Part shown: positions 1-64,000 of the stretch, piece by piece
How positions within the stretch are numbered: the stretch's first letter is position 1
How the letters are laid out: each line of letters begins with the position of its first letter
Source: Streptomyces sp. CG1
GTDB taxonomy: Bacteria; Actinomycetota; Actinomycetes; Streptomycetales; Streptomycetaceae
Length of the DNA stretch: 64,000 nt
Reading direction: 5' to 3'
NCBI RefSeq assembly: GCF_041080625.1
Contig: NZ_CP163518.1
Span: forward strand, 6,875,501-6,939,500
Made by a program: the position numbers and the translations under genes
Notes under the pieces: generated by a model
Seen by the model: the letters and a program-made list of their open reading frames with translations, nothing else
What the model was told of the DNA's origin: nothing
The model's database searches: none

Positions 1-106
1 CGCCCCTCCGGTTGCGTAACCGGCCCCCTGGCGTGAGCGTTGTCAGTGCGGATGGTTAATCTGCTGATCAGTCAGTTGCGGACGCTCACGGCGTTGGGAG
101 GTCGGC

Positions 107-280
107 ATGGGGGCGCTTGTCTGGCTGCTCATTCCGCTTGTGGCTGCGATCGGTGGCGGCCTGTGGGGCAGTTGGGCCAACAGGACCCGCAGAGTGCGCG
201 GCGACGGCCCCGAGCTGGACGGCTATGCCCGGTTCCGTGAGGCCATGGAGAAGTCCCACACGGGGGTCGGCGGCGCGTGA
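107..280 (+). CDS. small single-pass membrane protein (57 aa)
   Basis: Encodes a 57-residue protein with one hydrophobic segment (about residues 3-21, rich in Leu, Val, Ile and Gly) followed by a short basic patch (RTRR, residues 26-29) and a polar tail. This fits an inner-membrane anchor with a cytoplasmic C-terminus. A GGGAGG ribosome site lies just before the ATG. It ends 49 nt upstream of the PDZ/Lon-like protease gene and may be co-transcribed with it. I do not recognise a family; the role is unknown, although the reading frame, ribosome site and membrane segment make it a credible gene. Confidence 0.6.
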   Translation: MGALVWLLIPLVAAIGGGLWGSWANRTRRVRGDGPELDGYARFREAMEKSHTGVGGA

Positions 281-329
281 CGGGGTGCCCTGACGGTGCG
301 CTGACAGAGGCGTCCCGTACTGTCGTGGC

Positions 330-1427
330 ATGCCACGCCGCACCGCGACGATGCTCGCCTCCACCCTGATGCTGATCGCGCTCCTGTGCGCCGGAGTGCT
401 CATCCCCGTGCCGTACGCGGAGATGTCCCCCGGCCCGACCGTGAACACGCTGGGGAACCACGACGGCGCGCCGGTGCTGCAGATCACCGGGCACAAGACG
501 TACCCGACCGACGGCCACCTGAACATGACGACCGTCCGGGTGACCAGCGCGGACTTCCGGATGAACCTGGTGGAGGCGATCTACGGCTGGCTGGACCACG
601 ACACCAAGGTGGTCCCGCACGACACGCTCTACCCGAACGGCACGACGGAGCAGCAGTCCTCGCAGCAGAACGCCGAGGAATTCAGCCAGTCGCAGGAGAG
701 CGCCAAGGTCTCCGCCCTGAAGGAGCTGGGCGTCCCGGTGAAGTCCTGGGTGATCGTCTCCACGGTGGTCAAGGACTCGCCGGCCGAGGGCAGGCTGCAC
801 GCCGGTGACGTGATCAAGGCCGTCGACGGTACGGCCGTGACGCAGCCCGCCGACGTCGCCAAGTTCGTCACCCGGCACAAGGCCGGTCAGAACGTCGTCT
901 TCACGGTCGTCCCCGCCAAGGAGCAGGCCGCCGCCGAGAAGGCGCACAGGGCGGCGACGAAGACCCAGGACGTCACCATCACCACGACCACCTCCGAGGA
1001 CAGCGGCGCCAAGCGCGCCATCGTCGGGATCTCCGCCGGGACCGACCACACCTTCCCGTTCAACATCGACATCAAGCTGGCCGACGTCGGCGGGCCGAGC
1101 GCCGGTCTGATGTTCGCCCTCGGCATCTACGACAAGCTGACCCCGGGCAGTCTGACCGGCGGCAAGTTCATCGCCGGCACCGGCACCATCGACGACAACG
1201 GCACCGTCGGGCCGATCGGCGGCATCGAGATGAAGACCGTCGGCGCGCGCGAGAAGGGCGCCCAGTACTTCCTGACGCCGGCCGACAACTGCGCGGCCGC
1301 CGCCAAGGACACCCCGAGCGGGCTCACGCTGGTGAAGGTCAAGACGATGGGGGACGCGCTGGACGCGCTGAAGGACATCCGCACCGGGAACACCTCGGCG
1401 CTGCCCCAGTGCACCACCAAGGGCTGA
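330..1427 (+). CDS. YlbL-type PDZ/Lon-like (S16) membrane protease
   Basis: 365 residues. An N-terminal signal anchor (about residues 8-30) is followed by a PDZ domain (about 143-195, with AGDVIKAVDG) and a C-terminal Lon-type S16 peptidase domain. The Ser/Lys dyad is visible: Ser257 in GGPSAGL and Lys302 in EMKTVGAREKGA. The architecture is that of B. subtilis YlbL and its actinobacterial homologues, which sit outside the cytoplasmic membrane and degrade membrane or envelope substrates independently of ATP. Length is normal for the family and both catalytic residues are present. The physiological substrate cannot be inferred from sequence. Confidence 0.9.
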   Translation: MPRRTATMLASTLMLIALLCAGVLIPVPYAEMSPGPTVNTLGNHDGAPVLQITGHKTYPTDGHLNMTTVRVTSADFRMNLVEAIYGWLDHDTKVVPHDTLYPNGTTEQQSSQQNAEEFSQSQESAKVSALKELGVPVKSWVIVSTVVKDSPAEGRLHAGDVIKAVDGTAVTQPADVAKFVTRHKAGQNVVFTVVPAKEQAAAEKAHRAATKTQDVTITTTTSEDSGAKRAIVGISAGTDHTFPFNIDIKLADVGGPSAGLMFALGIYDKLTPGSLTGGKFIAGTGTIDDNGTVGPIGGIEMKTVGAREKGAQYFLTPADNCAAAAKDTPSGLTLVKVKTMGDALDALKDIRTGNTSALPQCTTKG

Positions 1428-1447
1428 GCTGCCCCTGACACGGCGGG

Positions 1448-1473
1448 GGGCGCCCCCCGAGGCAGGGGCGCCC
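1448..1473. terminator. bidirectional hairpin terminator between convergent genes
   Basis: Perfect 9-bp inverted repeat, GGGCGCCCC against GGGGCGCCC, with an 8-nt loop. It lies between the convergent stops of the YlbL-type protease and the PPA1309-family gene and is likely shared by both. There is no U-tract, as is common in Streptomyces. Confidence 0.6.
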
Positions 1474-1548
1474 TCGTCGTCGTACCGGGAAGGACGCCGG
1501 AAGCGAGGACACCGGGGGCGTGACGGGGACGTCACAGGGTCGGCGGGG

Positions 1549-2091
1549 TCAGTCCTCGAAGGTCGCCGCCAGGGCCTCCGCCAGGCCCGGCACCAGGTCG
1601 GGGCCGGTCAGGACCTCCGTCGGGGAGTCCTTCTCGCGCAGCCGCACCGCCGACTCACGGCCGCCGCCGCGCAGCACCGCGACCGTCATGCGCACCTCCT
1701 GGCGCTCGGGGTGCTCGGCCACCCACCGGGTCAGCTTGGCCTCGCTCAGGTTCTGCGGGACCTGCGCCTCGGCGGACGGCGGCAGCATCAGGCGCTCCAC
1801 CGAGAGCGCGCAGCCGGCTACGGCGTCGGGCCAGGCGATGGTGCCGAGGAACTCGTCCAGCGGCTTGCCGGACGGAAGCTCGTCCTGCTCGATCGGGGTG
1901 AGACCGGTGGACTCGGGCGCGTCCTCCAGGCCCAGCTGGGCCGCGAGCGCGGGTTCCTGAGCCTGCAGCCGTGCGGTGTCGACAAGGGCGAAGAGGCGGG
2001 CGGGCTGGTCCCAGCCGAGGCCGGAGACGTACTCGTCGATCTCGAGTACGGCCCGGGTGAGCGGGTTCGCTGCCATGGGAGTGTTGGACAT
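1549..2091 (-). CDS. PPA1309 family protein
   Basis: 180 residues starting MSNTPMAANPLTRAVLEID. It is a soluble, acidic protein with no membrane segment. It matches from memory the actinobacterial family named after Propionibacterium PPA1309, which has no experimentally assigned function. I place the start at the ATG at 2091 rather than the longer open frame, because upstream residues are low-complexity and homologues begin at this point. It is divergent from the UPF0182 gene with a gap of about 165 bp that should hold both promoters. Conservation of the pair in Streptomyces suggests a housekeeping role. Confidence 0.8.
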   Translation of the reverse strand: MSNTPMAANPLTRAVLEIDEYVSGLGWDQPARLFALVDTARLQAQEPALAAQLGLEDAPESTGLTPIEQDELPSGKPLDEFLGTIAWPDAVAGCALSVERLMLPPSAEAQVPQNLSEAKLTRWVAEHPERQEVRMTVAVLRGGGRESAVRLREKDSPTEVLTGPDLVPGLAEALAATFED

Positions 2092-2255
2092 GGTCACAAT
2101 CCTGCCTCGTTGACCGCCTGAATCGGGAACCGAGTGCAGCGTGAGTAAGTTGCATATGTGTTGGCCCGCGATCACGGGGGGCCACGGAGGGTCCGCGAAC
2201 ACGAGGGCCTGACGGATCGACAGCGAACTTCGAGGTGCGCACCTTGGCTTTCCAG

Positions 2256-5171
2256 ATGCCGGACCGCGGCGGAGGCCCGACGGGGCCGCGGATCAGAGCG
2301 GGCCGCCCGTCCCGGCGGGCCCGGGCCCTGCTCATGACACTGGGCGTCCTGGCCGTCCTCGGCATGGCGTTCACCATGTTCGCGGGCTTCTGGACGGACT
2401 GGCTGTGGTACCGGTCGGTGCACTATTCGTCCGTGTTCACGACCACGCTGTGGACCAAGATCGGCCTCTTCTTCGTCTTCGGTCTGCTGATGGCGGTCGC
2501 GGTGGGGGTCAACATCTGGCTGGCGCACCGGCTGCGGCCCCCGCTGAGTGCCATGTCCATGGAGCAGCAGAGCCTCGACCGCTACCGGATGGGCATCGCA
2601 CCGTACAAGAGGTGGCTGCTGCTCGCCGTCACCGCGCTCGTCGGCCTGATCGCCGGTGCCTCGGCGGCCGGCCAGTGGCGGACCTGGCTGATGTGGGTCA
2701 ACGGCGTGCCCTTCCACCAGAAGGACCCCCAGTTCCACCTCGACGTCTCCTTCTACGCCTTCGATCTGCCCTGGTACCGCTTTCTGCTCGGCTTCGGCTT
2801 CGCCGCCGCCATCCTGTGCCTGATCGCCGCCGCGCTCACCCACTATCTGTACGGCGGGCTGCGCGTCACCAGCCCCGGCGCGCGGGCCACCGCCGCGGCG
2901 ACCGGGCATCTGTCGGTGCTGCTCGGCATCTTCGTCGCCCTGAAGGCGGTCGCCTACTGGCTCGACCGGTACGGCCTGGCCGTCAAGTCCAGCGACTTCA
3001 AGGCGACCGGCGAATGGACCGGCCTGCGCTACGTCGACGCCAACGCCTATCTGCCGGCGAAGACGATCCTGTTCTGCATCGCCGTCATCTGCGCGCTGCT
3101 CTTCTTCGCCACGCTGTGGCGGCGCACCTGGCAGTTGCCGGTCATCGGCTTCGGCCTGATGGTCCTCTCGGCGATCCTGATCGGCGGGCTGTACCCGGCG
3201 ATCGTGCAGAAGTTCCAGGTCCAGCCCAACGAGCAGGCCAAGGAAGCCCCGTACGTCCAGAAGAACCTCAAGGCGACCCGTGAGGCGTACGGCATCGACG
3301 ACGCCAAGGTCACCGAATACTCCGGTCAGTCCACGACGAAGGACAAGACCAGGCTGCGCAACGACGCGAACGACGCGGCGAGCATCCGGATCATGGACCC
3401 GAACATCGTCTCGCCGACGTTCCAGCAGCTGCAGCAGATGAAGAACTACTACGGCTTCCCGACCAACCTGGACGTCGACCGGTACCGCACGACGGACGGC
3501 AAGAACGTCAAGGATCAGGACACGGTCATCGGGCTGCGCGAGCTGAACCTGGAAGGCATCCCGAAGAACAACTGGATCAACGACCACTTCCGTTACACGC
3601 ACGGCTACGGCACGGTCGCCGCCAAGGGCACCGAGGCCGACTCCCAGGGCCAGCCCGTCTTCACCGAGTCCGACATGCCGTCCACGGGCGACCTCGGCTC
3701 GTACCAGCAGGCGATCTACTACGGCGAGAAGACGACCACATACTCGATCGTCGGCGGTCCCCAGAAGGAGATCGACTACTCCGACAACAACGGCGAGAAG
3801 ACCACCAGCTACACGGGCAAGAGCGGGGTCAACCTCGACAACCCGATCAACCGGGCCGCGTACGCGGTGGTGTTCAACGAGCCGCAGATCCTCTACTCGG
3901 GCGCGATCGGCAAGGGCTCGCGGATCCTGTACAACCGCACGCCCAAGGAGCGCGTCGAGGCGGTCGCCCCCTGGCTGACCATCGACGGCGACGCCTACCC
4001 GGCGGTCGTGAACGGCCGTGTCCAGTGGATCGTCGACGCGTACACGACGTCGAACGGCTACCCGTACTCCTCCCGTACGACCCTCGGGGACACGACGGCC
4101 GACTCGCTGACCGCCACCAACAACAACCGCACCGTGGTGGCCCAGCAGAACCAGGTCAACTACATCCGCAACTCGGTGAAGGCGACCGTCGACGCGTACA
4201 CCGGCGAGGTCAAGCTGTACCAGTGGGACACCGAGGACCCGGTGCTGAAGACCTGGATGAAGGCGTTCCCGGGCACGGTGCAGCCGAGGAACGCCATCTC
4301 CGGGGACCTGATGTCCCATCTGCGCTACCCGCAGGACCTGTTCAAGGTCCAGCGCGAGCTGCTCACCCGCTACCACGTGAGCGACGCGCAGACGTTCCTC
4401 ACCGGCAGCGAGGTGTGGCAGGTGCCGGACGACCCGACGAACAAGTCGGGCAGCGCGGTGCCGCCGTACTACCTGAGCATGAAGATGCCCGACCAGAGCC
4501 GGCAGGCGTTCTCGCTGTCGACGACGTTCACGCCCAACGGCCGGGACAGTCTGAGTGCGTTCATGACGGTCGACGCCGCGGCCGGCAGCAGCGACTACGG
4601 CAAGATCAGAATCCTGAAACTGCCGACCAGTACGACGGTCGACGGGCCGAAACAGGTGCAGAGCCAGTTCAACTCCGAACAGGACATCGCGGCCGCGATC
4701 AAACTCCTCAAGGGCGGCGACTCCGATATCGAGTACGGCAACCTGCTGACCGTGCCGCTGGACGGAGGACTGCTCTATGTGGAGCCGGTGTACGTGCGCG
4801 GTGGCGGACTGAAGTACCCGTTGCTGCGCAAGGTGCTGGTCACCTATGAGGGCAGGACCGCGTTCGAGAACACGCTCGGCGAGGCCCTGGACAAGGTCTT
4901 CGGTACGGCGGGGTCGACCACGACACCACCGGACACCGGCACCACCACTCCGCCCACGTCCACCAATCCGACCGTCCAACAGGCCCTGGACGACGCCCAG
5001 AAGGCGTTCGACGCCGGCCAGAAGGCCCTGCAGGGGCCGAACGGCCCGGACTGGACCGCGTACGACAAGGCCCAGAAGGATCTGAGGGCCGCGCTGAAGC
5101 GGGCGCAGGACGCGGAGGCCAAGGCCGGCCAGTCCACCAGCGGCAAGAACGGGAGCGGGAAGAAGAGCTGA
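2256..5171 (+). CDS. UPF0182 family integral membrane protein
   Basis: About 971 residues. The N-terminal third holds about seven membrane segments (first around [18 protein letters not shown]). A large extracytoplasmic domain follows (residues about 300-880, with many Asn/Gly/Tyr loops). The C-terminus has a Thr/Pro-rich linker and an Ala/Lys/Gln-rich helical tail. This is the architecture of the conserved actinobacterial UPF0182 family, whose function is unknown. Homologues start MPDRGGGP, supporting the ATG at 2256. A TTG at 2244 sits 8 nt after a GAGG and a GTG lies at 2235, so a slightly longer N-terminus is possible. It occupies the slot before the initiator tRNA, as in S. coelicolor (SCO5204, from memory). 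Confidence 0.9.
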
Positions 5172-5213
5172 TCAAGAACCCTCCGCGCCGTGGTACTGTT
5201 ACCAGGCAAACGG

Positions 5214-5287
5214 CGCGGGGTGGAGCAGCTCGGTAGCTCGCTGGGCTCATAACCCAGAGGTCGCAGGTTCAAATCCTGTCCCCGCTA
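5214..5287 (+). tRNA. initiator tRNA-fMet (CAU), copy 1
   Basis: 74 nt without an encoded CCA. Anticodon CAU sits in loop CTCATAA. Initiator features are visible: position 1 (C) and position 72 (T) do not pair, and the anticodon stem ends in three consecutive G:C pairs (CTGGG/CCCAG). The D arm contains AGCTCGGTAGCTC and the T arm GGTTCAAATCC. The CCA must be added by tRNA nucleotidyltransferase. The 74 nt are identical to the second copy at 7453. Confidence 0.97.
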
Positions 5288-5294
5288 CTGCGAT

Positions 5295-5328
5295 CGAAGG
5301 CCCGGATCCCATGGGATCCGGGCCTTCG
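5295..5328 (+). terminator. intrinsic terminator of the first initiator tRNA
   Basis: Perfect 16-bp inverted repeat beginning CGAAGGCCCGGATCCC with only AT between the arms, starting 7 nt after the tRNA 3' end. The stem is very strong; the tail is short on T. Confidence 0.85.
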
Positions 5329-5491
5329 TGGTGTGCGAACTCATGTACTGAGGGGAGGGACGGCCGCGCCGCCGTGGGGAGTTGAGTGGGGTGTGTTTGA
5401 CTTGTCGTCCTGTGGGCATGTCGACAAAACGCTGAAGTGACCTCACGGGCTGCGGTATACCGGGTGTACCCAGGTTGCAGGTGGTGCGACG

Positions 5492-7315
5492 ATGGACGTT
5501 ATGGGGGACAAGGCAACTCTGTTCGAGTCAGGGCGATTTGTGCAGCCTTCCGTTGAGGAGCCGACCCGCGACGAGTTGACCGACATGGTGGATGCCGCGG
5601 AAGAGGTGCGCCTCGCGATCGCCGCGCAGAGCGGCGACGCCGAGGCGGCGAGTGTCCTCGGAGCCATGCTGCTGCGGCGTGGCGACCTCGACGGAGCCGA
5701 ACCCCATCTGCGGGCCGCCACCGCGGCCGGTGACCGGGCCGCCGCCAACAACCTCGGCGTCCTGCTGCACCAGCGCGGCTACCCCGAGGAGGCCGCCGGC
5801 TGGTGGCGCATCGCCGCCGTCGCCGGCTCGGCCGCCGCCGCGCACGCGCTCGGCCGCTACCACCGCGAGCGCGGGGACGAGCCCGCCGCCGAGTACTGGC
5901 TGCGCCAGTCCGCCGAGCAGGGCCATGCACTCGGCGCCTACGCGCTCGCCGATCTGCTGGAGCACCGCGGGGACGTCGGCGCCGAGCACTGGATGCGGGC
6001 GGCGGCCGAGCGCGGACACCGGGAGGCTGCCTACCGGCTGGCGCGCACGCTCGACCGTCCGGCAGCCGGCCCCGAGGACGAGACCGGGGCCGACAACGCT
6101 GTCGCCGAGGCCGAGCAGTGGTACCGGCAGGCCGCCGCGCGCGGCCACCGGCGCGCCGCGCTGCACCTCGGCGCGATCCTCGAGAAGCGGGGCGAGCTGA
6201 AGGAGGCCGGGCGCTGGTATCTGACCTCGGCCAAGGACGGCGAGGCCCGGGCCGCCTGCGCGCTCGGCTTCCTGCTGCGCGACGCCGGGGACACCGAGAG
6301 CGCGGCCGTGTGGTGGCTGCGCGCTGCCCAGGGCGGCGACGGCAACGCTGCCAACGCGCTCGGCGCGCTGCACGCCGAGCGCGGCGAGACACAGACCGCC
6401 GAGCGCTGGTACCGGGCGGCGCTGGACGCCGGCGACGACAACGGCGCGTACAACCTCGGGCTGCTCTGCGCCGAGCAGGGGCGCACCGCGCAGGCCGAGC
6501 AGTGGTACCGGCGCGCCGCCTACGCCGGGCACCGGGAGGCCGCCAACGCGCTCGCCATCCTGCTGCTCCAGGGCAGCGACACCACCGGCGCCGAGCCGTG
6601 GTTCTCCAAGGCCGCCGAGGCAGGCAGCGTGGACGCCGCGTTCAACCTCGGGATCCTCTACGCCGGGCGCGGCACCGAGCAGGGCGCGGAGATGGCACTG
6701 CGCTGGTACGAGCGGGCGGCCGCCGCCGGGCACACCGAGGCCGCGCTCCAGGTCGGCATCGCCCGGCTGCGCGAGGGCGACGAGCCGGAGGCCGAGCGGC
6801 ATCTGCGGTGCGCGGCGGGCGGCGGCAGCGCGGAGGCGGCCTACCGGCTGGCCACCCTGCTCGACGCGCGCCGGCCGCCGGAGCCGGCGCATGAGCTGGG
6901 CGAGATCGTGCACGAGAAGACCGAGTGCGAGGAGTGGTACGAGCGCGCGGCCACGCAGGGGCACCGGCGGGCGCAGGTCCGGGTCGGCATGCTCGCGGCG
7001 GCGCGGGGGGACGTGGTCGAGGCGGCGCGGTGGTACCGGGCGGCGGCGCAGGCCGGGTCGCGCAACGGCGCCTTCAATCTCGGGCTGCTGCTGGCGCGGG
7101 AGGGGAGCGAGCCGGAGGCGGCGGTGTGGTGGACGCGGGCGGCTGATGCCGGGCACGGGCGGGCGGCGCTGAGGCTGGCCCTTGTCTACGCGCGTCGGGG
7201 AGAGCTGGCGGAGGGGCAGCGGTGGGCGGACCGGGCGGTCGCGCTGGGACCGGCGGAGGTGTCGGAGCGGGCGGGGCGGCTGCGGGACGCCCTGCGGGAA
7301 GAGCTGTCAGCGTGA
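5492..7315 (+). CDS. Sel1/TPR-like repeat protein
   Basis: 607 residues built almost entirely of about 15 tandem units of roughly 36 residues. Each has a pattern such as AERWYRAALDAGDDNGAYNL or AEQWYRRAAYAGHREAANAL, which is the Sel1-like/TPR alpha-alpha hairpin signature, so the protein should fold as a long superhelical scaffold. No signal peptide or enzymatic domain is visible. The first about 40 residues (MDVMGDKATLFESGRFVQPS...) are non-repeat. It lies between the two initiator tRNA genes. Likely a protein-protein interaction scaffold; the partner is unknown. An alternative start is the second Met (codon 4). Confidence 0.85.
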   Translation: MDVMGDKATLFESGRFVQPSVEEPTRDELTDMVDAAEEVRLAIAAQSGDAEAASVLGAMLLRRGDLDGAEPHLRAATAAGDRAAANNLGVLLHQRGYPEEAAGWWRIAAVAGSAAAAHALGRYHRERGDEPAAEYWLRQSAEQGHALGAYALADLLEHRGDVGAEHWMRAAAERGHREAAYRLARTLDRPAAGPEDETGADNAVAEAEQWYRQAAARGHRRAALHLGAILEKRGELKEAGRWYLTSAKDGEARAACALGFLLRDAGDTESAAVWWLRAAQGGDGNAANALGALHAERGETQTAERWYRAALDAGDDNGAYNLGLLCAEQGRTAQAEQWYRRAAYAGHREAANALAILLLQGSDTTGAEPWFSKAAEAGSVDAAFNLGILYAGRGTEQGAEMALRWYERAAAAGHTEAALQVGIARLREGDEPEAERHLRCAAGGGSAEAAYRLATLLDARRPPEPAHELGEIVHEKTECEEWYERAATQGHRRAQVRVGMLAAARGDVVEAARWYRAAAQAGSRNGAFNLGLLLAREGSEPEAAVWWTRAADAGHGRAALRLALVYARRGELAEGQRWADRAVALGPAEVSERAGRLRDALREELSA

Positions 7316-7452
7316 CGCTGCGAGACGCTGCGCCGGGCTTCGGCGGACTCTTCCCGCCCGCCCGTCTCACCTGGGAACAAGTGACCCCGGCCACGTCTCG
7401 GGTAACTGATTTGCCTCCGCCCACATCCCTCGCGTAATGTCGTGTTCACCGA

Positions 7453-7526
7453 CGCGGGGTGGAGCAGCTCGGTAGCTCGCTGGGCTCATAACCCAGAGGT
7501 CGCAGGTTCAAATCCTGTCCCCGCTA
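7453..7526 (+). tRNA. initiator tRNA-fMet (CAU), copy 2
   Basis: 74 nt, identical to the copy at 5214, with the CAU anticodon, C1:T72 mismatch and three G:C pairs closing the anticodon stem, and no encoded CCA. Flanking sequences differ, so the identity stops at the tRNA plus three nucleotides. It has its own promoter region and terminator. Confidence 0.97.
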
Positions 7527-7535
7527 CTGAAGGCC

Positions 7536-7569
7536 GAGGGCCGGAATCCAGAGATGGATTCCGGCCCTC
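7536..7569 (+). terminator. intrinsic terminator of the second initiator tRNA
   Basis: Perfect 15-bp stem, GAGGGCCGGAATCCA against TGGATTCCGGCCCTC, with a GAGA tetraloop, 9 nt after the tRNA. Confidence 0.85.
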
Positions 7570-7657
7570 AGTCGTTTCCAGGTGCCAGGGCATGCAAACA
7601 CGTGTCCGGGCACAAAAAAGAGGGGGCTCGCGCCCCCTCTCGCTTACGGCTTACGGC

Positions 7658-8074
7658 TCACGCACCTGCGCAGTCCGGGCACAGCCCCCGGTACGTGACC
7701 TCGACGTCCGACACCGTGAAGCCGAAGCGCTCCGTGTCGGGAAGGTCGGCGAGCGGGTTGCCCGTCGGGTGGACGTCGCGGATCGCGCCGCAGCGGGCGC
7801 AGACCAGGTGGTGGTGCGGCCGGTGTGCGTTCGGGTCGTAGCGCTTGGCGCGTTTGTCCGTCGCGACTTCCAGCACTTCGCCGAGTGAGACCAGCTCACC
7901 CAGCGTGTTGTAGACGGTCGCCCGGGAGATCTCGGGCAGCTTCGCGACAGCCCGTGCATGGACCTCGTCGGCCGTCAGATGGACGTGCTCGCCGTCGAGG
8001 ACCTCGGCCACAACGCGCCGCTGCGCGGTCATCCGCCATCCGCGTCCACGCAGCCGTTCCAGAAGGTCGCTCAT
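7658..8074 (-). CDS. catR: Fur-family peroxide-sensing repressor CatR
   Basis: 138 residues. An N-terminal winged helix (about 10-75, with ISRATVYNTLGELVSLG) is followed by the Fur dimerisation/metal domain. Structural zinc ligands are Cys92/Cys95 (CARC) and Cys132/Cys135 (CPDC); a His-rich segment (HRPHHH, 84-89) belongs to the regulatory metal site. It is divergent from a monofunctional catalase gene, the layout of Streptomyces catR-katA (catA). There CatR represses catalase and itself until H2O2 oxidises it. Assignment to the PerR-like CatR branch rather than to an iron regulator rests on this context and on residue pattern. Confidence 0.9.
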   Translation of the reverse strand: MSDLLERLRGRGWRMTAQRRVVAEVLDGEHVHLTADEVHARAVAKLPEISRATVYNTLGELVSLGEVLEVATDKRAKRYDPNAHRPHHHLVCARCGAIRDVHPTGNPLADLPDTERFGFTVSDVEVTYRGLCPDCAGA

Positions 8075-8122
8075 GGCTACCAGCCTAACAGCAGGCGGGA
8101 CCAGGACGGGAATAGGTGTGAG

Positions 8123-8156
8123 ATTGGACCCTACTTTGACTTAGAACTTGTCCAAT
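8123..8156. promoter_or_regulatory. probable CatR operator between catR and katA
   Basis: The divergent intergenic region holds a perfect inverted repeat, ATTGGAC (8123-8129) and GTCCAAT (8150-8156), around an A/T-richer core TTTGACTTAGAACTTG. Fur-type proteins bind such imperfect palindromes. Its position next to the catalase promoter suits repression of both genes. No footprint data are available here. Confidence 0.6.
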
Positions 8157-8230
8157 GTAGGATCGGTGACGGATTTGGTCCTAGGGCAGGACTGGGACAG
8201 GGCTAGTCAGTAATGACGCAGGAGGCGCAC

Positions 8231-9682
8231 GTGACGCAGGGACCGCTCACCACGGAGGCCGGTGCTCCGGTCGCCGACAACCAGAACAGCGAGACGGCGG
8301 GCGTCGGCGGGCCGGTCCTGGTCCAGGACCAGTTGCTGCTGGAGAAGCTCGCCCACTTCAACCGGGAGCGCATCCCGGAGCGGGTCGTGCACGCCCGCGG
8401 CGCCGGCGCCTACGGCACCTTCACGGTGACCGCCGACGTCACGCCGTACACGCGTGCCGCCTTCCTCTCCGGGGTCGGCAAGGAGACCGAGGTCTTCCTG
8501 CGCTTCTCGACGGTGGCCGGCAACCTCGGCGCGGCGGACGCCGTGCGTGACCCGCGGGGCTTCGCGCTGAAGTTCTACACCGAGGAGGGCAACTACGACC
8601 TCGTCGGCAACAACACCCCGGTGTTCTTCATCCGGGACGCGATCAAGTTCCCGGACTTCATCCACACCCAGAAGCGCGACCCGTACAGCGGAAGCCAGGA
8701 GGCCGACAGCGTCTGGGACTTCTGGGGGCTCAGTCCCGAGTCGACCCATCAGGTGACCTGGCTGTTCGGCGACCGTGGCATCCCGGCGTCGTACCGGCAC
8801 ATGAACGGCTACGGCTCGCACACCTACCAGTGGAGCAACGAGGCCGGCGAGGTCTTCTGGGTCAAGTACCACTTCAAGACCGACCAGGGGATCGAGAACC
8901 TCACCCAGGCCGAGGCCAACCGGATCGCCGGTGAGGACCCGGACTCCCACCAGCGGGATCTGCGGCAGGCCATCGAGCGCGGTGAGTTCCCGAGCTGGAC
9001 CGTGCAGGTGCAGATCATGCCGGCGGCCGACGCGGCGACGTACCGCTTCAACCCGTTCGACCTCACCAAGGTGTGGCCGCACGAGGGCTACCCGCCCCTC
9101 GAGATCGGCAAGCTGGAGCTGAACCGCAACCCGCAGAACATCTTCGCCGAGGTCGAGCAGTCGATCTTCTCGCCCGCGCACTTCGTGCCCGGTATCGGCC
9201 CGTCGCCCGACAAGATGCTCCAGGGGCGCCTGTTCGCGTACGGCGACGCGCACCGCTACCGCGTCGGCATCAACGCCGACCACCTGCCGGTGAACCGTCC
9301 GCATGCCACCGAGGCGCGGACGAACTCGCGGGACGGCTTCCTCTACGACGGCCGGCACGGCGGCGCGAAGAACTACGAGCCGAACAGCTTCGGCGGGCCG
9401 CAGCAGACCGGCCGGCCGCTGTGGCAGTCCACCTCCGTCGACGGACTCACGGGCAACCACGCCACGCCGGTGCACGCCGAGGACGACGACTTCGTGCAGG
9501 CGGGCAACCTCTACCGGCTGATGTCGGAGGAGGAGAAGGAGCGGCTGGTCGCGGGCCTTGCGGGTGCGATCGCGCCGGTCTCGCGCGAGGACATCGCCGA
9601 GCGGGCGATCGGCAACTTCCGCAAGGCCGACGCCGACTTCGGCAAGCGGCTGGAGGCGGCGGTGCAGGCGCTGCGCGGCTGA
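8231..9682 (+). CDS. katA: monofunctional heme catalase KatA (CatA)
   Basis: 483 residues, the usual size of a small-subunit clade 3 catalase that converts H2O2 to water and O2 in the cytoplasm. Visible active-site elements are His54 in [12 protein letters not shown], Asn127 in [14 protein letters not shown], and the proximal heme-ligand Tyr in [13 protein letters not shown] choose the GTG at 8231 because GGAGG lies 5 nt upstream and S. coelicolor CatA begins at the equivalent residue; the ATG at 8213 would put the ribosome site inside the coding region. Expression should be induced by peroxide through CatR. Confidence 0.95.
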
Positions 9683-9758
9683 GCCGGCGTCACTGGTCGG
9701 CGGCACTGTCCGTGCCTCCCCCCCCCAGTGCCTCAAGATCCTGGGGGTGTCCCCAGGG

Positions 9759-9793
9759 CGGGCCGGATCCCACGGTGCTCGGGGTCCGGCCCG
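9759..9793. terminator. hairpin between convergent katA and CBS gene
   Basis: Inverted repeat CGGGCCGGA / TCCGGCCCG (9 bp) with a 17-nt loop, between two convergent stop codons. It probably terminates transcription in both directions. Confidence 0.55.
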
Positions 9794-9803
9794 TTCCGTT
9801 TGC

Positions 9804-10199
9804 TCAGAACGCCGGCGCCGGTTCGCGGGCCGGCGCCCAGCAGCGGATGATGTCGCGGACCGAGACGATGCCGGCGACCTCGCCGCGGTCGAGGACGACC
9901 AGGTGCCGGAAGCCGCCGTGGGTCATCGCGCGGGCGGCCTGCTCCAGGGTCCAGGTGGGGGCGGCGAAGACGACGTCGGTGGTGGTGTGGGCGTGGGTGC
10001 GTTCCATGTCCGGGTTCTGGCCCAGGCCGATGGAGTTGAGGATGTCGCGTTCGGTGAGGATGCCGACGCCGCCGGCGTCCGGGTCGAGGACGACGGCGGC
10101 GCCGACACGGCGGGCGGACATCAGGGCGGCTGCCTGGCGGAGGGTGTGGGCGGGGCCGACGGTGAGGATCACCGTGCTCATGGCGTCACGTACGAGCAT
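9804..10199 (-). CDS. tandem CBS-domain protein
   Basis: 131 residues made of two CBS motifs: about 3-60 (VRDAMSTVILTV...GVGILTERDIL) and about 70-125 (TTDVVFAAPT...VAGIVSVRDIIR). Stand-alone CBS pairs bind adenosine nucleotides or SAM and act as energy or ligand sensors. The ATG at 10199 is preferred over the GTG at 10211, because AGGAGG lies 11 nt before the ATG but overlaps the GTG. It is a single-gene unit; the partner protein cannot be inferred. Confidence 0.85.
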   Translation of the reverse strand: MLVRDAMSTVILTVGPAHTLRQAAALMSARRVGAAVVLDPDAGGVGILTERDILNSIGLGQNPDMERTHAHTTTDVVFAAPTWTLEQAARAMTHGGFRHLVVLDRGEVAGIVSVRDIIRCWAPAREPAPAF

Positions 10200-10458
10200 G
10201 GGTGGGGCCACCTCCTAGGGATCCAGGGTTAGTTCCCGGATTCACAAGTTCACAAGTGGGGGTGGCCTCAGAGTGCCAGGTAAAGGAGGGGTCAACAAGG
10301 GGGCGCGCGCGGACAGTTGAGGGCGTGCGTGCGCATGCCTCGACTATGTCAAGTCACGAGATGTCGGGACATGCATCCCCATGTTGGGCGCCATAGCGTG
10401 AGCCACCCCTATCGGCCGCGCTGCTCACCCGGCAGCGCCCAGCAGAGGAGAAAAAGCC

Positions 10459-10689
10459 ATGAACATCATGCGCAACCTCGCCCGTCATCACCGCTCACGC
10501 CTGGCCGCCCGGACCGTGTTCCCGGGCGTCCTCGCCGTCGGCGGACTCGTCCTGGCAGCGGTCTCGGCAGGCGCGCTCGGCCTGGTGTCGGCCGCCCCAG
10601 GCACGGTGGCTCCCGCCGCCTACTGCCACATACAGCCCTGCTATCACGCAATCAACCCGCAGCCCTTGCCCCCACGGGGAGACGACTAG
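10459..10689 (+). CDS. small exported or membrane peptide (76 aa)
   Basis: 76 residues with a good ribosome site (GAGGAG, 8-12 nt before the ATG). A basic N-terminus (residues 1-18, several Arg/His) precedes a hydrophobic stretch (about 22-46) ending in Ala-rich sequence that could be a signal-peptidase site (VSA-APG or APA-AY). The predicted remainder is short (about 22-28 residues), has two Cys (YCHIQPCYH) and ends in a Pro-rich NPQPLPPRGDD tail. No family is recognised. It stands alone, downstream of a region without other genes. It could be a secreted peptide or a small membrane protein. Confidence 0.6.
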   Translation: MNIMRNLARHHRSRLAARTVFPGVLAVGGLVLAAVSAGALGLVSAAPGTVAPAAYCHIQPCYHAINPQPLPPRGDD

Positions 10690-10794
10690 GCGATCACCTG
10701 GCCGGACCCGGGCGGGTGCGGCCACCCGGCGAGGGACTGGGCGGTCCGAACCGCCGTTCAGCCCCTCGTCAACGGGGCGGACGGCGGAGTGGCT

Positions 10795-11595
10795 TCATTG
10801 GCGCGGGTTGAGATACCCCAGCAACTCGTCGTGCAGCAGACCGTTGGACGCCGCCGCGTTGCCGCTGTGCGGGCCCGGGCGGCCGTCGATGCCGGTGAAG
10901 GTGCCGCCCGCCTCCGTGACGATGATCGCGTTGGCCGCCATGTCCCAGAGCGACAGCTCCGGCTCCGCGCAGATGTCCACGGATCCCTCGGCGACCATCA
11001 TGTACGGCCAGAAGTCGCCGTACGCGCGCGTGCGCCACACCTGGCGGGTGAGGTCGAGGAAGCCGCCCAGACGGCCCTGTTCCTCCCAGCCGGAGAGGGA
11101 GGAGTACGCGAAGGAGGCGTCCGTGAGCTTGCCGACGCTGGAGACATGGATGCGGTTCGCCGAGGTCAGGCTGCGGCCCGTGAACGCGCCGTACCCCTTC
11201 GCGGCCCACCAGCGGCGGCCGAGGGCGGGGGCGGAGACGAGGCCCACGACGGGCTGGAAGCCGTCCTCGCCCGCCTCCATCAGGGAGATGAGCGTCGCCC
11301 AGACGGGGACGCCGCGGACGTAGTTCTTGGTGCCGTCGATGGGGTCGATCACCCAGCGGCGGGGGCCGGTGCCCTCGACGCCGTACTCCTCGCCGAGGAT
11401 CGCGTCCCTCGGGCGGGCGCGCTGGAGCTGGCCGCGGATGAGTTCCTCCGCAGCCTTGTCCGCTTCGCTCACCGGGGTCATGTCCGGCTTCGTCTCGACC
11501 TTCAGGTCGAGGGCCTTGAAGCGGGCCATGGTGGTGGCGTCCGCGGCGTCCGCGAGGACGTGGGCGAGGCGCAGGTCGTCGAGGTAGTCCGGCAT
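10795..11595 (-). CDS. hisN: histidinol-phosphatase, inositol-monophosphatase type
   Basis: 266 residues of the Mg-dependent inositol monophosphatase fold. Metal-binding motifs are visible: GEEYG, the WVIDPIDGTKNYVRG signature, and WDMAANAIIVTEAGG near the C-terminus. In actinobacteria this branch supplies histidinol-phosphatase (HisN), the penultimate step of histidine biosynthesis. The synteny (from memory SCO5208) and the IDGTKN signature support that over a plain inositol phosphatase. The ATG at 11595 is chosen because homologues begin MPDY; a GTG lies three codons upstream. Confidence 0.85.
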   Translation of the reverse strand: MPDYLDDLRLAHVLADAADATTMARFKALDLKVETKPDMTPVSEADKAAEELIRGQLQRARPRDAILGEEYGVEGTGPRRWVIDPIDGTKNYVRGVPVWATLISLMEAGEDGFQPVVGLVSAPALGRRWWAAKGYGAFTGRSLTSANRIHVSSVGKLTDASFAYSSLSGWEEQGRLGGFLDLTRQVWRTRAYGDFWPYMMVAEGSVDICAEPELSLWDMAANAIIVTEAGGTFTGIDGRPGPHSGNAAASNGLLHDELLGYLNPRQ

Positions 11596-11776
11596 GTAGG
11601 GCACGGTATCTGTCGGGCGGGTGCCGGAGCCACTAGGGGCGGGGGTGGCGCGCTGACTGGTGTCGTGCGCTGCTGCTGGCGGCGTAAAGATACGTGTGCT
11701 CGGGGTACGGGAACCCTTGACAGTGCATACCGGCGCGTCAAATCTGGGCGCAGAGTCTCTGCCCAGGGAGGCGATG

Positions 11777-12382
11777 ATGCCTGCTGCCCGGGAGTCCCTG
11801 CTGGACGCCGCCTATACGGCCCTGGCGCGCCGGCCGTGGTCCGCGGTGCGGATGGTCGACGTGGCCGCGGCGGCCGGAGTGTCCCGGCAGACTCTGTACA
11901 ACGAGTTCGGCAGCAAGGACGGGCTGGCCCGGGCGCTGGTGCGGCGGGAGGCCGACGGCTATCTGGCCGGGGTCGAGCGGGCGCTCGCCGGTCCGGGCGA
12001 GCCGCAGGAGCGGCTCACGGCCGTGGTCGAGTGGACCAGCGCCGCCGCCCGGGAGAACGCGCTGATACGGGCCATGCTCACCGGCTGCTGGAGCGAACGG
12101 CTCCCGGCCCCGCCGCTCGCCGCCGTGCCGTCCGCCTCCTCGGTGCCGGCGCAGCGCCGCGCGGACGGGCCGCTGCCGACGCCCCGCGACTTCGTACGGA
12201 TCGTGCGGGACCGCGCGGTGACCGTCCTGACGGGTCCGACCGCCGGCTTGGCCGACACCGCCGAGCTGACCCGCCCCTGCGAACTGGTCGTACGCCTCGC
12301 CCTGTCCTGCGTCGCGGCACCGCCGGCGGCGGACGGCGGCATGGCGGAGATGGTCCGAGCAGTCGTCCCCCGGGCGGTGTGA
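11777..12382 (+). CDS. TetR-family transcriptional regulator
   Basis: 201 residues with an N-terminal TetR helix-turn-helix (about 8-54: VDVAAAAGVSRQTLYNEFGS) and a divergent helical ligand domain. It starts at the second of two adjacent ATGs, five nucleotides after GGGAGG; the first ATG at 11774 is too close to the ribosome site. It is divergent from hisN with about 180 bp between. The target may be itself or neighbouring genes; the nearest potential efflux partner is the SMR gene about 1.2 kb downstream on the other strand. Confidence 0.85.
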   Translation: MPAARESLLDAAYTALARRPWSAVRMVDVAAAAGVSRQTLYNEFGSKDGLARALVRREADGYLAGVERALAGPGEPQERLTAVVEWTSAAARENALIRAMLTGCWSERLPAPPLAAVPSASSVPAQRRADGPLPTPRDFVRIVRDRAVTVLTGPTAGLADTAELTRPCELVVRLALSCVAAPPAADGGMAEMVRAVVPRAV

Positions 12383-12407
12383 TCCAGCCGGTGCCCCCGC
12401 CGCCTGC

Positions 12408-12670
12408 CTACTTCTTCAGCCGGCCCGCCTTCGCGTAGTCGATGTCCGCCAGGCCCTCCGCGCCGTAGTCGGCGAAGCCGGAGCGGACGGCGAGGATCTG
12501 GGGGCGCCGGTAGAGCTCGATGGAGTGCGCGAGCCGCCAGATCTCGGCGTCGGCCCGGTTGTAGGGGGCGGCCGCCGTGGCCGGGTGGTGGTCTCGCCCG
12601 CCTTCTTGAGCAGTGCGTCGATCTTCGAGGAGCCGACCGACCCGAACGCCCCTCCGGTGAGCCGGTGTTG
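12408..12670 (-). pseudogene. remnant of an oligopeptide-binding protein (SBP_bac_5), C-terminal end
   Basis: Reading the minus strand toward the stop at 12410-12408 gives a C-terminus typical of actinobacterial Dpp/Opp-type substrate-binding proteins: AEIWRLAHSIELYRRPQIL, then FADYGAEGLADIDY. Upstream the homologous sequence continues only after a frame change (KIDALLKKAG lies in another frame). About 85 residues of a protein normally over 500 aa survive. It abuts, head to head, the start of a broken ABC ATPase gene on the other strand, an arrangement that needs a rearrangement. Not expected to make protein. Confidence 0.75.
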
Positions 12671-13464
12671 AAGGTCCGGGGCCTCACCCGGACCTTCCCC
12701 GTCCACACGGGCGGCATCGTCAGGCGCCGTACCGGCACCGTGTACGCCGTCGACGGGGTCGACCTCGACATCCGGCGCGGCGAGACCCCCGCGCTGGTCG
12801 GCGAGTCCGGGTCCGGGTCCGGCAAGTCGACCACCCTCTTCGAACTGCTCGAACTCGCCGCGCCGGAAGGGGGAACGGTGGAGCTGTTCGGGCAGCGGCT
12901 CGGTACATTCACCAACGAGCGGGCGCGGGAGCTGCGCCGCCGGATCCAGATCGCCTTGCAGGATCCGATGGCCTCCCTCGGCCCCGGATGCCCGTCGGCG
13001 ACATCATCGCCGAGCCACCGCGGACCCAGGGTGCCGACAAGGCGACCGTCGCGCGCCGGGTGCCCGAACTCCTTGCCCAGGTCGGGCTCGAACCGGGGTC
13101 AAGCCGACCGCTTCCCGCACGGGTTCTCCGGCGGTCAGCGCCAGCGCGTCGGTATCGCCCGTGCGCTGTCCGTCGGGCCCGAGCTGCTCGTCCTGGAGGA
13201 ACCGGTCTCCGCGCTCGACGTCTCCGTGCAGGCCGAGGTGCTCGAACTGCTGCGGCGGCTGAAGCGGGAGCGGGGGCTCGCGTAGGTGCTGGTCTCCCAC
13301 GACGACCTCGCCGTCGTACGGAACATCGCCGACCGGGTGGGCGCGGTCTGTCTCGGCCGCACGGCCGAGGCGAGGCCGAGCCCGTCGACGAGGTCTTCGC
13401 CCGGCCCCGGCATCCCTACACCCAGGCGCTGCTGTCCGCTGCTCGCTTCGCAGACGGACGATGA
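12665..13464 (+). pseudogene. decayed oligopeptide ABC transporter ATPase (DppD/DppF type)
   Basis: A recognisable ABC ATPase spread over two frames. Lesions seen directly: (1) Walker A reads GESGSGSGKST, a 6-bp duplication; (2) after QDPMASLGP the frame must shift by one base to continue as MPVGDIIAEP; (3) it shifts back before FPHGFSGGQRQRVGIARAL; (4) an in-frame TAG at 13283 replaces the Tyr expected in GLA-Y-VLVSHD; (5) another shift is needed to read EPVDEVFARPRHPYTQALL at the end. The ABC signature (SGGQRQR), Walker B region and H-loop (SHDD) are still visible. With the adjoining binding-protein fragment this is a dead oligopeptide importer. Confidence 0.85.
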
Positions 13465-13591
13465 GCGGAATCGGTGTGCGCGTGATACGCCGGAGTTCGA
13501 AGGGGACGGTGCGGCTTGTCACTTCGCGAGGGTGCGGGAGGTGCTGTAGCCGGGCGGGGGCCGGGTGACTTGCCGGCGCTGCAGCTCCCGC

Positions 13592-13915
13592 CTAGTGCGC
13601 CGAACCCGACAGCTGCAGGCCGATCACCCCGACGATGACCAGGCTGATGGAGATGAGCTTGAGGGTGGAGACCAGGTCGCCGAGGAAGATCATGCCGTAG
13701 ATCGCGGTGCCGGCGGCGCCGATGCCGGTCCAGACCGCGTACGCGGGGCCGACGTCGAGTTTCTTCAGGGACAGGGTCAGCAGGCCGAAGCTGCCGAGGG
13801 CGAACGACGCGAAGGCGATCGTCGGCCAGAGCCGGGTGAACCCGTGCGAGAGCTTCAGGCACACGGCGAAACCGGTCTCCAGGATCCCGGCCACGATGAC
13901 CAGCAGCCACGCCAT
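13592..13915 (-). CDS. small multidrug resistance (SMR) family transporter
   Basis: 107 residues with four membrane helices, the SMR length and topology. The conserved membrane-embedded Glu is in the first helix (MAWLLVIVAGILETGFAV), and the second half has AYAVWTGIGAAGTAIYG. The ETGF context and this Gly-rich helix resemble SugE/Gdx-type members, which export guanidinium or quaternary compounds as dimers driven by proton exchange. GGGAGG lies 7 nt before the ATG. A guanidine riboswitch is not apparent upstream. Substrate assignment is inference. Confidence 0.85.
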   Translation of the reverse strand: MAWLLVIVAGILETGFAVCLKLSHGFTRLWPTIAFASFALGSFGLLTLSLKKLDVGPAYAVWTGIGAAGTAIYGMIFLGDLVSTLKLISISLVIVGVIGLQLSGSAH

Positions 13916-14002
13916 GTGCGGTCCTCCCGTTGATCCGGATCTCCGGCTCGGTGCGATTATGCACTTACCGGACCGGGCCCCCGGCAAACAACGCAGCGGC
14001 TG

Positions 14003-15013
14003 TCAGTCGCCCTCCCTGCGTTCCCGCGTGGCCAGCAGCCGGCGCAGCGAGTACAGCCGTGCCGGGTCCGCATGCCCCTCCTCGACCCACGCGTCCAGCG
14101 CGCAGTCCGGCTCGTCGTGACTGCATGCGCGCGGGCAGCCCTCCGTGCCCGGCTCCAGATCCGGAAACGCGTGGATGACCCGGAACGGGTCGATGTGCGC
14201 GAGGCCGAAGGAGCGCACACCCGGGGTGTCGATGACCCAGCCGTCCATGATGGTGAGCGGCAGTGCGAGGGCCGAGGTCGTGGTGTGGCGGCCACGGCCG
14301 GTCACCGCGTTGACGTGACCCGTCGAACGCCGCCGGTCCTCCGGAACCAGCGCGTTGACCAGCGTCGTCTTGCCGACGCCCGAGTGACCCACGAACGCGG
14401 TGATCCGGCCGTCCAGGTACCGGCGCACCCGGTCCGCCGCGTCCCCGTTCTCCAACTCGTCGCGGCTGGTGACGACGTACGGGATGTCCAGGTCGCCGTA
14501 CAGCTCCAGCAGCTTGTCCGGCGGGGCCAGGTCCGACTTGGTCATCACCAGCAGCGGCTCCAGGCCGCCGTCGAAGGCGGCGACCAGACAGCGGTCGATC
14601 AGACGGGGGCGGGGTTCCGGATCGGCCAGGGCGGTGACGATCGCCAGCTGGTCCGCGTTCGCCACCACCACCCGCTCGTACGGATCGTCGTCGTCGGCCG
14701 TGCGGCGCAGCACCGAGTCGCGCTCCTCGATCCGGACGATCCGGGCCAGCGTGTCCTTCTTGCCGGACAGATCGCCGACCAAGGCCACCCGGTCCCCGAC
14801 CACCGCCGCCTTGCGGCCCAGCTCGCGGGCCTTCATCGCCAGCACGGTCCGGTCCTCGACCAGGCAGGTCAGCCGGCCCCGGTCGACCGTGAGGACCATG
14901 CCCTCGGCCGCGTCCTCGTGCTTGGGCCGGATGTTCGTACGCGGCCGGTTGCCCTTGCGGTTGGGACGGGTGCGGATGTCGTCCTCGTCGGTGTGCTTGC
15001 CGTAGCGGCGCAT
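14003..15013 (-). CDS. rsgA: ribosome small-subunit-dependent GTPase A
   Basis: 336 residues. Order: basic N-terminus, OB-fold (about 36-110), circularly permuted GTPase with the G4-like TKSD before the P-loop GHSGVGKTT, then a C-terminal zinc finger (GCPRACSHDEPDCAL). This is RsgA/YjeQ, which binds the 30S subunit late in maturation and releases RbfA on GTP hydrolysis. It starts 9 nt after aroA on the same strand, so the two are probably one transcript. Length and motifs are normal. Confidence 0.93.
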   Translation of the reverse strand: MRRYGKHTDEDDIRTRPNRKGNRPRTNIRPKHEDAAEGMVLTVDRGRLTCLVEDRTVLAMKARELGRKAAVVGDRVALVGDLSGKKDTLARIVRIEERDSVLRRTADDDDPYERVVVANADQLAIVTALADPEPRPRLIDRCLVAAFDGGLEPLLVMTKSDLAPPDKLLELYGDLDIPYVVTSRDELENGDAADRVRRYLDGRITAFVGHSGVGKTTLVNALVPEDRRRSTGHVNAVTGRGRHTTTSALALPLTIMDGWVIDTPGVRSFGLAHIDPFRVIHAFPDLEPGTEGCPRACSHDEPDCALDAWVEEGHADPARLYSLRRLLATRERREGD

Positions 15014-15022
15014 GACGTGTCC

Positions 15023-16339
15023 CTACTGCCCGAGCATCCCGGTCCACAGCTCGGGGAAGTCCGGCAGGGTCTTCGCCGTCGTCGCCACGTTCTCGATCTG
15101 CACGCCCTCGACCGCCAGGCCGATGATCGCGCCGGCGGTCGCCATGCGGTGGTCCTCGTAGGTGTGGAAGACGCCGCCGTGCAGCCGGCGCGGGCGGATG
15201 TGCAGGCCGTCGGCGGTCTCGGTGACGTCACCGCCCAGTTCGTTGATCTCCTTGGTGAGCGCGGCCAGCCGGTCCGTCTCGTGCAGCCGCAGATGCGCCA
15301 CACCCCGCAGGGTGGAGGGGGAGTCGGCGAGGGCCGCGACGGCCGCGATGCCGGGGGTCAGCTCGCCTACGTCGCTCAGGTCCACGTCGATGCCGTGGAC
15401 CGCGCCGGAACCGGTGAACACCAGCCCGAACTCGGTGAGTTCGCAGGAGCCGCCCATCTCGGTGAAGATCTCCCGCAGCCGGTCACCCGGCTGGGTGGTG
15501 CGCTCCGGCCAGTCCGGGACCAGCACCTTGCCGCCGGTGACCAGGGCCGCCGCCAGGAACGGCTGGGCGTTGGACAGGTCCGGCTCGATCGTCAGGTCCC
15601 GGCCGAGCAGCGCGCCCGGCGTTACCCGCCACACGTTCGGCTCGCCGCCCGACTCCGGGGTGTCCACCTGGGCGCCGACCGCGCGCAGCATGTCGACGGT
15701 CATCCGGATGTGCGGCAGGGAGGGCAGGGTCGCGCCCGTGTGCCGGACCTCGACGCCCTGGTTGAAGCGCGGGCCGGACAGCAGCAGCGCCGACACGAAC
15801 TGGGAGGACGAGGACGCGTCGACCGATACGGGGCCGCCGTCCAGGGCCCCGCCGCCGTGCACGGTCAGCGGCAGCGCGCCCCGGCCGTCGTCGTCGATCC
15901 GGGCGCCGAGCTGCCGCAGCGCGTCGATCACGCCGTGCAGGGGACGCTCGTACGACCGCGGGTCGCCGTCGAACCGGATGGGGCCGTCGGCCAGCGCGGC
16001 CACCGGCGGCAGGAAGCGCATCACCGTGCCGGCGTTGCCGACGTCGACCGTGGCCGGGCCGTGCAGGCCCGTCGGCAGCACCCGCCATGCCTCGCCGGTG
16101 CCGTCGGGACCGACCCCTTCCTCGATCTCCACGCCCATGGCCCTGAGGGCACCGGCCATCAGCAGGGTGTCGCGGGAGCGCAGCGGGCGGCGCAGCCAGC
16201 CGGGCTCGGAGGCGAGGGCGGCCAGCACCAGCGCGCGGTTGGTGACCGACTTGGACCCGGGCACGTGGACCGTCGCGTCGACGGCTCCGCTCGCGTGCGG
16301 GGCGGGCCAGAGGGCGGAGTGTGCGGGGTTCACGGTCAT
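15023..16339 (-). CDS. aroA: 5-enolpyruvylshikimate-3-phosphate synthase
   Basis: 438 residues. It transfers enolpyruvyl from PEP to shikimate-3-phosphate in the aromatic amino acid pathway. Family motifs are visible: [18 protein letters not shown] near the N-terminus (substrate Lys), [15 protein letters not shown] (the PEP-binding Asn-Ala-Gly-Thr loop), and [12 protein letters not shown] near the C-terminus. The ATG at 16339 is chosen; a GTG three codons upstream is an alternative. It lies immediately upstream of rsgA, a conserved Streptomyces order. Confidence 0.95.
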
Positions 16340-16488
16340 GAGCCCCACTTTAGGGCCTGTCCGACGGTTCCCTCCCTCACTGCCTCAAGGGTGTGGGAGG
16401 TGCCCCCAGCCCCGCGGCGCCTGGCACGCACGCCCCCAGGTGGGCGCCCGGAGATCTCGATCAAAAGCACCGAAATCCTGACGAAAAG

Positions 16489-16530
16489 GCGGCAAGGAAA
16501 ACGCGGCAAGGGAAACGCGGCAAGGACAGG
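16489..16530. repeat. three tandem 14-bp repeats
   Basis: Three head-to-tail units beginning GCGGCAAGG: GCGGCAAGGAAAAC, GCGGCAAGGGAAAC and GCGGCAAGGACAGG. They lie between the upstream side of aroA and the 3' end of the M50 peptidase gene, in a stretch with otherwise unusual A-runs. The role is unknown; they could be binding sites in the aroA leader or simple slippage products. Confidence 0.7.
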
Positions 16531-16551
16531 GAGCCCGGCGCCCGACGGCCC

Positions 16552-17274
16552 TCACACCTCCAGCAGCCAGCGCCCCCCGCCGATCAGCGAGGACAGGGTC
16601 ACCGCGTGGAACAGGAACAGCCACAGCCCCGCCGGTACGTGCGTGAGCCGCGACAGCTGGTCCGCGTCCGAGTCGCCCGCCCCACCCCGGGACCGCTTCA
16701 GCTGCAGCTCGAACGGTGGCCGTACCCCGCCGAACAGCAGGAACCACACCACCGCGTACGCGAACGCCGCCTGCACCTGGGGCCCCGCCAGCCAGGACAC
16801 CAGCAGGAAGGCGCCCCCGGTCAGCACCACGGTCAGCACGCCGTACGCGTTGCGGATCATCACCAGCATCACCACGAGCAGCGCCGTCGCCGCCCACAGC
16901 AGCAGGGTGATGCGGCCGGCGGCCAGCAGCGCCGCACCGCCGAGGCCCAGCAGCGAGGGTGCCGTGTACCCGGCGGCGGCCGTCAGGATCATGCCCAGTC
17001 CGTACGGCTTGCCCCGGCTGACCGTGAGGCCGCTGGTGTCGGAGTGCAGCCGGATGCCGGTGAGCTGCCGGCCGGTGAGCAGCGCGATCAGCCCGTGGCC
17101 GCCCTCGTGCGCGATGGTGATCGCGTTGCGCGATATCCGCCACAGGGTGTGCGGCACGACGACGGCGAGCGCGGCGGCCAGTGTGGCGAGCACCACCCAC
17201 AGGGCGGGGTCGGGCTGGGTGCCGGTGAGCCGGTCCCAGATGCCGGTCAGCGAGGTGGCGGCGAGGCTGTCCAT
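16552..17274 (-). CDS. M50B family membrane metallopeptidase
   Basis: 240 residues, largely hydrophobic (about six membrane segments). The zinc site HEGGH sits within IAHEGGHGLIALLTG near residues 57-61. A later IRNAYGVLTVVLTG helix could supply the third ligand. M50B/DUF-type members are polytopic proteases related to site-2 proteases. The ATG at 17274 is used; the upstream open frame overlaps the divergent SRAP promoter. The two genes are divergent with about 50 bp between start codons. The substrate is unknown and activity is inferred from the motif. Confidence 0.8.
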   Translation of the reverse strand: MDSLAATSLTGIWDRLTGTQPDPALWVVLATLAAALAVVVPHTLWRISRNAITIAHEGGHGLIALLTGRQLTGIRLHSDTSGLTVSRGKPYGLGMILTAAAGYTAPSLLGLGGAALLAAGRITLLLWAATALLVVMLVMIRNAYGVLTVVLTGGAFLLVSWLAGPQVQAAFAYAVVWFLLFGGVRPPFELQLKRSRGGAGDSDADQLSRLTHVPAGLWLFLFHAVTLSSLIGGGRWLLEV

Positions 17275-17324
17275 ATGTCCGAGTGGCTCCCTGTAGCGGT
17301 ACGGAGTCTGGCAGTGTGACATGT

Positions 17325-18140
17325 ATGTGCGGACGGTATGCATCGAGTCGTAGGCCCGAGGATCTCGCAGGAGTCTTTGAGATCGAGAAGTGGGAGCCGG
17401 AGGAGACCCTGGAGCCGGACTACAACGTGGCGCCGACCAAAGAGGTCTACGCCGTCCTCGACCGTCCCGTGAAAGACGCGGACTCCCCGCGTCCGGTTCG
17501 CCAGCTGCGCAAGCTGAAGTGGGGACTGGTGCCGTCCTGGTCCAAGACGCCCGAGGGCGGCGCCCGGATGATCAACGCGCGCGCCGAGACGGTACACGAG
17601 AAGCCCTCCTACCGGCGCGCCTTCGCCGCCCGGCGCTGCATCGTGCCCGCCGACGGCTACTACGAGTGGGTCACCAGCAAGGACGAGCGCGAGCTGGAGG
17701 TCGAGGGCAAGAAGAAGCGGCCGCGCAAGCAGCCCTACTTCGTGCTGCCGGCCGACGGCTCGGTGTTCGCGATGGCCGGGCTGTACGAGTTCTGGCGTGA
17801 CCGGACCCTGCCCGACGACCACCCGCAGGCCTGGTGGGTGACCTGCTCGGTGATCACCACGGAGGCCGAGAAGACGCCGCTGGCCGTGGCCCCCGCCGAG
17901 GGCCCGCACACCCTGGCCGACATCCACCCCCGGATGCCGCTGATGCTCACCCCGGACCGCTGGGACGCCTGGCTCGACCCGGGCCGCACCGACCCCGACG
18001 ACCTGCGCGAGCTGCTGGCCCCGCCCCCGCCCGGCCTGATGCGCGCCTACCCGGTCTCCACGGCCGTCAGCAACGTCCGCAACAACGGCCCGGAGCTGCT
18101 GAAGGAGCTTGCGGCGCCGGAAGAGGGCACACTCTTCTAG
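17325..18140 (+). CDS. SRAP domain protein (HMCES/YedK family)
   Basis: 271 residues. After removal of Met1 the protein begins with the catalytic Cys2 (MCGRYASS). Other active-site residues are in place: Asn84 (INARAET), Glu114 (DGYYEW) and His201 (DIHPRMPLML). SRAP proteins form a thiazolidine crosslink with abasic sites in single-stranded DNA and protect replication forks. The requirement for Cys2 fixes the start at 17325. It ends one base before the next gene and is probably co-transcribed with it. Confidence 0.93.
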   Translation: MCGRYASSRRPEDLAGVFEIEKWEPEETLEPDYNVAPTKEVYAVLDRPVKDADSPRPVRQLRKLKWGLVPSWSKTPEGGARMINARAETVHEKPSYRRAFAARRCIVPADGYYEWVTSKDERELEVEGKKKRPRKQPYFVLPADGSVFAMAGLYEFWRDRTLPDDHPQAWWVTCSVITTEAEKTPLAVAPAEGPHTLADIHPRMPLMLTPDRWDAWLDPGRTDPDDLRELLAPPPPGLMRAYPVSTAVSNVRNNGPELLKELAAPEEGTLF

Positions 18141-18141
18141 C

Positions 18142-18768
18142 GTGATCGAGATTGTCGAGACCGACGCGGGAACCGCACGCATCACCTGGCACCGGGCGGG
18201 GGATTCCGGGCTGGTCCTCGCCCTGAGTCACGGGGCCGGCGGAGGCGTCGAGGCGCGTGACCTCCAGGCACTCGCCCACGCGCTCCCCGCGCACGGCGTC
18301 ACCGTCGCCCTCGTCGAGCAGCCCTGGCGGGTCGCGGGCAAGAAGGTCGCGCCCGCGCCGAAGACCCTGGACGCCGGGTGGCGCGGCATCTGGCCCGCGC
18401 TGGCCGGGATGGAACTGCCCGTGGTCTCCGGCGGGCGGAGCGCCGGGGCCCGGGTCGCCTGCCGTACGGCGGCCGAGCTGGGCGCGCACGCCGTGCTCGC
18501 GCTGAGCTTCCCGCTGCACCCGCCGGGCAAGCCGGAGAAGTCCCGCGCCGGGGAGCTGCTCGGGACCGGGGTGCCCACGCTGGTCGTGCAGGGCGGCAAC
18601 GACCCCTTCGGGAAGCCGGAGGAGTTCCCCGAGGGCTCGTACGAGCTGGTCGAGGTGGCGTACGGGGATCATGGCTTCGCGGTCCCCAAGCGCGCCGGGA
18701 TCACCCAGGAGCGGGCCCTGGAGATCATCACCGAGAGCGTCGCGCGGTGGCTCGCGTCACTCGGATGA
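18142..18768 (+). CDS. small alpha/beta hydrolase (TEX30/KANSL3-like)
   Basis: 208 residues starting at a GTG one base after the SRAP stop. The fold signature is clear: oxyanion loop LSHGAGGGVEARD, nucleophile Ser100 in VSGGRSAGARV, and a C-terminal His in YGDHGFAVPK. Length and motif spacing match the KANL3/TEX30-type dienelactone-hydrolase-like family. The substrate is unknown. Coupling to the SRAP gene is seen in the spacing; a functional link is speculative. Confidence 0.85.
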   Translation: MIEIVETDAGTARITWHRAGDSGLVLALSHGAGGGVEARDLQALAHALPAHGVTVALVEQPWRVAGKKVAPAPKTLDAGWRGIWPALAGMELPVVSGGRSAGARVACRTAAELGAHAVLALSFPLHPPGKPEKSRAGELLGTGVPTLVVQGGNDPFGKPEEFPEGSYELVEVAYGDHGFAVPKRAGITQERALEIITESVARWLASLG

Positions 18769-18774
18769 CGGCCG

Positions 18775-18800
18775 GGAATGCCCCGCGCCGGACCACTGTT
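18775..18800 (+). promoter_or_regulatory. sigma-R-dependent promoter of sigR
   Basis: GGAAT at 18775-18779, exactly 18 nt of spacer, then GTT at 18798-18800. This is the established sigma-R consensus (GGAAT-N18-GTT) and corresponds to the autoregulated sigRp2 of S. coelicolor. It lies about 60 nt upstream of the extended ATG start and about 225 nt upstream of the short GTG start. Confidence 0.85.
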
Positions 18801-19025
18801 GTGGCGGACAGAAGTGCTGAGGCCTCGGCACCGACGTCGTAGAGGAAGGAAGTCCGCCGCATGGGTTCGACCATCTGCCCGGCCCGCAGCAGCAGTACTG
18901 ACCTGGACTGGACGGTGCTCCACGCGGCCAAGACCGCTCCTATTCGAGCGGCGGCGGGCACGGGTCGTGTTCTATCCTCCGAATCGAGTGGGACCGGTCT
19001 CGGTCCTGCCCGGGATCTTGAGGAG

Positions 19026-19717
<692 letters not shown>

Positions 19718-19721
<4 letters not shown>

Positions 19722-20020
19722 GCTGCGGAGAGCCGCACGAGACGGACTGCAGTGAGGTCCTCGACCACCTGTACGAGTTCCTCGACAGCGAGATGCCGGA
19801 CGTCGACCGGGACAAATTCCAGCACCACTTCGAGGAATGCTCTCCGTGCCTGGAGAAGTACGGCCTGGAGCAGGCCGTGAAGAAGCTGGTCAAGCGGTGC
19901 TGCGGGCATGACGACGTCCCCGCGGACCTGCGGGCCAAGGTCATGGGGCGGATCGACCTGATCCGCTCCGGCCAGGCCGTGCCGGAGCACGACATCACCG
20001 CCGCCCCGCAGGACGGCTGA
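19718..20020 (+). CDS. rsrA: zinc-binding anti-sigma factor RsrA
   Basis: 100 residues. Cys3, Cys11, His37, Cys41, Cys44, Cys61 and Cys62 occupy the same numbers as in S. coelicolor RsrA. The HxxxCxxC core (His37-Cys41-Cys44) with Cys11 ligates zinc; oxidation to a Cys11-Cys44 disulfide releases SigR. The ATG overlaps the sigR stop by 4 nt, so translation is coupled and stoichiometry maintained. Confidence 0.95.
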
Positions 20021-20137
20021 GCACCGGGTCACCACACCCATCACCCGAACGTGCTAATCCTCAGGTCATAAGCCCTGCACCTCCGATTCCCGCCCTAGGC
20101 TCCGAGCCTGGACAGGCATGGTCGGGGAGGGCGGGCG

Positions 20138-21436
20138 ATGGAGGCGGTTTCGGCGCGGGCACACAGCTATGTGGCCGCCGTCGCCCTGCTGGCGCTGCTC
20201 TGCCTGCTGCCGCTGCCGACGATCCGCACCCCCTGGTGGGCGCTCGGCCTGCTCTCCGCGCTCTACGCCGGCTGCGAGCACGTCGTACGCCGCCGCTTCG
20301 GCGGGACCTTCTACCCCGTTCTGCTCGCCGGGGCGTTCCTGCTGCCCCCGCCGGCCGCCGCGCTCGTCCCGCTGCCCGCGGCCCTGCTCTCCCCGGTCGC
20401 GGACCGGCCCGCGCTGGCGCGGCGCGTCTGGCGGGCCGCGCGGCCCGCGCTCGCCGTGTGGGGCGCCGCCCAGGTGCACTGGTCGCTCGGCGGCCGGAAC
20501 GCCGTCGTCGACTGTCACTTCCCGTACGCGCTGCTGCCCGTCGGTGCGGCCGTTCTCGCCTTCTGTCTGATCCTCACCGTCCTCGACGGCGGTATCCGCG
20601 CGGTCGCCCTGGGCGTCCCGCTGCGCCGGGCCTGGCGCGGGCTGCTGTCCCGCTCGCTCGCGCCGGTCGCGGTGCACGGACTCGCCGGGCTGATGATGGC
20701 CGTGCTGTGGCGCAGCCCGTACGGCCCGGTCGCGGCCCTGCTCGTGCTGCTGCCGATGTGCGTGTCCTGGTGGATCTTCGCCCAGTACCACCGTGAACGC
20801 GCCGCCCACCAGGCCACCATCCGCGCCCTCGTGCAGGCCGTCGACATCAAGGACGGCTACACCCGTGGCCACAGCGAACGCGTAGGACAGGCCTCCGTGA
20901 TGATCGCCCGCGAACTCGGCATGGACGACGACCGCGTCGAGGTGCTGCGCTTCGCCGGCATCCTGCACGACGTCGGCAAGCTCGGCGTCCCCACCCGGCT
21001 GCTGCGCAAGGACGGCCCGCTCACCCCCGAGGAACGCCGGATCATCGAACTGCACCCGGAGTACGGCCATGAGATGGTCCGCGGGATCTCCTTCCTCGGC
21101 GAGGCCCGCGCCGCGATCCTGCACCACCACGAACGCCTCGACGGCACCGGCTATCCGTACGGCCTCGTCGGCCCCCAGATCCCCGAGTGCGCCCGGGTCG
21201 TCGCCGTCGCCGACGCCTTCGACGCCATGACCTCCACCCGCTCCTACCGCAGGGCCCGGCCCGTCGAGGCGGCCGTCGCCGAGCTGGAGCGCTGCGCGGG
21301 CACACAGTTCGATCCCCGGATGGTCGGCGCGCTCACCCGCGCGCTGGGGCGCTACGGCTGGCACCCCACGGTCACCGCCGACGAGACGCCGTACGAGCTG
21401 CGGGGCCGGCAGCCGGTCTCCGGGGCACCCCGGTGA
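20138..21436 (+). CDS. membrane HD-GYP domain phosphohydrolase
   Basis: 432 residues. The N-terminal half (about 10-215) has 5-7 membrane segments. The cytoplasmic C-terminal half is an HD-GYP domain with His277-Asp278 (GILHDVGKLG) and the full signature HHERLDGTGYP (330-340). Canonical HD-GYP enzymes hydrolyse cyclic di-GMP; some act on cGAMP. GGAGGCGGGCG precedes the ATG. The stop overlaps the next start (GTGA), coupling it to a degenerate paralogue. Confidence 0.9.
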   Translation: MEAVSARAHSYVAAVALLALLCLLPLPTIRTPWWALGLLSALYAGCEHVVRRRFGGTFYPVLLAGAFLLPPPAAALVPLPAALLSPVADRPALARRVWRAARPALAVWGAAQVHWSLGGRNAVVDCHFPYALLPVGAAVLAFCLILTVLDGGIRAVALGVPLRRAWRGLLSRSLAPVAVHGLAGLMMAVLWRSPYGPVAALLVLLPMCVSWWIFAQYHRERAAHQATIRALVQAVDIKDGYTRGHSERVGQASVMIARELGMDDDRVEVLRFAGILHDVGKLGVPTRLLRKDGPLTPEERRIIELHPEYGHEMVRGISFLGEARAAILHHHERLDGTGYPYGLVGPQIPECARVVAVADAFDAMTSTRSYRRARPVEAAVAELERCAGTQFDPRMVGALTRALGRYGWHPTVTADETPYELRGRQPVSGAPR

Positions 21437-22725
21437 CCGCCCTGCGGATCGTCCACGGGGCCGCCGCCCTCACGGCGGCCGGCTCCCTCGCCGTCACCCT
21501 GTGGACCGGCCTCGACGACCGGGGCGTCGCGCTCGCCTTCGGGCTGCTCATAGCCGTCGGCGAGCTGACCCGCTGGAGCGGCGCCCAGGTGCGGCAGGCC
21601 GCGCCCCTCGGCACCGCCGGCTCGCTGTCGTACGCCCTGCTCGGAGCGGACGCCGGGCGGCCCACGCAAGCCGGCCCGGCACAGGTCGTCACCGTCGTCC
21701 TCGCCGCCGCCCTGCTCGGCGCCGTACCGCACATCTGGTCCGGGCGCACCCCCACCCTCGACCATCTGGCCCGCCGTGTACTCATCGTCGGTTTCACCGC
21801 CGTCTGCTTCCAACCCCTGTACAACAAGGGCCTGTTCACCGCCTGGAACGGCCCCGCCTACGCCCTCCTCCTGGTCACCCTGCTCGGTCTCACCGCCCTG
21901 TGCGACGCCGTCCTGGCCGCCGCCCTCGCCCGCTCCCGCACCCGCTGGCCCTTCGGCCCGCTGCTGCGCGAGGAACTGCGCGGGCTGCTCGGCATCGGCT
22001 CCGCCGTCTGCGCGACCGGCGCCGTGATGGCGCTCGCGGTCGCCGTCGTCGGGCTCTGGGCGCTGCCCGTGTTCTGTCTGCCCCTGCTGCTCACCCAGTT
22101 GTCCGTCCGCCGGTACGCGGCGGTCCGCGCCACCTACCGGCAGACCATCGCCTCCCTCGCCCGCGCCACCGAGATCGCCGGGTGCACCCCCGCCGGACAC
22201 GCCCGCCGGGTCGCCGCGCTCAGCCTCGCCGTCGGCCGGGATCTCGGCCTGACCGAGGGCGAGCTGACCGTTCTGGAGTACGCGGCCCTCATGCACGACA
22301 TCGGCCAGCTCAGCCTGCTCGACCCGGTCCCGGCCGGCGCCACCGCCGAACTGGCCCCGGAGGAACAGCGGCGCATCGCGCTGCTCGGCGGGGCCGTCGT
22401 CCGGCAGACCGGGGTGGCCGCGGCCGTCGCCGTGATGGTGGAACGGCAGGCGGACCCCTACCGCGAACAGCCGGTCGCCGCCCGGATCATCCGGGCCGTG
22501 AACGCCTATGAGGAGAAGAGCCGGGACGCCGGTCCCGGGGGCCCCCTCAGGGCGCTGGAGGTACTGCGCCTCGGCACCGCCGGTGACTACGCTCCCGAGG
22601 TGGTGGAGTCCCTCGCCCGGGTGCTGGCCCGGCCACGGGCCTGGCCCCAGCGCGCGCCGGTGGACGACGACGGGAGAGGTACAGCACTGTCTGACCCCGC
22701 CCGCCGCTGGGTAACCCATGGGTAA
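21433..22725 (+). CDS. degenerate HD-GYP paralogue, membrane-anchored
   Basis: 430 residues from a GTG overlapping the stop of the upstream HD-GYP gene. The layout is the same: a multi-pass N-terminus (to about 220) and an HD-like C-terminus. It retains MHDIGQL but the region equivalent to HHERLDGTGYP reads VMVERQADPY, with no GYP. It is therefore probably catalytically altered or a non-enzymatic partner of the upstream protein. The two probably arose by tandem duplication and may form a hetero-oligomer. Confidence 0.8.
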   Translation: MTALRIVHGAAALTAAGSLAVTLWTGLDDRGVALAFGLLIAVGELTRWSGAQVRQAAPLGTAGSLSYALLGADAGRPTQAGPAQVVTVVLAAALLGAVPHIWSGRTPTLDHLARRVLIVGFTAVCFQPLYNKGLFTAWNGPAYALLLVTLLGLTALCDAVLAAALARSRTRWPFGPLLREELRGLLGIGSAVCATGAVMALAVAVVGLWALPVFCLPLLLTQLSVRRYAAVRATYRQTIASLARATEIAGCTPAGHARRVAALSLAVGRDLGLTEGELTVLEYAALMHDIGQLSLLDPVPAGATAELAPEEQRRIALLGGAVVRQTGVAAAVAVMVERQADPYREQPVAARIIRAVNAYEEKSRDAGPGGPLRALEVLRLGTAGDYAPEVVESLARVLARPRAWPQRAPVDDDGRGTALSDPARRWVTHG

Positions 22726-22825
22726 TGAGCGCCTTTCCCACCGTACGTGGTTGGATGCGAGGGAGAGGGTGTCCGGGGGCACAAGCCAGCCCACTGTGCG
22801 GAACTGGAACTGGCAGGCGGGAATC

Positions 22826-23806
22826 GTGAGGATCTTCGGCAAGGGACGGCACCGGCCCTCCGCCTCCTGGCGGCAGGCCACCGACCGCGCGTTCACGCTG
22901 ATCGGCGACGGCCGGTACGAGGACGCGGGCGAGCTGCTGACACGAGCCGCCGACCTGGAGCCCTGGCTGTCGGAGTCCTGGTTCAACCTCGCCCTGCTGC
23001 ACAAGTTCCGGCACGACTGGGAGCAGGCCCGCGCGGCCGGGCTCCGCGCGGTCGCGCTCCTCGAGCGGGAGACCGGGGCGCCCGACTGGTGGAACGTCGG
23101 CATCGCCGCCACCGCCCTGCAGGACTGGCCGCTGGCCCGCCGCGCCTGGCAGGCGTACGGGCTGAAGGTGCCCGGCGGCGCCACCGTGGCCGCGGAACCG
23201 GTCGGCATGGAGCTGGGCAGCGCGGCCGTACGGCTCTCCCCGGAAGGTGAGGCCGAGGTCGTCTGGGGCCGCAGGCTGGACCCGGCGCGGATCGAGGTGC
23301 TGTCCATCCCGCTGCCCTCGTCCGGGCGGCGCTGGGGCGAGGTCGTGCTGCACGACGGCGTCCCGCACGGCGAGCGCACCACGTCCGCCGGCCATGCCTA
23401 CCCGGTCTTCGACGAGATCGAGCTGTGGGCGCCCTCACCCGTGCCGACCTGGGTGGTCCTGCTGGAGGCGGCCACGGAGGCGGACCGGGACGCGCTGGAG
23501 CAGCTGGCCGGGGACGCGGGGTTCGCCGCGGAGGACTGGTCCTCCTCGGTGCGGCTGCTGTGCCGGATGTGCTCGGAGTCGCGGATGCCGTCGGACGAGG
23601 GCGAAGGGGTTCACCTGGACCCGCACGACCACAGTGAGCCCGGTCATCCGGGGCCGCTCGGCCATCGGACGGACGGGCAGCTGTGGGTGCCGGAGCGGGA
23701 ATGCGGCGTCGCGGCGCCGGCCTCCCTCGTCCGGGGGCTGCTGGACGGGTGGGTCGCGGACAGCCCCGACTCGCGGGACTGGCGGGATCTCGAAGAGGTT
23801 TGCTGA
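22826..23806 (+). CDS. TPR-repeat protein
   Basis: 326 residues from a GTG at 22826 (protein begins with RIFGKGRHRPSASWRQATDR after the initiator). The N-terminal about 110 residues contain TPR-like helices (DGRYEDAGELLTRAADLEPW; SWFNLALLHKFRHDWEQARA). The rest is a mixed domain with a Cys pair (LCRMCSESRMP) and a His-rich acidic loop (HLDPHDHSEPGH), possibly metal-binding. The long upstream open frame is not preferred because homologues start here. The function is unknown; the gene is conserved next to def in Streptomyces. Confidence 0.8.
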   Translation: MRIFGKGRHRPSASWRQATDRAFTLIGDGRYEDAGELLTRAADLEPWLSESWFNLALLHKFRHDWEQARAAGLRAVALLERETGAPDWWNVGIAATALQDWPLARRAWQAYGLKVPGGATVAAEPVGMELGSAAVRLSPEGEAEVVWGRRLDPARIEVLSIPLPSSGRRWGEVVLHDGVPHGERTTSAGHAYPVFDEIELWAPSPVPTWVVLLEAATEADRDALEQLAGDAGFAAEDWSSSVRLLCRMCSESRMPSDEGEGVHLDPHDHSEPGHPGPLGHRTDGQLWVPERECGVAAPASLVRGLLDGWVADSPDSRDWRDLEEVC

Positions 23807-23879
23807 GCCGCCGATGACCAGCCGCCTTTAGGCTGTACCCGAGACTTTTCCCAGGTTTGCAGGAAGGCGTACGTCGGTC

Positions 23880-24530
23880 ATGGCGCAGCAGGACACCGAT
23901 CAGCAGCACGCGGGCGTGCTCCCCGTCGACGACGAGGGCTATGTCGTCGACACGGAGGACTGCGAGGAGCGCGAGAACGCCTGGCGGGAGCGTGGGACCT
24001 CGCGGCCCATCACGGTCGTCGGCAACCCGGTGCTGCACAAGGAGTGCAAGGACGTCACCGAGTTCGGCGAGGAGCTGCGGCAGCTGGTCGCCGACATGTT
24101 CGCCAGCCAGCGCACCGCCGAGGGCGTGGGCCTCGCCGCCAACCAGATCGGTGTCGACCTGAAGGTCTTCGTCTACGACTGCATGGACGACGAGGGCGTC
24201 CGGCACGTGGGCGTCGTGTGCAACCCGAAGCTGGTCGAGCTGCCCGCCGACAAGCGCCGGCTGGACGACAGCAACGAGGGCTGCCTCTCCGTGCCGACGG
24301 CCTACGCGCCGCTCGCCCGTCCCGACTACGCCGAGGTCACCGGCCAGGACGAACAGGGCAACCCGATCAAGGTCCGCGGCACCGGTTACTTCGCACGGTG
24401 TTTGCAGCACGAGACGGATCACCTCTACGGCTACCTGTACATCGACAGGCTGTCCAAGCGGGACCGCAAGGACGCGCTGCGGCAGATGGCCGAGAACGAG
24501 CCACGTTATCCGGTGGTCGCGAACGACTAG
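23880..24530 (+). CDS. def: peptide deformylase
   Basis: 216 residues. It removes the formyl group from nascent polypeptides. All three motifs are present: [10 protein letters not shown] (82-91), EGCLSVP (133-139, Cys135 as ligand) and QHETDHL (176-182, with His177, Glu178 and His181), a complete Fe/Zn active site. The N-terminus has an acidic extension of about 40 residues compared with E. coli Def, as usual in Streptomyces. A hairpin terminator follows. Confidence 0.95.
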
Positions 24531-24547
24531 CGGGCACCGGCCTGCCT

Positions 24548-24583
24548 GGGCGCCCTGCGGGGATCACTCCCGGTCGGGCGCCC
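24548..24583 (+). terminator. hairpin downstream of def
   Basis: 8-bp GGGCGCCC arms, each itself palindromic, separated by 20 nt; 17 nt after the def stop. Confidence 0.5.
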
Positions 24584-24833
24584 TTCGCATGTCCATGCGC
24601 CGCTCGTCCGCGTGTCCGTCCGTGCGTCGTACAACCGGTCCCTTCTGTGCTCGTTGTGATCCCTAATCGGTCATGTGAGGGGAGATTCTCGGCATCGTGG
24701 GGTAGTGAGTGAAGCAAATCCGTTCCCATGGCGGTCAGTTGTGGTGCTGAATGGGAAGGGCGGGGATACGCAACGGCGCACGCCCGGCACACCGGAGGGG
24801 TGTGCGCTTCAGGCGGCTGAGAGGGGTTAGTCC

Positions 24834-25919
24834 GTGCAAGCTTTCCCACACAGCACCACCGCGACGCCTACGGCGGTCGTAGTACCACCCACGCTGGCAC
24901 TTCCGGTGATCGAGTCCGCCTTTCCCCGGCAACTGCATCCGTATTGGCCGCGGCTCCAGCAGATGACACGACGCTGGCTGCTGGAAAAACGGTTCATGCC
25001 GGCGGACAAGGTACATGAATATGCCGATGGACTTTGCTACACGGACCTGATGGCGGGCTACTACCTCGGTGCCCCCGAGGAGGTCCTGCAGGCCATCGCC
25101 GACTACAGTGCATGGTTCTTCGTCTGGGACGACCGCCACGACCGTGACATCGTGCATGGCCGGACCGGCGACTGGCGGCGGCTGAGGTACCGCCTGCACG
25201 CGGCCCTCGACGCACCCCGGCACCATCTGCACCACCCGGATCCGCTGGTCGCGGGCTTCGCGGACAGCGTGCTGCGGCTGTACGGCTTCCTGCCGCGCAC
25301 CTGGAACCAGCGGTTCGCCCGGCACTTCCACACCGTGGTCGAGGCCTACGACCGCGAGTTCCGCAACCGCACCACGGGATACATACCCGGCGTCGAGGAA
25401 TATCTCGCCCTGCGCCGGCACACCTTCGCGCACTGGATTTGGACGGACCTGCTCGAGCCGAGCGCGGGGTGCGAACTCCCGGACGCCATAAGGAAAAACC
25501 CGGCCTATCGCCGGCCGGCGCTGCTCAGCCAGGAATTCGCCGCCTGGTACAACGATCTCTGCTCGCTGCCGAAAGAAATAGCGGGCGACGAGGTGCACAA
25601 TCTCGGAATCAGTCTCATCACCCATGAGGGGCTGAGTCTCGAGGAGGCGGTGGACGAAGTAAGGCGGCGCGTCGAGGAATGCATCAGTGAATTCCTCGAA
25701 GCCGAGCAGGCCGCCCTGCAGTTCGCCGACGAACTCGCCGACGGTACGGTCCGCGGAAAGGAATTGAGCACCGCGGTACGCGCCTGTGTCGGCAATATGC
25801 GCAACTGGTTCAGCTCCGTGTACTGGTTCCACCACGAGTCCGGCCGGTACATGGTCGACACCTGGGACGACCGGTCCACACCCCCGTACGTCACGAACGA
25901 AGCGGCAGGTGAGAAATGA
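24834..25919 (+). CDS. cyc1: epi-isozizaene synthase (sesquiterpene cyclase)
   Basis: 361 residues from a GTG with GAGAGGGG upstream. It is a class I terpene cyclase: the Asp-rich motif DDRHD occupies residues 99-103 and the NSE triad NDLCSLPKE residues 240-248, the same numbering as S. coelicolor epi-isozizaene synthase (SCO5222). That enzyme cyclises farnesyl diphosphate to epi-isozizaene. The stop overlaps the start of the following CYP170 gene (ATGA). The pair is the two-gene albaflavenone operon. Product identity is inferred from synteny and motif placement. Confidence 0.93.
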
Positions 25920-27286
25920 CCGTCGAGTCTGCGCAGCCCCTGGACTCCGAGACCACCGAACTGCGCGAACCGCCCCTGGCCGGCGGGGCCGTGCCGGGCC
26001 TCGGGCACGGCCTGAAACTGGTCCGTGACCCGCTCGCCTTCATGTCCCGGCTCCGCGAGCACGGCGACGTCGTACGCCTCAAGCTCGGCCCCAAGACGGT
26101 GTACGCCGTCACCACTCCGGCGCTCACCGGGGCGCTCGCGCTCAGCCCCGACTTCAAGATCGACGGACCGCTGTGGGAGTCCCTGGAAGGGCTGCTCGGC
26201 AAGGAGGGCGTGGCCACCGCCAACGGGCCCCGGCACCGGCGCCAGCGCCGCACCATCCAGCCCGCGTTCCGGCTGGACGCCATCCCCGACTACGGGCCGA
26301 TCATGCAGGAGGAGGCGCATGCGCTGACCGAGCGCTGGCGGCCCGGCGAGACCATCGACTGCACCTCCGAGTCCTTCCGGGTCGCCGTCCGTATCGCCGC
26401 CCGCTGCCTGCTGCGCGGCGACTACATGGACCAGCGCGCCGAGCGGCTCAGCATCGACCTCGCCAGCGTCTTCCGCGGCATGTACCGGCGCATGGTCGTC
26501 CCGCTCGGGCCGCTGTACCGGCTGCCGCTTCCGGCCAACCGCGAATTCAACCGGGCCCTGGCCGATTTGCATCTGCTGGTCGACGAGATCGTCGCCGAGC
26601 GGAGGGCATCTGGTCAAAAGCCGGACGATTTGCTGACGGCATTGCTGGAGGCGAAGGACGACAATGGCGACCCCATCGGGGAACAGGAGATCCACGACCA
26701 GGTCGTCGCGATACTCACCCCCGGCAGCGAAACAGTAGCCTCCACGATCATGTGGCTGCTGCAGGTGCTCGCGGAACACCCGGAACACGCCGAGAAGGTA
26801 CGGACCGAGGTCGAATCCGTGACGGGTGGTCGACCGGTCGGATTCGAGCACGTCCGCACACTCACGCACACCAACAATGTCGTCGTCGAGGCCATGCGAC
26901 TCAGGCCCGCCGTATGGATATTGACGCGGCGTTCGGTGACCGACACCGAACTCGGCGGGTACCGCATTCCGGCCGGGGCGGACATCGTCTACAGCCCGTA
27001 CGCGATCCAGCGCGACGCCCACTCGTACGACCGACACCTCGACTTCGACCCCGACCGGTGGCTGCCGGAGCGGGCCAAGGACGTACCGAAGTACGCCATG
27101 AGCCCCTTCAGCGTCGGCAACCGCAAGTGCCCCAGCGACCACTTCTCGATGACCCAGCTGAGCCTGATCACCGCGGCGATCTCGGCGAAGTACCGCTTCG
27201 AGCAGGTCAGCGGGTCCAACGACACGACCCGGGTGGGCATCACCCTGCGCCCGCACGACCTGCGACTGCGGGCGATGCCCTGGTAG
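25916..27286 (+). CDS. cyp170A1: cytochrome P450 CYP170A1-like, albaflavenone monooxygenase
   Basis: 456 residues. P450 landmarks: ExxR at Glu325-Arg328 (EAMR), heme loop [11 protein letters not shown] with Cys405 as thiolate ligand, and an I-helix TPGSETVAS (268-276). Unusual for a P450, it carries an Asp-rich DDNGD (248-252); in S. coelicolor CYP170A1 an equivalent motif belongs to a second, terpene-synthase active site that makes farnesene. The main role is two-step oxidation of epi-isozizaene to albaflavenone. It is coupled to cyc1 by a 4-nt overlap. Confidence 0.92.
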
Positions 27287-27367
27287 ATCACCTGTTACCG
27301 GCGTGCGCTCAGGCGGCCTGCGGGCCCCGGAACGCGCGCCGGTAGGCGTGGGAGGCCGGCTGCCGGC

Positions 27368-28393
27368 TCAGAAGTCCTCGTCCAGGTCGACCGTGCCCTC
27401 GACCGCGACCTGGTACGCCGACGGGCGGCGCTCGAAGAAGTTCGTCAGCTCCTGGACGCCCTGCAGCTCCATGAAGGAGAACGGGTTCTCCGAGCCGTAC
27501 ACCGGGGCGAAGCCGAGGCGGGTGAGCCGCTGGTCGGCGACGCACTCCAGGTACTGCCGCATCGACTCGGTGTTCATGCCCGGCAGACCGTCGCCGCACA
27601 GGTCGCGCGCGAACTGCAGCTCGGCCTCGACGGCCTCCTTCAGCATGTCGATGACCTGCTGCTGCAGCTCGTCGTCGAAGAGGTCCGGCTCCTCCTTGCG
27701 GACGGTGTCGACCACGTCGAAGGCGAAGGACATGTGCATCGTCTCGTCACGGAACACCCAGTTGGTGCCGGTGGCGAGGCCGTGCAGCAGACCCCGGCTG
27801 CGGAACCAGTAGACGTACGCGAACGCGCCGTAGAAGAACAGGCCCTCGATGCACGCCGCGAAGCAGATCAGGTTGAGCAGGAAGCGACGGCGGTCGGCCT
27901 TCGTCTCCAGCCGGTCGATCTGGTCCACCGAGTCGATCCACTTGAAGCAGAACTCGGCCTTCTCGCGGATGGAGGGGATGTTCTCGACGGCCGCGAAGGC
28001 CGCCGTCCGGTCCTCCGGGTCGGGCAGGTAGGTGTCCAGCAACGTCAGATAGAACTGGACGTGCACGGCCTCCTCGAAGAGCTGACGGCTCAGATACAGC
28101 CGCGCCTCGGGGGAGTTGATGTGCTTGTACAGCGTCAGGACCAGGTTGTTCGCGACGATCGAGTCGCCGGTCGCGAAGAAGGCCACCAGCCGGCCGATCA
28201 GATGCTGCTCGGCCGGGGTCAGCTTTGCCAGGTCGGCGACGTCCGAGTGGAGGTCGACCTCCTCCACGGTCCAGGTGTTCTTGATCGCGTCCCGGTAGCG
28301 CTCGTAGAAGTCCGGGTAGCGCATGGGGCGGAGGGTGAGTTCGAAGCCCGGGTCGAGCAGGTTGGTGTTACGCGTGGTGGTCGGAGCGGTCAT
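27368..28393 (-). CDS. nrdB: class Ia ribonucleotide reductase, beta (radical) subunit
   Basis: 341 residues. It holds the diiron-tyrosyl radical cofactor for NrdA. Ligand segments are visible: FEEAVHVQFY (Glu/His plus the candidate radical Tyr) and the helix with RDETMHMSF (Glu/His). The C-terminal acidic tail (VDLDEDF) is the segment that docks onto the alpha subunit. The start overlaps the nrdA stop (TAATG), so the two are translationally coupled. In S. coelicolor an AraC-like gene nrdS follows; here the next gene is convergent cyp170A1. Confidence 0.93.
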   Translation of the reverse strand: MTAPTTTRNTNLLDPGFELTLRPMRYPDFYERYRDAIKNTWTVEEVDLHSDVADLAKLTPAEQHLIGRLVAFFATGDSIVANNLVLTLYKHINSPEARLYLSRQLFEEAVHVQFYLTLLDTYLPDPEDRTAAFAAVENIPSIREKAEFCFKWIDSVDQIDRLETKADRRRFLLNLICFAACIEGLFFYGAFAYVYWFRSRGLLHGLATGTNWVFRDETMHMSFAFDVVDTVRKEEPDLFDDELQQQVIDMLKEAVEAELQFARDLCGDGLPGMNTESMRQYLECVADQRLTRLGFAPVYGSENPFSFMELQGVQELTNFFERRPSAYQVAVEGTVDLDEDF

Positions 28394-30777
28394 TACTGGC
28401 AGGCCTCGCAGGACTCGGGGTTCTCAAGGGAGCAGGCGACGGCGTCGGGGTCGGCGGCCTGCTGGACGGGGATGGTCTTCTGGGGCTGCGCCTGGCCCTG
28501 GGCGGCGCGGGCGATCCGGGTCGCCGGACGGGAGCGCAGGTAGTACGTCGTCTTCAGGCCCGACTTCCAGGCGTAGGCGTACATCGAGGAGAGCTTGCCG
28601 ATGGTCGGCGTCTCCAGGAAGAGGTTCAGGGACTGCGACTGGTCCAGGAACGGGGTGCGGGCCGCGGCCATGTCGATCAGGCCGCGCTGCGGGATCTCCC
28701 AGGCCGTGCGGTACAGCGCCCGCACCTCCGCGGGGATCCAGACGAATTCCTGCACCGAGCCGTTGGAGTCGCGCAGCGCCTCGCGGGTGCGCGCGTCCCA
28801 CACGCCGAGGTTCTTCAGGTCCTGCACCAGGTAGGAGTTGACCTGCAGGAACTCACCGGACAGCGTCTCGCGCTTGAACAGGTTCGACACCTGCGGCTCG
28901 ATGCACTCGTACACGCCCGCGATGGAGGCGATGGTCGCCGTCGGGGCGATGGCGAGCAGCAGCGAGTTGCGCAGGCCCGTTTCGGCGATACGCCGGCGCA
29001 GCGCCTCCCACCGCTCGGGCCAGGTCAGCTCGACGCCGTAGTGGTCGGGATGCAGCACACCCCGGGCCGTACGGGTCTTCTCCCAGGCCGGCAGCGGGCC
29101 GCTCCGCTCGGCGAGGTCGGTGGAGGCCTCGTACGCGGCGAGCATGATCCGCTCGGCGATCCGCGTGGACAGGGCCTTGGCCTCCGGCGAGTCGAAGGGC
29201 AGGCGCAGCTTGAAGAAGACGTCCTGCAGTCCCATCGCGCCGAGGCCGACGGGACGCCATTCGGCGTTCGACCGGCCCGCCTGCTCGGTCGGATAGAAGT
29301 TGATGTCGACCACGCGGTCGAGGAAGGTGACGGCGGTGCGGACGGTCTCGTCCAGCCGCTGCCAGTCGAGGTCGCCGGTCGACAGGTCGACAAAGGAGCC
29401 CAGGTTGACGGACCCCAGGTTGCAGACCGCCGTCTCGCCGTCGTTGGTGACCTCCAGGATCTCCGTGCAGAGGTTGGAGGAGTGGACCACATGACCCGGC
29501 AGGGCCGTCTGGTTGGCGGTGCGGTTGGCGGCGTCCTTGAAGGTCATCCAGCCGTTGCCGGTCTGCGCGAGGGTGCGCATCATCCGGCCGTACAGCTCAC
29601 GGGCCGGCATGGTCTTCTTCGCCAGGCCCGCCGCCTCGGCCTTGCGGTAGGCGGCGTCGAACTCCTCGCCCCACAGGTCCACCAGCTCCGGCACGTCGGC
29701 GGGGGAGAAGAGGGACCACTCGGCGTCGGCGTTCACCCGGCGCATGAACTCGTCCGGGATCCAGTGCGCGAGGTTCAGGTTGTGCGTACGGCGGGCGTCC
29801 TCACCGGTGTTGTCCCGCAGTTCCAGGAACTCCTCGATGTCGGAGTGCCAGGTCTCGAGGTAGACGGCCGCGGCGCCCTTGCGCCGGCCGCCCTGGTTCA
29901 CCGCGGCCACCGAGGCGTCCAGGGTCTTCAGGAACGGCACGATGCCGTTGGAGTGCCCGTTGGTGCCGCGGATCAGCGAACCGCGGCTGCGGATCCGGGA
30001 GTACGACAGACCGATGCCACCGGCGTGTTTCGAGAGCCGGGCCACCTGGTGGTAGCGGTCGTAGATGGAGTCCAGCTCGTCCAGCGGGGAGTCGAGGAGG
30101 TAGCAGGACGACATCTGCGGGTGCCGCGTGCCGGAGTTGAAGAGCGTCGGGGAGGACGGGAGATACTCGAGGCGGCTCATGAGGCCGTAGAGCGCGGCGA
30201 CTTCGTCAACGGACCGCGTGGTGTCGTCCTCGGCGAGACCGGCGGCGACCCTCAGCATGAAGTGCTGGGGCGTCTCGATGACCTTGCGGGTGATCGGGTG
30301 CCGCAGAAGATAGCGGCTGTTGAGCGTCCGCAGGCCGAAGTAGCCGAAGCGGTCGTCGGCCTGCCGGTCGATCAGCGTGTCGAGCCGTTCGGCGTGCAGC
30401 CGCGCGAACTCGGCGGTCCGGTCGGCGATGAGCCCCTCGCGGTGGCCGACGGCGACGGACTCGGCGAAGGACGTCACGCCCTGCGAGGCGGCCTCGGCGC
30501 GGATGGAGAGGGTCAGCAGCCGGGCGGCCAGCTTCGAGTAGGCGGGGTCCTCGGAGATGAGCCCGGCGGCGGCCTCCGTGGCCAGCTCGCGCAGCTCCGA
30601 CTCGTCCGCGTGCGCCGACCGGCCGCGCAGCGCGGCGGCGGCGACCCGGCCGGGGTCGGCGTCGGGGAGGTCGGCGGTCAGCTCGGTCAGGGTCCGCAGC
30701 AACGCGGTACCGGGACCGTCGGTCTCCAGCTCGCTGACTTCGCCGGCTGAAACCGGATCTGCTGGCGCGATGGTCAC
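28393..30777 (-). CDS. nrdA: class Ia ribonucleotide reductase, alpha subunit
   Basis: 794 residues from a GTG at 30777 preceded by GAGGGAGAG. It reduces ribonucleoside diphosphates. The N-terminal ATP-cone-like region, the ten-stranded barrel (SSCYLLDSPLDELD; GRRKGAAAVYLE; NLCTEILEV; PTATIASIAGVYECIEP) and the C-terminal redox Cys pair (ESCEACQ) are all present. It is preceded by an adenosylcobalamin riboswitch, so B12 should shut this B12-independent enzyme down when the class II NrdJ enzyme can work. Confidence 0.95.
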   Translation of the reverse strand: MTIAPADPVSAGEVSELETDGPGTALLRTLTELTADLPDADPGRVAAAALRGRSAHADESELRELATEAAAGLISEDPAYSKLAARLLTLSIRAEAASQGVTSFAESVAVGHREGLIADRTAEFARLHAERLDTLIDRQADDRFGYFGLRTLNSRYLLRHPITRKVIETPQHFMLRVAAGLAEDDTTRSVDEVAALYGLMSRLEYLPSSPTLFNSGTRHPQMSSCYLLDSPLDELDSIYDRYHQVARLSKHAGGIGLSYSRIRSRGSLIRGTNGHSNGIVPFLKTLDASVAAVNQGGRRKGAAAVYLETWHSDIEEFLELRDNTGEDARRTHNLNLAHWIPDEFMRRVNADAEWSLFSPADVPELVDLWGEEFDAAYRKAEAAGLAKKTMPARELYGRMMRTLAQTGNGWMTFKDAANRTANQTALPGHVVHSSNLCTEILEVTNDGETAVCNLGSVNLGSFVDLSTGDLDWQRLDETVRTAVTFLDRVVDINFYPTEQAGRSNAEWRPVGLGAMGLQDVFFKLRLPFDSPEAKALSTRIAERIMLAAYEASTDLAERSGPLPAWEKTRTARGVLHPDHYGVELTWPERWEALRRRIAETGLRNSLLLAIAPTATIASIAGVYECIEPQVSNLFKRETLSGEFLQVNSYLVQDLKNLGVWDARTREALRDSNGSVQEFVWIPAEVRALYRTAWEIPQRGLIDMAAARTPFLDQSQSLNLFLETPTIGKLSSMYAYAWKSGLKTTYYLRSRPATRIARAAQGQAQPQKTIPVQQAADPDAVACSLENPESCEACQ

Positions 30778-30904
30778 GTGGGGCTCTCCCTCGCTCGGCA
30801 CGGGGGCCTTGCGGAGGGCAGGGGGCAGCCACGAGCGCACACGGCGTCGCGTCCACCGGCCCATTCCACGAGGCCCGGACGTCTCAGGGCACCCGGACCG
30901 GACG

Positions 30905-31045
30905 GCCGGGCGCGCTGTCGGCAGGTCCTCGGACTGACTCCTGTGCGATGCGCTCCACTTGGGGGGGCAGACAGGCACAAGTACACCGTTGCGGGACAGT
31001 TCCGGATTCGCACCGGATTCCCCTGCGACGACAGCGAGGACGAGC
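30905..31045 (-). promoter_or_regulatory. cobalamin (AdoCbl) riboswitch upstream of nrdA
   Basis: On the minus strand the hallmark blocks of the B12 element occur in order: GGGGAATCCGGTGCGAATCC, GGAACTGTCCCGCAACGGTG, then AGTCAGTCCGAGGACCTGCC. Closing stem P1 is visible as CGACAGC (31029-31035) pairing with GCTGTCG (30914-30920). It ends about 130 nt before the nrdA GTG. In Streptomyces nrdAB is known to be repressed by B12 through such an element. Confidence 0.93.
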
Positions 31046-31099
31046 ATACATCTAGTGCCGGGCTGTCGTGGCACCCCCAGATGTTGTGTCGCGGTGGTC

Positions 31100-31602
31100 T
31101 CAGAGCGTCAACCGATAGGTGAGCAGAGTGATGTCGAGCTGCTCGGGCAGAGGATTCCAGTCCCGCTCGGGCGTGCGAACGAAGCCGAGGCGTTCGTAGA
31201 TGCGGTGGGCGGCGTGCATGGTGTGCTGGGTCGACAGGACGACGGTCCGACAGCCCTCCGTGCGGCGTGCGCGGTCGATGCACGCCCGTACGAGGGCCTC
31301 GCCGGCCCCCTGGCCACGGGCGGCACCGGCCACGGCCAGCATACGGATCTCCGCCTCTCCGGCGCGCGCGATGTCGGCCATGGGGCGGGGGAGGGGACGA
31401 AGGTGACGCCGCCGAGCACTCCGTCGCGTACGGCCACCAGGACCTCTGCGGCGGCGGCTCTCTTGGCCACGTCCCGGAGTTCACCGAGGTATGTGTCGCT
31501 CTCGCCGAAGTCCAGGAGGCCGTCCCGGAGGTAGGCCTGGGCTGTGATCTCTCCCAGGGTGTCGAATTCGGTGGGATCGGCGGGGCGGATATGGATGTCC
31601 AT
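31100..31602 (-). pseudogene. GNAT acetyltransferase with a one-base frameshift
   Basis: The N-terminal half (MDIHIRPADPTEFDTLGEIT through GGVTFVPSP, from 31602) and the C-terminal half (MADIARAGEAEIRMLAVAG, ARGQGAGEALVRACID, IYERLGFVRTP, to the stop at 31100) are both well conserved GNAT sequence but in different frames. The break is at about 31381-31395, in a run of Gs and Cs (GGGGCGGGGGAGGGG on the + strand), and one added base would restore a normal 167-residue enzyme with its acetyl-CoA loop (RGQGAG). It is either a recent pseudogene or a homopolymer sequencing error. Confidence 0.8.
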
Positions 31603-31730
31603 GGTGTGAGTGTGCAAGTAGGCGGGCCGCCGTGGCACTTGCTTTCGGCGGCCCGCTGCGGGGTGGGGGTGGTTGCCCGCGCCCACGCGGCGGAGCCGTA
31701 TACCGATACGGCCCCGCGCCCCCGGGTTGG

Positions 31731-33344
31731 CTATGCGATCGGCGTCAGATCCTTCTGCACGCCCGGTTCTCCCGCGTCCGCCGTGTAGTCCTCCGGCTCG
31801 GTCTCGTCGATGCCCTCGGGGGCCTTCACGGCCTTCAGGACGACGGTGAGGAGCACGGTGACGGCGACGTTGAGGACGAAGGCCGTGAGGCCGATGTAGC
31901 CGATCTCGCCGATGCCGGGGATCTCCTTCGCCGAGCCGCCGAAGTGCTTCTGGGTCGGGGAGGCGACGCCGTACGCGGCGACCGTGCCGTAGACCATGCC
32001 GACCGCCCAGCCGGCGAGCAGGGCCCAGCGGTGGAACCAGCGGGTGAACAGGCCGCCGACCAGGGCCGGGAAGGTCTGCAGGATCCAGATGCCGCCCAGC
32101 AGCTGGAAGTTGATGGCGACCGTCTTGTCCATGGTGAGGACGAAGACCAGCGCGCCGACCTTCACCAGCAACGAGACGAGCTTGGAGACCTGGGCCTCCT
32201 GCTTCGGCGTGGCGTCCGGCTTGATGAAGTCCTTGTAGATGTTGCGGGTGAAGAGGTTGGCCGCCGCGATGGACATGATCGCCGCCGGTACGAGCGCGCC
32301 GATGCCGATCGCCGCGAAGGCCACGCCCGCGAACCAGGACGGGAACATGTCCTCGAACAGCTGCGGAATCGCCAGCTGGCCGTTGGTGACCTTGACCCCG
32401 GCCGCGATCGCCATGAATCCCAGCAGGGCCAGCAGGCCGAGCATCAGGGAGTACAGCGGCAGGATCGTGGTGTTGCGGCGGATCACCTCACGGCTCTTGG
32501 AGGAGAGGGTCGCGGTGATCGAGTGCGGGTACATGAACAGGGCCAGGGCCGAGCCGAGGGCCAGGGTGGCATAGGTCCACTGGCCCGCCTCCGGGGGCGC
32601 GAGCGCGCCGCGTGGCTTGCCCGTCGCCGGGTTGACCTGGCTGAACGCATGGGCGGCCTTGGTGAAGATGTCGTCGAAGCCGCCCAGCTTGATCGGGATG
32701 TAGATGATCGCCACCGTGATGACGATGTAGATCAGCGCGTCCTTGACGAATGCGATCAGTGCGGGGGCGCGCAGTCCGGAGGAGTAGGTGTACGCCGCCA
32801 GGACGCCGAAGGCGATGAGCAACGGCAGGTCGCGTACGAACCAGTTGGTGCTGCTGTCCCCGCCGACGCCCATCACGTCCAGCACTGCCTGGATGCCGAC
32901 GAGCTGGAGCGCGATGTACGGCATCGTCGCCAGGATGCCGGTCAGTGCCACCGCCAGCGACAGGCTCTTGGAGCCGAAGCGGCCGCGCACGAAGTCCGAG
33001 GTCGTCACATAGCCGTGCTTGTGGGACACCGACCACAGGCGCGGCAGGAAGGTGAAGATCAGCGGGTAGACCAGGATCGTGTACGGCACCGCGAAGAAGC
33101 CGGACGCGCCCGCCGCGTAGACCGCCGCCGGTACGGCGACGAAGGTGTACGCCGTGTACAGGTCGCCGCCGAGCAGGAACCAGGTGATCCAGGTGCCGAA
33201 CGACCGTCCGCCCAGGCCCCATTCGTCCAGGGAGTGCTCGTTCTCGGCCCTGCGCCAGCGGGCGGCGAGGAAGCCCATGACCGTGACGGCCAGGAAGAAG
33301 AAGATGAAGACGCCGAGCGCGACGCCGTTGACGCCGTTCTTCAC
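31731..33344 (-). CDS. sodium:solute symporter, MctP-like monocarboxylate permease
   Basis: 537 residues with about 13 membrane helices of the SSS fold; typical segments include WGLGGRSFGTWITWFLLGGD and TAYTFVAVPAAVYAAG. The GTG start overlaps the stop of the upstream DUF3311 gene (GTGA). DUF3311-SSS pairs are widespread, and the best-studied relative, rhizobial MctP, imports lactate, pyruvate and similar acids. Substrate here is inferred. The C-terminus is acidic and cytoplasmic. Confidence 0.88.
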   Translation of the reverse strand: MKNGVNGVALGVFIFFFLAVTVMGFLAARWRRAENEHSLDEWGLGGRSFGTWITWFLLGGDLYTAYTFVAVPAAVYAAGASGFFAVPYTILVYPLIFTFLPRLWSVSHKHGYVTTSDFVRGRFGSKSLSLAVALTGILATMPYIALQLVGIQAVLDVMGVGGDSSTNWFVRDLPLLIAFGVLAAYTYSSGLRAPALIAFVKDALIYIVITVAIIYIPIKLGGFDDIFTKAAHAFSQVNPATGKPRGALAPPEAGQWTYATLALGSALALFMYPHSITATLSSKSREVIRRNTTILPLYSLMLGLLALLGFMAIAAGVKVTNGQLAIPQLFEDMFPSWFAGVAFAAIGIGALVPAAIMSIAAANLFTRNIYKDFIKPDATPKQEAQVSKLVSLLVKVGALVFVLTMDKTVAINFQLLGGIWILQTFPALVGGLFTRWFHRWALLAGWAVGMVYGTVAAYGVASPTQKHFGGSAKEIPGIGEIGYIGLTAFVLNVAVTVLLTVVLKAVKAPEGIDETEPEDYTADAGEPGVQKDLTPIA

Positions 33345-33604
33345 TTCGCCGCACCACCCTTCTGGACCGCGCGGGCGCGCTGGTCGCGCTGCCACAGCTT
33401 GTACGCGGTCATGGTGAGTGCGGTGGAGATCAGCACCCAGAGCATCTGGTACCAGTAGAAGAACGGGATCCCGATGAGCGCGGGGTCCGCCTTGGCGTAG
33501 GAGCCGACCCAGAGCATCGCCACGAAGGGCGCGACGAGACACAGGCCGATGATCACTCGGACCGGTGTCACCACCGGTGGTCTCACTTCAGGTGCTTCGG
33601 ACAT
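33341..33604 (-). CDS. DUF3311 small membrane subunit of the symporter
   Basis: 87 residues with two membrane helices (about 19-40 and 50-72; IGLCLVAPFVAMLWVGSYA, FFYWYQMLWVLISTALTM) and a basic tail. It is a DUF3311 protein that partners SSS transporters and is encoded immediately before them with a 4-nt overlap. The ATG at 33604 is used; a short upstream extension exists but is not conserved-looking. Confidence 0.85.
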   Translation of the reverse strand: MSEAPEVRPPVVTPVRVIIGLCLVAPFVAMLWVGSYAKADPALIGIPFFYWYQMLWVLISTALTMTAYKLWQRDQRARAVQKGGAAK

Positions 33605-33755
33605 GCCGCGGCTCTCCGTCCCCTCGCTGATCACCTGTGTAATGCGCAGGCAATCTAGGTGACGGTGTCGTGACAGCGGAAGACCTCGTCCGCATATCGG
33701 TATATCGATTCAGCGAACGTCCACCGGCCGTCCTCCGCAGGGGCGTTGAGGAGCC

Positions 33756-34601
<846 letters not shown>

Positions 34602-34655
34602 TCAGGAGTCCACCCGCACGCTCCGTGATCCCCTCTATATACCGTCGCACCTGCT

Positions 34656-34671
34656 CCTGGTCTAGTCCATC
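34656..34671. promoter_or_regulatory. dre-like DasR operator upstream of dasR
   Basis: CCTGGTCTAGTCCATC contains the core TGGTCTAGTCCA, one base from the palindromic dre core TGGTCTAGACCA. It lies between the 3' end of nagB and the dasR start, consistent with autoregulation. Confidence 0.75.
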
Positions 34672-34723
34672 GGGCGCCCAGGAGGCCCGGCGTGACCTCC
34701 TGCCCGCCCTCTGTCTCTCCCGC

Positions 34724-35509
34724 CTAGATCCCCTGCCACTCCGGCTTGTTGGCGTAGGTGTGCCGGAAGTAGTCCGCCAGCTTCAGCTTGGACGCGGCTG
34801 CCTCGTCGACGACCACCGTGGCGTGGCGGTGCAGCTGGAGTGCGGAGGCCGGGCAGACGGCTGCGACCGGACCCTCGACGGTCGCGGCGACCGCGTCCGC
34901 CTTGCCTTCGCCGGTCGCCAGCAGCACCAGGTGCCGGGCCTCCAGGATGGTGCCGATGCCCTGGGTGACGACGTGGTGCGGCACCTGGTCGATGTCGCCG
35001 TCGAAGAAGCGGGCGTTGTCGACGCGGGTCTGCTCGGTCAGCGTCTTGATCCGGGTGCGCGAGGCGAGGGACGAGCAGGGCTCGTTGAACCCGATGTGTC
35101 CGTCCGTGCCGATGCCGAGCAGCTGGAGGTCCACCCCGCCGGCCTCGGCGAGCGCACGGTCGTACGCCTCGCACGCCGCCTGGATGTCCTCGGCGGTGCC
35201 GTCGGGGCCGAGGAAGGAGTCCATGCCGATACCGAGCGGCTCCAGCACCTCGCGGCGCAGCACCGAGCGGTAGGACTCGGGGTGGTCGGCGGGCAGCCCC
35301 ACATACTCGTCGAGCTGGGCTATGCGGGCCCGCGAGGCGTCGACGGCGCCGGAGTGCACCTTCGCGGTCAGCGCCTGGTAGATGGGCAGCGGGGTGGAGC
35401 CGGTCGCCACGCCGAGCACGGCGTCGGGCTTGCGTCGCAGCAGCTGGGCCATGGCCTCGGCGATCAGCTCGCCGCCCGCCGCGGCGTCCGGAACGATGAC
35501 AACTTCCAC
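34724..35509 (-). CDS. nagB: glucosamine-6-phosphate deaminase
   Basis: 261 residues, the length of S. coelicolor NagB. It converts glucosamine-6-phosphate to fructose-6-phosphate and ammonia. Active-site motifs: LGVATGSTPLPIYQ (phosphate loop), QLDEYVGLP (catalytic Asp) and GIGTDGHIGFNEP (Asp/His). The GTG at 35509 is used. A dre operator lies about 50 nt upstream, so DasR should control it; its product flux in turn sets the level of the DasR ligand. Confidence 0.95.
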   Translation of the reverse strand: MEVVIVPDAAAGGELIAEAMAQLLRRKPDAVLGVATGSTPLPIYQALTAKVHSGAVDASRARIAQLDEYVGLPADHPESYRSVLRREVLEPLGIGMDSFLGPDGTAEDIQAACEAYDRALAEAGGVDLQLLGIGTDGHIGFNEPCSSLASRTRIKTLTEQTRVDNARFFDGDIDQVPHHVVTQGIGTILEARHLVLLATGEGKADAVAATVEGPVAAVCPASALQLHRHATVVVDEAAASKLKLADYFRHTYANKPEWQGI

Positions 35510-35549
35510 GCTGGGCCTGCCGTTCTGAAGTGGGCTCTGTGCATCTCCA

Positions 35550-35565
35550 TGTGGTTTAGACCAAT
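35550..35565. promoter_or_regulatory. dre operator upstream of nagB
   Basis: TGTGGTTTAGACCAAT, core TGGTTTAGACCA (35552-35563), one mismatch from a perfect dre palindrome and about 45 nt before the nagB start. nagB is an established DasR target in S. coelicolor. Confidence 0.85.
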
Positions 35566-35622
35566 CTAACAGAAGCGGTGTCCGACGGCCCAGGAACGGG
35601 ACGGAGAAGGTCAGGGAAAGCC

Positions 35623-36375
35623 TCAGGTGAGGGAGCCTCCCGTCGCGTCCAGCCAGTGGCCCGTCACCCACCGCCCGTCCTCCGAGGCCAGGAAGGCCAC
35701 CACGTCGGCGATGTCCGCCGGCGTGCCCACCCGGCCCAGTGCCGAGAGTGCGGCCGCACCCTGCCATGCCTCCTCGCTCGCGCGCAGCCAGGCGGCGTTG
35801 ACGTCGGTGTCCACGATGCCGGGCGCCACGGAGTTGACCGTGATCCCGCGGGGGCCGAGCTCCTTGGACAGGTCCCGGGTGAAGACGTCGAGCGCCGCCT
35901 TCGTCATCGCGTACGCGATCAACTGGGGCATCGCGGCGGCCCGCGCGAGCCCCGACGATATGTTCACCACCCGCCCGCCGTCGCGCAGCCGTTCCGCCCC
36001 GAGCCGGGTGAGGAAGAAGGGCGCCTTCACATTCACCGCGAAGAGCCGGTCGTACTCCTCCTCGGCGATCTCCGTGAACGGCCGTGACGTGCCGATGCCC
36101 GCGTTGTGCACCAGGATGTCCAAGCCGTCCGCGTGCCGGTCGAACTCCTCCCACAGCCGCTCGGCGTCCCCCGGCACGCCCAGCCGCTCCCCGATCGTGA
36201 ACGCCGAGCCGCCGGCCGCCTCGATCGCCGCGGCCGTCTCCTTCGCGGCCGTCTCGTCGCTGCCGTAGTGCACCGCGATCCGCGCTCCGTCCCGCCCGAG
36301 CCGCTCGCCGATCCCGCGCCCGATGCCCCGGCTCGCCCCCGTGACCAGCGCCGTCTTCCCCGTGAGCACGCCCAT
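35623..36375 (-). CDS. short-chain dehydrogenase/reductase
   Basis: 250 residues of the classical SDR family. NAD(P)-binding TGASRGIGRGIGE near the N-terminus, NNAG-equivalent VHNAGIG, and the catalytic Ser...Tyr-x3-Lys as NISSG...YAMTKAALD. The C-terminal VTGHWLDATGGS is typical. The ATG at 36375 follows GGGTGGGAG. It is divergent from a TetR regulator with two similar inverted repeats between, so it is probably repressed by that regulator. The substrate is unknown. Confidence 0.88.
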   Translation of the reverse strand: MGVLTGKTALVTGASRGIGRGIGERLGRDGARIAVHYGSDETAAKETAAAIEAAGGSAFTIGERLGVPGDAERLWEEFDRHADGLDILVHNAGIGTSRPFTEIAEEEYDRLFAVNVKAPFFLTRLGAERLRDGGRVVNISSGLARAAAMPQLIAYAMTKAALDVFTRDLSKELGPRGITVNSVAPGIVDTDVNAAWLRASEEAWQGAAALSALGRVGTPADIADVVAFLASEDGRWVTGHWLDATGGSLT

Positions 36376-36397
36376 GTCTCCCACCCCTCCAGATTTG

Positions 36398-36460
36398 TCT
36401 AGCGGTCGCTACAAAAAGACCGTAGCGCATTCCGCGGACAATTCTCTAGGGCCCGCTATA
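36398..36460. promoter_or_regulatory. two TetR-type operator candidates in the SDR/TetR divergent region
   Basis: TAGCGGTCGCTA (36400-36411) is a perfect 5-bp inverted repeat around GT. A second related site, TAGGGCCCGCTA (36447-36458), lies 47 bp away and just before the regulator start. Flanks of the first (TTGT...ACAA) extend the symmetry. Confidence 0.6.
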
Positions 36461-36462
36461 AA

Positions 36463-37101
36463 ATGCATCCCATGGTGGGACACGCGCAGACGGAAGAGCA
36501 GGTCAGGACGGTGAAGGGCCGCGGTCGGCCGCGCTCCTTCGACCGGGCCACCGCCCTGGAGAAGGCGCTCATGGCCTTCTGGGAGCACGGGTACGAGGCC
36601 ACCTCGGTCTCCGACCTCACCCGGATCATGGGCATCGGGGCACCGAGCCTGTATGCGGCCTTCGGTGACAAGCGGACCCTGTTCGAGGAGGTCGTCCGGG
36701 TCTACGGCGACACCCATGGCGCCTTCGGCGACCGCGCGATCGCAGAGGAACCCACCGCCCGCGCCGCCGTCGAGCGCATGCTGCGCGAAGCGGCCGCCGA
36801 GTACACCGACCCCGCGCACCCGTACGGCTGCCTGGTCATGCACGCCGCCACCAACTGCACCAGCCCCGAGGTGGAGCAGTTGCTGCGTGAGCGGCGCAAC
36901 GCGAACATGGCCGCCCTCGCGTCCCGGATCCGGGCGGACATCGCGGCCGGGCTGCTCCCCGCCGGCACCGACGCCGCCGCCCTCGCCCGGCACACCGGCG
37001 CCATGATCCAGGGCATGTCCCAGCAGGCGCGCGACGGAGCGAGCCGGGGGGAACTGGAGGCACTCGCGGAAATTGCCGTGGCCATCTGGCCCCGCGACTG
37101 A
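36463..37101 (+). CDS. TetR-family regulator of the adjacent SDR
   Basis: 212 residues. Helix-turn-helix at about 25-70 (DLTRIMGIGAPSLYAAFGDK), followed by a C-terminal domain with HPYGCLVMHAATNC, a pattern of AcrR/TetR_C_16-type regulators that often control SDRs. The start is ATG 36463, with another Met at codon 4. A second operator-like repeat overlaps the start region, so autorepression is likely. Confidence 0.85.
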   Translation: MHPMVGHAQTEEQVRTVKGRGRPRSFDRATALEKALMAFWEHGYEATSVSDLTRIMGIGAPSLYAAFGDKRTLFEEVVRVYGDTHGAFGDRAIAEEPTARAAVERMLREAAAEYTDPAHPYGCLVMHAATNCTSPEVEQLLRERRNANMAALASRIRADIAAGLLPAGTDAAALARHTGAMIQGMSQQARDGASRGELEALAEIAVAIWPRD

Positions 37102-37426
37102 CCGAGGCGGGCTAGGCTGCGTGGCATCGGGTGCCACCAGTCGTGCATGCCGACAAGGGCGTGGACACATCCTTGTGGTCTAGTCCACAATCAAAGTGAA
37201 CAAGCCTCCGTCTTCCCCGCACAGGGAGACGGATCGAGGAACCGGAGCTCTCTGCCCTGACTGCCCCGGCTCCTCGACCTTCGGCCGACCGGGACCGCAC
37301 ACCCCACGGCCGATGATGCTCCGGGCTGCGGTGCCGGGAGGGTTGAGGGTCCCTTCCAGGCGCCGCGGCCCGCGGGTGTTTTTCCGGCCGTCCGAGGCCC
37401 GCGGGTACGCTCGCATCGTGCCCTCC
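37102..37426 (+). other. 325-bp leader of the histidine kinase gene, with a dre site
   Basis: No credible gene. It contains the strong dre operator at 37174-37189 and the non-coding leader before the kinase start. Nothing else stands out. Confidence 0.5.
37174..37189. promoter_or_regulatory. dre operator upstream of the histidine kinase gene
   Basis: TGTGGTCTAGTCCACA, extended to TTGTGGTCTAGTCCACAA (37173-37190), is a near-perfect dyad and matches dre better than either of the other two sites. It suggests that DasR controls the kinase gene starting about 240 nt downstream. Confidence 0.8.
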
Positions 37427-38908
37427 ATGAACGAGCTGGTCCGCCAGCACACCGCCCTCGACGACTCCGATCTCGAGTGGCTCCATCTGCTGGTCTCGGA
37501 GTGGCAGCTGCTCTCCGACCTCTCCTTCGCCGACCTGGTCCTGTGGGTCCCCACCCGCGACGGCACGCGGTACGTCTCGGTCGCCCAGATGCGCCCCAAT
37601 ACCGGCCCCACCTCCTACCAGGACGACATGGTCGGCCACCTCGTCCCGCGCGGCCGCAGGCCCATGCTGGACGCGGCGCTGGACGAGGGCCGGATCGTGC
37701 GCGAAGGTGACCCGGAGTGGCGTGAAGAGGTCCCCGTACGGGTCGAGTCCATCCCCGTACGACGCGAGGGTCGTGTCCTCGGTGTGATCGCCCGCAACAC
37801 CAATCTGCTGACCGTCCGCACCCCGAGCCGGCTGGAGCTCACCTATCTCCAGAGCGCCTCGGACCTGGCGCAGATGATCGCTGCAGGATCGTTCCCCTTC
37901 CCCGACCAGCAGGTCGACATGGACGCCTCGCCGCGCGTCGGCGACGGCCTGATCCGGCTGGACGCGGACGGCGTCGTCCAGTACGCCTCCCCGAACGCGC
38001 TGTCCGCCTACCACCGGCTCGGCCTCGCCGCCGACCTGGTCGGCCAGCACCTCGGCCAGACCACCGCCGAGCTGGCCCCGACCCGCGGCCCGGTGGACGA
38101 GGCGCTCGTCAAGCTGGCCAGCGGCTGGGCGCCGCGCGAGTTCGAGATCGAGACCAACGACGGAGTGATCCAGTTCCGGGCGATCCCGCTCAAGCCCAAG
38201 GGCACCCGGATCGGTTCCCTGGTGCTGTGCCGGGACGTCACCGAACTGCGGCGCCGCGAGCGCGAGTTGATCACCAAGGACGCGACCATCCGGGAGATCC
38301 ACCACCGGGTGAAGAACAACCTCCAGACGGTCGCCGCGCTGCTGCGGCTGCAGGCCCGGCGCATCGAGTCCGAGCGTGGCCGGGAGGCCCTGGAGGAGGC
38401 CGTCCGCCGGGTCGGCTCGATCGCCATCGTGCATGAGACGCTGTCTCAGAATCTGGATGAGCGTGTGGAGTTCGACGACATCGCCGACCGGGTGCTGGCG
38501 ATGGTCGCCGAGATCTCGCCGGGCAAGGTGACCGGCCGGCGCACGGGCCGCTTCGGGATACTCGACGCCGAGGTCGCCACCCCGCTGTCGATGGTCCTCA
38601 CCGAGGTCCTGCAGAACGCCCTGGAGCACGGCTTCCGCGAGGGCGACACCGGCACGGTCGAGGTCTCCGCGGTCCGTGGCGGCACCACCAAGGAGGCCCG
38701 TCTCCTCGTCACCGTCCAGGACGACGGGATCGGCCTGCCCGAGGGCTTCGACCCGCACCGCTCGGGCAACCTCGGCCTGCAGATCGTACGCACCCTGGTC
38801 GAGGGCGAGTTGGGCGGTTCCTTCGACATGGTCCCGGCGCCGGGCCGGGGGACCCGGGTGATCCTCGACATTCCGGTGCAGACGCAGAAGCAGTCAACAG
38901 CCCGTTGA
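37427..38908 (+). CDS. soluble PdtaS-like sensor histidine kinase
   Basis: 493 residues, no membrane segment. Order: GAF-like N-terminus (about 1-150), PAS (about 170-275), HisKA_2 with phospho-acceptor His293 in REIHHRVKNNLQT, and HATPase with N-box LTEVLQNALEHGF and G-boxes DDGIGLPEGF and GNLGLQIVRTLVEG. It is an orthologue in kind of mycobacterial PdtaS, which signals to an ANTAR RNA-binding regulator; no partner is adjacent. The GTG at 37418 is an alternative start. A dre site lies in the leader. Confidence 0.88.
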   Translation: MNELVRQHTALDDSDLEWLHLLVSEWQLLSDLSFADLVLWVPTRDGTRYVSVAQMRPNTGPTSYQDDMVGHLVPRGRRPMLDAALDEGRIVREGDPEWREEVPVRVESIPVRREGRVLGVIARNTNLLTVRTPSRLELTYLQSASDLAQMIAAGSFPFPDQQVDMDASPRVGDGLIRLDADGVVQYASPNALSAYHRLGLAADLVGQHLGQTTAELAPTRGPVDEALVKLASGWAPREFEIETNDGVIQFRAIPLKPKGTRIGSLVLCRDVTELRRRERELITKDATIREIHHRVKNNLQTVAALLRLQARRIESERGREALEEAVRRVGSIAIVHETLSQNLDERVEFDDIADRVLAMVAEISPGKVTGRRTGRFGILDAEVATPLSMVLTEVLQNALEHGFREGDTGTVEVSAVRGGTTKEARLLVTVQDDGIGLPEGFDPHRSGNLGLQIVRTLVEGELGGSFDMVPAPGRGTRVILDIPVQTQKQSTAR

Positions 38909-38978
38909 CGAGCGGAGGTTGGCATCGGCCCGCTGGCGCGCGGGGCTCGGGCGGTGCGCCGGCGCTGGTGCGGACAGC

Positions 38979-39010
38979 AAAAAGCCCCGGACCGCCTTGG
39001 GTCCGAGGCT
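38979..39010 (-). terminator. intrinsic terminator of wblE
   Basis: On the minus strand AGCCTCGGACC pairs with GGTCCGGGGCT (11 bp, one G-T), followed by TTTTT. It lies about 130 nt after the wblE stop and has the classic stem plus U-tract. Confidence 0.8.
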
Positions 39011-39138
39011 CGTGCTCGTTGCTGCTCTGCTAAATCGCTAGCGGCATCGGGGGATACTGCGCGCTGCGGCTCGGGGGCGGGAGATGCGTGCGGGCTGCAC
39101 GCGCCGCCAAGCTCAGGCTGTCAGCAGGGGTGGGTATG

Positions 39139-39396
39139 TCAGGCGGAGGCCTGACGGGCCCGGTTGCGGGCGGCGCGGCGCTTCATGGCGCGGCGCTCGT
39201 CCTCGCTGAGACCACCCCAGACGCCGGAGTCCTGACCGGACTCGAGCGCCCACTGCAGACACTGCTCGATCACCGGGCAGCGACGGCAGACGGCCTTGGC
39301 TTCCTCGATCTGCAGCAGCGCAGGACCGGTGTTGCCGATGGGGAAGAAGAGCTCGGGGTCTTCCTCGCGGCAAACGGCGTTGTGACGCCAGTCCAT
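39139..39396 (-). CDS. wblE: WhiB-family iron-sulfur regulator WblE
   Basis: 85 residues. The four [4Fe-4S] cysteines are Cys9, Cys37, Cys40 and Cys46; the GVWGG turn is at 58-62, and a basic C-terminus (RRAMKRRAARNRAR) mediates DNA contact. Size and sequence match WblE (SCO5240) and mycobacterial WhiB1, an NO-sensitive regulator that binds the principal sigma factor. The position between the PdtaS-like kinase and the lipid kinase is conserved in Streptomyces. Confidence 0.93.
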   Translation of the reverse strand: MDWRHNAVCREEDPELFFPIGNTGPALLQIEEAKAVCRRCPVIEQCLQWALESGQDSGVWGGLSEDERRAMKRRAARNRARQASA

Positions 39397-39728
39397 GGCT
39401 GCTACCTCTCCTTGGTTTCTCTGAACGTATGACGTTCAGGTTGCTTGTGAATGTGAACGCTTTCACGAATCCCTCAACAAGTGAAGGGCCGACCGCCGAG
39501 TCTTCCCCGGCGTGGTCCTTGGTTTGAAGAGGGGTTCTGGTGACCAGTGGAGGCCGGTGTTGCGGGCCGTCCCGATCGCCACGTAGAGACTCGCAAACCT
39601 CAGCGGCGGATACAACCCCTTCAGGAAAGTTTTTTTTGATTCCTCGGTGTCGACTAGGTCACAGCCGTACTTCCATGGGGTGGATCCTGGCCTAAACGTT
39701 CGAGTGAAAGGACTTTGGCGCCTTCCGC
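39397..39728 (-). other. 332-bp wblE upstream region
   Basis: No credible gene. It is less G+C-rich than its surroundings and has a T8 run near 39630-39640. It should contain the wblE promoter and a long 5' leader. I see no clear operator. Confidence 0.4.
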
Positions 39729-40697
39729 TCACACAATCACACGCAGTGCACGGCGTACGCCTGTGAACGTCACGCTTGTGCGCAGTCCGAGGTGGTCACC
39801 GTCCATCTGCAGGGGGAGGGGCGCCTTCGAATGCAAGGTGAACTGGTCCATGTCGTGCAGCGAGACCACGTGCCTGCCATGGGGTCCGCGCTCGGGGGAC
39901 GAAGTGAGCAACTGGGTGCCATACCGGGCAACCGCGGCCGTCGACAGGCGGCGCAGACCCAAGATGTCGACGCCTGTGTCGAACGAGGCCTTAGGCGACG
40001 TGTACATGGGGCGATTGCCGAAATACGTCCAAGGGGACGTGTTCGAGATTATGGCGAGCACAAGATCGGTGATCGGGTCCTCGCCGGGCTGCTCCAGTGT
40101 GATCGAGCCGTGCCGGCGGTTCGGCTCGCCGAGGAACTGCCGGACCACCTGTCGCACGTACAGCCCGTGTGTCGACTTCTTGCCGCGCTCGCGCTGCTGT
40201 TCGACCCGGCCGACGACGCCCGCGTCGAAGCCGAGTCCGGCGTTGAAGGTGAACCAGCGGTCCGGGACCGCCTCGTCCTCGGTGCCGGGCGTGCCCGAGG
40301 CCAGGCCGAGGCCGACGAACCGCTCGCTGCCCTCGCGCAGCGCGTCCAGTAGGGCGCCGGTGGCCTCCACCGGGTCGTTGGGCAGGCCCAGCGCGCGGGC
40401 GAAGACGTTGGTGGAGCCGCCGGGGACCACGGCGAAGCCCGGCAGCCGGTCCGGGTCGGGGCCGGCGTGCAGGAGGCCGTTGACGACCTCGTTGACCGTG
40501 CCGTCGCCGCCGAGGGCCACCACGAGGTCGATGTCGTCGCTGTCCGCCGCCTGCCGGCCGAGGTCGCGCGCGTGGCCGCGGTACTCGGTGGTGACCGCCT
40601 CCAGCTTCATCTCGCTCGCCAGTGCGTGGATCAGGACGTCGCGCCTGCGTGCGCTGGTGGTGGTAGCCGCCGGATTGACCACGAGAAGTGCACGCAT
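39729..40697 (-). CDS. diacylglycerol kinase-family lipid kinase
   Basis: 322 residues. The ATP-binding GGDGT is at 63-67 in VVALGGDGTVNEVVNG, and PGGSTNVFARALG follows, both diagnostic of the DagK/YegS/sphingosine kinase fold. The C-terminal beta-sandwich contains FTFNAGLGFDAGVV. It phosphorylates a lipid such as diacylglycerol at the membrane; substrate is unproven. Length is typical. Confidence 0.9.
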   Translation of the reverse strand: MRALLVVNPAATTTSARRRDVLIHALASEMKLEAVTTEYRGHARDLGRQAADSDDIDLVVALGGDGTVNEVVNGLLHAGPDPDRLPGFAVVPGGSTNVFARALGLPNDPVEATGALLDALREGSERFVGLGLASGTPGTEDEAVPDRWFTFNAGLGFDAGVVGRVEQQRERGKKSTHGLYVRQVVRQFLGEPNRRHGSITLEQPGEDPITDLVLAIISNTSPWTYFGNRPMYTSPKASFDTGVDILGLRRLSTAAVARYGTQLLTSSPERGPHGRHVVSLHDMDQFTLHSKAPLPLQMDGDHLGLRTSVTFTGVRRALRVIV

Positions 40698-40857
40698 GGA
40701 GGGCAGCCTACCTACCTGGCGGTACCCGTCCTACACCGAGGTAGGGATCGGGTAAGAGGGAAGCGCGTGAGCCTGAACACTTCGGGCAGCGGCGCCCATC
40801 CGGCGCCGACGAGCGCCCAACTCCCGGGCGCGTCCGGCCGACGGCTACCCTTCTGGT

Positions 40858-41301
40858 GTGAGCAGCGAGCAGAACCCCGCCCCGGACGCCGCCGTAGCCG
40901 AAGGGCCCCGGCCCCGTCGGCTGACGTATGCCGCCCTGCTGGCCGCCCTGGAAGGCCTCGCGCTGGTGGTCGGCGGGCTCTGGGTGTTCGTGCTCGGGCT
41001 CACCGGAGACCCGGACGACCGGCAGCAGGCCCTGACCCTGGGCATCACGCTGGTCGTGCTCGCGCTGCTTCCGCTGTTCGCCGCGCGCGGACTGCTGCTG
41101 CGGCGCGGCTGGAGCCGTGGCCCCGCGGTGATCACCCAGCTCATGGCCCTGCCGATCGCCTACAACCTGCTCAAGGCCGACAGCATGGCCATCCCGGCCG
41201 GGATCGCCCTGGCCGTCGTAGCCGTGGCGGCGCTCGTGCTGCTCGTCAACGGCGAGACGACCCGGGCCCTCGGCATCAAGGGGCCGGGCCGCGCCGAGTA
41301 G
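40858..41301 (+). CDS. four-helix membrane protein
   Basis: 147 residues from a GTG. A polar N-terminus of about 22 residues is followed by four hydrophobic segments (AALLAALEGLALVVGGLWVF; LTLGITLVVLALLPLFAARG; VITQLMALPIAYNLLKA; AGIALAVVAVAALVLLVNG). It is a Streptomyces-conserved integral membrane protein of unknown function, convergent with the sigma factor gene sigH. Confidence 0.8.
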   Translation: MSSEQNPAPDAAVAEGPRPRRLTYAALLAALEGLALVVGGLWVFVLGLTGDPDDRQQALTLGITLVVLALLPLFAARGLLLRRGWSRGPAVITQLMALPIAYNLLKADSMAIPAGIALAVVAVAALVLLVNGETTRALGIKGPGRAE

Positions 41302-41341
41302 CCCCAGGCGCTCCGCTCGTCCGTTCTGCTCACTCCTCGGC

Positions 41342-42475
41342 CTACTCCTCGACGAGGAGCTTCTCCCGCAGCTGGGCCAGCGTGCGGGCCAGCAGCCGGG
41401 AGACGTGCATCTGGGAGATGCCCACCTCCTGCGCGATCTGCGACTGGGTCATGTTCCCGAAGAAGCGCAGCAGCAGGATCCGCTTCTCCCGCGGCGGGAG
41501 ATCCTCCAGCAGCGGCTTCAGCGACTCCCGGTACTCCACGCCCTCCAGCGCCTCGTCCTCCGCGCCGAGGGTGTCGGCGACCGCAGGCGACTCGTCGTCG
41601 GTGTCGGGGACGTCCAGGGACAGCGTGGAGTACGCGTTGGCGGACTCCAGGCCCTCGAGGACCTCCTCCTCCGAGATCGCGAGCTTCTCGGCCAGCTCGT
41701 GGACCGTGGGGGAGCGGCCGTGCAGCTGGGACAGCTCGGCCGTCGCCGTGGTCAGCGCGAGCCGCAGCTCCTGCAGCCGGCGCGGCACGCGGACCGCCCA
41801 GCCCTTGTCGCGGAAGTGCCGCTTGATCTCGCCGACCACGGTCGGGGTGGCGTACGTGGAGAACTCCACGCCGCGCTCCGGGTCGAACCGGTCCACGGAC
41901 TTGATCAGACCGATCGTGGCGACCTGGGTGAGGTCGTCCAGCGGCTCGCCGCGGTTGCGGAACCGGCGCGCCAGGTGCTCCACGAGCGGCAGGTGCATAC
42001 GGACCAGCTGATTGCGCAGCTCCGCGTACTCCGCGCTGCCCGCGTTCAGCTTGCGCAGTTCGACGAACATCGCCCGCGCACCGCTGCGGTCCTGGGGCGT
42101 GTGCTGTGCGGCCTGCACGGCCTCCGCGCCCAGTGCCTCGTCCTCGGCGTTTCGCTCGTGCTCGCTCATCGTCCCGCCCGTAGCCCTTCCCCGAGCCCTG
42201 GCCTCCGCGTGGACGGCGGGTCCGGCGCCGCCGGGTTCCTCCGGCTGTACGACCTGCACCGCGCCGTCACCTCCGGCACCCGCGGAGTCGTCCACCGGGT
42301 GCGGCCTGGCCTGCTCGGGGATGCCGTCGATGCCGTCCGCCATGCGCCGGGAACCGTCCCGGGGGGCTTCCCCGGAGATCTCGCCCGCGCTCGACCAGGG
42401 GGCACCCCCGTCCCCGGCCGGCAGCTCGCGTGTGCCGCGCTCTTCGTCCCGCACCGGACCGTCCCCGTTCCTCAC
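41342..42475 (-). CDS. sigH: stress-response sigma factor SigH (SigB/F/G family)
   Basis: 377 residues from a GTG that overlaps the prsH stop. The conserved sigma-B-type part begins at an internal ATG (42169, 275 residues: MSEHERNAEDEA): region 2 with DDLTQVATIGLIKSVDRFDP and FSTYATPTVVGEIKRHFRD, region 3, and region 4 with MTQSQIAQEVGISQMHVSRL. The N-terminal extension of about 100 residues is low-complexity. S. coelicolor sigH is known to give several isoforms by alternative starts and proteolysis; another in-frame ATG is at 42343. It controls osmotic and septation responses. Confidence 0.9.
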   Translation of the reverse strand: MRNGDGPVRDEERGTRELPAGDGGAPWSSAGEISGEAPRDGSRRMADGIDGIPEQARPHPVDDSAGAGGDGAVQVVQPEEPGGAGPAVHAEARARGRATGGTMSEHERNAEDEALGAEAVQAAQHTPQDRSGARAMFVELRKLNAGSAEYAELRNQLVRMHLPLVEHLARRFRNRGEPLDDLTQVATIGLIKSVDRFDPERGVEFSTYATPTVVGEIKRHFRDKGWAVRVPRRLQELRLALTTATAELSQLHGRSPTVHELAEKLAISEEEVLEGLESANAYSTLSLDVPDTDDESPAVADTLGAEDEALEGVEYRESLKPLLEDLPPREKRILLLRFFGNMTQSQIAQEVGISQMHVSRLLARTLAQLREKLLVEE

Positions 42476-42888
42476 GCCGGGCCGGGGCCCGCGCCGCGCT
42501 GTTTGTAGAGGCTGATCGACACAGTCTTGTCCTCGTCGACGGCGGACGAGACCTTGCCTGCGAGGGCCGACAGCACGGTCCAGGCGAAGGTGTCCCGCGA
42601 GGGGGCGTGACCGTCCGTGGTCGGCGCCGAGACCGTGACCTCCAGCGAGTCGTCGACGAGCCGGAAGACACAGCTGAGCACGGAGCCGGGCACGGCCTGT
42701 TGGAGCAGGATCGCGCAGGCCTCGTCCACGGCGATGCGCAGGTCCTCGATCTCGTCCAGGGTGAAGTCCAAGCGGGCCGCGAGACCGGCCGTGGCCGTCC
42801 GCAGCACCGACAGGTAGGCACCCGCGGCCGGCAGCCGGACTTCCACGAAGTCCTGATTCGCCGCGGGCTCGCCTGCGATCTGGGACAC
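42472..42888 (-). CDS. prsH: anti-sigma factor PrsH (UshX), RsbW-like kinase
   Basis: 138 residues of the HATPase (GHKL) fold. N-box LRIAVDEACAILLQQ is clear; the C-terminal part binds SigH. It holds SigH inactive until an anti-anti-sigma factor takes over. The GTG at 42888 has GGAGG 5 nt upstream, so it is preferred to the ATG at 42900, where that GGAGG would be coding. The stop overlaps the sigH GTG (GTGA). Confidence 0.88.
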   Translation of the reverse strand: MSQIAGEPAANQDFVEVRLPAAGAYLSVLRTATAGLAARLDFTLDEIEDLRIAVDEACAILLQQAVPGSVLSCVFRLVDDSLEVTVSAPTTDGHAPSRDTFAWTVLSALAGKVSSAVDEDKTVSISLYKQRGAGPGPA

Positions 42889-43236
42889 CCTCACCTCCAT
42901 GGTGGTACAAGCTTTACGGGGCCGAGGGTCGCCCCCCGGGGTAACGCGTACGTGGTTCGGCGGTGACGCTATCGCGCTCCGAACGTTCCTGTCCCGGGAC
43001 CCCAACCCCCCTGGCGTCACTCACAGTAAAGCTGCGCATACGCTCCGTGTCTAGAGGGTTTGCGGGCCCAAATGGGAAGAGCGCGCGCCGGGTTGACGTA
43101 CCCAGACGTCAGACGCTCGAACCGTCGTGCGGCCGCCGCCGCATGCAGTGTCACACGAGAACGCGGTCGGACGGGAATGTGACCACGCCAGAATCCGCGC
43201 GACGAGATCCGCTCAGGCGAGAACCGGGACGACGAT
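42889..43236 (-). other. 348-bp upstream region of prsH-sigH
   Basis: No credible gene. It contains a sigma-B-type promoter (43098-43122, minus strand), leaving a leader of about 200 nt before prsH. Confidence 0.5.
43098..43122 (-). promoter_or_regulatory. sigma-B/sigma-H-type promoter upstream of prsH-sigH
   Basis: Minus strand: GTTC (-35), 15-nt spacer, GGGTAC (-10). This fits the Streptomyces sigma-B-family consensus GTTT-N14-16-GGGTAY with one mismatch, and implies autoregulation by SigH or control by SigB. Confidence 0.65.
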
Positions 43237-43497
43237 TCAGACGAGAACGTGGTCCACGAAGCACCACCGCCATTCCTCGCCGGGCTCGAAGGACCGCATG
43301 ACCGGGTGACCGGACGTCTCGTGGTGCTGTGTCGCGTGCCTCCCCGGAGAGGAGTCGCAACAGCCGACGTGGCCGCAGCTGAGACACAGCCGCAGCTGCA
43401 CCGGGTGCGTGCCGTCCCGCAGGCACTCCGGGCAGGTCGGGTCGAGCGGGTCCGGTTCCGGGTGCGGCAGCGCGTCGCCGTGCGTGCACTGTTTCAT
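43237..43497 (-). CDS. UBP-type zinc finger protein (86 aa)
   Basis: 86 residues with the ubiquitin-hydrolase-type zinc finger (ZnF-UBP): a series CTHG, CPECLRDG, LCLSCGHVGCCD, then HATQHHETSGHPV, ending with a Trp-rich strand (EEWRWCFVDHVLV). The fold normally binds the C-terminal Gly-Gly of ubiquitin. In Streptomyces a stand-alone copy is conserved but the ligand is unknown (no ubiquitin; Pup is the nearest analogue in actinobacteria). It is divergent from the antiporter with 61 bp between starts. Confidence 0.85.
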   Translation of the reverse strand: MKQCTHGDALPHPEPDPLDPTCPECLRDGTHPVQLRLCLSCGHVGCCDSSPGRHATQHHETSGHPVMRSFEPGEEWRWCFVDHVLV

Positions 43498-43558
43498 GAT
43501 TGCCAGATTACGACGGGTGTGCGGGTGGCCGCGCGGAAAATGAGGGTGGGCGAGGATC

Positions 43559-45154
43559 ATGGACGTGATGCCGCTGCTGTTGCTGGTGGCGGGCAGCGCG
43601 GGGTTCGCGGGGATCGCCCGGCGCACCCCGGTGCCGGCGCCCCTGCTGCTAGTCGCGATCGGTCTGGCCGTTTCGTACGTCCCCGGGATCCCGCATTACA
43701 CGCTGGACCCGGACATCGTCCTGCCGCTGGTGCTGCCCCCGCTGCTCTACAAGGAGGGCACCGAGAGCTCGTACCTCGATCTGCGGGCCCAGATGCGGCC
43801 CGTGGGACTGCTGTCGTTCGGGTACGTGCTCTTCGCGACCTTCGCCGTCGGCTGGGCCGCCTATCTCGTCGTACCGGGGCTGCCGCTGCCCGCCGCGCTG
43901 GTGCTGGGCGCGGTGGTCGCGCCGACGGACGCGGTCGCGGCCGCGGCGATCGCGCGCCGGGTCGGCCTGCCGTCCCGGATCACCACCATCCTCCAGGGCG
44001 AGTCCCTGCTGAACGACGCCACCGCGATCACCGCCTACAAGGTGGCCCTCGCCGCGGCCGTCGGCGAGGGCGCCACCTGGGCGGGCGGCATCGTGGAGTT
44101 TCTGCGGGCCGCGGTCGGCGGGGTGCTCGTCGGACTCGTGCTCATGGTGCCGATCCACTGGCTGCGCACGCATCTGAAGGAGGCGCTGCTGCAGAACACC
44201 CTCTCGCTGCTGATCCCGTTCGTCGCCTACGGCGTGGCCGAGCAGTTCCACGGCTCCGGCGTCCTCGCGGTCGTCGTGGTCGCGGTGTATCTCGGCCACC
44301 GCGCGTGGGAGGTCGACTTCGCCACCCGGCTCCAGGAGGACGCGGTGTGGCGAATGGTCGCCTTCCTGCTGGAATCGGCGGTGTTCGCGCTGATCGGCCT
44401 GCAACTGCCGACCGTCCTCAAGGGGTTGGGGGCGTACGAGGGGGGCGACGCGGCCTGGTACGCGATCGCGGTCTTCGTCGTGGTCGTGGCGGCCCGCTTC
44501 GCGTGGGTGTTCCCGGCGACCTTCCTGCCCCGCGCGCTCTCCAGCCGGATCAGGGAGCGCGAGGAGGGCGTCACCTGGCGGGCGCCGGTCGTGACGGGAT
44601 GGGCCGCCATGCGCGGGGTGGTGTCCCTGGCCATCGCGTTCTCGATCCCGCTCACGGTGCACGGCGGCGCCCCCTTCCCGCAGCGGAACCTGATCCTCTT
44701 CCTGACCTTCACCACGGTCATCGGCACGCTGGTGGCGCAGGGCCTGACGCTCGCGCCGCTGATCCGTCTGATGCGCTTCCCGGGACGCGATCCGCAGGCA
44801 GAGACGCTCGCCGAGGCCAACGCCCAGGCGCAGGCCTCCCGGGCCGCCGAGAGCCGCCTCGAGGACCTCCTCTCCGACGAGCGCAACGCTCTGCCCCCGC
44901 CGCTCGCCGACCGACTGCGCACGGTCCTGGAGCGCCGCCGCAACGCTGTCTGGGAGCGCCTCGGCCAGACCAACCCCGTCACCGGCGAGTCCGTCGACGA
45001 CACCTACCGCCGCCTCTCCCGCGAGATGATCAGCGCCGAACGCGAGGTCTTCGTCAAGCTCCGCGACCACCGCTACATCGACGACGAGATGCTGCGCGCG
45101 CTCCTCAGACGCCTGGACCTGGAGGAGGCGGCGGCCTATCGGGAGGCGGGTTAG
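43559..45154 (+). CDS. CPA1-family Na+/H+ antiporter
   Basis: 531 residues. About 12 membrane helices (residues 1-415) are followed by a cytoplasmic tail of about 110 residues with coiled-coil character (AEANAQAQASRAAESRLEDL). The ion-binding region shows VVAPTDAVAAAAIARRVG and GESLLNDATAITAYK, as in NhaP/NHE-type exchangers. It exchanges Na+ or K+ for H+ across the membrane. The stop overlaps the stop of the convergent PLP-enzyme gene. Confidence 0.9.
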   Translation: MDVMPLLLLVAGSAGFAGIARRTPVPAPLLLVAIGLAVSYVPGIPHYTLDPDIVLPLVLPPLLYKEGTESSYLDLRAQMRPVGLLSFGYVLFATFAVGWAAYLVVPGLPLPAALVLGAVVAPTDAVAAAAIARRVGLPSRITTILQGESLLNDATAITAYKVALAAAVGEGATWAGGIVEFLRAAVGGVLVGLVLMVPIHWLRTHLKEALLQNTLSLLIPFVAYGVAEQFHGSGVLAVVVVAVYLGHRAWEVDFATRLQEDAVWRMVAFLLESAVFALIGLQLPTVLKGLGAYEGGDAAWYAIAVFVVVVAARFAWVFPATFLPRALSSRIREREEGVTWRAPVVTGWAAMRGVVSLAIAFSIPLTVHGGAPFPQRNLILFLTFTTVIGTLVAQGLTLAPLIRLMRFPGRDPQAETLAEANAQAQASRAAESRLEDLLSDERNALPPPLADRLRTVLERRRNAVWERLGQTNPVTGESVDDTYRRLSREMISAEREVFVKLRDHRYIDDEMLRALLRRLDLEEAAAYREAG

Positions 45155-46050
45155 CCCTGCGGGAACGGCCGCCCGGTGACGACGGCGGCGATCGCTGTCC
45201 CGCGCGGGAAGGCGCCCTCGTCCGCGAGGGTCACAAGTCCGTAGAGCACTTTGGCGACATAGAGACGCTCGACGGGCAGCCCGTGGCGGTCCTCGAAGTC
45301 CTGGGCGAATGCGTGCAGTTCGGGTGTCGTACGGGCGTAACCGCCGAAGTGGAAGCGTTCGTCGAGGGACCAGGAGCCGGTACGGCAGCCGAAGGCACGT
45401 TCCTGCAGCGCCTGTATGTCACGCTCCAGGAAGCCGCCCCTGAGCACCGGTACGCCGAGCGCCCGCTGCCCCGCCGCCAGCCCGGCGGCCAGCCCCGCGA
45501 GCGTGCCGCCGGTGCCGCAGGCGACCGCGACGACGCCGGCGTGCCCGCGCAGCTCCTCGCCCAGCGCCCGGCAGCCGTGTACGGCCGCGCTGTTGCTGCC
45601 GCCCTCGGGTACGACGTACGCCTCCTCGGCAGCGGCCGCGCGCAGGATCGCGGCCAGGGTCTCCGGCTCGGTCTTGCATCGGTACGTCGACCTGTCGACG
45701 AAGTGCAGCCGCATGCCGTCCGCCGCGCACCGGGCCAGGGAGGGATTGAGCGGGCGGTCGGCCAATTCCTCGCCGCGGACCACGCCGACGGTCGGGAGCC
45801 GGAGAAGCCGGCCCGCGGCGGCGGTGGCGCGCAGGTGGTTGGAGTAGGCGCCGCCGAAGGTGACCAGCGGCCGGCCCTTCGCCGCCTCGATGTTCGGCAC
45901 GAGCTTGCGCCATTTGTTGCCGATGAGGTGGGGGTGGATCAGGTCGTCGCGCTTGAGGAGCAGCCGCAGACCATACCGCTCGAACCGGTCGTCCCGCACC
46001 TCTTGGAGGGGCGAGGGGAGCCGGGGAACGAGCGGATCGGGGCTGGTCAC
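45151..46050 (-). CDS. ACC deaminase / D-cysteine desulfhydrase family PLP enzyme
   Basis: 299 residues of fold-type II PLP enzymes. The PLP Lys is in LIGNKWRKL; TFGGAYSNHLRATAAAGRL is the typical substrate-binding segment and ACGTGGTLAGLAAGL the phosphate loop. Members deaminate 1-aminocyclopropane-1-carboxylate or desulfurate D-cysteine; sequence alone does not decide, and true ACC deaminases are usually about 340 residues. It is convergent with the antiporter. Confidence 0.82.
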   Translation of the reverse strand: MTSPDPLVPRLPSPLQEVRDDRFERYGLRLLLKRDDLIHPHLIGNKWRKLVPNIEAAKGRPLVTFGGAYSNHLRATAAAGRLLRLPTVGVVRGEELADRPLNPSLARCAADGMRLHFVDRSTYRCKTEPETLAAILRAAAAEEAYVVPEGGSNSAAVHGCRALGEELRGHAGVVAVACGTGGTLAGLAAGLAAGQRALGVPVLRGGFLERDIQALQERAFGCRTGSWSLDERFHFGGYARTTPELHAFAQDFEDRHGLPVERLYVAKVLYGLVTLADEGAFPRGTAIAAVVTGRPFPQG

Positions 46051-46254
46051 CGCTTCATTGTCACCCGGCGCGGGGCATGCGGCCGAGGGCGCCGCAGCGG
46101 AGGGGGCGGGGTCCTTCTTTGTGCCCAGTAATCCGATGATCTATTCCCGCTCATTTGGGTAATGGCGCGACCACGTTCCGTGATGGAAGGCTCGGGCGCC
46201 GAGACCGGTGCCCCCTGCGATTCGGCGCCGGGAATACCTGGGAGGCAATTCTCT

Positions 46255-47661
46255 ATGTCGGTAGGCGAAGAGGTCCGCACGGATCACGGCAAGCCGCAGC
46301 AGTCCCTCGGGACGGCGGCAGCGCGGAACCTGGCCACCACAACCAAGTCCGTTCCACAGATGCAGGAGATCAGCTCCCGCTGGCTGCTGCGCACGCTCCC
46401 GTGGGTCGACGTACACGGCGGCACGTACCGGGTCAACAGGCGGCTGGCGTACACCGTCGGCGACGGTCGCATCACCTTCGTGAAGACCGGGGACCAGGTC
46501 GAGGTCATCCCCGCCGAACTCGGCGAACTGCCGGCCCTGCGCTCGTACGAGGACGAGGAGGTGCTGACGGAGCTGGCCCGCCGCTGCCGTCAGCGTGACT
46601 TCGCGCCCGGCGAAGTGATCGCCGACTTCGGCAACCCGACCAACGAGGTCTACCTGCTGGCCCACGGCAGGGTCGAGAAGATCGGCACCGGCCCCTACGG
46701 CGACGACGCCGTCCTCGGAGTCCTCGCCGACGGCGCCTACTTCGGCGAACAGGCACTGCTGGACCCGGACGCCATCTGGGAGTTCACCGCCCGCGCGGCC
46801 ACCGCTGCCACCGTACTGATCCTCAGCCGACAGGACTTCGAGCAGGTCGCCGAGCGCGCGGACACCCTGCGCGAACACCTCGAGCAGCTCCGCTCGCTCC
46901 CGGAGCAGCCGACCAACAAGTACGGCGAGAAAGAGGTCGAGCTGGCGGCCGGTCACTCCGGCGAGCCCGACATCCCACACACCTTCGTGGACTACGAGCC
47001 CCGGCCCCGCGAGTACGAGCTGAGCATCGCCCAGACCGTGCTGCGCATCCACACGCGCGTGGCCGACCTGTACAACCAGCCGATGAACCAGACCGAGCAG
47101 CAGCTGCGGCTCACGGTCGAGGCGCTCAAGGAGCGCCAGGAACACGAGCTGATCAACAACCGTGAATTCGGCCTGCTGAACAACTGCGAGTACGACCAGC
47201 GGATCCAGCCGCACGACGGTGTGCCCGGCCCGGACGACATGGACGAGCTGCTCAGCCGTCGGCGCAGCACCAAGCTGTTCCTGGCCCACCCGCGCGCGAT
47301 CTCGGCCTTCGGGCGCGAGCTGAACAAGCGGGGACTGGTCCCGGAGACCGTCGAGATCGGCGGCAACCGCATCCCGACCTGGCGCGGAGTGCCGATCTAC
47401 CCCTGCAACAAGATCCCGGTCACCCCGGAGCGCACGACCTCGATCATCGCCATGCGTACCGGCGAGCAGGACCAGGGCGTCATCGGCCTGAGGCAGTCCG
47501 GCATCCCGGACGAGATCGAGCCCAGCCTGTCCGTCCGTTTCATGGGGATCAACGAACAGGCGATCATCAAGTACCTGGTGACGGCCTACTACTCGGCCGC
47601 CGTGCTGGTGCCCGACGCGCTCGGCGTGCTGGAGAACGTCGAGATCGGCCGGTGGAGGTGA
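46255..47661 (+). CDS. Family 2B encapsulin shell protein (EshA-like, with CNB domain)
   Basis: 468 residues. N-terminal [20 protein letters not shown] and [12 protein letters not shown], then an inserted cyclic-nucleotide-binding-like domain (about 95-212; [10 protein letters not shown] and ARAATAATV form its cassette), then the C-terminal HK97-fold part ([20 protein letters not shown] to ENVEIGRWR). This is the architecture of Family 2B encapsulins, including S. griseus EshA, which self-assemble into protein nanocompartments. GGGAGG lies 9 nt before the ATG at 46255. A polyprenyl synthase gene, the known type of cargo, follows 112 bp downstream. Confidence 0.9.
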
Positions 47662-47773
47662 CGTTTCCGCACTTCGCGGCCGTGTCCCCGCTCGTCGGCG
47701 AGGGTAGACCCTCGGAATATGCGTCCGGCCGGGCCGGCGACGCCGGTGTCCGCGGACCTGGCGAGGGGGAGAC

Positions 47774-48961
47774 ATGGCCGAGTTCATGACGGAGACCGAA
47801 GAGCGTTCCCCCGCCGTGCCGCACCCCGGCACGGCGGGGGAACGGCGTGGGAGGACCGGCGACACCGATGCCGGTCCGATCGAGGGACAACCCGAGCGAC
47901 ATCCCGAACCGCATCCCGAGGCGCGTCTCGAAGGACAGGAGGCGGTGGCGCTGCTGGAGCGCACCCGGACCCTGGTCGACCCGGAGCTGCGCGGGGCCCT
48001 GGAGTCGCTGCCCGGCTCCATGCGCCGGATCGCGCTCTACCACTTCGGCTGGCAGCGCGCGGACGGCACCCCGGCGCGGGGCAACGCCGGCAAGGCGATC
48101 CGGCCCGCGCTCGTCCTGGCGGCGGCCACCGCCCTCGGCGGACCGGCGGCCCGTACGGCGGCGGTCCGGGCGGCGGTGGCGGTCGAACTGATCCACAACT
48201 TCACGCTGTTGCACGACGATGTGATGGACCGGGACGCCTCCCGCCGGCACCGGCCCACGGCCTGGACCGTGTTCGGCACCGCCGACGCGATCCTCGCCGG
48301 TGACGCCCTGCAGGCGCTGGCCCTGCGGCTGCTCGCCAAGGACCCGCACCCGGCGTCCGGTCCGGCGGCGGCCCGGCTCGCGGACTGTGTCATGGAGCTG
48401 TGCGCCGGCCAGCACACCGACACGGCCATGGAGCGGCGCGCTCCGCACGAGGTCGGCCTCGACGAGGTGCTCGCCATGGCGGAGGCGAAGACCGGCGCGC
48501 TGCTGGGCTGCGCCTGCGCCCTCGGCGCGCTGTACGCGGGCGCCGACGGCGAGGACGTGGCGGCACTGGACGGCTTCGGCCGCCAGGCCGGGCTCGCCTT
48601 CCAGCTGATCGACGACGTCATCGGCATATGGGGCGACCCACGGCGCACCGGGAAGCCCGCCGGCGCCGATCTCGCGGCCCGCAAGAAGTCGCTGCCCGTG
48701 GTGGCGGCCCTGTCCTCCGGCACGGAGGCGGCGGCCGAACTCGCCGAGCTGTACGGCGAGCCGTACGTCTCCGGTGACGCCGAGGGCATCGCGCGTACGG
48801 CACTGGCCGTGGAGCGGGCCGGCGGTCGGGACTGGGCGCAGGCCGAGGCGGCCGACCGGATGGCTCGCGCCGTGCAGGAGCTGTCCCGCGCGGTCCCCGC
48901 GCCCGAGGCGGCGGGCGGTCTGCTGGCGCTCGCCGAGTACGTCACCCGGCGCAGCAGCTGA
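47774..48961 (+). CDS. polyprenyl diphosphate synthase, probable encapsulin cargo
   Basis: 395 residues. The first about 50 residues are disordered and rich in Pro, Glu, His and Gly (EGQPERHPEPHPEARLEGQE). The catalytic domain has both Asp-rich motifs: LLHDDVMDRD (Asp148 onward) and LIDDVIGIWGD (Asp280-Asp288). Trans-prenyltransferases condense IPP with allylic diphosphates; chain length is not predictable here. In Family 2B systems such enzymes are packaged through a disordered N-terminal loading region, which this tail resembles. A terminator follows. Confidence 0.9.
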   Translation: MAEFMTETEERSPAVPHPGTAGERRGRTGDTDAGPIEGQPERHPEPHPEARLEGQEAVALLERTRTLVDPELRGALESLPGSMRRIALYHFGWQRADGTPARGNAGKAIRPALVLAAATALGGPAARTAAVRAAVAVELIHNFTLLHDDVMDRDASRRHRPTAWTVFGTADAILAGDALQALALRLLAKDPHPASGPAAARLADCVMELCAGQHTDTAMERRAPHEVGLDEVLAMAEAKTGALLGCACALGALYAGADGEDVAALDGFGRQAGLAFQLIDDVIGIWGDPRRTGKPAGADLAARKKSLPVVAALSSGTEAAAELAELYGEPYVSGDAEGIARTALAVERAGGRDWAQAEAADRMARAVQELSRAVPAPEAAGGLLALAEYVTRRSS

Positions 48962-48971
48962 GCGAGGCAAA

Positions 48972-49000
48972 GTCCCGCACATCCCCACGGTGTGCGGGAC
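48972..49000 (+). terminator. terminator of the encapsulin-cargo unit
   Basis: Perfect 10-bp stem GTCCCGCACA/TGTGCGGGAC with a 9-nt loop, starting 11 nt after the polyprenyl synthase stop. Confidence 0.75.
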
Positions 49001-49140
49001 CGGCCGCTCGTGCTGGTCCGGAACCGCTTCTCCCACTTCTGGCAGGCCCCCGAAACATCTTGCGACCACTACGACTGGAGTACTACAAATGGAGTGGTCG
49101 GTCTCCCGGCCGTACCAACTCCTCCTGAAAAGAGACCAGT

Positions 49141-49725
49141 TTGCGCAAGCTCAGCTACTTCATCGCCTGTTCGCTCGACGGCTTCATAGGCGACGAGCAG
49201 GGCGACGCCTCGGAGATGTTCCGCTTCATGGACGAGGAGTACCTCGACTTCCTCAAGACGGAGTTCCCGGAGACCCTGGCCACCCATGGCCGCAGGCAGC
49301 TCGGCCTCGACCACCTGGAGAACAAGCGGTTCGACACCGTCATCCAGGGCCGGGCCAGCTACGAGCTGGCCCTCAAGGAGGGCATCACCAGCCCCTACGC
49401 CCATCTGCGCGAGTACGTCGCCTCCCGCAGCCTGGCCGTGTCCCCCGACCCGCACGTCGAGATCATCGCCGACGACCTGCTCGGCCGGGTCCGCGCGCTG
49501 AAGGCGGAGGAGGGCGGCCTGGACATCTACCTGTGCGGCGGTTCGCGCCTCGCCGGAGAACTGCTGGACGAGATCGACGAACTCGTCATCAAGGCCTACC
49601 CGCTCGTCTACGGCACGGGCATGCCCATGTTCGGCACCGGCCTCGACATCAAGGAGTTCACCCTCGACGGGGTGCGCACCTTCAGCAACGGCGTGCTCGT
49701 GCGGACGTACACGAGGCAGCGCTGA
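49141..49725 (+). CDS. dihydrofolate reductase-like (RibD_C) protein
   Basis: 194 residues from a TTG with GAAAAGAGAC upstream. RibD C-terminal/DHFR fold: YFIACSLDGFIGD at the N-terminus, VIQGRASYELAL and IYLCGGSRLAGELLDEIDELVI later. Such YyaP/YwjB-type proteins bind NADPH and reduce unknown pterin- or flavin-like substrates. The stand-alone gene sits after the encapsulin unit. Confidence 0.8.
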   Translation: MRKLSYFIACSLDGFIGDEQGDASEMFRFMDEEYLDFLKTEFPETLATHGRRQLGLDHLENKRFDTVIQGRASYELALKEGITSPYAHLREYVASRSLAVSPDPHVEIIADDLLGRVRALKAEEGGLDIYLCGGSRLAGELLDEIDELVIKAYPLVYGTGMPMFGTGLDIKEFTLDGVRTFSNGVLVRTYTRQR

Positions 49726-49766
49726 GCCCGCCGCCGACGCCGTACCGGACGCCGTACCGTGGGCGC

Positions 49767-50099
49767 ATGCCGAAACTGCCCCGCATCTTTCACATCACCG
49801 AACGCTCCCTGTGGGAAGCGGCCCGCGAGCGCGGCGCCTACGAGGTGTCGACCCGGGGCCGCACCCTCCAGGAGGAGGGCTTCATCCACTTCTCCACCCG
49901 CGAACAGCTCCCGCACATCGCCGCGTTCCTCTACGGCGACTACGACGGCCCGGACGAGCTGGTCGTCCTGGTCGTGGACCCGGCCCTGGTCGGCGTGCCG
50001 GTGAAGTACGAGGCCGTGGAGCCGGGCGGGGAGGAGTTCCCGCATGTGTACGGGCCGCTGCCGGCCGACGCCGTGGTGGGGGTGGAGTCCTGGGGGTGA
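49767..50099 (+). CDS. DUF952 family protein
   Basis: 110 residues: IFHITERSLWEAARERGAYE, then GFIHFSTREQLPHIAAFLYG, and the C-terminal EFPHVYGPLPADAVVGVES, the standard DUF952 pattern. The fold resembles ADP-ribosyltransferases in some analyses, but activity is unproven. It starts 41 nt after the DHFR-like gene, so co-transcription is likely. Confidence 0.82.
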   Translation: MPKLPRIFHITERSLWEAARERGAYEVSTRGRTLQEEGFIHFSTREQLPHIAAFLYGDYDGPDELVVLVVDPALVGVPVKYEAVEPGGEEFPHVYGPLPADAVVGVESWG

Positions 50100-50136
50100 C
50101 CGGTACCCCTGTCGTATGGGCCTGAACGTCGGCCGT

Positions 50137-50886
50137 TCACCGACCGGCGGCCGGCAGGCCCCCCGTCTCCGGATCCCGGCCGGTCAGGCAGTAGATGCCG
50201 CCGGCCGGGTCGCGCATCACCGTCCAGTGCGGGCCGTGGTGCACCGGGACGGCCCCGTGCTGCTCGTGCCGGGCGCGGACGGCGGCGATGTCCGCGCAGG
50301 CGAGGTCCGGATGGGCGGAGGCGGGGCGCTCGTCGTCGAGGCGCTGGAGCAGGATCCGGACGGGTAGTCCCGTCGGCGGCTTCAGTACCTCGAACTCCGG
50401 GCGGGACCCCTTGAGCCGCTCCCAGCCGGTGAGGGCGGCCCAGAAGTCCGACTCGGCGGTGTACCGGGACGGCGGGATGTCGAGGCAGACCTGGTCCAGC
50501 CGGCTGCCCGCCACCACCGGCGGTCGTACCGTCTCCCCGAGCCAGGGCACGGCACAGAACAACTGCCCCGCCGGAGAACGCAGTACGACCCAGTCGCCGT
50601 GGTCCGCCACCAGCTCCGCGCCGAGTTCCCGGGCCGTCACGGTCAACTCCCGTACGTCCTCGGCGCAGAGGTCGAGATGGGCGCCGCCGTCGCCCGCGGT
50701 GACACCCTGGAGCTTCACGCAGGCGTCCGCACCGGCGGCCTCCTCGGGCAGCAGGGTCAGGAACTCGCCGTGTTCGCCGCGGGATTCGGACGCGTGGGTG
50801 CCGGTGACGGCCGCCCAGAAGGCGCGGGCCTCGGGCAGCCGGTCGGTCGGCCGGTCGACGAAGGCGTACGTCCAGCGAATGATCAT
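50137..50886 (-). CDS. double VOC-domain protein (glyoxalase superfamily)
   Basis: 249 residues with two VOC modules: about 5-120 (EARAFWAAVTGTHASESRGE, VLRSPAGQLFCAV) and about 125-240 (SDFWAALTGWERLKGSRPEF, VMRDPAGGIYCLTGRDP). VOC proteins include glyoxalases, dioxygenases and drug-binding proteins; many Streptomyces paralogues are uncharacterised. Function unknown. Confidence 0.8.
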   Translation of the reverse strand: MIIRWTYAFVDRPTDRLPEARAFWAAVTGTHASESRGEHGEFLTLLPEEAAGADACVKLQGVTAGDGGAHLDLCAEDVRELTVTARELGAELVADHGDWVVLRSPAGQLFCAVPWLGETVRPPVVAGSRLDQVCLDIPPSRYTAESDFWAALTGWERLKGSRPEFEVLKPPTGLPVRILLQRLDDERPASAHPDLACADIAAVRARHEQHGAVPVHHGPHWTVMRDPAGGIYCLTGRDPETGGLPAAGR

Positions 50887-50941
50887 GCGGGGAGTGTAGG
50901 CATGAATTCCCTGGCGGGCCCGGGGGATTCACGCGGGCCGA

Positions 50942-51358
50942 TCATTCCGCCGGGCGCTGGAGGAAACGGAGCTGGTTGCCCGCCGGGTCCCGGAAGGCGC
51001 AGTCGCGCACCCCGTACGGCTGGTCCGTCGGCTCCTGGAGCACATCGCCGCCGGCCTCCCGCACCCGCTCGTACAGCGCGTCGCAGTCCTCGGTCGTGAA
51101 GATGACACCCCGGAGCATGCCCTTGGCGAGCAGTTCGGCCATCGCCTGCCGGTCGGCGGGGGAGGCGTCCGGGTTCGCGCCGGGCGGCTCCAGCACGATC
51201 TCGACGTCCGGCTGCAGCGGTGAGCCCATGGTCACCCAGCGCATGCCCTCGAAGCCCACGTCGTTGCGGACCTCCAGGCCGAGCACGTCGCGGTAGAAGG
51301 CGAGCGCCTTGTCATGGTCGTCCACCGCGATGAAGCACTGCTTGAGTTTCACGTCCAT
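50942..51358 (-). CDS. VOC family protein, AraC-linked
   Basis: 138 residues, a single VOC module: KQCFIAVDDHDKALAFYRDV, VTMGSPLQPDVEIVLEPP, and CAFRDPAGNQLRFLQRP with the C-terminal metal-type Glu/Gln region. It lies 73 nt downstream of an AraC regulator on the same strand; AraC plus VOC pairs are common in Streptomyces. Possibly a small-molecule resistance or binding protein. Confidence 0.82.
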   Translation of the reverse strand: MDVKLKQCFIAVDDHDKALAFYRDVLGLEVRNDVGFEGMRWVTMGSPLQPDVEIVLEPPGANPDASPADRQAMAELLAKGMLRGVIFTTEDCDALYERVREAGGDVLQEPTDQPYGVRDCAFRDPAGNQLRFLQRPAE

Positions 51359-51431
51359 GCAGTCACGCTAGGCCCATCCGGGCCAGGACGCGCGCGACTC
51401 GGGTACGGCTGTGCCGGCGGGGGCGGACGGG

Positions 51432-51836
51432 TCAGTACGGCCGGCGGCGCGGGCGGGTGAACGTACGGGCCACGCAGGACGGGATCACGGCGCTCTCCTC
51501 GTGGCCGCGGGCCCGGTAGGCGCTCGGCGTCTCGCCGACCAGCTCGGTGAAGCGGGAGCTGAAGGAGCCCAGTGACGTACAGCCCACGGCGAGGCAGACC
51601 TCGGTCACGGTGAGGTCGCCCCGGCGCAGCAGCGCCTTCGCCCGCTCGATCCTGCGCGTCATCAGATAGCTGTACGGCGTCTCGCCGAAGGCCTTGCGGA
51701 AGCTGCGCTGGAAATGGCCCGGCGACATATGGGCGCCGCGGGCCAGCTCGGTCATGTCGAGCGGCTCGGCGTACTCGCGGTCCATGCGGTCGCGCACGCG
51801 CCGCAGCCGTCTGAGATCGTCCAGGGTCACGTCCAC
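51432..51836 (-). CDS. AraC-family regulator (DNA-binding domain only)
   Basis: 134 residues, nearly all the double helix-turn-helix AraC domain: LDMTELARGAHMSPGHFQRS and LTVTEVCLAVGCTSLGSFSS. There is no ligand-binding domain, so it may act like a SoxS-type regulator controlled by its level. Start at GTG 51836 or 51830. Three 21-bp tandem repeats begin 18 bp upstream. It likely controls itself and the VOC gene. Confidence 0.85.
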   Translation of the reverse strand: MDVTLDDLRRLRRVRDRMDREYAEPLDMTELARGAHMSPGHFQRSFRKAFGETPYSYLMTRRIERAKALLRRGDLTVTEVCLAVGCTSLGSFSSRFTELVGETPSAYRARGHEESAVIPSCVARTFTRPRRRPY

Positions 51837-51853
51837 AGCGTGGCACAGGGCAC

Positions 51854-51916
51854 TGACATCGCGGGACGGGGCGATGACATCGTAGGACGGGGCGATGACA
51901 TCGCGGGATAGAACGA
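51854..51916. repeat. three tandem 21-bp repeats upstream of the AraC gene
   Basis: Units start at 51854, 51875 and 51896. Units 1 and 2 (TGACATCGCGGGACGGGGCG and TGACATCGTAGGACGGGGCG, each plus A) differ at two bases; unit 3 keeps TGACATCGCGGGA and then diverges. The 21-bp period equals two helical turns, so proteins would line up on one face of the DNA; likely operators. Confidence 0.8.
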
Positions 51917-52011
51917 GTCCGCACAGGACTGCACAACAGAGTCCCCCATCTTCGACACCTCGTTCGCCTCCAGTTCGCCGCGCATTGGCCTGCCCTTGCT
52001 TGCCTTGGGGA

Positions 52012-53166
52012 ATGGACCACATCACGTTCCTCGTGGCGGTCGTCATCGTCACGGCACTGGCGTTCGACTTCACGAACGGGTTCCACGACACCGCCAACGC
52101 GATGGCGACCTCCATCGCCACCGGCGCGCTGAAGCCGCGCACCGCGGTTCTGGTCAGCGGAATCCTCAACATCGTCGGCGCCTTTCTGTCCACCGAGGTG
52201 GCCAGGACGATCTCCGGCGGGATCGTGGACGACAGACTGGTCAGCCCGGCGATGATCTTCGCCGGGCTGGTCGGTGCGATCCTTTGGAACCTGGTGACCT
52301 GGCTCGCCGGGCTGCCCTCCAGTTCGTCCCACGCCCTCTTCGGCGGTCTGATCGGTGCCGTCTGGGTCGGTGCGGGCTCCCACGGCGTGCACTTTGACAA
52401 GGTTGTCGAAAAGGTTCTGATACCGGCCGTGGCCTCTCCGGTGGTGGCCGGTGTGGCCGCCCTCGTCGCCACCTACCTCGCCTACAAGCTCAGCGCCCGC
52501 GCCCGTCAGGACTCGGTGACCAGGGGCTTCCGCCTCGGCCAGATCGCCTCGGCGTCCCTCGTGTCCCTGGCGCACGGCACCAATGACGCCCAGAAGACCA
52601 TGGGTGTCATCACGCTGACGCTGATCTCGGCGGGCGCACTCGGCCATGAAGCGGGCCCGCCGGTGTGGGTGATCGGCGCGGCGGGTCTGGCCATCGGTCT
52701 CGGCACCTACCTGGGCGGCTGGCGGATCATCCGCACCATGGGCAAGGGGCTGGCGGAGATCCAGTCGCCGCAGGGCTTCGCCGCCGAGACGGCCTCGACG
52801 ACGGTGATCCTCACCTCCGCCCACCTCGGCTTCGCGCTGTCCACCACGCAGGTGGCTTCGGGCAGCATCCTCGGCGCCGGTCTCGGCCGCCGCCTCGCGG
52901 AGGTCCGCTGGGGCGTGGCCGGCCGGATGGTGCTGGCCTGGCTGATCACCCTGCCGTCCGCGGCGCTGGTCGGCGGCGTCGCGGCGAGCGTGGTCAAGCA
53001 CGGCGGCAACGTCGGTACGGCGGTCATCGCGCTGGTCGCCCTGGCCCTCGCCGCCGTCATCGTCGCCGCGTCCCGCCGCAACCCGGTGCGCGCCGACAAC
53101 GTCAACGACCACCACGAGGTCACCCTCCGCAACCAGGCCCCGACGAACGTCGGCACGGCCGCCTGA
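52012..53166 (+). CDS. low-affinity inorganic phosphate transporter (Pit family)
   Basis: 384 residues, about 10 membrane helices. The two Pit signatures are present: FTNGFHDTANAMATSIATGA and the inverted repeat version LAHGTNDAQKTMGVITL, as well as GLPSSSSHALFGGLIGAVWV. It imports metal-phosphate with protons. The ATG at 52012 is used. A small membrane protein follows 17 bp later and is probably part of the same unit. Confidence 0.92.
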   Translation: MDHITFLVAVVIVTALAFDFTNGFHDTANAMATSIATGALKPRTAVLVSGILNIVGAFLSTEVARTISGGIVDDRLVSPAMIFAGLVGAILWNLVTWLAGLPSSSSHALFGGLIGAVWVGAGSHGVHFDKVVEKVLIPAVASPVVAGVAALVATYLAYKLSARARQDSVTRGFRLGQIASASLVSLAHGTNDAQKTMGVITLTLISAGALGHEAGPPVWVIGAAGLAIGLGTYLGGWRIIRTMGKGLAEIQSPQGFAAETASTTVILTSAHLGFALSTTQVASGSILGAGLGRRLAEVRWGVAGRMVLAWLITLPSAALVGGVAASVVKHGGNVGTAVIALVALALAAVIVAASRRNPVRADNVNDHHEVTLRNQAPTNVGTAA

Positions 53167-53183
53167 CCCTCCGGGAGCCCCTC

Positions 53184-53408
53184 ATGCATGTCGACTGGTC
53201 CGCCCTCGGCAAGGTCGCCGCGGTCAGCCTCGGTGTCACAGTCGCCGTGGTCGTCGTCTTCACCTTCGGCGTCCTCGGCCTGTCCCGAGCGGAAGCCGAC
53301 CGCTCCGGTTCCGCCACCGCGGGCCGGGCCCAGGCCGCCCTGTGCTTCCTCGCCTGCGCGGCGGTGGTGGCGTACGGGATCTATCTGATCGTGCCGCAGT
53401 TCCACTGA
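53184..53408 (+). CDS. small membrane protein linked to the Pit transporter
   Basis: 74 residues with two membrane helices (VAAVSLGVTVAVVVVFTFGV and ALCFLACAAVVAYGIYLIV) joined by a polar loop. It is 17 nt after the pit gene with GGGAG upstream. The placement is conserved in Streptomyces pit operons; function unknown. A hairpin terminator follows. Confidence 0.8.
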   Translation: MHVDWSALGKVAAVSLGVTVAVVVVFTFGVLGLSRAEADRSGSATAGRAQAALCFLACAAVVAYGIYLIVPQFH

Positions 53409-53442
53409 CGGCGAGCTGCGCACGACGCATACGGACACCGAG

Positions 53443-53470
53443 GGGCCCGGCCGGCAAACCGACCGGGCCC
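53443..53470 (+). terminator. terminator of the pit operon
   Basis: GGGCCCGG / CCGGGCCC (8 bp) separated by 12 nt, 34 nt after the small membrane protein stop. Confidence 0.65.
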
Positions 53471-53839
53471 GCTTCGTACCGTGGGCACGGCTTCCCTGAG
53501 ACGACCCGAACCTCCTACGGCACCCCGAACACCCGCAAGCAGACGGCGGCTTGCTACCGGGCCCCCTTTTCACGGGGACAGGAAGTCTCAGGCCTCGGGT
53601 GTCTTGCGGACTGTGTGCGGACTGCTGGGCCTCGGTGCGGTCGGTGTGACGGGGGCCGCGGAACGGTAGCGGAGATCATGAGTGGGTTCACGTGCCCGGG
53701 TTTCGGGCGAAACGTAGACGTACTGATTGAGGACGTCGTTCGAAGGCGACGGATGGCTCTTAGTGGTGCCGTGGGGGTGCGCCTGACGCGACAGATGCGT
53801 CACAGGCGTGGGGCCCACTTGGATGTACCGAGGTAATGA
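53471..53839. other. gene-free stretch at the left edge of the putative island
   Basis: No credible gene. It holds copy A of the composite direct repeat (53556-53627); beyond it the sequence becomes less G+C-rich up to the CGNR gene. Confidence 0.5.
53556..53627 (+). repeat. composite direct repeat, copy A (left)
   Basis: Two adjacent blocks. Block 1 (53556-53595) begins ACCGGGCCCC and ends CTCAGGCCT, resembling 58453-58489. Block 2 (53596-53627, 32 bp) contains TGCGGACTGTGTGCGGACTG and matches 58599-58630 at 31 of 32 positions. In copy B the blocks are separated by about 110 bp. The copies lie 5.0 kb apart in direct orientation. Confidence 0.75.
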
Positions 53840-54415
53840 TCACTCCGCTGATCTGGGGTTTTTGTGCCGGTTGGCATTGAAGCGAGCTTTCTTCTGACGA
53901 TTCCCGCACGTGTTCATGTCGCACCATTTGCGGGTGCGGCTTTGGCTGGTGTCGAAGAAGGCGGCTTGGCAGGTCGGTGATGCGCACAAGGCCAATTTTC
54001 CGTCTCGTTCGCCCGCGATGATGCTGATCGCGTCGGCGGCGATCACGCTGAGGGCATCTTCCACGCAGGAAGCCGAACTGAGCCGCCATCGCCGCTTACC
54101 CTCGGGCGTCAGGATCGCCGCGGCCCGACCCTGAACGCTGAAGTCATTGATGACTTGAACAGCAGACGCGGGGAGAGCGTTCTGGAGCGCGGCCGCTGTC
54201 GCGCCGGCGTGAATCGACTCCCTCAGTTCCCGAGCGAGGTCGAGCTGGGCAGCGGTGCAGGAGTCCACGGCGAGGCCGCTCGCCGCCAGCCAGTCGACGA
54301 GTCGCTGCGGTGTGGGAATGCGCTCCACGGGGTCGCCATGACGCTCCGACAGAGTCCCCGTGAAGCTGGTCGCCAGCACCTTACCGAGGCGGAAGTCAGG
54401 GAACTCAGCACGCAT
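53840..54415 (-). CDS. CGNR zinc-finger (ABATE-type) regulator
   Basis: 191 residues. The N-terminal helical domain (about 1-135) resembles the ABATE (putative stress-response) domain. The C-terminal zinc finger has Cys144, Cys149, Cys165 and Cys170, the last opening the diagnostic CGNR motif (170-173), followed by a basic helix. Such proteins are thought to be transcription regulators. It is divergent from an epoxide hydrolase, with a dyad between. Lower G+C than the flanking core genes suggests acquisition. Confidence 0.82.
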   Translation of the reverse strand: MRAEFPDFRLGKVLATSFTGTLSERHGDPVERIPTPQRLVDWLAASGLAVDSCTAAQLDLARELRESIHAGATAAALQNALPASAVQVINDFSVQGRAAAILTPEGKRRWRLSSASCVEDALSVIAADAISIIAGERDGKLALCASPTCQAAFFDTSQSRTRKWCDMNTCGNRQKKARFNANRHKNPRSAE

Positions 54416-54459
54416 GGAACCACCTTAGCCGGTTGCAGCGTGGCTTGGAGAACTGCTAG

Positions 54460-54478
54460 AACCGTCTTAGCCGGTTCC
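54460..54478. promoter_or_regulatory. operator candidate between the CGNR gene and the epoxide hydrolase gene
   Basis: GAACCG and CGGTTC form a perfect 6-bp dyad with a 7-nt spacer. The segment CTTAGCCGGTT occurs twice in the region (54425-54435 and 54467-54477), 42 bp apart (four helical turns). It may be where the CGNR protein binds. Confidence 0.5.
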
Positions 54479-54497
54479 GTGATGGCCAGGAGGTCTC

Positions 54498-55670
54498 ATG
54501 CCCCGTCCAACCAGCGACGTGCAAGCATTTGAAGCCCGCGCAAGTGACGCCGACCTCGACGATCTGCGCGCGCGACTGGCCGCGGCGCGGCTACCGGAGG
54601 CCGAGACGGTCCATCGCGCCGCGCCCGACCCGCGCCGGTGGGAACAGGGCGTTCCTCTCGCCGACCTCGTCGATGTCGTGAACTACTGGCGCACCGGGTA
54701 CAACTGGCGGTTGTTCGAAGAGCGCCTCGACCGGATCGGTCAGTTCCGCACGACCATCGATGATCTGGGAATCCACTTCCTGCACCGCCGATCCGCGCGC
54801 GCAGATGCCACTCCTCTGATCTTGACGCACGGCTGGCCAGGCAGCATTGCCGAGTTCGTCGATGTAGTGGACGAGCTGGCGGATCCGCAAGATGCAGACG
54901 CGCCGGCGTTCCACGTCGTGGTCCCGTCGCTGCCAGGCTTTGGTTACAGCGACAAGCCGGCGACCACCGGGTGGGGAACCGAAAGGATCGCGACCGCATG
55001 GGTGGCACTGATGGGCAGGCTCGGCTACAGCAAGTTCGCAGCCCACGGCGGCGACTGGGGAGGCAATATCACCACGGTTCTCGGCGGCAGGTTCCCGGCG
55101 CACGTTCTCGGCATCCACACAACGTTCGCGGAGGCGCCACCCGGGTTGACAACGGACGGGCTGACGGCGGTCGAGCGCACATGGACCGAGGAAACCCGCG
55201 ATTTCTGGCGCCACCGCGCGGCGTACGCGAAGCAGCAGGCGACCCGGCCGCAGACCATCGGCTACTCGCTCGTCGACTCACCGGTCGGGCTTCTTGCCTG
55301 GATCCTTGACAAGTTCGCCGAGTGGTCGGACACCGAAGACAGCCCGTTCGAGACGATTTCCAGAGACCGCGTTCTTGACGACGTCACCCTGTACTGGCTG
55401 ACGCGGACCGGCGCATCGGCGGCCCGCATTTACTACGAAAGCCACAACTCGCTCGATCCCGAACTTCGGGTCGACGTCCCGTCAGCAATCAGTATGTATC
55501 CCCGCGACATCGAGAAGTGTCCGCGCGCCTGGGCACAGGAGCGGTACCGGCAGATCGTCCGATGGAGGTCGCCCGAAACCGGGGGGCATTTCCCGTCGCT
55601 AGAGGTTCCCGAGTATTTCGTCAAAGATCTGCAAGAGGGCCTCGCGGCAGTGCTGGCCGCTAATCGGTGA
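54498..55670 (+). CDS. epoxide hydrolase (EHN family)
   Basis: 390 residues. N-terminal EHN cap (about 5-105) then an alpha/beta hydrolase core: oxyanion HGWPGS (111-116), nucleophile Asp186 in AAHGGDWGGNIT, and a C-terminal His in GGHFPSLE. It is a full-length microsomal-type epoxide hydrolase, soluble here. It adds water to an epoxide through a covalent aspartyl ester. A GAGG lies 10 nt upstream. Divergent from the CGNR regulator; probably an inducible detoxification or catabolic gene carried by the island. Confidence 0.9.
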   Translation: MPRPTSDVQAFEARASDADLDDLRARLAAARLPEAETVHRAAPDPRRWEQGVPLADLVDVVNYWRTGYNWRLFEERLDRIGQFRTTIDDLGIHFLHRRSARADATPLILTHGWPGSIAEFVDVVDELADPQDADAPAFHVVVPSLPGFGYSDKPATTGWGTERIATAWVALMGRLGYSKFAAHGGDWGGNITTVLGGRFPAHVLGIHTTFAEAPPGLTTDGLTAVERTWTEETRDFWRHRAAYAKQQATRPQTIGYSLVDSPVGLLAWILDKFAEWSDTEDSPFETISRDRVLDDVTLYWLTRTGASAARIYYESHNSLDPELRVDVPSAISMYPRDIEKCPRAWAQERYRQIVRWRSPETGGHFPSLEVPEYFVKDLQEGLAAVLAANR

Positions 55671-55834
55671 ACGCGGCTGGGTGCCGGCACTCGATCACTG
55701 CCTGATCCGGCGCAAGGCGTTGCCCGACGGCTTCCAGACCGAGTTCATCGAGACGGCAGAACGTGGTCAGACAGGGTGCGGCGAAGATAGCGTGGAGCAT
55801 GTCGAGGTCTTTCGGATGGTAGACCTCGACGCCT
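55660..55834 (-). pseudogene. N-terminal fragment of an ISL3-type transposase
   Basis: Minus strand, ending at TAG 55662-55660: about 57 residues including YHPKDLDMLHAIF, then CRLDELGLEAVGQRLAPDQ and AVIECRHP. This resembles the start of Streptomyces ISL3-family transposases (recognised from memory); the zinc finger and DDE catalytic parts are missing. It overlaps the last codons of the epoxide hydrolase. No terminal inverted repeats were found. A mobile-element scar. Confidence 0.55.
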
Positions 55835-55949
55835 ACCCGCCAACACCCCCGACTACGCCCTCAACTGCGAAGAGCCGGTATGTACGGTCATGGGCTGCGT
55901 CATCTCGATCGTTCCTGCACGGGGCGCCTGCCTGATCTGGGGCGAGGCA

Positions 55950-56306
55950 TTAGAGGCGCGAGAGCTGAATCTCGATGGCGAGGGCGCCGAGGGATTCCTT
56001 CTCGGGAGGGTAGATGGCGCGGATGTTGGTGAGCTGCTGGTCACGGGTGGTGGTGGGGTTGACATTGGCCGGTCCCTCGCCGTCGAGCAGGGCTTCGAAG
56101 TCGGAGTACTCGGTGACACGCTTGACCCTCACCTCGCAGGTCTCATCCGTGCCCTTGATACGGAAGCGGATGGTGTCGCCGGCTGCGAGGTCGGCGAGGT
56201 GCGGGTATTTCACCCGCACCTCGATGGTCTTGGTGCCCGCGGCGACGAGGTCGAAGTACTGCCGGTAGAGGTTGAGTTCGCGCACGCGGGCGGTGGTGTC
56301 GCTCAT
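55950..56306 (-). CDS. ASCH domain protein
   Basis: 118 residues: GTKTIEVRVKYP (24-35) is the ASCH GxKxxExR signature, followed by a beta-barrel with AAGDTIRFRI and CEVRVKRVTEYSDFEALL. The ASCH fold is related to PUA and binds RNA or nucleotides; E. coli YqfB of this fold hydrolyses N4-acetylcytidine. The start overlaps the stop of the upstream aaRS-like gene by 4 nt (ATGA), so the two are translationally coupled and should act together. Confidence 0.88.
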   Translation of the reverse strand: MSDTTARVRELNLYRQYFDLVAAGTKTIEVRVKYPHLADLAAGDTIRFRIKGTDETCEVRVKRVTEYSDFEALLDGEGPANVNPTTTRDQQLTNIRAIYPPEKESLGALAIEIQLSRL

Positions 56307-57418
56307 GGGGCGGGAACGCTCCTGGTGGCTGGTGCGGTCATCATGCGGCCGATCTCGGCGGCCGAGTACGAGCGGAAGAAGTGGCGGGGGTCGGACAGCA
56401 AGGTATCGATCATGGCCAGCAGTTGCTCGGCGTACTCCGCGATGGTTCCGGGCCACTGCCGGGTGTCGAGCAGCCAGTCGGCGGCGCCGAAGGGCAGGGG
56501 AGCGCGGCCTTCGTGGATCAGCGACTTGGACAGCTTGGCGCCGGTCTCGGTGACAACCTGGGGGCAGAACAAGCGGGCCGGGAGTTGCCCGCGGGTGAGT
56601 CCGACGGCCTGGAGGGCCTTGTCGACCAGGTGGGCGCCGAAGACCCAGTCGCCGCCTTTGACCATGACGTGCAGGGTGCCATGGGGGCTGGACAGGGCGA
56701 GTTCCTTGACCATGTTGCGGTACAGGGTGGCCAGGTCCAGGTAGACGCCTCCGGTCGGGGTGACGGTGGTTCGGTAGGAGCCGTGGTGGAGGCAAACAGC
56801 AGCCACTTGCGCGGCCTCGCGGTCGGTGAGGTGGACGCGGGTCCGTTCGGCCTGTTTCTCGGCCCAGCCGCAGCCGGGGTGCGGGCAGGGGATGCGGAGG
56901 TGCGGGATGCCCGTGGAGGGGGCGAGCCACCAGCGGGCTGCGTCGAGGCGAGGCAGGAGTCGCAGCCAGGTGCGGCGGAAGTGCTCGCCGGCCTGCTGCT
57001 GGGTGTAGGTCTCGACCCGGTGCGGGATGCCCAGGCGTCGTGACAGCGCAGTGAACAGTGGCTGGTAGAGGGCCGTGACGAGGTCGGCCAAGGCCTGGCC
57101 ACCGAGGGCCTGGGCGTAGGCGCGCTGGTAACGGTGGCCGGTCGCGGGGTCAGCGGACAGCTCATAGGGAGCGTTGTCGAGGGCGCTGAAGAGGACTTCG
57201 GTGGGTAAGTCGAAGCGGTCACGCAGTCGGGCGGCGATGGCGAAAGCCAGGGACTGCACGAGTGAGGTGCCGATGTGCGGGGCGCCGTTGATCTGGGTGC
57301 CGACGACCAGAACGATCCGCTCGGGCGGGGCGGCCAGGACGCGCGGGGTCAGAACGTCCTCAGCATGGTGGAGGGCGTTGGCCAGGACGGTGTTCGGTGA
57401 GACCGGGTGAGTCGTCAT
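56303..57418 (-). CDS. stand-alone class I aminoacyl-tRNA-synthetase-like catalytic core
   Basis: 371 residues. HIGH-type motif NGAPHIGTSL (44-53) and KMSKS-type motif GAKLSKSL (293-300) frame a Rossmann core. An inserted zinc-ribbon-like segment has Cys178, Cys183, Cys209 and His211. After the KMSKS only about 70 residues remain, so there is no room for an anticodon-binding domain; free-standing class I synthetases are longer. It therefore probably adenylates an amino acid or similar acid, or acts on a tRNA-like substrate, as MshC does for mycothiol. It is coupled to an ASCH gene and preceded by an unknown gene. Confidence 0.8.
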   Translation of the reverse strand: MTTHPVSPNTVLANALHHAEDVLTPRVLAAPPERIVLVVGTQINGAPHIGTSLVQSLAFAIAARLRDRFDLPTEVLFSALDNAPYELSADPATGHRYQRAYAQALGGQALADLVTALYQPLFTALSRRLGIPHRVETYTQQQAGEHFRRTWLRLLPRLDAARWWLAPSTGIPHLRIPCPHPGCGWAEKQAERTRVHLTDREAAQVAAVCLHHGSYRTTVTPTGGVYLDLATLYRNMVKELALSSPHGTLHVMVKGGDWVFGAHLVDKALQAVGLTRGQLPARLFCPQVVTETGAKLSKSLIHEGRAPLPFGAADWLLDTRQWPGTIAEYAEQLLAMIDTLLSDPRHFFRSYSAAEIGRMMTAPATRSVPAP

Positions 57419-57445
57419 GGGATGTCCCCGGAAGTGGGTTGGGGT

Positions 57446-57802
57446 TCACTCGGTTCGGGTGTGGCCGAAGAGGAGACGTTGGCGAAGGGTGCCGAGGTCG
57501 AGGTAGCTGTCGGTCTCGGCCGGAGTGGCGCTGCGGGCGAGCGGGTCCAGGCCGAGGACGAGGGCCACCGGGGTTCGTCGGCCGAGCAGGAGCGTCCAAG
57601 AGCGGCCTGCCGGGATGCGCTTGCGGTAGGGGGTGCTGTCGAAGCGCAGGGCGACCTCGGTGGGTGTGATCGGGCGCAGACGTGGCCCGATGTCCGGTGG
57701 GGGCGCGGTGGCCGGCTCGAGGTGGAGGGTCTCGGCGATCGTCTGCATGCGTTGCTCGACGACGGTCTGCGCCTCGCACCGGCTTCGCGGCCGCTGGGGC
57801 AC
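57446..57802 (-). CDS. hypothetical protein, first gene of the aaRS-like operon
   Basis: Up to 118 residues (GTG 57802), or 100 from the ATG at 57748 (MQTIAETLHLEPATAP). The middle is well ordered-looking (ALRFDSTPYRKRIPAGRSW, TLLLGRRTPVALVLGLDPL) and the C-terminus is helical (YLDLGTLRQRLLFGHTR). No family recognised. It ends 27 nt before the aaRS-like start on the same strand, so the three genes form one likely operon. Confidence 0.6.
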   Translation of the reverse strand: MPQRPRSRCEAQTVVEQRMQTIAETLHLEPATAPPPDIGPRLRPITPTEVALRFDSTPYRKRIPAGRSWTLLLGRRTPVALVLGLDPLARSATPAETDSYLDLGTLRQRLLFGHTRTE

Positions 57803-57915
57803 CAGCAGGAGGCAGCAGAGAGTGGCGCCGGTCGGGGCGGTGTCCAGTCACGTGAAGGTGGCCAGGGAAGCGATCAGCCCGGCGGAGATCGTGAGCGATC
57901 CGGTGCTGGCGGGAG

Positions 57916-58308
57916 TCAGAATGCCGGCACCGTGCTGTGCTGGAAGGCGGCCCACACGCACTTGCCGGGGCCCCGGCGTTCCTCCACGCCCCAGTCGTCG
58001 GCGAGGGCTGAGACGAGCAGTAGGCCGCGGCCGGTCTCGGCGGTGGCCGGTACGTGTCGTCTGCGGGGTGGGGCGTCGTCGGTGTCGTGTACTTCGATGC
58101 GGAGTTGGGTGTCGGCGAGGGTGATGCGCACCAGCGCCAGTTCGCCTGAGGGGGCTCCGTGCAGGATGGCGTTGGTGGCGAGTTCGAACTGCCCGGCACC
58201 ATCACGGTGCAGGATCCCGAGCCGGTCATCGCGCACATGGCCTCCTATCGGGCGGGGGCGGACCAGCACCGACCTGCCCTTCGACGCCACGATCGAGCGG
58301 GCCCGCAC
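57916..58308 (-). pseudogene. truncated RsbW-like (HATPase) regulator
   Basis: The C-terminal two thirds of a Streptomyces-type anti-sigma ATPase is recognisable: ELATNAILHGAPSGELALVR (N-box), LRIEVHDTDDAPP (G1) and GRGLLLVSALADDWGVEE (G2), then GKCVWAAF. The expected N-terminal strands and helix before the N-box are replaced by unrelated sequence (VRDDRLGILHRDGAGQ), so the gene looks truncated at about 58190. A short frame of unknown origin on the + strand (to 58387, ending EVTCLGGILVCRR) overlaps this junction. Possibly still translated, but I treat it as a remnant. Confidence 0.6.
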
Positions 58309-58430
58309 GATCCTCCTCGATCACATTGCCCAGCAGGGGACCTTCGAGGTCACGTGCCTGGGCGGCATCCTCGTCTGCCGCCGCTGACGGGTGACCCGGA
58401 GATCCGCTAAGGCTGTCTGCGTACAGGCAA

Positions 58431-58462
58431 GGGGCCCGGTTCGGCGATGCCGACCGGGCCCC
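58431..58462. terminator. strong hairpin at the island edge
   Basis: Perfect 10-bp stem GGGGCCCGGT / ACCGGGCCCC with a 12-nt loop. Its right arm is the beginning of repeat copy B, and copy A repeats only this right half without the left arm. Confidence 0.7.
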
Positions 58463-58630
58463 TTGCACGGGACAGAAAGCCTCAGGCCTTCTTGGTCTCC
58501 TAGTAACGGGCCGGGTCGGTGACCTGCGGGGATCTTCGCTGTGGGTCGCTGACCTGGCCTTTTGGCGATTGGTGGCGATGGGGTGCGACGGTCCTGATCG
58601 GGTGTCCTGCGGACTGTGTGCGGACTGCTG
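58453..58630 (+). repeat. composite direct repeat, copy B (right)
   Basis: Block 1 (58453-58489) and block 2 (58599-58630) are the counterparts of copy A at 53556-53627; block 2 is identical at 31 of 32 positions. The intervening about 110 bp is absent from copy A. Confidence 0.75.
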
Positions 58631-58803
58631 TCCCGCCCGGGGGGGTAGGCGGACGACGTCGGACCCTCGGCGGACCGGAACCCCGGCGGCCCGGAGCCGG
58701 CATGTTTGCGGGGTGCGCCGACTGCCGGTGATCTCCAGAGTCTGCCGCGCTGGCAATCGGGACGAAGCGGGGTGATCGAGGCGCGAGAGACTAGCCTCGG
58801 GTC

Positions 58804-59781
58804 ATGGTGACGCGCACCCGGCTGTATCACGACGGCACTCTCGTCCTGGAGGACTTTCCCGCCAGTGACGTCTCCGCGCATCTCGCCGACCCGGCGTCGG
58901 TCCTGTGGCTGGACCTGTACCGGCCCGGGCCTGCCGAGTTCACCATGCTCGGCCAGGAGTTCGGCATCCACGAACTCGCTCTGGAGGACGCCGTACAGCG
59001 TGGGCAGCGGCCGAAACTCGACCGCTATCGCACCCACGAGTTCCTCAGCGCCTATTCCGTCACCGTCAGCCCGGACGATGCGGAACTGTCATACAGCGAG
59101 ATCGCCGTATTCCTCACCAGCCAGGCCGTGATCACCGTCCGCAAGGATGACGGCTTCAACATCGAGAACGTCGTCAGCCGCTGGGACGAGAGCCCGGACC
59201 TGGCCGGCCACGGTGTCGGATTCCTGCTGCACGGCCTGCTCGACCATCTCGTGGACGGCCACTTCGTCGCGGTCCAGCAGCTGGACGACAGCATCGAGGA
59301 GCTGGAGGGTCTGCTCTTCGTGGCCGGGCGCCGTGAGATCGAAGCCGTGCAACGCCGGGCCTTCGCGCTGCGCAAATCGCTCGTCCAGTTGCGCCGCGTC
59401 GTGCTCCCGATGCGGGAGGTGGTCAACACCCTCATGCGCCCTGGCCTGCACGTGATCACCGACCCTCTCGTCCCGTATTACCAGGACGTCTACGACCACG
59501 TGCTGCGTGCCACCGAATGGACGGAATCGCTGCGGGACCTGGTGGCCTCGGTCATGGAGACGAACCTCTCGGTCCAGGCCAACAGCATGAACCTGATCAT
59601 GAAGAAGGTGACGAGCTGGGCCGCGATCATCGCCGTACCCACCGCGATCACCGGCTACTACGGCCAGAATCTCCCCTTCCCCGGTTTCGGCCGCCAGTCC
59701 GGATTCATCACCTCGGCAGCCGTCATCGTGGTCTTGTCCGCCGTGCTGTATCTGACGTTCAAGCGCAAGGACTGGCTCTGA
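58804..59781 (+). CDS. CorA-like magnesium/cobalt transporter
   Basis: 325 residues. A large cytoplasmic N-terminal domain, long helices (LDDSIEELEGLLF, RREIEAVQRRAFALRKSLVQ) and two C-terminal membrane helices separated by YGQN in AITGYYGQNLPFPGF. Canonical CorA has YGMN; here the Met is Gln, as in many distant members. It is a pentameric divalent-cation channel, though selectivity may differ because of this change. Confidence 0.88.
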   Translation: MVTRTRLYHDGTLVLEDFPASDVSAHLADPASVLWLDLYRPGPAEFTMLGQEFGIHELALEDAVQRGQRPKLDRYRTHEFLSAYSVTVSPDDAELSYSEIAVFLTSQAVITVRKDDGFNIENVVSRWDESPDLAGHGVGFLLHGLLDHLVDGHFVAVQQLDDSIEELEGLLFVAGRREIEAVQRRAFALRKSLVQLRRVVLPMREVVNTLMRPGLHVITDPLVPYYQDVYDHVLRATEWTESLRDLVASVMETNLSVQANSMNLIMKKVTSWAAIIAVPTAITGYYGQNLPFPGFGRQSGFITSAAVIVVLSAVLYLTFKRKDWL

Positions 59782-59974
59782 CAAGGTGCGCCTCGGGCAC
59801 CCGGGACCAGGTCCCGAAGGCAGGAAAATGCCAGGTCATCTGCAGCCTCTTGGGTCAGCGGCCGGAGTAGTGTGAAGGCACCGGGAGTTCTTCGCGCACC
59901 GGCTCCGCTGCGGGTGCCGTTTCCGGCGATCGACAACGCTGGGCCGCTCACGAGCCCGGGGGCAGGTTCGCGCC

Positions 59975-60511
59975 ATGTCCGTGACCATCGACCGTACGAC
60001 ATCGGGCAGGCGCGCGCCGTCGCTGCCAGCTCGCCTGTCCCTGACGCCCGCGCCGGGCGGGCTGGACGGCACGTGGTGGCCTCGTTCCCGTGCCCTCACG
60101 CGTGAGCTGCCACCCTTGACGGCCGCACTGGGCGACCTCTGGGGTCGCATTACGCGTATCACGGTGAACCCGACCTACTGGCCCTTGATCCCGCGTCGGG
60201 TGTCCGTCGCCGGACGCACGGTGCGTGTGGGCTGGTCCACCGAAGAGCAGGATCCGCACAGACTGACCTTCTTCTCCGCCGATGGCCGCCGGGATGTGCT
60301 GGTGATTCCGCCGGAAACCGGTGCGGATGCCGCCGCGCAGCTGATGGCGGGCGACGGTATCGATGCCCCGGCCCGGAAGGAAGCAGCAGACAGGATCGAC
60401 GCCCGGATCAGGGAAGAAGCGTGGGAGACCGACGGCGGAGCAGGTCGGCCGTCGTCCCTGCCCCGGCCCATCGGCTCGACAGGGCGTTTGCCCGCCGGCC
60501 AACGGAGGTGA
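59975..60511 (+). CDS. DUF5994 family protein, copy 1
   Basis: 178 residues. The core TPAPGGLDGTWWPRSRALTR, then VAGRTVRVGWSTEEQD and RRDVLVIPPETGADAAAQLM, is the DUF5994 pattern found in actinobacteria. Function is unknown. The C-terminus (about 130-178) is polar and probably disordered. A paralogue lies at 61330; two small genes sit between. The following gene starts 7 nt after its stop. Confidence 0.8.
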   Translation: MSVTIDRTTSGRRAPSLPARLSLTPAPGGLDGTWWPRSRALTRELPPLTAALGDLWGRITRITVNPTYWPLIPRRVSVAGRTVRVGWSTEEQDPHRLTFFSADGRRDVLVIPPETGADAAAQLMAGDGIDAPARKEAADRIDARIREEAWETDGGAGRPSSLPRPIGSTGRLPAGQRR

Positions 60512-60518
60512 GAGGACC

Positions 60519-60728
60519 ATGACTCTCATCGCCGTGGCTGTGTTGCTTGTCGTGATCGCCGTCGGAGTCGTTCTCATCCACCGGCTCAACGCTCAGCACA
60601 ACGAACGGATCGCTGCCTTCCACTACAGCGATGCTCTGCCGGGGATCGGCCGCCGGCTCCGGAGGCACCGCCGACGGGCTGCGGAAGGGACCGCCGACGC
60701 GCCCAACGGCGACAGCGACCGCGGATGA
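60519..60728 (+). CDS. small single-pass membrane protein (69 aa)
   Basis: 69 residues: hydrophobic N-terminal helix (LIAVAVLLVVIAVGVVLIHR), then a basic cytoplasmic tail (RRLRRHRRR). GGAGGTGAGAGG lies just before the ATG. Seven nucleotides after DUF5994 copy 1, so it is in the same transcript. No family recognised. Confidence 0.75.
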   Translation: MTLIAVAVLLVVIAVGVVLIHRLNAQHNERIAAFHYSDALPGIGRRLRRHRRRAAEGTADAPNGDSDRG

Positions 60729-60772
60729 AATCGACTCGGACCCGACTGGGGGGCGGTGGAGGAAGGCGCGTC

Positions 60773-61045
60773 ATGGCGATATTGCGAGACCGGAAGACGT
60801 ACCGCGAGAGGATCATGCAGGCTCTGTACCAAGCCGTCGAGGGCAATCGCCTCCTGGGCGTCGATGGGGCGAAGCTCCGCAACGACCTCGGTATCCCTGA
60901 GCAGGACATGGCCGCTGCCTGTATGTACCTGGCGGGCGAAGGCTGGGTCGTCGTGGACTGGGCGAGGGGCAACACGCCCGCGATGATCACGCTGACGCAC
61001 CAGGGGATCCGGCAGATGGAGACAGAAGAAGAAGGGCGTGGCTGA
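60773..61045 (+). CDS. small winged-helix-like protein (90 aa)
   Basis: 90 residues: YRERIMQALYQAVEGNRLLG, LRNDLGIPEQDMAAACMYLA, GEGWVVVDWARGNTPAMITL, a helix-helix-wing pattern of small MarR/DUF-type DNA-binding folds. GGAGGAAGGCGCGTC precedes the ATG. An in-frame ATG at 60725 would add 16 residues overlapping the preceding gene. Possibly a regulator; target unknown. Confidence 0.7.
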   Translation: MAILRDRKTYRERIMQALYQAVEGNRLLGVDGAKLRNDLGIPEQDMAAACMYLAGEGWVVVDWARGNTPAMITLTHQGIRQMETEEEGRG

Positions 61046-61168
61046 GCCGCCGCGTCGGTTTCTCGGTCCGAAGTGAACTTCCGCAAGGATTGTTCATGTC
61101 GGATTAATCCCTTTGGCGTAACGTGGAAAGCGGGTCGGCGCACGCTCACGTGCAATGACCTGGAAGGG

Positions 61169-61196
61169 CGGCTCCGGCGGGTATACGCCGGAGCCG
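61169..61196. terminator. perfect 11-bp hairpin downstream of the small-gene cluster
   Basis: CGGCTCCGGCG / CGCCGGAGCCG with loop GGTATA, followed by TTGCTTGTTT. It could terminate the 59975-61045 transcript or form part of the leader of DUF5994 copy 2. Confidence 0.6.
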
Positions 61197-61329
61197 TTGC
61201 TTGTTTCCGTAACCGCGCCCTGCGGCGAAGCGCTCGCGCGAGCGTCGTGCGGAGTACCGTGAGGTAGCAGGGCCGTATCGCGGTCGCATGCTCTGCGATG
61301 GCACTGCTCTCTGCGGACGGGCGGACACC

Positions 61330-61815
61330 ATGGCCGACTCAGACACCCCCGACCTCCCCAGGCTCCTGCCGGACGCCGTCCACCGGTCGGTGAAACCCGG
61401 CACGGCCCTGCTGAGGCTGGAGACGACACACTCACGCGAGGGAGTCCTGGACGGCGCATGGTGGCCGCGGTCCCGGGACATCGGCGCCGAACTCCCCTCG
61501 CTGATCTCCGCGTTGACCGAGCACCTCGGACCTGTCATCCGGGTCGGTCTGGACGGCAGCGCCTGGGACGAACTGCCGACCCGGGTGATGGTCGACGGCC
61601 GAGTCGTCCACATCGATTCCTTCCCGGTAGGTGACGACACCGTCCTCATCACCCGGGGCGACCAGGACCATTTCTCCCTGATGCTGGTCCCTCCGGACAC
61701 GTCGCCCGACGCGGCACGCGCCGCGATGGCCAGGGCCGTACGGGCCGACAACGTCACCGAGGCCAAACAGATCCTCATCGATACGGGCGGCGGCATGCCT
61801 CCTGCGCCGGCCTGA
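61330..61815 (+). CDS. DUF5994 family protein, copy 2
   Basis: 161 residues: GVLDGAWWPRSRDIGAELPS, VMVDGRVVHIDSFPV, HFSLMLVPPDTSPDAARAAM. It is clearly paralogous to the gene at 59975 but without the disordered tail. The ATG at 61330 lacks a strong ribosome site. Function unknown; convergent with the GNAT-AAA+ gene. Confidence 0.8.
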   Translation: MADSDTPDLPRLLPDAVHRSVKPGTALLRLETTHSREGVLDGAWWPRSRDIGAELPSLISALTEHLGPVIRVGLDGSAWDELPTRVMVDGRVVHIDSFPVGDDTVLITRGDQDHFSLMLVPPDTSPDAARAAMARAVRADNVTEAKQILIDTGGGMPPAPA

Positions 61816-61853
61816 CACGTCCGTCGCAGATCGACTCCCCATCGGCCTGGACG

Positions 61854-63122
61854 CTAGATGCGGGCGTACTTTTCCGTTTGCTGGGCGAATTCCTGGGCCA
61901 TGGCAGAGCTGACCGTGGGCTTGGTGTCGCGGATCGTGTCCAGGTAGTCGTCGGTGGTGGGGGTGGTCCGGGATCCGGTGTCGAAGGTGCGCTCGAACTG
62001 GGCCTGGGAGACGGTTCGCGCCGCGTGGGCGATGTCGGCGGGGGTGAACCCCTCGCTGGCGGACGCGAGTACCGCGCTGTCGGCCCGCGCGCCCGCTCGG
62101 GCCAGGTAGCTCTCCCACAGTGCGGTCCTGGCGGTGTGGTCGGGAGGGCCGATCGGCAGCACGTAGTCGAAGCGGCCGTGCCGCAGGAACGCGGAGTCGA
62201 GCGTGGTCACGTTGTTCGTGGCACAGACGAGCAGCCGTCCGTCCTGGCTTCGGAACCGGACGATCGCCTTGAGCAGTTCGTTGACGACGCCGACAGCGGT
62301 CGCGTCCGCGCCGCCGCGTTCGCCGGCGATCTCCTCGACCTCGTCGATGAAGACGAGGACGTGGTCGAGCCGGGCGATCTCGTCGAAGCGCCGGTTCAGC
62401 CCGGTCGCCAGGCCGTACTCGGCGGCCAGACGGGCGGGGAACAGTTCGAGGAAGGGCCATCCCAGGCGGCTGGCGATCGCGTGCGCGAACGTGCTCTTGC
62501 CGGTCCCGGGCGGGCCGAACAGCATCACCGCCCGTGGCAGCTCCACTCCGTGCTGGGCGGCCAGTTCGGGATGGGCCAGCGGCAGGACCAGGCGCCGCTC
62601 GATGAGCTGCTTCTCCCGTTGCATGCCCGCGACCTTCTGCCACAGTCCCCCTGGCGGCAGCTCCGCTCCGAGCGAGGACAGCGTGCCGGCCGACTGCGGG
62701 GTCACCGGCCCGCGCTTTTCGAAGAAGACGAGCCCGGGGCGGGCGCCGAAGTCGCAGTTGCGCAGGGCGGTGGCACCGGTCTCGCCCTCGGGAAGGACGG
62801 CGTGCACCGCTCGGACGCCGGCGGCGAAGAGCCGTTGCTCAAGGGCAGTGATCAGGGCACTGCCCAGCCCGCGCTGCCGCCAGGTGGGCGCCATGCAGAT
62901 GCGCAGGAGCCATGCCCGTTCGCCCTCCACCCTGCTCACCGCGGCGCCGATCAGCACGTCGTCGGCCGTGGCCACCACAGCCGGGTGGCGGGCCTGGAGG
63001 GCCGTCACGGCGTCCGAGAGCGGGAAGAGCGGCGGCTCCTCGGTCGTGCTGCTCTCCATGTCGACTCGGATCAGCGCTTCGAGATCGTCCTGGGTATAGT
63101 CCCTGACCCGCCAACCCGTCAT
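61854..63122 (-). CDS. GNAT-AAA+ ATPase fusion protein
   Basis: 422 residues. The N-terminal GNAT domain (about 1-140) has the acetyl-CoA loop QRGLGSALI (83-91). The AAA+ domain (about 165-400) has Walker A GPPGTGKST (203-211), Walker B VLVFIDEVEE (255-264), sensor 1 CATNN and the arginine-finger region LRHGRFD. The AAA part is of the FtsH/Cdc48-like class. A fusion with GNAT suggests acetyltransferase action coupled to remodelling of a protein. The start is ATG 63122. Confidence 0.85.
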   Translation of the reverse strand: MTGWRVRDYTQDDLEALIRVDMESSTTEEPPLFPLSDAVTALQARHPAVVATADDVLIGAAVSRVEGERAWLLRICMAPTWRQRGLGSALITALEQRLFAAGVRAVHAVLPEGETGATALRNCDFGARPGLVFFEKRGPVTPQSAGTLSSLGAELPPGGLWQKVAGMQREKQLIERRLVLPLAHPELAAQHGVELPRAVMLFGPPGTGKSTFAHAIASRLGWPFLELFPARLAAEYGLATGLNRRFDEIARLDHVLVFIDEVEEIAGERGGADATAVGVVNELLKAIVRFRSQDGRLLVCATNNVTTLDSAFLRHGRFDYVLPIGPPDHTARTALWESYLARAGARADSAVLASASEGFTPADIAHAARTVSQAQFERTFDTGSRTTPTTDDYLDTIRDTKPTVSSAMAQEFAQQTEKYARI

Positions 63123-63240
63123 GATCAGCTCCGCGTGTTCAGCCGTACTCCCATCATCAGCCGATGCCCGGAGGACGCGCGCGACAGACGTCGGCCACGA
63201 GTCCGCCTTGGCGGCACGGATCGCTCGGGCCGTAGTCGGG

Positions 63241-64000
63241 TCACGCCGCGGTGCCGGGCGCGTTGTCGGCCGGGCTGAGGGACTTGTCGGTGCGGCCGGT
63301 GCCGGCCGGTGGCGCTGCCGCGGCGGGTGCAGCGGCCGCGGTTTCCCGGGCGAGGAAGGAGCCGAGCTCGCCGATCGTGCTCATGAGGGGGGCCGGGAAG
63401 ACGACGGTGGTGTTCTGGTCGACACCGATCTCCACCAGGCTCTGGAGATTGCGCAGTTGAAGCGCCAGGGGGTGGGCCATCATGGTGTCCGAGGCGTCGC
63501 CGAGCGCGGCTGCGGCCAGGGACTCGCCCTCAGCGTTGATGATCTTCGCTCGCTTCTCCCGCTCGGCCTCGGCCTGGCGGGCCATGGCGCGCTTCATGGT
63601 GTCGGGCAGCTGGATGTCCTTGAGCTCGACCAGCGTGACCTGCACACCCCAGTCGACGGTGGTGACGTCGAGGATCTGGCGGATGTCCAGGTTGATACGG
63701 TCCGTCTCCGACAGCGTCTCGTCGAGCGTGTGCCGGCCGACGACCTTCCGCAGGGTGGTCTGGGCGATCTGGTTGATCGCCGCGTTGACGTTCTCGACGG
63801 CGACGACCGACTTCACGGCGTCGACGACCCGGAAGTAGGCGACCGCCGACACGTCCACGCTCACGTTGTCCCGGGTGATGATGCCCTGGGACTGGATCGG
63901 CATGGTGACGACCCGCAGCGACACCCGGTGCAGGGCGTCGACGAACGGGATGATGAACCGCAGCCCCGGGGAGCGTGTTCCGACGAGTCGGCCGAAGCGG
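63241..64000 (-). CDS. SPFH/band-7 (slipin) protein, partial at window end
   Basis: C-terminal about 253 residues; the 5' end lies beyond the window. The SPFH domain shows VGTRSPGLRFIIPFVDALHR, QGIITRDNVSVDVSAVAYFR, and the long helix with RQAEAEREKRAKIINAEGES, followed by an Ala/Pro-rich tail. The pattern is that of slipin/stomatin proteins that scaffold membrane microdomains. An N-terminal membrane anchor is expected outside the window. Confidence 0.9.
   Translation of the reverse strand, partial: RFGRLVGTRSPGLRFIIPFVDALHRVSLRVVTMPIQSQGIITRDNVSVDVSAVAYFRVVDAVKSVVAVENVNAAINQIAQTTLRKVVGRHTLDETLSETDRINLDIRQILDVTTVDWGVQVTLVELKDIQLPDTMKRAMARQAEAEREKRAKIINAEGESLAAAALGDASDTMMAHPLALQLRNLQSLVEIGVDQNTTVVFPAPLMSTIGELGSFLARETAAAAPAAAAPPAGTGRTDKSLSPADNAPGTAA

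Follow-up and report, generated by a model that had tools for sequence, protein, structure and literature searches.

A 64,000-nucleotide stretch of the genome of Streptomyces sp. CG1 (contig NZ_CP163518.1, positions 6,875,501 to 6,939,500; hereafter the window) carries a member of a widespread, mobile and functionally undescribed branch of catalytic cores of the class I lysyl-tRNA synthetase (LysRS-I) type, whose near-obligate partner is an ASCH-domain protein to which the core is in some loci naturally fused. Recruitment of aminoacyl-tRNA synthetase (aaRS) cores outside translation is known from cases in other lineages, as excerpts of PMC9437257 describe. The core probably joins an amino acid to an acceptor that is not ordinary tRNA.

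The core and the ASCH protein form a constant pair

Three genes are packed on the minus strand of the window (Table 1), with a 27-nt junction between the genes for a 118-aa accessory protein and the core, and a 4-nt ATGA overlap between the core and ASCH genes. ORF calls bear out this packing and both junction lengths as they had been described in the first-pass annotation of the window, whose observation as a whole is confirmed. That annotation had overlooked the HATPase relic, the methyltransferase tail and the att-like site listed in Table 1, and a further copy of the locus beyond the window. A promoter scan of window positions 55500-59000 found none.

Table 1 Features of the core-ASCH locus, in window coordinates.
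Feature	Position	Strand	Remarks
ASCH-domain protein gene, 118 aa, partner of the core	55950..56306	-	PF04266, phrog_19935, ATGA overlap; ATG at 56306, runs to 55950
Class I LysRS-type catalytic core gene, 371 aa, ATG start, no anticodon-binding domain	56303..57418	-	
118-aa accessory protein gene, GTG start	57446..57802	-	short form of phrog_12213, 67 bits
HIGH motif, residues H48-T51 (HIGT)	57266..57277	-	H48, G50, T51 invariant 15/15 and 49/49
Putative zinc-site insert, C178...C183...C209..H212	56783..56887	-	residues invariant
KMSKS motif, residues K295-S299 (KLSKS)	56522..56536	-	K295, L296, S297, K298, S299 invariant 49/49
HATPase_c_2 (AbaA/RsbW-like) gene relic	57916..58308	-	PF13581 1e-9
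SAM methyltransferase gene 3' tail, rest missing	58179..58383	+	81.6% identical to copy 2, G000 C1 6948428-6948629
att-like 19-mer	58482..58500	+	one mismatch to sodN 3' end beside the integrase gene of copy 2

We compared 107 loci, some of them near-duplicates, comprising 80 of 128 confirmed genome loci, 11 from other genomes (including copy 2, a second copy in the window's genome), 10 from IMG/VR, 5 phage or plasmid records and the window itself. A weak match (L138) that gave no tblastn match at 1e-5 was left out, reducing 108 loci to 107, and short single-match loci were kept out of the counts; counts that rely on gene calls use 104 loci, as three (L102, L105, L106) received none from the GC-based caller. 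An ASCH protein follows the core in 104/107 loci, the exceptions being L085, where the contig ends, and two loci of distant kin, in Pantoea and Macrococcus. Core and ASCH are one continuous ORF in 16 loci, while among the 88 split pairs the ATGA overlap recurs in 81, another arrangement is seen in 4 and 3 are short or frameshifted. PF04266 was found in all 120 listed of 743 profile matches, with a profile rich in fused-clade rows. The window's ASCH protein scores 46 bits against PF04266 (cut-off 21.2), and the only two ASCH matches in its genome each lie beside one of the two cores.

The coupling of core and ASCH that had been proposed from the window therefore holds across genomes. Among upstream frames, present in 105 of the 107 loci, relatives of the 118-aa protein were seen in 22/107, alongside 42/107 for the HATPase and 13/107 for c33; this protein, which has no Pfam match and matches phrog_12213 in PHROGs, was accordingly dropped as a partner of the core. 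The first-pass interpretation thus stands in its stand-alone class I core, its ASCH coupling and its mobile DNA, and falls in its fixed third partner; neither a normal full-length synthetase nor a lack of co-occurrence, the outcomes it had set against itself, was found for the core and ASCH.

In three plasmid records, L107 (11063), L173 (9063) and L174 (9072), the ASCH end alone is tabulated and the ORF is an uninterrupted core-ASCH fusion, so that these entries may be artefacts of an incomplete gene table.

The core is predicted to be a stand-alone LysRS-I-type catalytic domain

Both class I signature motifs noted earlier, HIGH (NGAPHIGTSL) and KMSKS (GAKLSKSL), are present in the core. The zinc insert noted with them is likewise borne out as a candidate site, its four putative ligands C178, C183, C209 and H212 being invariant in 15/15 aligned members, two kin 23-26% identical among them, and in 49/49 nearer members. 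In a structural model, residues 17-371 of the core align to residues 3-339 of LysRS-I 1irx (507 residues) and the core has nothing beyond this part, which supports the claimed absence of an anticodon-binding domain. The nearest class I catalytic fold is that of LysRS-I, and the comparison supports a stand-alone aaRS-like core, not a full synthetase. A normal synthetase orthologue was rejected on the missing domain and on the LysRS-I that the genome already has.

At the sequence level the relationship is distant. The sole Pfam match of the core at E <= 1 was insignificant and unrelated (E 0.086, below cut-off), NCBIfam gave no match, and neither PF01921 (class I LysRS) nor the Pfam models of the MshC and BshC families matched it; two distant kin reached 23.8 bits against PF01921, below the cut-off of 27. 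Comparison with 14 CysRS/MshC sequences by hhalign gave 0.1, a weak test, since LysRS-I against CysRS, run as a control, came out at the same value. Comparison with the genome's own LysRS-I, taken as a single sequence, gave a probability of 0.5, and with fuller alignments 89.8, but the near-clade profile alone hardly reached LysRS-I (6.1); what carries the kinship is the fold, together with the distant clade, which serves as a bridge. A search of the PDB by sequence gave no useful match, the best match in the Foldseek viral library was an unnamed 511-aa protein, and a predicted fold of the fused core-ASCH protein (pLDDT 63) was set aside.

The core has 727 homologues among 8000 candidates scored, which, together with a dN/dS of 0.27 between the genome's two cores, places the observation beyond chance. 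The remark that no known name could be given holds for function, as none is given anywhere in the PHROGs entry, but not for family, which is phrog_35625, 'tRNA synthetase'.

The ASCH protein is probably a binding domain

No function is assigned to most ASCH domains, according to excerpts of PMC6972931, which also give Lys21, Thr24 and Glu74 as the catalytic triad of the N4-acylcytidine amidohydrolase YqfB. The corresponding columns read K, E and V in 9/9 rows of the present ASCH family; a YqfB-type hydrolase was rejected with two of the three catalytic residues absent, and for the same reason the ASCH protein is, judging from its sequence, probably a binder.

The pair travels on mobile DNA

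The core is patchily distributed, occurring in 9/41 relatives, 27/199 genomes of the genus (7 of them with partial cores or cores in pieces) and 6/396 genomes of the phylum (own genome included, one in pieces, one weak). It is also present in 13 plasmid records (one a fragment), in three phage records from two phages, and at 12 loci from two IMG/VR scans, one of these loci being as long as phage Picard.

Copy 2 lies 12.5 kb from the window copy, outside the window, in a stretch containing an integrase (PF00589), HTH genes, a DnaB-like helicase, MobC (24 bits, cut-off 23.2) and a relaxase (PF03432), and ending at the nickel superoxide dismutase gene sodN; a left att site for copy 2 was not found. 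The window copy retains none of these integrase and relaxase genes, only the att-like 19-mer. Within 81.5 kb and allowing up to 4 mismatches, the 19-mer of the sodN 3' end matches a single other site, namely the one in the window, adjoining the relic. This suggests repeated insertion at one site, and the match, with the mobile genes of copy 2, supports the putative island proposed earlier. The sodN 3' end (from G000 C1 6955170 on, outside the window) is a candidate hotspot of integration.

Relative to copy 2, ~2.2 kb is missing from the window copy, and with it the regulator, the larger part of the methyltransferase gene and the beginning of the HATPase gene. Homology of the HATPase relic with copy 2 stops at 58186, its first part being an antisense reading of the methyltransferase tail. 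The window copy is not the complete compact operon of the first-pass interpretation; it is what remains, truncated, of a longer module with divergent transcription. Besides the value for the core, dN/dS between the two copies is 0.23 for ASCH, 0.41 for the 118-aa protein and 0.66 for the HATPase, values that point to past constraint and say nothing on whether the relic still works.

Several other features were seen in these surroundings. A SpoIIE-phosphatase/GAF protein is encoded between the two copies (G000 C1 6942001-6943242, outside the window), and in another genome (L169) a methyltransferase gene of the module's family lies right beside sodN, with no core there. Two tRNA-Met(CAT) genes on the plus strand of the window (5214-5288 and 7453-7527) are 2.2 kb apart and identical at 75/75 positions. 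Two DUF5994 paralogues lie near the module (window 59975-60511 and 61288-61815); just beyond the window, two ORFs resemble them by eye, with a 71% inverted repeat. Window positions 61854-63122 encode a single protein that combines a GNAT domain at its N terminus with an AAA domain at its C terminus.

Neighbouring genes are exchanged around the pair

A methyltransferase with an XRE/TPR-like regulator lies upstream of the pair, usually in divergent orientation to the operon, in 31/104 loci. DUF218 and/or WbqC come with another XRE/TPR-like regulator in 13/104, a third regulator lies upstream in 9/104, and the fused-clade genes up295 and/or an AAA_28 kinase are present in 14/104; no module type fits the other 37/104, the window included. 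The HTH is above the Pfam cut-off in the third regulator only, that of the other two and the TPR of all three being assigned from sub-threshold matches and manual reading. An XRE-type regulator occurs within 4.5 kb upstream in 64/104 loci, a raw count in a genus where such genes are common.

A tree of 95 cores places the window core and copy 2 together as sisters (98/87). In this tree the WbqC/DUF218 form makes up a single group (100/97) nested in a 44-row group (97/92) whose remaining members are methyltransferase forms and three unclassified loci, indicating that partners were swapped while core and ASCH stayed together. The methyltransferase was found in 24 genomes, 13 of them without a core match, and adjoins the core in 7 of the 11 that have both. 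A methyltransferase-dependent system was rejected on this occurrence without the core and on the 31/104 loci with methyltransferase and regulator beside it. ARAGORN found no tRNA in 45 of 49 loci and a tRNA in 4, and a tRNA substrate travelling with the pair was likewise rejected. The recurrent neighbours that have a name, many others being unnamed, included no transporter, and protein charge gave no clear signal.

One locus (L168) has the methyltransferase/regulator pair without the core, and its opposite-strand neighbours include a 373-aa protein that looks NAD-binding-like by eye and a NUDIX-like gene; the methyltransferase/regulator pair may serve other effectors too. On a linear Streptomyces plasmid, the first annotated gene that lies upstream of the core-ASCH pair (L108 9191-9670) encodes PycTM, a Pycsar effector.

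Searching with the Pantoea and Macrococcus proteins, which are 22-25% identical to the window core, retrieved 38 proteins, including ones from Pseudomonas syringae and Croceifilum; precomputed PF04266 was present in none of the 38 listed. The Macrococcus core follows two ATP-grasp genes near an MFS transporter, and the Pantoea core neighbours a methyltransferase, a TIGR00730 protein, a DMT transporter and an NTP pyrophosphatase, neighbourhoods that look biosynthetic. No viral contigs with the distant clade were found.

Which acceptor might the pair use?

The explanation we put first, tentatively, is that the core-ASCH pair is an amino-acid ligase borne by mobile elements, with a small molecule of nucleoside or nucleotide type as acceptor. 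From the fold, which is established here as are the near-obligate pairing of core and ASCH, the exchange of partners and the mobile setting, we infer three further steps. The core would activate an amino acid with ATP to an aminoacyl-adenylate, as its LysRS-I fold and conserved HIGH, KMSKS and zinc-site residues suggest. The aminoacyl group would then pass to such a small molecule, bound by ASCH, and not to tRNA, as the lack of an anticodon-binding domain speaks against charging for translation. Module-specific partners (the methyltransferase; DUF218 and WbqC; the AAA_28 kinase) would make the product ready or complete it, and the operon would be under a regulator of the XRE or WhiJ type. Such an acceptor is favoured by the distant kin and the kinase, methyltransferase and nucleotide-enzyme neighbours, by the absence of an accompanying tRNA gene from 45/49 loci, and by the precedent of an aaRS-like core with a small barrel domain in excerpts of PMC11705231. 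Against it, the biosynthetic-looking neighbourhoods belong to distant kin whose function may differ, the partner enzymes vary by module with the methyltransferase also occurring without the core, and neither a recurrent named transporter nor a clear charge signal was seen.

The main rival is an RNA acceptor, which we regard as possible though on the unlikely side. The core would act like Glu-Q-RS (YadB), activating an amino acid while ASCH docked an RNA, and the aminoacyl group would go onto a base of tRNA or of some other RNA, altering translation of the host or the element. ASCH belongs to the nucleic-acid-binding PUA-like superfamily, whose members generally work with nucleic acids according to excerpts of PMC7641849, the core lacks an anticodon-binding domain as in the YadB plan (PMC9437257, in part), and phages and plasmids carry the pair. 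This reading has to accommodate the absence of precomputed ASCH from the distant kin listed and of a tRNA gene as constant neighbour; moreover, the YqfB-type ASCH proteins tested were judged unlikely to act on RNA in the excerpted text of PMC9599836, where protein-tRNA complexes are mentioned once.

A role as effector in toxin-antitoxin, abortive infection or superinfection exclusion, where the XRE-type regulator would be the control switch and the exchangeable partners the sensors, seems unlikely to us. Its appeal lies in the patchy, accessory carriage on a temperate phage, plasmids and an integrative element, in the exchange of regulator and partners, in the PycTM gene beside one plasmid copy, and in the ASCH proteins found with a P-loop ATPase and XRE in predicted toxin-antitoxin operons (PMC7641849, in part). 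PADLOC-DB models, a library of described systems that does not thereby exclude defence, matched 0/7 proteins, and the active-site residues are preserved as for synthesis.

That the core is a non-catalytic sensor, binding an amino acid or adenylate and regulating element or host development with ASCH and the HATPase/XRE genes, is improbable: its HIGH and KMSKS residues are not obviously needed by a pure sensor, and the upstream XRE-type regulators of 64/104 loci, which would fit, are of a kind common in Streptomyces. Also in its favour, Picard has a DUF397, XRE-DUF5753 and HATPase trio like bldB/whiJ/abaA (PMC10294661, in part). A reserve aminoacyl-tRNA synthetase for lysine or another amino acid, such as an antibiotic-resistant one, would fit the LysRS-I kinship and the PHROGs label and is very improbable for a core that has no anticodon-binding domain or PF01921 match, in a genome with its own LysRS-I; charging of normal tRNA by the core is unlikely in any case.

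Returning to the small-molecule ligase, its fullest form, which we think unlikely, would be an undescribed two-component aminoacyl-nucleoside synthase made of a LysRS-I-derived core and ASCH, carried as a regulated cassette on Actinomycetota phages, plasmids and integrative elements, with a diffusible signal or inhibitor as product, read by the exchangeable XRE-type regulator. If true, mobile elements would make and sense an amino-acid-nucleotide hormone. The acceptor question is directly testable with two small proteins, or one fused protein; the pair would provide ASCH domains with a defined partner enzyme and would reveal how a temperate phage benefits from carrying an amino-acid-activating enzyme.

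Comparison with known systems

No publication on the core-ASCH pair and no functional study of the genes of Streptomyces phages Picard and Mojorita were found among the literature matches listed, with most subscription papers outside the scope of the search. Compared with class I LysRS (PF01921; 1irx), the core is truncated as described above, and its pocket motifs (GTQxN, ALDNAP) differ by eye from those of the genome's own LysRS-I. BshC and MshC are also amino-acid ligases with aaRS-like cores, to whose Pfam families the core has no match; to our knowledge, neither has an ASCH partner.

Glu-Q-RS (YadB) is likewise a stand-alone aaRS core without an anticodon-binding domain (PMC9437257, in part), but it is of GluRS lineage and has no ASCH. 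The PyrN-type hydrazine synthetases share with the pair the combination of an aaRS-like activation domain and a small barrel domain, as far as excerpts of PMC11705231 describe them, drawn from the MetRS lineage and cupins instead of LysRS-I and ASCH.

The Picard and Mojorita genes (phrog_35625 and phrog_19935) belong to the same family as the window pair and carry the PHROGs labels 'tRNA synthetase' and 'RNA-binding protein' with no function. In Picard the identity is 71% and the gene order, with the HATPase and phrog_12213 protein, is the same; the phage genes differ in having a regulator pair and a serine integrase alongside, the full Picard order being DUF397, XRE-DUF5753, HATPase, phrog_12213 protein, core, ASCH, serine integrase. 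The bldB/whiJ/abaA set consists of DUF397, XRE-DUF5753 and HATPase genes (PMC10294661, in part), so that Picard resembles such loci in having these genes, its HATPase being of the HATPase_c_2 type, beside the pair, whereas the window has the HATPase relic alone and not the trio. The core-ASCH effector pair itself is unlike abaA and iosA.
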